Virus record (IMG/VR): IMGVR_UViG_3300028840_003991
Location: 1-20,175 of that record
Strand: one strand, 5' to 3'
DNA length: 20,175 nt
DNA from: a virus
This document shows positions 1-20,175 of the stretch, piece after piece; position 1 is the first letter of the stretch; every line of letters starts with the position of its first letter. Below the pieces are notes generated by a model. That model saw nothing but the letters and a program-made list of their open reading frames with translations, ran no database searches and had not been told where the DNA came from. Position numbers and translations under genes: made by a program.

Positions 1-1
1 T

Positions 2-592
2 GGACTCATTTATCAAGAGGACGATATTAGTTCACCCTATCTGGCCAAAATATATGTAAACGCTGTTTTACAAACTAGTGGTTATACAATCAACTATGCT
101 ACTGGTGATGTAACGTTTTCGGCCTCTAAGTCTGGTCAAACAATAACGGCCGATTATTCTTATGCTGTTAGCTCATTATGGACACTAGAGCCATCATCGG
201 GAAAGATGCTTAATATTGAGCACACCGAGGTCCAATTCGCAGGCGATGTTAAAATCCCAAATGCTTATCATGGTGATTCCAACACAACATGGTTTGATTT
301 CTCTATCTGGGTATACAACCCAGCGGACCTACCTAATAAGATCCAATATTCGAACACTAGATATAAGTCGGAAGCTGATATCATCTCGGATGCAAACTTA
401 GCATATCCACACAGGCAGTTTGGCAATCTTCCAGGTACCGATGAGTACCTCACATTTCCATTTAACTATGGAAGTTTACAGGTTCTTAGAAACTCAGTTG
501 GTGCTGAGCTGAGAGTCTCATTAAAAGACGATATCCCTATAGAGGGGAGTTTTGCCAACTTAACCGTATATTTCTTAAGTAGAGACGAATGA
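2..592 (+). CDS. Phage structural protein, 5'-truncated by the window edge
   Basis: The frame is open from base 2 to the TGA at 590-592, giving 196 visible residues; the true start lies upstream of the window. An ATG at 206 exists but the reading before it is clearly coding (for example NAVLQTSGYTINYATGDVTF), so that ATG is internal. The visible part is rich in beta-forming residues and Thr/Ser/Tyr, has no catalytic motif, and contains a segment of the 'TINYATGDVTF' kind that is common in phage virion proteins. Its stop overlaps the next start as ATGA. Position just before terminator- and tail-tube-like genes suggests a head-completion or virion surface component, but I do not recognise the family and the role is inferred from context only. 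Confidence 0.75.
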   Translation, partial: GLIYQEDDISSPYLAKIYVNAVLQTSGYTINYATGDVTFSASKSGQTITADYSYAVSSLWTLEPSSGKMLNIEHTEVQFAGDVKIPNAYHGDSNTTWFDFSIWVYNPADLPNKIQYSNTRYKSEADIISDANLAYPHRQFGNLPGTDEYLTFPFNYGSLQVLRNSVGAELRVSLKDDIPIEGSFANLTVYFLSRDE

Positions 593-1158
593 TTAGAGAA
601 ATTGTCATATGGCTACAACCCCTTATTGAGTGGTTTGCCAAAATTCGTATCCCTTATTCCAAAAAGAGAATTACAGGTAAAGAATATTACAAGATGCGCG
701 ATGAGATAAAACCAGGGGCCGTTCTGCTCACTTCTGTGTGCGGTGAACTATCAAATCTCATAAACCCTTCCGATTATAAACATGGGGCAGTGTATGTGGG
801 CGGAGATAAGGTTAAGTATGTGATTGAGGCAACCTCTAAAGGCGTGATCAAGACGGACTTGGTTACCTTTATGCTTACAAAAGACAAGATCCGTGTGTAT
901 GACCCATTGCTGAGTACAGAGATGAGACAAATGGCAGTTTCCGCTGCGCCTTACCATATAGGGACACCCTACGACTTCGCTTTTGATCTAAAAAACGAGA
1001 GATTCTATTGTTTCGAGTTCATCGCCAATCTATTTGAGACTTATTCGGAAATGAAAGGCCTCAAAAAGTCGTGTTTTTTAGGTTATGATGTATATGATTC
1101 AAGTGTCATCACAGATGATCCGAAAAATTTCAACCTGAGATACTCCTGGGGGGAGTGA
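589..1158 (+). CDS. Permuted papain-like (YiiX/YaeF-type NlpC/P60 superfamily) hydrolase
   Basis: The protein has 189 residues. After a basic N-terminus it shows the order typical of circularly permuted NlpC/P60 enzymes: a GAVLLTS strand (residues 43-49), the catalytic His in KHGAVYVGG (His65), a VIEA strand (Glu80), then near the C-terminus the nucleophile in FYCFEFIA (Cys141). In the classical NlpC/P60 order Cys precedes His; here it follows, as in the YaeF/YiiX group. Such enzymes cleave amide or ester bonds in peptidoglycan peptides or lipids. No signal peptide is visible. It starts inside the preceding stop (ATGA) and is followed 1 nt later by the next gene, so it is co-translated with head/tail-joining genes. 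A virion-associated wall hydrolase is possible, but the substrate is unknown. Confidence 0.75.
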   Translation: MIREIVIWLQPLIEWFAKIRIPYSKKRITGKEYYKMRDEIKPGAVLLTSVCGELSNLINPSDYKHGAVYVGGDKVKYVIEATSKGVIKTDLVTFMLTKDKIRVYDPLLSTEMRQMAVSAAPYHIGTPYDFAFDLKNERFYCFEFIANLFETYSEMKGLKKSCFLGYDVYDSSVITDDPKNFNLRYSWGE

Positions 1159-1159
1159 T

Positions 1160-2008
1160 ATGCTTTATCAATGGATAAGAGTCTTGGATGGGGACAACGG
1201 AACCATCACCGACGTTTCACTCGCCAATCAGGACGAGAGCAGCACAATTGCTATGGATCTTGTGGTAAGTGAGGACTACATATATGTAGGACAGCATTTC
1301 CCTTTTAATAATATTTATTTTGACGTGAATACAGTGAACGCTGTATCGGCAGATATTTCTATAGATTATTGGGCCGGACAAGGTAACGGTTGGGTGGCCG
1401 GAGTGGATATTCTGGATGATACATCATCGGCCGGTGTACCTCTTGCTAAGAGTGGTGTGGTTCAGTTCTCACCAGATCGCAAGTATTCATGGCATCGCAT
1501 CAACGACACAGAGAATGAACCAATGCCAGCAGGTCTAGAGACGATCACAATATATAACGTCTACTGGATGAGAATTTCTTATAATGCGACTTTAACAGCG
1601 GGAACATTGCTAAACCGTATAGTATATCTGTTCACCAGATCACAACAGTTAGATAATATAGATACTCAGATTAATCGATTTCTAGATAGCTTTGAGTCTG
1701 GAAAAACTGACTGGGAAGATGAGATTGTCACTGCTTCTCAAATGCTTGTTGCTGATTTGAGAAGAAGAGGGCTTGTCACCCACTATGGCCAAGTATTAAG
1801 ATTTGAGGACGTAACCTTGGCGGCGGATCTAAAGACGCTTATCCTTATTTATCAAAACTTAGGCCCTGGATTTAGGCAAAAGCTTGAAGATGCTAGGGCA
1901 GATTATGAGAAGACTTTAGATATGGGTCGTTATACATTTGATAAAAACAACGATGCTTTTACCGATAGTGGTGAAATTACAAACAAAGTAAAGCAGCTAG
2001 TAAGATGA
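1160..2008 (+). CDS. Head-tail adaptor-like virion protein with an N-terminal beta domain
   Basis: This 282-residue protein appears to have two parts. Residues about 1-165 are beta-rich with a pattern (DYWAGQGNGWVAGVDILDD, then an SGVVQFSP strand) like the jelly-roll or discoidin-like modules of phage surface proteins. Residues about 165-282 are helical and acidic/basic mixed, with TDWEDEIVTASQMLVADLRRRG and RADYEKTLDMGRYTFDKNNDG-like spacing resembling gp6/gp36-type head-tail adaptor proteins. Those adaptors are usually only about 100-150 residues, so this would be an enlarged or fused version. The gene starts 1 nt after the previous stop with a GGGGAG ribosome site, and overlaps the next start as ATGA. 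The adaptor assignment is inferred from residue pattern and gene order. Confidence 0.5.
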   Translation: MLYQWIRVLDGDNGTITDVSLANQDESSTIAMDLVVSEDYIYVGQHFPFNNIYFDVNTVNAVSADISIDYWAGQGNGWVAGVDILDDTSSAGVPLAKSGVVQFSPDRKYSWHRINDTENEPMPAGLETITIYNVYWMRISYNATLTAGTLLNRIVYLFTRSQQLDNIDTQINRFLDSFESGKTDWEDEIVTASQMLVADLRRRGLVTHYGQVLRFEDVTLAADLKTLILIYQNLGPGFRQKLEDARADYEKTLDMGRYTFDKNNDAFTDSGEITNKVKQLVR

Positions 2009-2457
2009 GTAAAATTTCAACAATTGTAGACAATATACGCACAAGAGTCGGTACTGTTTTATCGGACCATAAACAGCTTTTTAATAATCGAATTATTGAA
2101 GAGAACGACACTCTTTTTCTAAGTAAAGGCTACGCTGTAGGGCTAGGCCCTGGCACAAACTCTAATAGACTATTATCGTGCAAGCTATCTGTACTTAGAA
2201 CAGCGACTATTACTATCACTAGGGCGCATTTTGGCGTGGATATGGATGTAGATGTTAGGAATACTTTAGAGAAGGATCTTTTAGAGGATCAATATCTAAT
2301 TATTAATGATCTAGAGAAAGATCCAGACCTAGAAAGTGTAGTTGCAAGTATCAAATACCAGTCAGATAATGGAATTGAGGAAGTTTTTACGGCACAAGGC
2401 CATTTTTTGATGGTCCAATCAATCTATGAATTTGAATATTTTGAAGATTTAACTTAA
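2005..2457 (+). CDS. Tail terminator / tail completion-like protein
   Basis: The protein is 150 residues, the normal size for siphovirus tail terminator proteins, which cap the tail tube and join it to the head. It starts with an amphipathic helix (STIVDNIRTRVGTVL) followed by a compact alpha/beta region (CKLSVLRTATITITR, EKDLLEDQYLIINDLEK) that fits this fold class. It lies directly before the tail-tube gene, where terminators are almost always found in lambda-like gene order. No signature motif decides the call; synteny carries most of the weight. The start overlaps the upstream stop. Confidence 0.6.
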   Translation: MSKISTIVDNIRTRVGTVLSDHKQLFNNRIIEENDTLFLSKGYAVGLGPGTNSNRLLSCKLSVLRTATITITRAHFGVDMDVDVRNTLEKDLLEDQYLIINDLEKDPDLESVVASIKYQSDNGIEEVFTAQGHFLMVQSIYEFEYFEDLT

Positions 2458-2467
2458 GGAGCGAGGA

Positions 2468-3973
2468 ATGGCCTTACAGACACGAAATTCAGTATTGGCA
2501 ATCAAACAAGAATCAACAGAGGGAACTCCTGTAAGCCCAACAGCAGCAGGAGACTATGTTGCGCTACAGGAAGGGTTCACTATGGAACCGGCCTTCGCGG
2601 AACTCGATAACGCAGAGCTAACTGGCTCTATTGCAAATGCTAAGACCGTGCTTGGAATTGAAGAACCTAGTGCGTCATTTTCTCACTACTTCAGGGCCTC
2701 CGGGGTAGAGGGGCAGTCCCCTAACTATGGACCATTATTGGAAAATGCATTCGGCGCAGAGACAGAAAGAAGCACTGAACGGGACACGATCGCCGCTTCT
2801 ACTGTGTCAGTTATTAAGGTCGATACAGGCGAGGGATCTGAATTTCAAAGAGGCGATGCATTGCTCGTAAAGAAGGCATCTGGTGTGGGCTATGAAATCA
2901 GAAATGCACTAAGTATCGCTACAGATGATATCACATTGGCCCAAGACCTCCAGGACGCCCCTGGGGTTGGCGTAAATCTAGGGTTAAATGTACTCTGGTC
3001 CCCTCAAAATTCAGGGCACCCTACGCACTCTTTATGGCTTTACAGAGGCAACAACGCTGCTGGTGCAGTGGAGATGATGGCCGGATCTAGAGTAACAGAA
3101 GTTTCAATTGATGTTACTGCTGGAGAGTTCGTAAATGCTTCTTACTCAGTAGAAGGAAATGAGTACTTCTATGATCCAGTTGAAATCACTGCAACAGATG
3201 TTGCTTTTGATTTTAACGATGGCTCAGCAAGAGCTGCTTCCATCACGGCCAAAATGTACAAAGATCCCTACGAGGTTGCAAGCGCCCTTCAAACGGCCAT
3301 GGATGCGCTTTCAGGTGATACAATCACAGTTGCTTACTCAGACTCAACAGGTAAATATACTGCGACATCTGATGGGGTAACCTTTGAATTATTACCTGCG
3401 ACTGGACCAAATACTGCTAATGAAGGCTGGTCTACACTAGGATTTGGCACTGCCGATTTAACAGGGGCAACAACATATGAAGCTGCCTCAGCACTCGATA
3501 AGTCTAGCCCTCAAACTGCTTCTTTTGATGCTGCTGATCCATTAGTAGCAAAATCAAATGAAGTCCTATTAGGGCCAGATGCACAAGAAATTGTGTGTTT
3601 TGAAGCATCAAGCATGACAATCACTTTAAGCAATACTAAGGCCGATATTCTTTCTGTCTGCTCTGATTCTGGTAAATCTGGATCAGTTTTCAGCGAAAGA
3701 GAGGCCACTATTGAAATAACTGCCCTCCTTGAGGATCACCAAGCAGAAGAATTTAAAAACTTCAGATCTGGTGACAATATGCTCTTTACTTACAACCTAG
3801 GTGAAAAGAGTGGAGGCAACTGGGTTGCTGGAAAATGTATGAACGTACATAGCCCAACTTGTACCATAAGCTCATTCTCTTTAGGGGATAGCGACGGCCT
3901 AGTTACTTTAGAAATGACATTGACTACTTATACAAGTTCAGGTTTAGGTGAACTTTACTTTAATCAACTGTAA
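2468..3973 (+). CDS. Major tail tube protein with an inserted domain
   Basis: This 501-residue protein begins MALQTRNSVLAIKQESTEGT and continues with a phage tail-tube pattern (ELDNAELTGSIANAKTVLG, ASFSHYFRASGVEG). Its C-terminal third has the alternating strands expected of the tube beta-sandwich (STMTITLSN-like, EREATIEITALLEDHQAEEF, LGDSDGLVTLEMTLTTY). Tube subunits polymerise as rings around the tape measure. It is longer than most tube proteins because residues about 239-338 carry an extra module (FNDGSARAASITAKMYK to GTADLTGATTYEA) that recurs in the Dit-like protein here. The start follows a strong AAGGAGCGAGGA ribosome site. High expression is expected, and codon use shows nothing odd. 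Confidence 0.85.
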   Translation: MALQTRNSVLAIKQESTEGTPVSPTAAGDYVALQEGFTMEPAFAELDNAELTGSIANAKTVLGIEEPSASFSHYFRASGVEGQSPNYGPLLENAFGAETERSTERDTIAASTVSVIKVDTGEGSEFQRGDALLVKKASGVGYEIRNALSIATDDITLAQDLQDAPGVGVNLGLNVLWSPQNSGHPTHSLWLYRGNNAAGAVEMMAGSRVTEVSIDVTAGEFVNASYSVEGNEYFYDPVEITATDVAFDFNDGSARAASITAKMYKDPYEVASALQTAMDALSGDTITVAYSDSTGKYTATSDGVTFELLPATGPNTANEGWSTLGFGTADLTGATTYEAASALDKSSPQTASFDAADPLVAKSNEVLLGPDAQEIVCFEASSMTITLSNTKADILSVCSDSGKSGSVFSEREATIEITALLEDHQAEEFKNFRSGDNMLFTYNLGEKSGGNWVAGKCMNVHSPTCTISSFSLGDSDGLVTLEMTLTTYTSSGLGELYFNQL

Positions 3974-3985
3974 CAAAGGCTTTTT

Positions 3986-4327
3986 ATGAACTACAAGTGG
4001 ACTCCTAGCGAAACTTTGGAAGGTTTTGTTGAAATTAAACTGCTTAAGTACAATGACAGGATGAAGGTGCTTGAGTCCCTTAATTTAAAACCTAATAAAG
4101 AGGGTGAGGTCACGGTTAACAAAGACACGATTGACCAGCTCAGTAAGATTAGGGAAAGGCTTGTAGATCAAATTACCAAGGTTGACTTAAAGCATAAGGA
4201 CAGTGGTCTGCATTTTAAGAGCTTAGATGATTTGGAATACTACGAGGAATACCAGGAAGTGGTTAACAGCCTTTCTGGTATTCTTTTAAACGGTGTTAAG
4301 CTGGGAAACGGTTCAAAGAAGCGTTAA
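3986..4327 (+). CDS. Tail assembly chaperone, short form (gpG-like)
   Basis: The protein is 113 residues, charged and largely helical (NDRMKVLESLNLKP, QLSKIRERLVDQITKVDLKHK), with no membrane segment. It sits between the tail-tube and tape-measure genes, the invariant position of lambda gpG-type chaperones, which coat the tape measure before tube assembly. Five codons before its stop it contains an in-frame G GGA AAC slippery heptamer that gives access to a longer product. The start uses an AAAGG ribosome site. The family is identified by position, size and the frameshift arrangement rather than by a sequence motif. Confidence 0.8.
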   Translation: MNYKWTPSETLEGFVEIKLLKYNDRMKVLESLNLKPNKEGEVTVNKDTIDQLSKIRERLVDQITKVDLKHKDSGLHFKSLDDLEYYEEYQEVVNSLSGILLNGVKLGNGSKKR

Positions 4328-4557
4328 AGCTTCAAACGAGGTGGGCATGTCAAGGCAAGAAACTAAGCAACAGCACACAGCCCTTAGTTCAAGAGTATTT
4401 CGACAGAAAAATGCTCAAAGGCCTTGGCTACACCTTTGATAGTACAGACCTTACTTACACCAAGGTTCAGATTTTTGCTTTGATTGAGAACACGGTCAAT
4501 AAAATTCAAGACGAGGCCTCAAAGAAGACGAAAATTAATAAAAGGCCGGGTAAGTAA
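3986..4557 (+). CDS. Tail assembly chaperone, long frameshift product (gpG-T-like)
   Basis: If ribosomes slip -1 at the GGGAAAC heptamer (4303-4309), translation continues from the CGG codon at 4309 to the TAA at 4555-4557. This gives 108 residues of the G frame plus 82 new ones, 190 in total. The extension reads RFKEALKLQTRWACQGKK and later FDRKMLKGLGYTFD and VQIFALIENTVNKIQDEA, which look like real helical protein. It fills the otherwise empty interval 4328-4557 and ends 9 nt before the tape-measure start. There is no start codon with a ribosome site that would let the T part be made alone; its first Met is at 4411, without Shine-Dalgarno. Lambda makes gpG-T the same way at GGGAAAG. Confidence 0.85.
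4303..4309 (+). promoter_or_regulatory. -1 ribosomal frameshift slippery heptamer GGGAAAC
   Basis: Read in the zero frame this is G GGA AAC, the X XXY YYZ form for simultaneous slippage of both tRNAs. It lies five codons before the stop of the short chaperone, and the -1 frame is open from here for 82 codons. Confidence 0.85.
4318..4333 (+). promoter_or_regulatory. Small hairpin downstream of the frameshift site
   Basis: GAAGC at 4318-4322 pairs with GCTTC at 4329-4333 around a 6-nt loop. It starts 8 nt after the slippery heptamer, within the spacing used by stimulatory structures. The stem has only 5 bp, so any effect would be mild. Confidence 0.4.
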
Positions 4558-4566
4558 GGGGTTTGT

Positions 4567-7500
4567 ATGGCAGATATAAAGATTGATTTAACGCTTGCAA
4601 ACTATGCTGGTATCGTAAAAAACCTAGAAACAATCAATAATTCATTAAAGGGCCTTCAGAAAACCACACAAAAGATCAATACAGATGCGGCCACAAAAGG
4701 CTTTGAAAAGCTAAATGAATCTGTTGAACAGACTAATGAAGAATTAACTAAAATTGATAAACTCCAAAAGACTGTAGCGGGGTCATTTGGCGCTATTACA
4801 AGTGCTGTAACCCTATCTGTTGTTGCCTTTAATAATCAAAGTAAAATTATCAGCACTTTTAATAACGGTACAATTAGGGCAGCTACAGCACTACAAAAAC
4901 TTAATATACCATTCCTGAATATTGAGAAGACATTAACAAAGGCCAATATTGGTTTTGCGAATGTTGTTAAGGGATTAGCAGGAACAATAGATACCAGTAG
5001 TAAGCTTGCTAGAGCATCAGTTGTTTTAGAAAGAGGATTATTTGGTTTAGCAATTAACACAGGAACACTAGGAGCGGCCTTAGTCGGTCTGGGTACTGTT
5101 TTAAATCAATCAACAAATGCTTTCGCTGATGCTATTGGGCAGGTGAGTATTTTTGCTGGTATCTTGCTTGGTTCATTCAGTGTTGTTTTAACTAAAATTA
5201 TATTAGATCTAAGTAACTTTGCCTTTGAATTAGGTACAAGTGTGGTTAATGCGGCCAAAGATGCATCTGCTGCGTTTGCTGACTTAGACAAAAGTACTTT
5301 TGTATTTAATAGGACTGTAGAAGGTTTTAATAGGGTCTTTGGGGATGCTATAGGCAACACCGAGACCTGGACCAAAACTATTGAAGAACTTGGTATGGCC
5401 ACTGGTCTTACAACTAAAGAATTAAGAAGGTCAACCACAGAAATCATTCAGGCCACAAGTCAGATGGGTCTGAATGAGGAGCAAATGAAGAAGCTCCTTA
5501 AAATATCTGTCGATTATGCTGCCCAAACAGGCAAAGACACATTTCAAGCAACAGTCGACTTTATTACGGCCTTAAATGGTGGCGCTCAATCAGTTATTAA
5601 ATATGGCGTTAAACTTAACGAGGCCTCTGTACAGCAGAAATTATATAAAGAGGGTTCTGACACAATATTCAAATCATTGAGTGATGGACAGAAAATTCAA
5701 GCAAGATATAATGCCTTGTTGACCCAATATGCTCCAATAGCCGGTGTTGCTGCTGATATAACTAAAACATTAGCAGGACAAGAGCAAATTTTAGAGACCA
5801 ACGTTGCAAGGGTAAATGAGCAGTTCGGTAAAGGGACTGCTATTATTGAGAGATCAAACATTGTTAATTTTGCTTATAATAAGGTTTTAGGCAATATTAA
5901 TGATAATGTTATTGCAACAGCGGGCTTTTTAACGGCATTAGGTGGTCGTTTCTTACAAGTTGCGGGTTTCGTTGGCAGTCTTGTCCTTAAGCTTTTATTA
6001 CTTCAAAAAGCAATCAAGATTGTAAATATATTACTCTCCACAAATTTAGCACAAACAGCATTTGGGACATCTATCCCATTCCTCAATAAATCAATCGTTG
6101 ACTTAACCAGATCAACAGGTGCAAGCTTTGTTTCATTTAAGAGCCTTACAGATATAGTTAAAACAGCAGGAAGTTTAATTTCTGCCACGGCAAAAAATAT
6201 AACTGCCGGATTTTTAGGTATAAGCACGAGTGCTCTTAGTTTTACAACTGTTATAAGAGGTGTTTTTCTTAAGGCAGTTGTTGGTGCAAAAACTGCAGTT
6301 TTAGCACTATCTAAGGCCTTTTTGGTTCTTTTGGCAAACCCAGTCGTTTTAACAGTAGTAGCTATTTCAGCAGCTATATTTGGTTTATTTAAAGGTTTAC
6401 AAGAGTTAGAGAAACAAACAGGGGCACTCTCAACTGTATGGGAAGTATTTACTGAAGTATTAGAGGCAACATCTAGTGTGCTAGATCCTTTAATTGATTC
6501 CTTTGTTTCTTTAGGTAAAACCATTGTCACTATAGCTAACAAGGCATTTGGTTTCTTTGTGGCCCAATTAAGTAGATTGATATCGCTTGGAATTACCCTT
6601 CTTAAAAAGAATCCATTTGATATATTTGGGCAAGAGCAACTAAAAAGACTAGAAGAGGCCAACAAAAAACTTGTTGCTTTTGGCACTGCTGCTGAAGGTG
6701 TTGATTTTGATTTAAGGAAACTTAATAAAACAACCAAGAAAGCAAGTGAAGATTTCAAAAAACTTGAGTCTGATGCTGAAGGAGCAGGATCAAGAGGGAT
6801 TAAAGAATTAGAGTCATCTATTAAGTCCATTGAGACAAGATTAAGAGATTTTGGTAAAGGCCCTCTTGAAATAGCTAAAAGAAACTTCAATGAAGAGAAA
6901 AAGATTGTTGAAGATTCATTGAATGCTAAAATCATAAGCAGAGAAAAAGCAAATGAGACCATTTTAGGGCTAACAAGAGAATTTCAAGCAAAAAGACGAG
7001 CAATTGCACAGGATGCCAGAGAGAAAAGGCGCAAAGAGTTACTTGAACTTGAGCGACTTGAGCAACAAGCGGCCCAGAGAACTGCTGAAATACGTAATAA
7101 ATTCGAGGGGGCAATTGGTGTTGCTGCTGGAGATCCTTTAGGTCAATTAATTGGTGGAGCTGAGAAGTTCAGAGATACAATAACTGAAGGGTTTAGCGCA
7201 GAAGAAATCAAGAAATTCAAAACTGAAATAGATGGTCTTGGTGATAGTTTTGGTATTGGAATAGCATCAGGTTTTGCTACAAAGGTTCTTGATGGAGCTA
7301 GTGGAGCAAAAGATTTAATTGTTGGCGGTGCTACTGCTTTAGTTGACACAGTTGTGCCTGGATTAGGTAAAGCTGTGGGTCCGATATTTGATGCATTTGC
7401 ACAAGGTCCAGAAGCGACAAAAGCTTTTGTTAAAGATTTCACACGTGCAATTCCTAATCTGATAAAAAATATAATTTTAGCGGCCCCAGCTTTTATTGAG

Positions 7501-8823
7501 GCGATAATTGAAGAAATACCGATACTGGTAGAGTCGTTAATTCTGGCCATTCCAGAGGTGATAGATGGTTTTGTGGCTGCCCTGCCTCGAATTATAGAAG
7601 GTCTAATCCGGCTCATACCACGATTAATCCAAGGTATAATTAGGAGCCTACCGACTCTATTTAGGGCGCTAATCAAGGTTAGTCCTTTAATAATTACTGA
7701 GTTGGTAAAAGAGGCCCCTAGGTTTATTACTTCATTAGTGAAAAATGTCCCGCAGATTGTAGCTGGGCTTGCAAAAGGTTTACTAGGTCTTGGTGGAATA
7801 TTTAAAGGTTTTGGTAGCGGTATCTTTGATACCTTTAGAAACCTTTTAAGTAATTTTAATCCAATCAACATATTCAGAAAGATATTCCGCTTCGATGGTG
7901 GTGGCCGTGGAGCGGTCGAGAAGTTTCTCGGGTTCGATTTCCCATTTATCAAATTTGCAAAAGGTGGTTTGGTTGGTGGCCGTTCTAGAGTAAGGGGTGA
8001 TAGCCAGCTTAATGATGTTGTGCCAGCAATGCTTTCCCCAGGGGAAGTTGTCTTGCCAAGGTCTGTTGTTAATAGCGGACCTGGAGCAATGGTGCGCTTT
8101 CTACAAGACATGGGATTGGCACCCAGAAAAATGTTTCTCGGTGGCCTAGTTGGTGGTCTAGTTGACTTCGTTGGTAACGCTGTCGGTACGGCAATTAACC
8201 TTGTAACTGACACCACTGGTTTTGTTTTTGAAGGAATCACCACAGGTGACATAGACAGGATTAGGGATGGTTTAAGAAACGGTTTAGATGAAATAGGTAG
8301 TAGTGGGTTTGAGTTAAGCAGTAATCTTCTAAGTGCATTAGGAATTGATGAACTCAATTTCATACCAAACCCACCAAGAGATCTCTTAAAATCTCTAAGG
8401 GAGTTAGGTGCCAACTTAAAACTAAGCGATGTCTTATCTAACCCGGTTAGGGCCGTATCAGACGCTGTTAGAAGTCTTTTGGATACAACACTAGGTGGAC
8501 CACTTAGAAGTGTTCTCAAGGCACCAGGATTACAACAGGGTGGGACTATACCACAAGGTTTTCCTAATGATAGTTTTATAGCTGGCCTAACCAGTGGTGA
8601 AACTGTTGTACCAAGAGATTTAACTCAAAGGTTAGATCGATTTATTAACAATAATGATTCTTCACCTGGAGAGTCAGCTCAAGGTTTAGATCGTGAAATC
8701 CTATTTAGGATTTTAGAGGCATTAGAGCGCCCACTTGTAGCAAGCGCACAAGTCGATTTTAACGAGGATACCCTCGCCGATATTATTTTGACTCTCAATA
8801 GAGGTAATAAAAGGTTAGCATGA
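4567..8823 (+). CDS. Tail tape measure protein
   Basis: At 1418 residues this is the longest gene here; it sets tail length and is threaded inside the tube. The N-terminal ~90 residues form coiled coil (TINNSLKGLQKTTQKINTD). Long hydrophobic stretches follow at about residues 160-220 and 590-620 (VVLTVVAISAAIFGLF), and a charged coiled coil lies at about 745-850. Residues 962-1071 contain ten 11-residue repeats. The C-terminus carries two copies of a known tape-measure tail motif: FAKGGLVGG to LSPGEVVLPR (about 1130-1165) and QQGGTIPQG to LTSGETVVPR (about 1325-1350). I see no lysozyme or peptidase domain. By the usual ~1.5 angstrom per residue rule the tail would be roughly 200 nm, an inference. 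An AAGGGG ribosome site precedes the start. Confidence 0.95.
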   Translation: MADIKIDLTLANYAGIVKNLETINNSLKGLQKTTQKINTDAATKGFEKLNESVEQTNEELTKIDKLQKTVAGSFGAITSAVTLSVVAFNNQSKIISTFNNGTIRAATALQKLNIPFLNIEKTLTKANIGFANVVKGLAGTIDTSSKLARASVVLERGLFGLAINTGTLGAALVGLGTVLNQSTNAFADAIGQVSIFAGILLGSFSVVLTKIILDLSNFAFELGTSVVNAAKDASAAFADLDKSTFVFNRTVEGFNRVFGDAIGNTETWTKTIEELGMATGLTTKELRRSTTEIIQATSQMGLNEEQMKKLLKISVDYAAQTGKDTFQATVDFITALNGGAQSVIKYGVKLNEASVQQKLYKEGSDTIFKSLSDGQKIQARYNALLTQYAPIAGVAADITKTLAGQEQILETNVARVNEQFGKGTAIIERSNIVNFAYNKVLGNINDNVIATAGFLTALGGRFLQVAGFVGSLVLKLLLLQKAIKIVNILLSTNLAQTAFGTSIPFLNKSIVDLTRSTGASFVSFKSLTDIVKTAGSLISATAKNITAGFLGISTSALSFTTVIRGVFLKAVVGAKTAVLALSKAFLVLLANPVVLTVVAISAAIFGLFKGLQELEKQTGALSTVWEVFTEVLEATSSVLDPLIDSFVSLGKTIVTIANKAFGFFVAQLSRLISLGITLLKKNPFDIFGQEQLKRLEEANKKLVAFGTAAEGVDFDLRKLNKTTKKASEDFKKLESDAEGAGSRGIKELESSIKSIETRLRDFGKGPLEIAKRNFNEEKKIVEDSLNAKIISREKANETILGLTREFQAKRRAIAQDAREKRRKELLELERLEQQAAQRTAEIRNKFEGAIGVAAGDPLGQLIGGAEKFRDTITEGFSAEEIKKFKTEIDGLGDSFGIGIASGFATKVLDGASGAKDLIVGGATALVDTVVPGLGKAVGPIFDAFAQGPEATKAFVKDFTRAIPNLIKNIILAAPAFIEAIIEEIPILVESLILAIPEVIDGFVAALPRIIEGLIRLIPRLIQGIIRSLPTLFRALIKVSPLIITELVKEAPRFITSLVKNVPQIVAGLAKGLLGLGGIFKGFGSGIFDTFRNLLSNFNPINIFRKIFRFDGGGRGAVEKFLGFDFPFIKFAKGGLVGGRSRVRGDSQLNDVVPAMLSPGEVVLPRSVVNSGPGAMVRFLQDMGLAPRKMFLGGLVGGLVDFVGNAVGTAINLVTDTTGFVFEGITTGDIDRIRDGLRNGLDEIGSSGFELSSNLLSALGIDELNFIPNPPRDLLKSLRELGANLKLSDVLSNPVRAVSDAVRSLLDTTLGGPLRSVLKAPGLQQGGTIPQGFPNDSFIAGLTSGETVVPRDLTQRLDRFINNNDSSPGESAQGLDREILFRILEALERPLVASAQVDFNEDTLADIILTLNRGNKRLA
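7450..7779 (+). repeat. Ten tandem 11-residue repeats within the tape measure gene
   Basis: The encoded segment divides into ten units of exactly 11 residues, from IPNLIKNIILA to VPQIVAGLAKG. Nearly every unit has Pro at position 2 and hydrophobic residues at positions 4-5 and 8-9. Nucleotide sequences of the units have diverged, so the repeat is visible in protein rather than DNA. Confidence 0.85.
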
Positions 8824-9260
8824 ATATAGAATTAACACAGGGTAAGACAGCTATTATTGATGATGATGATTATGATCTAGTGAAAAATTATAAGTGGTGT
8901 GCAGTCACTCATGATAAAGGTCGAATTTTTTATGCCTGTGCGTGGGTTAACGGTAAAAGAATAAAAATGCATAAGTTAATTATGGATTGCCCACAAAAAA
9001 TGGTTATAGATCATATTGATCATGATGGTTTAAATAACAAAAGAGAAAATCTAAGGCAGTTAACAAAGCGTGGTAATCGCTGGAACAGTTTACCTAATAG
9101 GAATAGCAAGTCGGGTCTTAAATACGTAACGAAATTCAAAGATAAGTGGCAATCAAGAGTCATGAGGGAAGGGAAGAGAGTATTCTTAGGTAACTACGAT
9201 ACTCCAGAAGAAGCCAGTATAATTGGGCACTGGTACGAACAGGAGGTGGGTTATCGCTGA
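8820..9260 (+). CDS. HNH homing endonuclease with C-terminal AP2-like domain
   Basis: This 146-residue protein shows the beta-beta-alpha-metal core: MHKLI (His51), then DHIDHDGLNNKRENLRQL (residues 64-81), which provides the His and Asn residues of the HNH site. Residues about 97-146 (GLKYVTKFKDKW, GKRVFLGNYDTPEEAS) match the AP2-type DNA-binding domain often fused to phage HNH enzymes. The enzyme would nick or cut a target site so that its gene spreads to related phages. It is a free-standing insertion between the tape measure and Dit-like genes, starting inside the tape-measure stop (ATGA). Its last codons also form the ribosome site of the next gene, and its C-terminus departs from the usual AP2 ending there. 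Confidence 0.9.
   Translation: MNIELTQGKTAIIDDDDYDLVKNYKWCAVTHDKGRIFYACAWVNGKRIKMHKLIMDCPQKMVIDHIDHDGLNNKRENLRQLTKRGNRWNSLPNRNSKSGLKYVTKFKDKWQSRVMREGKRVFLGNYDTPEEASIIGHWYEQEVGYR
9241..9255 (+). promoter_or_regulatory. Ribosome binding site that points to an ATC start
   Basis: AGGAGG at 9241-9246 is a near-perfect Shine-Dalgarno. Six bases later, at 9253, the downstream frame has ATC where ATG would be expected. The next ATG in that frame is at 9283, 36 nt from the site, too far to use it. Confidence 0.65.
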
Positions 9261-10395
9261 TACAAATCAGAGAATCCGATTTATGGCCAACAACCTGGCA
9301 TCTTTGAATGTTAATGCTTTTACATTCTCTAGCGAGGTAACAGGTTTTGAGGCAAGTAATGCATTCAACTCTTTTAGATCGAGCACCTGGAGAACTTCAG
9401 GTTTCTTCAGGATTACATCGGGCTCGAATGATGAAATACATATTAATGATGGGTCAGATAAGTCTGCGACCATTGCTTCGGGAGAATATACGACGGCAGC
9501 TTCTCTGGCAACGGCAATACAGACAGCTCTTAATGGAGTATCAGCGAACTGGACAGTTACCTACGATACTGCGGGAGGCTCATACAAATTCACTATTGGA
9601 AACTCTGGCTCGGTTACCCTCAAACTTTCCACAACTACAAATGCGGTATGGAATACAATCGGATACACAGGCACAACCGACTTAACAGGGACGAGTTTCC
9701 CAGCACAGGAGCAAAGAGCACATGATCCGGTCGTTGGTGAATTTATTACTTTGGATTTTGGTGGCATACTTCCTGTCACTTTTGCTGGCGTTATATCAGA
9801 TGTGGCCGTCAGCTTTGGACTATCGTCAAGTGCTGTTGTTACCCTTGAAGGAAACAACATCAACGACTTTACTAGTCCTCCCTTCACTAAGACCTTAACC
9901 GTAAATGCTCAAGGAATATTTGAATTTAATGTTTTAGATACACCGGCAACTTACCGCTTCTGGCGACTAAGATTTGTCGACCCCTATAATTCTATACAAG
10001 GTCCGAACCTTGAGTTTGGTAACATCTACTTAGGGGATTTCCAAACCTTAACAGGGGCAAATATTCAGGCAGGTTTTGTAGATACGCTTGATGACCCATC
10101 TAAAAGGTCAGAGTCCGAGGGTGGTGTTCTTTATTTTGATAAGCGTACAAAATTTACAAGATTTAGTAACTTGGCCATAAGATTTATGGAAGATGCCGAC
10201 AAACAGATCATTAAAGATGTTTTCTCAACTGTCGGCACTACTGAGCCATTCTATGTTGCCCTTGATCCTCTTAGTAGGATTAACTCTAACACAACAGAAT
10301 TTACTAAATTTGTTATTTTTGATAGTGAGCCACAATTCACCTCTATAGGGTCATGTTATTTTAACACTGTCTTGAATTTAAGGGAGGTAGTCTAA
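9253..10395 (+). CDS. Distal tail (Dit)-like protein with discoidin-type domain
   Basis: From the proposed ATC start the product has 380 residues beginning (f)MADTNQRIRFMANNLASL. The pattern RIRFMANNL, then FSSEVTGFEASNAF, then SSTWRTSGFF and EFITLDFGG is that of discoidin (F5/8 C)-like phage tail proteins, where a short lead before 'RIRF' is usual; this argues against starting at the internal ATG 9283. Residues about 53-155 are an inserted module shared with the tail tube. The C-terminal part (KQIIKDVFSTVGTTEPFYVALDP) resembles the second half of Dit-like proteins, which form the ring connecting tube to tip. A TTG at 9223 is also in frame but has no ribosome site. The first 8 nt overlap the HNH gene, suggesting coupled initiation. 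Confidence 0.7.
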   Translation: MADTNQRIRFMANNLASLNVNAFTFSSEVTGFEASNAFNSFRSSTWRTSGFFRITSGSNDEIHINDGSDKSATIASGEYTTAASLATAIQTALNGVSANWTVTYDTAGGSYKFTIGNSGSVTLKLSTTTNAVWNTIGYTGTTDLTGTSFPAQEQRAHDPVVGEFITLDFGGILPVTFAGVISDVAVSFGLSSSAVVTLEGNNINDFTSPPFTKTLTVNAQGIFEFNVLDTPATYRFWRLRFVDPYNSIQGPNLEFGNIYLGDFQTLTGANIQAGFVDTLDDPSKRSESEGGVLYFDKRTKFTRFSNLAIRFMEDADKQIIKDVFSTVGTTEPFYVALDPLSRINSNTTEFTKFVIFDSEPQFTSIGSCYFNTVLNLREVV

Positions 10396-10884
10396 ATGGC
10401 ATTTTTACAATTTGCGAAGAAACAAATGATCGAGGCCTTAGACACGTCGGAGAAAATGGACCTAGGGGGTATTCAGCCATCTCAAAGTGGAGAGTTGAAA
10501 TATATCACTATAGGCCTTTTTAAACTTGGATCACTTGCGGCAGCGACTAAGGTAAAAATAGGACTGCACTTATCAACTGATTTCACCGCTGCTTATGCTT
10601 TTTCTGACGAAATTTTTATAACAGATATAGAGTCAGCAGAGGATAACATCACAACAGATACATGGCGGGCAGTAGTTAGGTTTGATTTTAACCGGCCAAA
10701 CATTAACAAAAACCAAGAGTATAGGTTATCATTGCAAACAGTGGACTACACCAGAAATGGCAACACGGCCTATTTGGGATCTGTTAGGGATGAGCCCTAT
10801 CCAATATATTCATTAGCTGGCGCTAATTATGGAATAGAATATCCGGCCTCTAAGGCCTTATTTGCTTTTCAGGAACCGACATAA
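10396..10884 (+). CDS. Small tail-tip protein of unknown function
   Basis: The protein has 162 residues and starts immediately after the Dit-like stop (TAAATG), with GGGAGG as ribosome site. It is predicted beta-rich with strands such as LKYITIGLFKLG, KVKIGLHLST and EYRLSLQTVDYT, consistent with a single jelly-roll-like domain of the carbohydrate-binding kind, but there is no diagnostic motif. Its stop overlaps the next ATG (TAATG). Its place between the Dit-like and hub-like genes suggests a tail-tip or baseplate component; I do not recognise the family. Confidence 0.7.
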   Translation: MAFLQFAKKQMIEALDTSEKMDLGGIQPSQSGELKYITIGLFKLGSLAAATKVKIGLHLSTDFTAAYAFSDEIFITDIESAEDNITTDTWRAVVRFDFNRPNINKNQEYRLSLQTVDYTRNGNTAYLGSVRDEPYPIYSLAGANYGIEYPASKALFAFQEPT

Positions 10885-12890
10885 TGGCCAATAATTTTGA
10901 GACAGTAAAAGGTAATGCGGCCTCTGAGAAATTCAACCTTATAAGACTTGAGCCAGCAAGGGCAGTTGAAGGAGATCTAACCTTAGATAGTGGAACAACG
11001 TATACGGCAACTTTTGCTTTTACTAATATATCAAGGATTTTAGTTGACGGAGTTACTTATACTGAAGTTAATTCTTCTCCATCAAGTGGTGAATATTCCT
11101 TTAGCGAATCAACTAAACTCATCACTATTAATCTTGGGGCTGCTCTTACTACTCAAAGAGTGATATGCTTTTATTACCACTTCTACTCTACAGATAAGGC
11201 TAGGGTAGCAAATGAAGACCCTGAAAATACATCTACAACATTAAGAGGTTGGCAGCCAAGGGTTGCTAGTGAACCTACGTTTGATTTCAATTTAAAAGAT
11301 GTGACAGAGGGATTTTTATCTACATCGAATAGCTCAGTAAGACTACACAACGAAGATTCATTTTTCGAGCAATACCTCACTGACAATGACTCGTTTTCAA
11401 ATAAAAATATCACTATTTGGCAGGGGATAGATACAGTTGAAAACATTAAGCTTGTTTATAGGGGTCAAATCAACCGTTTATCAATTGGAAGAAAGGTAAA
11501 CATTCAATTCTTTGATGAATATGCAAAATTAAACAGACAACTTTATTCCAATGGCACATATTTAAACTCTACATACAACTCAACAAGGTTTTCAAACTTA
11601 CACCCTCCAAAAGAAAACCTTCCCATTCATAAGCTGTATGCCGAGTTGACTACATACAAGGTAATTGATGAAGGTACAGCTTCGGGACTCCACAGGGTCG
11701 ACGGGAGACGCCTTATGGAGGCCCACTGTACCAACTTTTCAACCACAATATCCACGTCAACCAACCGAGAATGGGGCACAATTTTAAGCGAGGGCGATTA
11801 TGGCATACAATCAGACACTATCAGCGCTGTTGATCACACTGATGCTAATTTTTCTTTGCTTACTGTTGGTGCTAACAAACCTTATAGAATCGGTGATACG
11901 CTGGAGGTTGCGTCCACAAAGTATGTGCGAGTCCTCTACTTTGATGATGGGGCCGATCAAATAAAGACAACTAAAGACGCAACAATAACCACTTCTAGTA
12001 GCGTAACAAGGCCAGGGATTAGTGTTATCGTCATCGAACAAGATAGTGTCCTCTATTATGCTTTATATGGTCGGGATTATTCTGTATCTAACACTGGAAA
12101 TCCTAATGACATTATCAAAGTGACCTTTGTGAATAATTTTGAGGCCACACTGGGAATGAATGCTCTTAACCCTGACACTGATACAGTAAGGTTTAGGGCA
12201 TGGGCGGACACAGGGAAAAGTTTACTTCACGGCGATGTGGTTAAAGAATTTATTGAGGAGTCGGGTCTTACTGTAAATACGGCCAGTATCACCCAGGCAA
12301 ACACAGACTCAACTGTAAAAACAAATTTTTATATCCCTCACTATCAAGAACAAGAATTTAAATCTATTGCCGAGAATATTGAAGATATCTTAAAAAGCAC
12401 ACTTGGTTACATCTTTTTAAACAATGACCTTGAAATGGGGTATAGTTTATTCGCCGCTCCATCCAGTACGACAGAAGTCACTGATAGAGAAATCTTACTA
12501 GATAGTTTCCAAACAAATATTGAATACAACGATGTCAGAGACTCCATAAGGCCAGAAAATGTTCATGACATATTAGAGTTGGATTTCTCTAACGCAGGGT
12601 TGGAAAATACAAAAGCATTATATTTACATGAAGTGTCAAAGCAAAAAAGCTATGTACATGTCCTTGCGGACACTTCTAGGATGAGTACAATCTTAGGCCT
12701 ACTAGCAGAACGCAAGGCCCTTTATAAATTTCGCACAAAAATCAGACCTGATACTATTATAGGAGACGAGTTTGAAATTGACCGCGAAGATCTTATCGGG
12801 AATGTGGGCGATAGGGATATCGCAATTGTCTCTGTCCAGAAAAAATCAACTGAAGTAACCTTATCAGGATATGACTTACTAGGTTTATAG
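10884..12890 (+). CDS. Putative tail hub / baseplate protein
   Basis: This 668-residue protein lies between Dit-like and fibre genes, the place of the central hub or tail-associated protein in siphoviruses. The N-terminal ~110 residues are a beta domain (LEPARAVEGDLTLDSGTTYT). A middle part alternates strands with hub-like descriptions of surfaces (KLVYRGQINRLSIG, VNIQFFDEYAKLNRQ). The C-terminal region (DVVKEFIEESGLTVN, IAENIEDILKSTLGYIFLNND, IAIVSVQKKSTEVTLSGYD) resembles the segments of gp27/gpJ-type hubs that build a trimer interface. No peptidase or lysozyme motif was found. The functional name is an inference from size, architecture and synteny; coding status is certain. It starts 1 nt inside the previous stop. 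Confidence 0.6.
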   Translation: MANNFETVKGNAASEKFNLIRLEPARAVEGDLTLDSGTTYTATFAFTNISRILVDGVTYTEVNSSPSSGEYSFSESTKLITINLGAALTTQRVICFYYHFYSTDKARVANEDPENTSTTLRGWQPRVASEPTFDFNLKDVTEGFLSTSNSSVRLHNEDSFFEQYLTDNDSFSNKNITIWQGIDTVENIKLVYRGQINRLSIGRKVNIQFFDEYAKLNRQLYSNGTYLNSTYNSTRFSNLHPPKENLPIHKLYAELTTYKVIDEGTASGLHRVDGRRLMEAHCTNFSTTISTSTNREWGTILSEGDYGIQSDTISAVDHTDANFSLLTVGANKPYRIGDTLEVASTKYVRVLYFDDGADQIKTTKDATITTSSSVTRPGISVIVIEQDSVLYYALYGRDYSVSNTGNPNDIIKVTFVNNFEATLGMNALNPDTDTVRFRAWADTGKSLLHGDVVKEFIEESGLTVNTASITQANTDSTVKTNFYIPHYQEQEFKSIAENIEDILKSTLGYIFLNNDLEMGYSLFAAPSSTTEVTDREILLDSFQTNIEYNDVRDSIRPENVHDILELDFSNAGLENTKALYLHEVSKQKSYVHVLADTSRMSTILGLLAERKALYKFRTKIRPDTIIGDEFEIDREDLIGNVGDRDIAIVSVQKKSTEVTLSGYDLLGL

Positions 12891-12899
12891 GAGTGTCGC

Positions 12900-15596
12900 A
12901 TGGCAGAAATCAAGAACTTGGAATTTGTGGAGGGTACAGATGTCACGGCCCCTACAACCGCTATACTAGAAGTGGGAACTGCCGACGCGGCTTCCTCACT
13001 TCAAGCAGTAAACATCGCCTATCTGTCCTCCATTGGAGCAGGCCTTAAAAACAATATCAATGCAGCAGTTGACCCCACAGCAACTGATGATGGTCCTGAT
13101 GGGGGCTACTCAGTAGGCTCAATGTGGTTCAACACCACGGCATCCCCGACTAGAATCTGGATTGCCACTGATGTAACAGACGATGCGGCAGTTTGGAAAC
13201 ACATGATGACAATTGCCGATGCCCAGACGATCACAGGGGCAAAAAGTTTCAGTGCTGATGTAACAGTCACTGATGCTACATCAGCAACCTCCACCACCAC
13301 AGGTGCATTAAAAGTGACTGGTGGTATCTCAACTCAGGAAAACCTACACGTAGGAGGAGATCTTGTAGTTGAGGGTGCAACAACAACCTTAAACACCGCA
13401 ACGCTCGACGTCGAAGATGCGAACATCACAGTTAACAAGGGTGGAAATGATGCCTCTTCAGAAGGCTCTGGTTTAACTGTAGAGCGAACGGCGACAGATG
13501 GTAGCCTAGTTTATGAAGATGCCCTTACAAGTAAGTTTAAAGCTGGTCCTAGCGGCACTGAGAGTGAAGTGATGACAGTTGGTACAGCACAAACTGTATC
13601 AGGGGCCAAAACTTATACGGCCATCAATGATCATGAAGAAGCTCTTAACATGAAACAAGTCACCACGCCTGCCAATCCGGCATCAGGTGACAATCGTCTC
13701 TATTTCAAAAATGACGACAAGTTATATAAGCTTAACTCTAGCGGTCTTGAGGAAGAGGTGGGAAGCGGTGGAGGTGGTGGGCTTGATACTTTCTACCAAG
13801 AAGACTTTAGTGCAATAACAGCAAGTGACTGGAGCACTGGTGACAACGCCACATTTATGAGTTCCCCAACGGCAGGGACTGGTGGAACAACTGGAACCAC
13901 AACACTACCAAACACTACAAGTGCCATAAGAGAAGGCAACGACCTAAAGTACGTACAGGCATCAGGTTCACTAAATGACTATATCGCCTGCCCAGAAATC
14001 ACTATCTATGAGAAAATGCAAAATAACTTCGTAGGTCTAGTACTTGGCGGTGTAATCTACGATGGAGATGATGGTGACATCGTAGCGGTCCTTTATGATG
14101 AAACAAATGATGTTGTACTTTCAGATGATACATGGATTATTGAGGCCAATGGAGGTACATCGAAAAGACATGTTTTTAACGTCTTTATACCAGATGGTGT
14201 TACATCGCTAAGATGGGGTATACAGACCAAGGTTGAAAACATAGGCGCTTCTCTACAAATTGACGATGTTGAGCTAACAACCAACCCTTTTGTCATTGCT
14301 GATTTTAGTAATATAACAGATTTTCAAGACTATACTCCGGGCACTAATGGATTTGGTACTATTGCCGATCCACAGGTGAGGTATAAACAAGTAGGCGACC
14401 TCGTTTACATTAGAGGCTACTTTCAGTCAGGCACAACAACCGCCGTCGAGGCCAGAATTGACTTACCAAATGGTTATACGGCATCAGACAATACTGCCTC
14501 ATTTACTCCCTGTGGGATGCTATGGGTGGATGGATCAAGAGGGTTGTTTTGCATCGGTTATACTAGCTCAAGTCAAGGCTATGTTAAACTTGGTTATCAT
14601 GATCGGAGCGCCAACACTGATAAAGTGGCCGCTCAAAATGCATCAACTATTGTGCCATCCTCAACATATGTTCACTTTGAGTTTGCTGTTGAGGTTCAAG
14701 AGTTAACATCAAAAACCGAACACATAGTAACCCCAACTCGCATGGCCCAACCTGCGAGTGCAAATACTGCGGATACAACTCCAATTAGTTCGGGTGCATT
14801 AACGTTCATTGGGTTTACAACTGATTTTGATGATGATGGCCTCTTTGTTAATAGCGGATCAACAAACAATACCACGCATACCTCGACCACTTATTACCTT
14901 GTCCCTCGGGATGGGAAATTTAGAGTGGGTGGGCAAGTGTATTCAACAGACACCGATATTGACTCTGATGAACGACTAGATATTATAATTGCGGTGAATG
15001 GGGTAGAGGTAAAAAAACATCGTTATGAATCATTTGCATCTTTATCGGTCCCGGCTATTGCTTGGGCCATTAACGATATAGTTAGCGTTAGTAAAGACGA
15101 TAAGATTTCAATTGCCGTCAACACTGGAACTGTAGGTGCAATAACCCTCGATGCAACTGCCTCACTAGGTTGGTTTACAGTTGAACAAGTAGACACCGTC
15201 CCGGTTTTAGGCGCGATACCTGGTCAAGTCCAAGTCTATTATTCAGGAAATGGAGGGGAGTCCATCACGGGGGATACAACCGATGTTACCTGGGATGATG
15301 TCACCGTTGATTCTCATAGCGCTTGGGATGGTAACAGCTTTACGGCCCCTGAAACAGGCCTCTACCATGTAGAGGGAGCTGCAAACCACACTACCTCAGC
15401 AGCAAGAACCTATAAGGCCTATGTAGATGGCGTACATAGGGCAAACTTCTTTAGAAGTCAGTCAGGAGAAGACATAGTTTACTTTAGTGGAGCAGTTTAC
15501 CTGCTTAAAAACGAAGTATTTTCAATGAGGGCCTCGACGAGTTCAACGCTTTCAGATTCTACGCTAAGCCATTGGATCGCTATTAGTAGGCGCTAG
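12900..15596 (+). CDS. Modular tail fibre / receptor-binding protein with C1q-like tip
   Basis: This 898-residue protein is a string of fibre modules. Residues 1-290 are a tail-attached stalk with two copies of an 'A-Q-T-(I/V)-(T/S)-GAK' motif (ADAQTITGAKSF at 106, GTAQTVSGAKTY at 228) and the widespread GGDLVVEGATTTLNTATLDV fibre motif. A GSGGGGG linker follows at 288-294. Next come a jelly-roll-like domain (about 296-465) and a GDLVYIRGYFQSGT/ARIDLPNGY fibre domain (466-602). Two C1q/TNF-like domains end the protein (about 625-764 and 770-898); the last has the SAWDGNSFTAPETGLYHVEG signature. Trimeric C1q-like tips commonly bind sugars, so host recognition is likely. Start has a TAGGAG ribosome site. 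Confidence 0.85.
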   Translation: MAEIKNLEFVEGTDVTAPTTAILEVGTADAASSLQAVNIAYLSSIGAGLKNNINAAVDPTATDDGPDGGYSVGSMWFNTTASPTRIWIATDVTDDAAVWKHMMTIADAQTITGAKSFSADVTVTDATSATSTTTGALKVTGGISTQENLHVGGDLVVEGATTTLNTATLDVEDANITVNKGGNDASSEGSGLTVERTATDGSLVYEDALTSKFKAGPSGTESEVMTVGTAQTVSGAKTYTAINDHEEALNMKQVTTPANPASGDNRLYFKNDDKLYKLNSSGLEEEVGSGGGGGLDTFYQEDFSAITASDWSTGDNATFMSSPTAGTGGTTGTTTLPNTTSAIREGNDLKYVQASGSLNDYIACPEITIYEKMQNNFVGLVLGGVIYDGDDGDIVAVLYDETNDVVLSDDTWIIEANGGTSKRHVFNVFIPDGVTSLRWGIQTKVENIGASLQIDDVELTTNPFVIADFSNITDFQDYTPGTNGFGTIADPQVRYKQVGDLVYIRGYFQSGTTTAVEARIDLPNGYTASDNTASFTPCGMLWVDGSRGLFCIGYTSSSQGYVKLGYHDRSANTDKVAAQNASTIVPSSTYVHFEFAVEVQELTSKTEHIVTPTRMAQPASANTADTTPISSGALTFIGFTTDFDDDGLFVNSGSTNNTTHTSTTYYLVPRDGKFRVGGQVYSTDTDIDSDERLDIIIAVNGVEVKKHRYESFASLSVPAIAWAINDIVSVSKDDKISIAVNTGTVGAITLDATASLGWFTVEQVDTVPVLGAIPGQVQVYYSGNGGESITGDTTDVTWDDVTVDSHSAWDGNSFTAPETGLYHVEGAANHTTSAARTYKAYVDGVHRANFFRSQSGEDIVYFSGAVYLLKNEVFSMRASTSSTLSDSTLSHWIAISRR

Positions 15597-15603
15597 AAGA
15601 TCC

Positions 15604-15636
15604 TCCCCCTTTTGATACAATAAATCAAAGGGAGGG
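15604..15636 (+). promoter_or_regulatory. Hairpin enclosing the holin-like gene's ribosome site
   Basis: The arms are 15604-15616 and 15624-15636 around a 7-nt ACAATAA loop; 12 of 13 positions pair, including two G-T pairs, with one C-A mismatch. The 3' arm contains the GGGAGGG Shine-Dalgarno of the next gene (ATG at 15642). No run of T follows, so it does not look like an intrinsic terminator. It more likely limits translation of the next gene. Confidence 0.6.
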
Positions 15637-15641
15637 TGTTT

Positions 15642-15866
15642 ATGAGACATAGTCGACCAATGCGATCAATGGCCGTCGCAATTCTAACCACAATGATTTC
15701 AGGACTAATGGCATTCGTAGCCGACTTTCACTATTCTTCTTATCCGCAAACCAAAGAGAGGATTAAAGTTTTAGAGACCCGCGTCAATACACATGCGAAG
15801 TTTCTAGAGAGAATTGATAATAATACTCAAAAAATCTACGAGCATTTACTTGAGAAGAATAAATAA
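15642..15866 (+). CDS. Holin-like small membrane protein
   Basis: The start is set by GGGAGGG at 15630-15636, giving 74 residues; an upstream in-frame GTG at 15636 lies inside the ribosome site. A basic N-terminus (MRHSRPMR) precedes one hydrophobic helix (about residues 10-28, AVAILTTMISGLMAFVADF), followed by a charged coiled coil (KERIKVLETRVNTHAKFLERIDNNTQKI). This one-helix plus coiled-coil form occurs in small holins and haemolysin XhlA-like proteins, although XhlA has the coil first. Its place at the head of the lysis block before an amidase supports a holin or a membrane-anchored lysis factor. The family itself is not certain. Confidence 0.6.
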   Translation: MRHSRPMRSMAVAILTTMISGLMAFVADFHYSSYPQTKERIKVLETRVNTHAKFLERIDNNTQKIYEHLLEKNK

Positions 15867-15899
15867 GATTGTTATACATGTACACAAAAAGGAGTGTGC

Positions 15900-16469
15900 A
15901 TGGAGCAATTTAAGTTATTCCATAAGGGTCCAGAGGTTTTTTACTACATTGGAAACCAAGGTACATTAAAATCGTTTCGAATTAAAACAATGAAAATAAA
16001 AGAATTAAGCCCGTGTATTAGTAAGACGTGTAAGTCGGATAAGCAAGGTTATCTACAAACTCAAATAAACGTAAATGGTAAAAATAAAAACTTCAGAATA
16101 CACCGATTAGTGGCCGAAAACTTTCTGATGAAGAAGGGGCCTAAAAAAGGCTTTGAAGTTAATCATAAAAATGGCAACAAACATGACAATCGGGCCGAAA
16201 ATTTAGAGTGGGTACATAGATCAGAAAATACAAAACACGCGCATGATTACGGCCTGATAAAATCCAACGTGAAAGGTTTTATAAAATATAACAATTCAAG
16301 AAAGGGGAAGTATTGCGGATCGCACCCTTTTAAAAAAGTAGCAGAAGGTGTTACGATAGTAAGAAACACAGGATGCTACAAAACAGCGGCCAAGTTAACA
16401 GGTGTTCCCACTAAAGTGCTGTGGCATTACAATAAGAGGAGCGAAATATTCGCCGCATCAATGAAATAA
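15900..16469 (+). CDS. HNH homing endonuclease with C-terminal helix-turn-helix
   Basis: The ATG at 15900 follows AAAAGGAG at a 5-nt spacing, giving 189 residues. The HNH_3-type core is clear: HRLVAENFL (His68), then VNHKNGNKHDNRAENLEW (residues 88-105) and SENTKHAHDYGL. The C-terminal ~30 residues (KTAAKLTGVPTKVLWHYNKR) look like the helix-turn-helix repeat of intron-encoded nucleases. The domain order, HNH then DNA-binding module, is that of phage homing endonucleases. It separates the holin-like gene from the amidase. Its final 22 nt are shared with the amidase coding sequence in another frame, and supply that gene's ribosome site. Confidence 0.9.
   Translation: MEQFKLFHKGPEVFYYIGNQGTLKSFRIKTMKIKELSPCISKTCKSDKQGYLQTQINVNGKNKNFRIHRLVAENFLMKKGPKKGFEVNHKNGNKHDNRAENLEWVHRSENTKHAHDYGLIKSNVKGFIKYNNSRKGKYCGSHPFKKVAEGVTIVRNTGCYKTAAKLTGVPTKVLWHYNKRSEIFAASMK
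16436..16450 (+). promoter_or_regulatory. Ribosome binding site that points to an ATT start
   Basis: GAGGAG at 16436-16441 is followed after 6 nt by ATT at 16448 in the amidase frame. An in-frame TAA at 16433 closes the frame upstream. No ATG or GTG occurs between that stop and the first zinc-ligand codon; only a TTG at 16472 does. Confidence 0.65.
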
Positions 16470-16870
16470 TCTTGCATTGCAGCGACTCAGATGAAGAAGA
16501 GCATGATGATCACGCTCTTAAGTATCTACACCAATGGCATGTATTGGAGAACCAGTGGTCCGATATCGGCTATCACTACATCATCTCTAAGCGGAGAGGT
16601 CTTGAGCTTGGTCGTCCAATTGCGCGTCCGGGAGCACATTCTAGAGGACGCAATAACTACTCTGTGGGAATCGTCCTGTGCGGTCGATATGATTTCGATG
16701 AGTATCAATTTGCCGTTTTAGAACAACTAATAATCAACTTAATTTGTATCTTTGACATAAACCCCGATAACATCCTAGGACATTGTGAGGTGGATAGTAA
16801 TAAGACTTGTCCAAACTTCGATATGCAGGGAATCAGGGGATACTTTCATGATCGTTATAACACAAGATGA
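16448..16870 (+). CDS. N-acetylmuramoyl-L-alanine amidase (T7 lysozyme type endolysin)
   Basis: From the proposed ATT start the product is 140 residues, close to T7 lysozyme (151), beginning (f)MRRINEIILHCSDSD. The enzyme cuts the amide bond between MurNAc and L-alanine in peptidoglycan. Visible active-site residues are the zinc ligands His10 (ILHCSDS), His112 (LGHCEVD) and Cys121 (KTCPNFD), with Tyr42 in DIGYHYII and Lys119. The GAHSRGRNNYSVGIVLCG strand pair is typical. There is no signal peptide, so export needs the holin. Starting at TTG 16472 would remove the first strand and leave the zinc-binding His as residue 2. The end overlaps the next gene by 23 nt. Confidence 0.85.
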   Translation: MRRINEIILHCSDSDEEEHDDHALKYLHQWHVLENQWSDIGYHYIISKRRGLELGRPIARPGAHSRGRNNYSVGIVLCGRYDFDEYQFAVLEQLIINLICIFDINPDNILGHCEVDSNKTCPNFDMQGIRGYFHDRYNTR

Positions 16871-17081
16871 CTGGCCGAATGACCTTAACTGGAAGGATTG
16901 CCGTAAGAAGGCATTGGTTGTTAAGGCCGTACAGATGGAAGATGATTTCAAAGTTTTAACGACATATGGAGAGGTTTGGGGTTTCAGAGGTGACTACCTG
17001 GTTATGGGATACCATGGCGAGCTTTATCCAATCAAAAGAGAGATATTTGAAGAAATATATTCAATTCTAGCAAAGGTATAA
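16848..17081 (+). CDS. PGDYG-like small phage protein
   Basis: The ATG at 16848 follows AGGGGA with 7-nt spacing, giving 77 residues; longer in-frame starts would lie deep in the amidase. The sequence has the order seen in this small phage family: ALVVKAVQM, a TTYGEVWGFRGDYLVMGYHGELYP core with GDY and GELYP, and an EIFEEIYSIL end, comparable to 'GDYLIxGxxGEFYPxxxxIFxxTY'. The function of this family is unknown. The start lies within the last 23 nt of the amidase gene, so translation may be coupled to it. Confidence 0.7.
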   Translation: MIVITQDDWPNDLNWKDCRKKALVVKAVQMEDDFKVLTTYGEVWGFRGDYLVMGYHGELYPIKREIFEEIYSILAKV

Positions 17082-17083
17082 CC

Positions 17084-17362
17084 ATGGAAGAGAAGGTTGG
17101 TATAAAAGAAAGTAAAGAACTCCTTAATGGATGTGTAGTTTTAGCGGCCCTATGTGTGCGCAGGATGAAGGACGGATTTCAATTAGACGATTTACCTGCA
17201 ATCTTAAGTGCTCTTGGATACGAGCCTGAGTTACGCGAAGCGTGGAAGGACGCTCATAAGATCCCTAGTGAGGTTTCTGATTTAGACCTAACTGAGATAA
17301 TGGAGCTAGCAGGCGTGCTGCTCAAGGGGGTTCCTCGTGTATTTGAGGAGCTAAAAAAGTAG
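17084..17362 (+). CDS. Small acidic helical protein of unknown function
   Basis: The protein has 92 residues and is largely helical (ESKELLNGCVVLAALCVRRM, LPAILSALGYEPELREAWKD, LTEIMELAGVLLKGVPRVFEEL). The pattern of a short 'KESKE' start, a central 'LPAILSAL', and a 'DLDLTEIMEL' end recalls small phage proteins of unknown role found near lysis genes. There is no signal peptide or clear membrane segment. It starts 2 nt after the preceding stop. Its final Lys codons form an in-frame A AAA AAG heptamer directly before the TAG, allowing a possible 15-residue -1 extension up to 17406. Confidence 0.65.
   Translation: MEEKVGIKESKELLNGCVVLAALCVRRMKDGFQLDDLPAILSALGYEPELREAWKDAHKIPSEVSDLDLTEIMELAGVLLKGVPRVFEELKK
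17353..17359 (+). promoter_or_regulatory. Possible -1 frameshift heptamer A_AAA_AAG
   Basis: In the zero frame the end of the 92-residue gene reads CTA AAA AAG TAG, so the heptamer A AAA AAG sits directly before the stop. The -1 frame stays open for 15 codons (VDYWDLMDENYFWPG) to a TGA at 17404-17406, 3 nt before the next start. Lysine-rich ends make this heptamer by chance fairly often, so confidence is low. Confidence 0.35.
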
Positions 17363-17409
17363 ATTACTGGGACTTAATGGATGAGAATTACTTTTGGCCA
17401 GGATGAAAC

Positions 17410-17679
17410 ATGCCCCTAGGACTCCCCACCGCAATCTTTAAAGCAGTTGAAAAAGGTCTAGGTATTTGGGACTGGTACAACAAGACAAGGTATCAGCGCG
17501 AATACAGAGAGCTCACAGAGATCATTCGTGAAGAAGAGGCCAAGCCTATTTACGACGATCGCCTGAGGGACAAAGATCTTCGCGACCAAAATGTCATAGA
17601 TAGGGCCAAACACGACATAGAAATCTTATTAGAGAGGTTTATTGGAGAGTCAGATGGCTATCGAAATAACAAAGACTAG
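17410..17679 (+). CDS. Small charged protein before the lipoprotein gene (possible lysis accessory)
   Basis: The protein has 89 residues. The N-terminal ~24 residues are moderately hydrophobic and amphipathic (LGLPTAIFKAVEKGLGIWDWY), and the rest is strongly charged and helical (REYRELTEIIREEEAKPIYDDRLRDKDLRDQNVIDRAKHDIEIL). It overlaps the following lipoprotein gene by 26 nt, an arrangement like that of Rz/Rz1 spanin pairs. A true inner-membrane spanin needs a transmembrane helix, and none is evident here, so I do not call it a spanin. The start follows AGGATGAA. Confidence 0.6.
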   Translation: MPLGLPTAIFKAVEKGLGIWDWYNKTRYQREYRELTEIIREEEAKPIYDDRLRDKDLRDQNVIDRAKHDIEILLERFIGESDGYRNNKD

Positions 17680-17947
17680 GTTACTTTGGATTCTCTTACT
17701 ATCTTCGTGCGCTACAGCAACAATTCCATTACGATTACAAGATAGAACACTCCTGATTGACCCGGAGGGTCCAAACTTAATCTATCCATACATGGGGAAA
17801 GAGTGTAGGAACCCTCACCGGCGAATCTTTAAAGGGTGCAAGAAGAAGAGAAAAGTTATCAAATACGACCTGACTGACGAGCGAGTTCGGTCTGAACTAT
17901 CGGCGGCTGGCTTTCAATGTGTTTCAAAGTTAAAATATCAATACTGA
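17654..17947 (+). CDS. Small lipoprotein, candidate outer-membrane spanin (Rz1-like)
   Basis: The ATG at 17654, with GGAGAG just upstream, gives 97 residues. Residues 1-19 are a lipoprotein signal: charged start, hydrophobic core LLWILLL, and a lipobox LSSC with the lipid-bearing Cys19. Ala-Thr follow the Cys, favouring the outer membrane by the +2 rule. The mature part is basic with three more cysteines (KEC, GCKKK, FQC). Position in the lysis block and overlap with the preceding helical gene fit an outer-membrane spanin, which joins with an inner-membrane partner to fuse the membranes. It lacks the proline-rich middle common in Rz1, and no convincing inner partner is visible, so the role is a proposal. 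Confidence 0.6.
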   Translation: MAIEITKTRLLWILLLSSCATATIPLRLQDRTLLIDPEGPNLIYPYMGKECRNPHRRIFKGCKKKRKVIKYDLTDERVRSELSAAGFQCVSKLKYQY

Positions 17948-17989
17948 CCTTGATTTACGGATGATGACAGGTCTTTCAAAGGATGAAAT

Positions 17990-18598
17990 ATGTTTTGTGA
18001 TATTCCAAAACCTAAGGAAAAACCAAAGGTCACTATTGATAAAAAGAAGGATGACGAAGGTGAGATACTTGATATCGAAATCAAAGGACTTGTTGGTTTC
18101 ACGGAGGCACAAAAAGCATTCTTTCTAAAAGCGATGGAATTAAAAAAGCTTATTGATAATTCTCAAAATTACAAAATGAAAATCATCAACACAAAGATGA
18201 CCCAAAAGCAAGGGCGGACAAACCTGGAAGTTTACAATCATTGGAGGAGCGGTTTTTCCAATTATGACAAAATGGTAGATCACGACATTGATTTATTTGT
18301 TACTCTATATGATTCAAGAAAGAAATCAACACTCGGATATACCTCTATGTCTACTGGTAAGATTTACACTAATCGCGCGGTCTTTAATAACTACATGAGA
18401 GGTTTCAATGGAGGCTATTCTCAAGGCATGTCGGGACTTATTGGACATATTTCTCATGAATACCTCCATAGTGTTGGATATATTCACAGGGGATGGGGCT
18501 CTTATAAGCGAAATTCCGTTCCTTATGTTTTTGGTCGCCTTGCTCGTTATTTGACTCAGGAAGTGATTGAGGGAAAACAGCTTACACCGCTCGTTTGA
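17990..18598 (+). CDS. Metzincin-like zinc metallopeptidase
   Basis: This 202-residue protein contains HEYLHSVGYIH (His156 to His166), an exact HExxHxxGxxH zinc-binding motif: three His ligands and catalytic Glu157, as in metzincins. Before it lie a charged N-terminus and a region with DLFVTLYDSRKKSTLGYTS and GKIYTNRAVFNNYM that could form the upstream sheet. No methionine follows the motif; instead there is RNSVPYVFG, so the Met-turn that defines true metzincins is missing or replaced. No signal peptide is seen. The start uses AAAGGA at 6-nt spacing. Being last in the lysis block, it may attack host or particle proteins; the target is unknown. It meets the opposite-strand gene with one base between stop codons. 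Confidence 0.75.
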   Translation: MFCDIPKPKEKPKVTIDKKKDDEGEILDIEIKGLVGFTEAQKAFFLKAMELKKLIDNSQNYKMKIINTKMTQKQGRTNLEVYNHWRSGFSNYDKMVDHDIDLFVTLYDSRKKSTLGYTSMSTGKIYTNRAVFNNYMRGFNGGYSQGMSGLIGHISHEYLHSVGYIHRGWGSYKRNSVPYVFGRLARYLTQEVIEGKQLTPLV

Positions 18599-18599
18599 A

Positions 18600-19160
18600 T
18601 TATTTTGCTGAAAATAGTAGGTAATTCCTTTTCTGTCTCTTCAATTTTTTGTAAAAGCTATAGCAGTGAACGTAATACTCTCCATCACCGTTTAAATAAT
18701 AAAACTCTTGATCATACCTCTCCACCCAGTCAACATCATAAATAGTGATAATGTCATCCGCAAATTCACCAAGAGGGCTGTAATGACCATCATAGTTGAA
18801 TATTACTTGTTTTTTTGGGTCATTGGCATATTCTTCCATCTCGCATTTAAACCTAGTACTCGATTTCCTTCGCATGGAGACTAACTTAACAGTATATTGC
18901 CGGTCAAAGACCTTAATAAACTCTTTAACAGACTTGTAAAAAGAAGCAGATGGAATGCCACGTCTATATTTGTCTCTATTGACCCTGCCTAACCAGTAGA
19001 AAAGCTGCTCGTTTTTAGAGCTAGCTAAGAGACCCCGGTAGTGGTACTGCATATCAGGGAAATGATGTTTTTTAGTTAGTAACATGTCCAACATAATAAA
19101 AGAGGCCAAAGAACATCCATCAGAAGAGTCTTGTTGAATGTGATAGTTTTTTAGATTCAT
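18600..19160 (-). CDS. Phytochelatin-synthase-like papain-fold cysteine enzyme
   Basis: This 186-residue protein has the N-terminal QDSSDGCSLAS (Cys16) expected for a papain-like nucleophile, and later QVIFNYDGHYSPLGEF (His126) and IITIYDVD (Asp142). The phrase 'NY...GHxSPxG...DxxxIxDV' is the hallmark of phytochelatin synthase and its bacterial relatives, which cleave glycine from glutathione and, in plants, make phytochelatins. The spacing Cys16 - His126 - Asp142 is close to the Cys56 - His162 - Asp180 of the plant enzyme. It could alternatively be a C39-like peptidase. It is last in the minus-strand operon, with a GGTAGG ribosome site. The substrate in a phage is unknown. Confidence 0.65.
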   Translation of the reverse strand: MNLKNYHIQQDSSDGCSLASFIMLDMLLTKKHHFPDMQYHYRGLLASSKNEQLFYWLGRVNRDKYRRGIPSASFYKSVKEFIKVFDRQYTVKLVSMRRKSSTRFKCEMEEYANDPKKQVIFNYDGHYSPLGEFADDIITIYDVDWVERYDQEFYYLNGDGEYYVHCYSFYKKLKRQKRNYLLFSAK

Positions 19161-19170
19161 GAAGACCTAC

Positions 19171-19296
19171 CTAGAAAAGATCTACAAAATAAAGACCTAC
19201 TCTGTAGATTCCAAACAATAGAATCAATAAAAAAAATATAACAATAAGAAATGTGAGCACGTAACTCATAACTTTAGCAAAATCATCAAATTCCAT
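19171..19296 (-). CDS. 41-residue single-helix membrane protein
   Basis: The microgene encodes MEFDDFAKVM, then a strongly hydrophobic stretch (SYVLTFLIVIFFLLILLFGI, residues 11-30) and a YRVGLYFVDLF end, a typical single-pass small membrane protein. Its ATG overlaps the stop of the upstream microgene (TAATG), implying translational coupling, and it ends 10 nt before the next gene. AGGTG lies 9 nt before the start. Function is unknown; superinfection, lysis-timing or host-takeover roles are all possible for such proteins. Confidence 0.65.
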   Translation of the reverse strand: MEFDDFAKVMSYVLTFLIVIFFLLILLFGIYRVGLYFVDLF

Positions 19297-19427
19297 TATA
19301 AAGCACCTATTAAATCAACCTTGCACCAATCGATATTACCGGCAAGCGCATAAAATAAAGCATCAAGTTGCGCGGATAGAAATATTTGATCATTTTCTAT
19401 GTGATACCAAATAAGACTACTCTCCAT
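19296..19427 (-). CDS. 43-residue small protein, overlapping at both ends
   Basis: The frame encodes MESSLIWYHIENDQIFLSAQ and continues LDALFYALAGNIDWCKVDLIGAL. It reads like a compact folded or helical protein, with no membrane segment. The ATG lies inside the last codons of the MazG-like gene (11-nt overlap) and the TAA overlaps the next ATG. A GGAGG lies 12 nt before the start, a rather long spacing, so reinitiation after the MazG-like stop may help. I do not recognise it. Confidence 0.55.
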   Translation of the reverse strand: MESSLIWYHIENDQIFLSAQLDALFYALAGNIDWCKVDLIGAL

Positions 19428-19770
19428 AAGCGATATTATCCTCCATCTCAGTAGCGATCAAAGCGTCGTATGGGTCTTTAAAGCCTTGGAGGTTGTTATG
19501 CAAGTTGATCCGCTTCATTTGTCGGGATAACTTGTATTCTACTTGCCCACGTACCTCATCCCACCCAAATAATTGGGCCATTTGAAGTGCCATGATAAGA
19601 ACATCGGCCACCTCTTCTTGCAAGTGGGATCTATTAGTGCTGTGGCCATAATTCTTGGAGAGTTCAGTGATGAGTTCACACATTTCTTCCACGGCCTTTG
19701 GCACCTGAGAAGAGGCCCCATAGTATCGTAAAATATACTGTGTGTGTTTTAAGATCGTCTTAAGGTCCAT
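19417..19770 (-). CDS. MazG-like nucleotide pyrophosphohydrolase
   Basis: This 117-residue protein matches the single-domain MazG fold that hydrolyses NTPs or dNTPs to monophosphates. The metal-binding helices are visible: KAVEEMCELITELSKNYG (residues about 25-42), with the EExxE-like cluster, and HLQEEVADVLIMALQMAQLF (about 49-68), with the ExxD element. A helical end with KLSRQMKRI follows, as in other MazG proteins. Phage copies are thought to adjust nucleotide pools or alarmones. The gene lies 18 nt downstream of a terminator that follows SSB, so its expression probably depends on readthrough. An AGGATGG ribosome site precedes the ATG. Confidence 0.85.
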   Translation of the reverse strand: MDLKTILKHTQYILRYYGASSQVPKAVEEMCELITELSKNYGHSTNRSHLQEEVADVLIMALQMAQLFGWDEVRGQVEYKLSRQMKRINLHNNLQGFKDPYDALIATEMEDNIAYGE

Positions 19771-19788
19771 GGTCCATCCTACGCATAT

Positions 19789-19815
19789 AAAAAAGAGGCA
19801 GAAGGTATGCGCCTC
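19789..19815 (-). terminator. Intrinsic terminator between SSB and MazG-like genes
   Basis: On the minus strand GAGGC (19815-19811), an 11-nt loop and GCCTC (19799-19795) are followed directly by six T (19794-19789). The stem is short but G+C-rich. It lies 47 nt after the SSB stop and 18 nt before the next start, leaving no room for a new promoter between, so it likely acts as a leaky attenuator. Confidence 0.65.
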
Positions 19816-19862
19816 CTCCCGCCTCCCTCTAACGGTGGTTTCCGTGGTAAATCGAAAGCCTA

Positions 19863-20175
19863 TTAAAAAGGTATATCGTCCGGCACGAATCCGCCATTAT
19901 TTTGTTGTGGAGTAGGTTTTGGATTGGCCTTCATCTCGCTTTTAACACCAAGAAAATGTATGACAGGCGTGATGATCTCAGTCTTATTCTTAGTTGAACC
20001 GTCTTTTGCAGTGTATTGTTGATAGTCTATTTTACCCTCTAAAGCGACCTGTCTCCCTTTTTGGAGATAGGCGTTACAGTTTTCGGCCACTTTCCCAAAA
20101 GTGACAATGTTATGCCAGTTAGTTTTTTCCTCACCTTTGACTTTTTCACTTGTAGCGACAGAGAATTTGCATATC
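19863..20175 (-). CDS. ssb: Single-stranded DNA-binding protein, 5' end outside the window
   Basis: The frame is open to the window edge, giving 103 visible residues. It reads KFSVATSEKVKGEEKTNWHN and continues IVTFGKVAENCNAYLQKGRQ, VALEGKIDYQQYTAKDGSTK and ITPVIHFLG, which is the bacterial/phage SSB oligonucleotide-binding fold with the conserved W-H-N-I-V segment. The C-terminus ends DDIPF, the acidic tip that recruits replication and repair proteins. Only a few dozen N-terminal residues should be missing. The GTG at 20090 is internal. SSB coats single-stranded DNA during phage replication. It heads the minus-strand block seen here and marks it as early or replication-related. Confidence 0.95.
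   Translation of the reverse strand, partial: ICKFSVATSEKVKGEEKTNWHNIVTFGKVAENCNAYLQKGRQVALEGKIDYQQYTAKDGSTKNKTEIITPVIHFLGVKSEMKANPKPTPQQNNGGFVPDDIPF

Follow-up and report, generated by a model that had tools for sequence, protein, structure and literature searches.

In the window, by which we mean the whole stretch of 20,175 bases analysed here, taken from one metagenomic virus record, two genes found behind HNH endonuclease genes, a tail gene and an amidase gene, very probably begin at near-cognate codons, AUC at position 9253 and AUU at position 16448, as judged from the sequence and its homologues. We consider it likely that each of these starts is driven by a strong Shine-Dalgarno (SD) sequence contained in the last codons of the free-standing HNH gene upstream. 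The features of the two junctions are collected in Table 1.

Table 1. Features of the two HNH junctions and of the neighbouring genes (window coordinates)
Feature	Position	Strand	Remarks
Tape-measure gene	4567..8823	+	its stop (TGA 8821-8823) shares an ATGA with the HNH1 start
HNH1, HNH_3 gene with AP2-like C-terminus, 146 aa, full length	8820..9260	+	
SD AGGAGG within HNH1 codons	9241..9246	+	sequence, pairing energy
ATC, proposed AUC start codon	9253..9255	+	ungapped with GTG start of HNH-free L001
Tail gene termed Dit-like, 380 aa	9253..10395	+	
TTG, rejected alternative start	9223..9225	+	without SD
ATG, rejected alternative start, internal Met of RFMANN motif	9283..9285	+	
HNH2, HNH_3 gene	15900..16469	+	
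SD GAGGAG (AGGAG = 16437-16441) within HNH2 codons	16436..16441	+	
ATT, proposed AUU start codon of amidase	16448..16450	+	in-frame stop 16433-16435; ungapped with GTG of HNH-free L019
N-acetylmuramoyl-L-alanine amidase (Amidase_2)	16448..16870	+	Pfam E 1.9e-11; PHROG 822 E 3e-28

Both upstream genes match the HNH domain PF13392 (HNH_3) above its curated cut-off of 24.8 bits, HNH1 with 35.3 bits (E 8.9e-9) and HNH2 with 44.2 bits (E 1.5e-11). HNH1 aligns with phage HNH proteins (PHROG 99) and is out of frame with the tail gene behind it. We take both for free-standing HNH homing endonuclease genes, their cleavage and homing being predicted.

At the tail-gene junction, AGGAGG is followed by a spacer of six nucleotides (TGGGTT), by the ATC and then by GCT GAT ACA, and both the SD and the ATC fall within the last codons of HNH1, since that gene reads ...CAG GAG GTG GGT TAT CGC TGA at its 3' end; an earlier note on this DNA had described this arrangement, and its description is exact to the base. 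Translation from the ATC gives (M)ADTNQRIRFMANNLASL. The calculated pairing with the anti-SD is -11.6 kcal/mol for the ATC, against -2.9 for the ATG at 9283 and -1.1 for the TTG at 9223. The name Dit-like, also proposed earlier, agrees with the position of the gene after the tape-measure gene, but this identity is unproven, as the protein has no match in Pfam and falls in PHROG 8610, a family of unknown function. Its AlphaFold model (mean pLDDT 51) was too poor to show RIRF as a core strand. Separately, a profile of the tail gene gave a weak glucanase/chitosanase match in the PDB (4zz5, 2rva; E 0.005) over residues 16-129 (window 9298-9640), a region with perhaps a carbohydrate-binding-like fold. 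Window positions 3113-3484, within the gene at 2468-3973, are 37% identical to tail-gene residues 29-151, so that a domain is common to two virion genes.

The tail gene was compared with six HNH-free relatives, all of which have an empty HNH1 site with no HNH gene at the junction. In all six an ATG or GTG start lies 3-8 codons ahead of a conserved xRF motif; in five of them this start overlaps the tape-measure stop as ATGA or GTGA. The window retains the ATGA of the tape-measure stop, its ATG now being the start of HNH1. In the nearest relative (L001, 60-61% identity), the GTG start aligns with the ATC at 9253 without a gap. A first reading of this relative had matched the ATC with its internal Ile codon 3, which would have made the window gene one beheaded by two codons, and was abandoned because the ungapped alignment puts the ATC on the GTG start. 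The exact ancestral start codon of the tail gene is uncertain, since N-terminal lengths differ among the relatives. A search of phage and genome collections for tail-gene relatives found none, and neither copies of HNH1 or HNH2 nor a second HNH-bearing copy of the window were found among viral contigs, so that the window has no DNA-level pair with and without these genes.

It is improbable that the tail protein instead starts at the ATG at 9283, which is present in frame and would yield a shorter protein with RIRF left untranslated. The equivalent of this ATG is an internal Met in five of the six HNH-free relatives and an internal Leu in the sixth, which bears out the earlier view that RIRFMANNL belongs to the family N-terminus and that this Met is internal. 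The residues R9 and F10, ahead of it, are invariant in the alignment of all seven tail-protein sequences, its SD pairing is weak in comparison with that of the ATC, and a start at this position has no power to explain the amidase.

The amidase junction repeats the arrangement, as had been noticed for two of two HNH genes in the window: AGGAG, a six-nucleotide spacer (CGAAAT) and ATT, all inside HNH2 codons. Translation from the ATT gives (M)RRINEIILHCSDS, and anti-SD pairing is -8.3 kcal/mol at the ATT and +0.4 at the TTG at 16472. Downstream of the in-frame stop, the amidase frame contains no ATG, GTG or TTG until this TTG, which would delete the first strand of the protein. The HNH-free amidase gene L019, on the same contig as L001, begins GTG-AGG-GCA-ATC (MRAIKKIIIHC), with its GTG on the ATT of the window, and two other amidase genes have ATG (L012) and TTG (L009) at the same start codon. 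The HNH2 site is empty in this relative, the L019 contig being without HNH_3. We judge the amidase to be the stronger near-cognate case of the two.

That AUC and AUU are the starts is very probable because the starts of HNH-free homologues coincide with them and because the amidase has no canonical start that keeps its first strand. Both positions combine the lack of a suitable canonical start, a strong SD at six-nucleotide spacing and a codon that is the start in homologues. The loose pattern AGGAG-N4-8-ATH shows no enrichment across the whole window (8 found, 10.7 expected). Among 5758 in-frame codons within genes, 14 are ATH with an SD of at least 5 matches at proper spacing and none reaches 8 matches, the number found for the ATC at 9253. 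At any one junction, such a codon would fall exactly on a homologous start with a chance of about 0.2%, and both HNH junctions have one there.

A second alternative, that the downstream proteins are fusions with the HNH proteins, arising through programmed frameshifting close to where the HNH frames end, could appeal to the order of SD and then stop at the HNH ends, which recalls prfB, and to the overlaps of the HNH and downstream frames (38 nt, 9223-9260, and 34 nt, 16436-16469). We regard it as very improbable, as opposite shifts would be required (+1 from HNH1 to the tail gene, -1 from HNH2 to the amidase), no slippery heptamer was seen at the two junctions, CGC does not re-pair in +1, and in the HNH-bearing allele L253, described below, an in-frame stop lies just 5' of the ATC. 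In phages, HNH ORFs commonly reside in group I introns, yet an intron-borne HNH gene with the start of the downstream gene on its 5' side is hardly credible here, as Rfam gave no match in the window with E values of up to 1 allowed and HNH1 occupies the whole interval from the tape-measure stop to the ATC, which leaves no room for a ribozyme.

The earlier note had proposed comparing junctions with and without the HNH gene, a comparison that became possible in a system unrelated to the window and not among its own relatives. It concerns a prophage gene in a whole bacterial genome (L253), in which an HNH+AP2-like gene ends in TAG, followed by GAGGCGACA and then by ATC GCA GCC TTT AAC AAA TTC. 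Thirteen alleles of the same genus, none with this HNH gene, start with ATG (11), TTG (1, L425) or GTG (1, L435), and EBPR siphovirus 2 likewise has ATG. By tblastn, the L253 HNH protein is present in the L253 genome only, other HNH types in the 13 not being excluded. One pair of leaders is TAGGAGACGACA-ATG GCA AGC TTC AAC AAG (L431/L438, one genome) versus TAGGAGGCGACA-ATC GCA GCC TTT AAC AAA (L253). Since the L431/L438 leader is nearly identical and has ATG, the L253 leader is ancestral, and its ATC arose by a point change rather than marking the edge of an insertion. The expectation of an AT-pyrimidine start replacing a canonical one in the HNH-bearing allele is supported by this comparison, with a single HNH-bearing allele among the 14 of the genus.

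Using loci that contain HNH_3 genes, we scored tight same-strand junctions, 163 behind HNH genes and 963 behind other genes; these counts are approximate, as the ORF calls were heuristic, made with no trained gene finder, and near-duplicates were dropped only by identical junction sequence. Before curation, junctions were selected that had an ATH with an SD of at least 5 and neither an ATG nor any SD-preceded canonical start; 3/163 behind HNH genes and 7/963 others qualified (p=0.17). When the plausibility of candidate near-cognate starts was judged by eye from the proteins, four cases behind HNH genes were plausible, namely the two in the window, L253 and L043 (AAGGAGG-N9-ATT), and three behind non-HNH genes. 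The curated rate is therefore 4/163 versus 3/963 with the discovery window included (p=0.010), and 2/161 versus 3/963 without it (p=0.15, not significant). These counts no more than hint at an excess of AT-pyrimidine starts behind HNH genes. The search for AUC and AUU behind other HNH genes, another proposal of the earlier note, thus produced two further cases (L253 and L043), whereas an ATG is kept near the junction in 128 of the 163. The stronger claim, that HNH insertion as such changes the neighbour's start, is not supported, given these 128 junctions and the AUC and AUA starts that have no HNH gene immediately upstream.

Among the latter is the Cas4-like gene of Paenibacillus phage Tripp (NC_028930.1, ~42,677-42,860; L222), which is annotated about 144 nt late: its homology extends 5' as far as AAAGGGGGAGATCGT-ATC, where a canonical start is lacking and no HNH gene is adjacent, and the gene seems to use an ATC start. 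The three curated non-HNH cases are an apparent ATA start of a DNA methyltransferase (L118, ~661) and apparent ATC starts with AGGAGG (L079, ~4296, and L359, ~541). AT-pyrimidine starts are not specific to HNH genes, because they are also found behind non-HNH genes, and the pattern looks real but rare.

As to mechanism, HNH1 would have been placed between the tape-measure and tail genes, at the point where the ATG or GTG of the relatives overlaps the stop and where the ATGA of the window opens HNH1. Ribosomes that are still on the HNH gene or have just completed it would be well placed to start or restart at the AUC or AUU with initiator fMet-tRNA, and reinitiation is likely, as less than 20 nt separate the stop codon of each HNH gene from the start in question. 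Extended SDs in S. aureus support AUU and AUA starts at ~10-30% of AUG (PMC13009471), so that AUC and AUU behind AGGAG(G) could plausibly support the tail protein and the amidase. We infer the actual use of the two codons, its coupling to HNH translation and a reduced output.

The C or T in the third base could be drift tolerated by the strong SD, the outcome of selection for lower output, or an escape from the endonuclease's own cleavage. It is quite possible, though we incline slightly against it, that phage genes with strong SDs in general have, on rare occasions, AT-pyrimidine starts, so that the HNH neighbourhood is coincidental, which would concern the cause and not the starts themselves. 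The cases in which no HNH gene stands immediately before the start (Tripp, L079, L118 and L359) and the lack of significant enrichment once the window is set aside speak for coincidence, while it has to face the pattern at both HNH genes of the window, at L253 and at L043, and the fact that, among the 14 alleles of the genus, that of L253 with its HNH gene alone has ATC.

We think it unlikely that the change of the third base arose as a shield of the HNH-bearing genome from its own endonuclease, again a matter of cause only. The right-hand leader and gene start of L253 are otherwise ancestral, so that a cleavable site could persist there, and only the third base of the start codon is unusual; against this, most HNH junctions keep ATG, and free-standing T4 enzymes are described as cutting hundreds or thousands of bp from their own gene (PMC2988022). 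More doubtful still is the fuller proposal that an HNH gene settling before a start leaves a third-base change which removes its own target, while AUC or AUU with a strong SD keeps a lower, HNH-coupled translation, an 'immunity written into the start codon'. If self-protection were true, it would let a selfish gene occupy an essential start codon at little cost, and allele pairs of the L253/L322 type make it testable.

Inserts were also observed in terminase genes behind HNH genes. In L164 (3422-3600; also L167, L178 and L183), TerL lies directly behind an HNH gene and has a 32-nt insert inside its Walker A motif (...GGTSAG; GGA, TGCTTGCCCCCGCTTTAACGGGCGGGGGA, GGA AAA ACA); its takeoff and landing codons are both GGA, and it has a TAA in frame as well as a hairpin. 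Minus the insert, TerL residues 2-132 align at 58% with insert-free Flavobacterium phage TerLs. From its sequence, this insert is a candidate that resembles the bypass element of T4 gene 60. A second, unrelated insert is found in L154 (3473-3640; also L179), at the same place in the Walker A motif and again behind an HNH gene, though a different one, with the order CGA, TGGTCGCCCCTTGCAGAAATGTAAGGGGGAAAGATTAT, CGA GGC GGC AAA ACT, matching CGA codons, an in-frame TAA and a hairpin (z -5.9). L154 and L179 differ within the HNH gene, while from its 3' end to the end of the insert their sequences are identical, as co-conversion would produce, and they represent a candidate mobile HNH-plus-bypass cassette.

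Because ATG, GTG and TTG are the only starts that common gene finders allow for, genes behind homing endonucleases may be mis-started or missed, examples being the tail gene and amidase of the window, L253, L043 and Tripp. Near-cognate starts and free-standing HNH genes are each known already; the literature searched (limited, open-access) yielded no report of the two in combination, with HNH-free alleles that carry the canonical codon. AUU is the start of infC and pcnB in E. coli. In S. aureus, cvfC1 starts with AUU and infC and ccpN with AUA (PMC13009471). All of these resemble the window starts in having a strong, well-spaced SD before AUU, AUA or AUC and an N-terminus fixed by homologues; they are, however, conserved regulatory starts of host genes, whereas the HNH-free homologues of the window genes use ATG or GTG and the SD here belongs to a mobile gene. 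In T4, an HNH gene (mobA) stands at the front of the essential gene 60, where translation adapts by ribosome bypassing. The window has in common with it an HNH gene before an essential gene and an adapted translation, without a bypass element and with a near-cognate start only. With the T4 mob genes and the I-HmuI-like HNHs of Skunavirus (PMC2988022, PMC12724721), the window shares the HNH domain, tight insertion between essential genes and overlap with the neighbour, while the available portions of these papers deal with control of the endonuclease's own start and not with a changed start codon of the neighbour.
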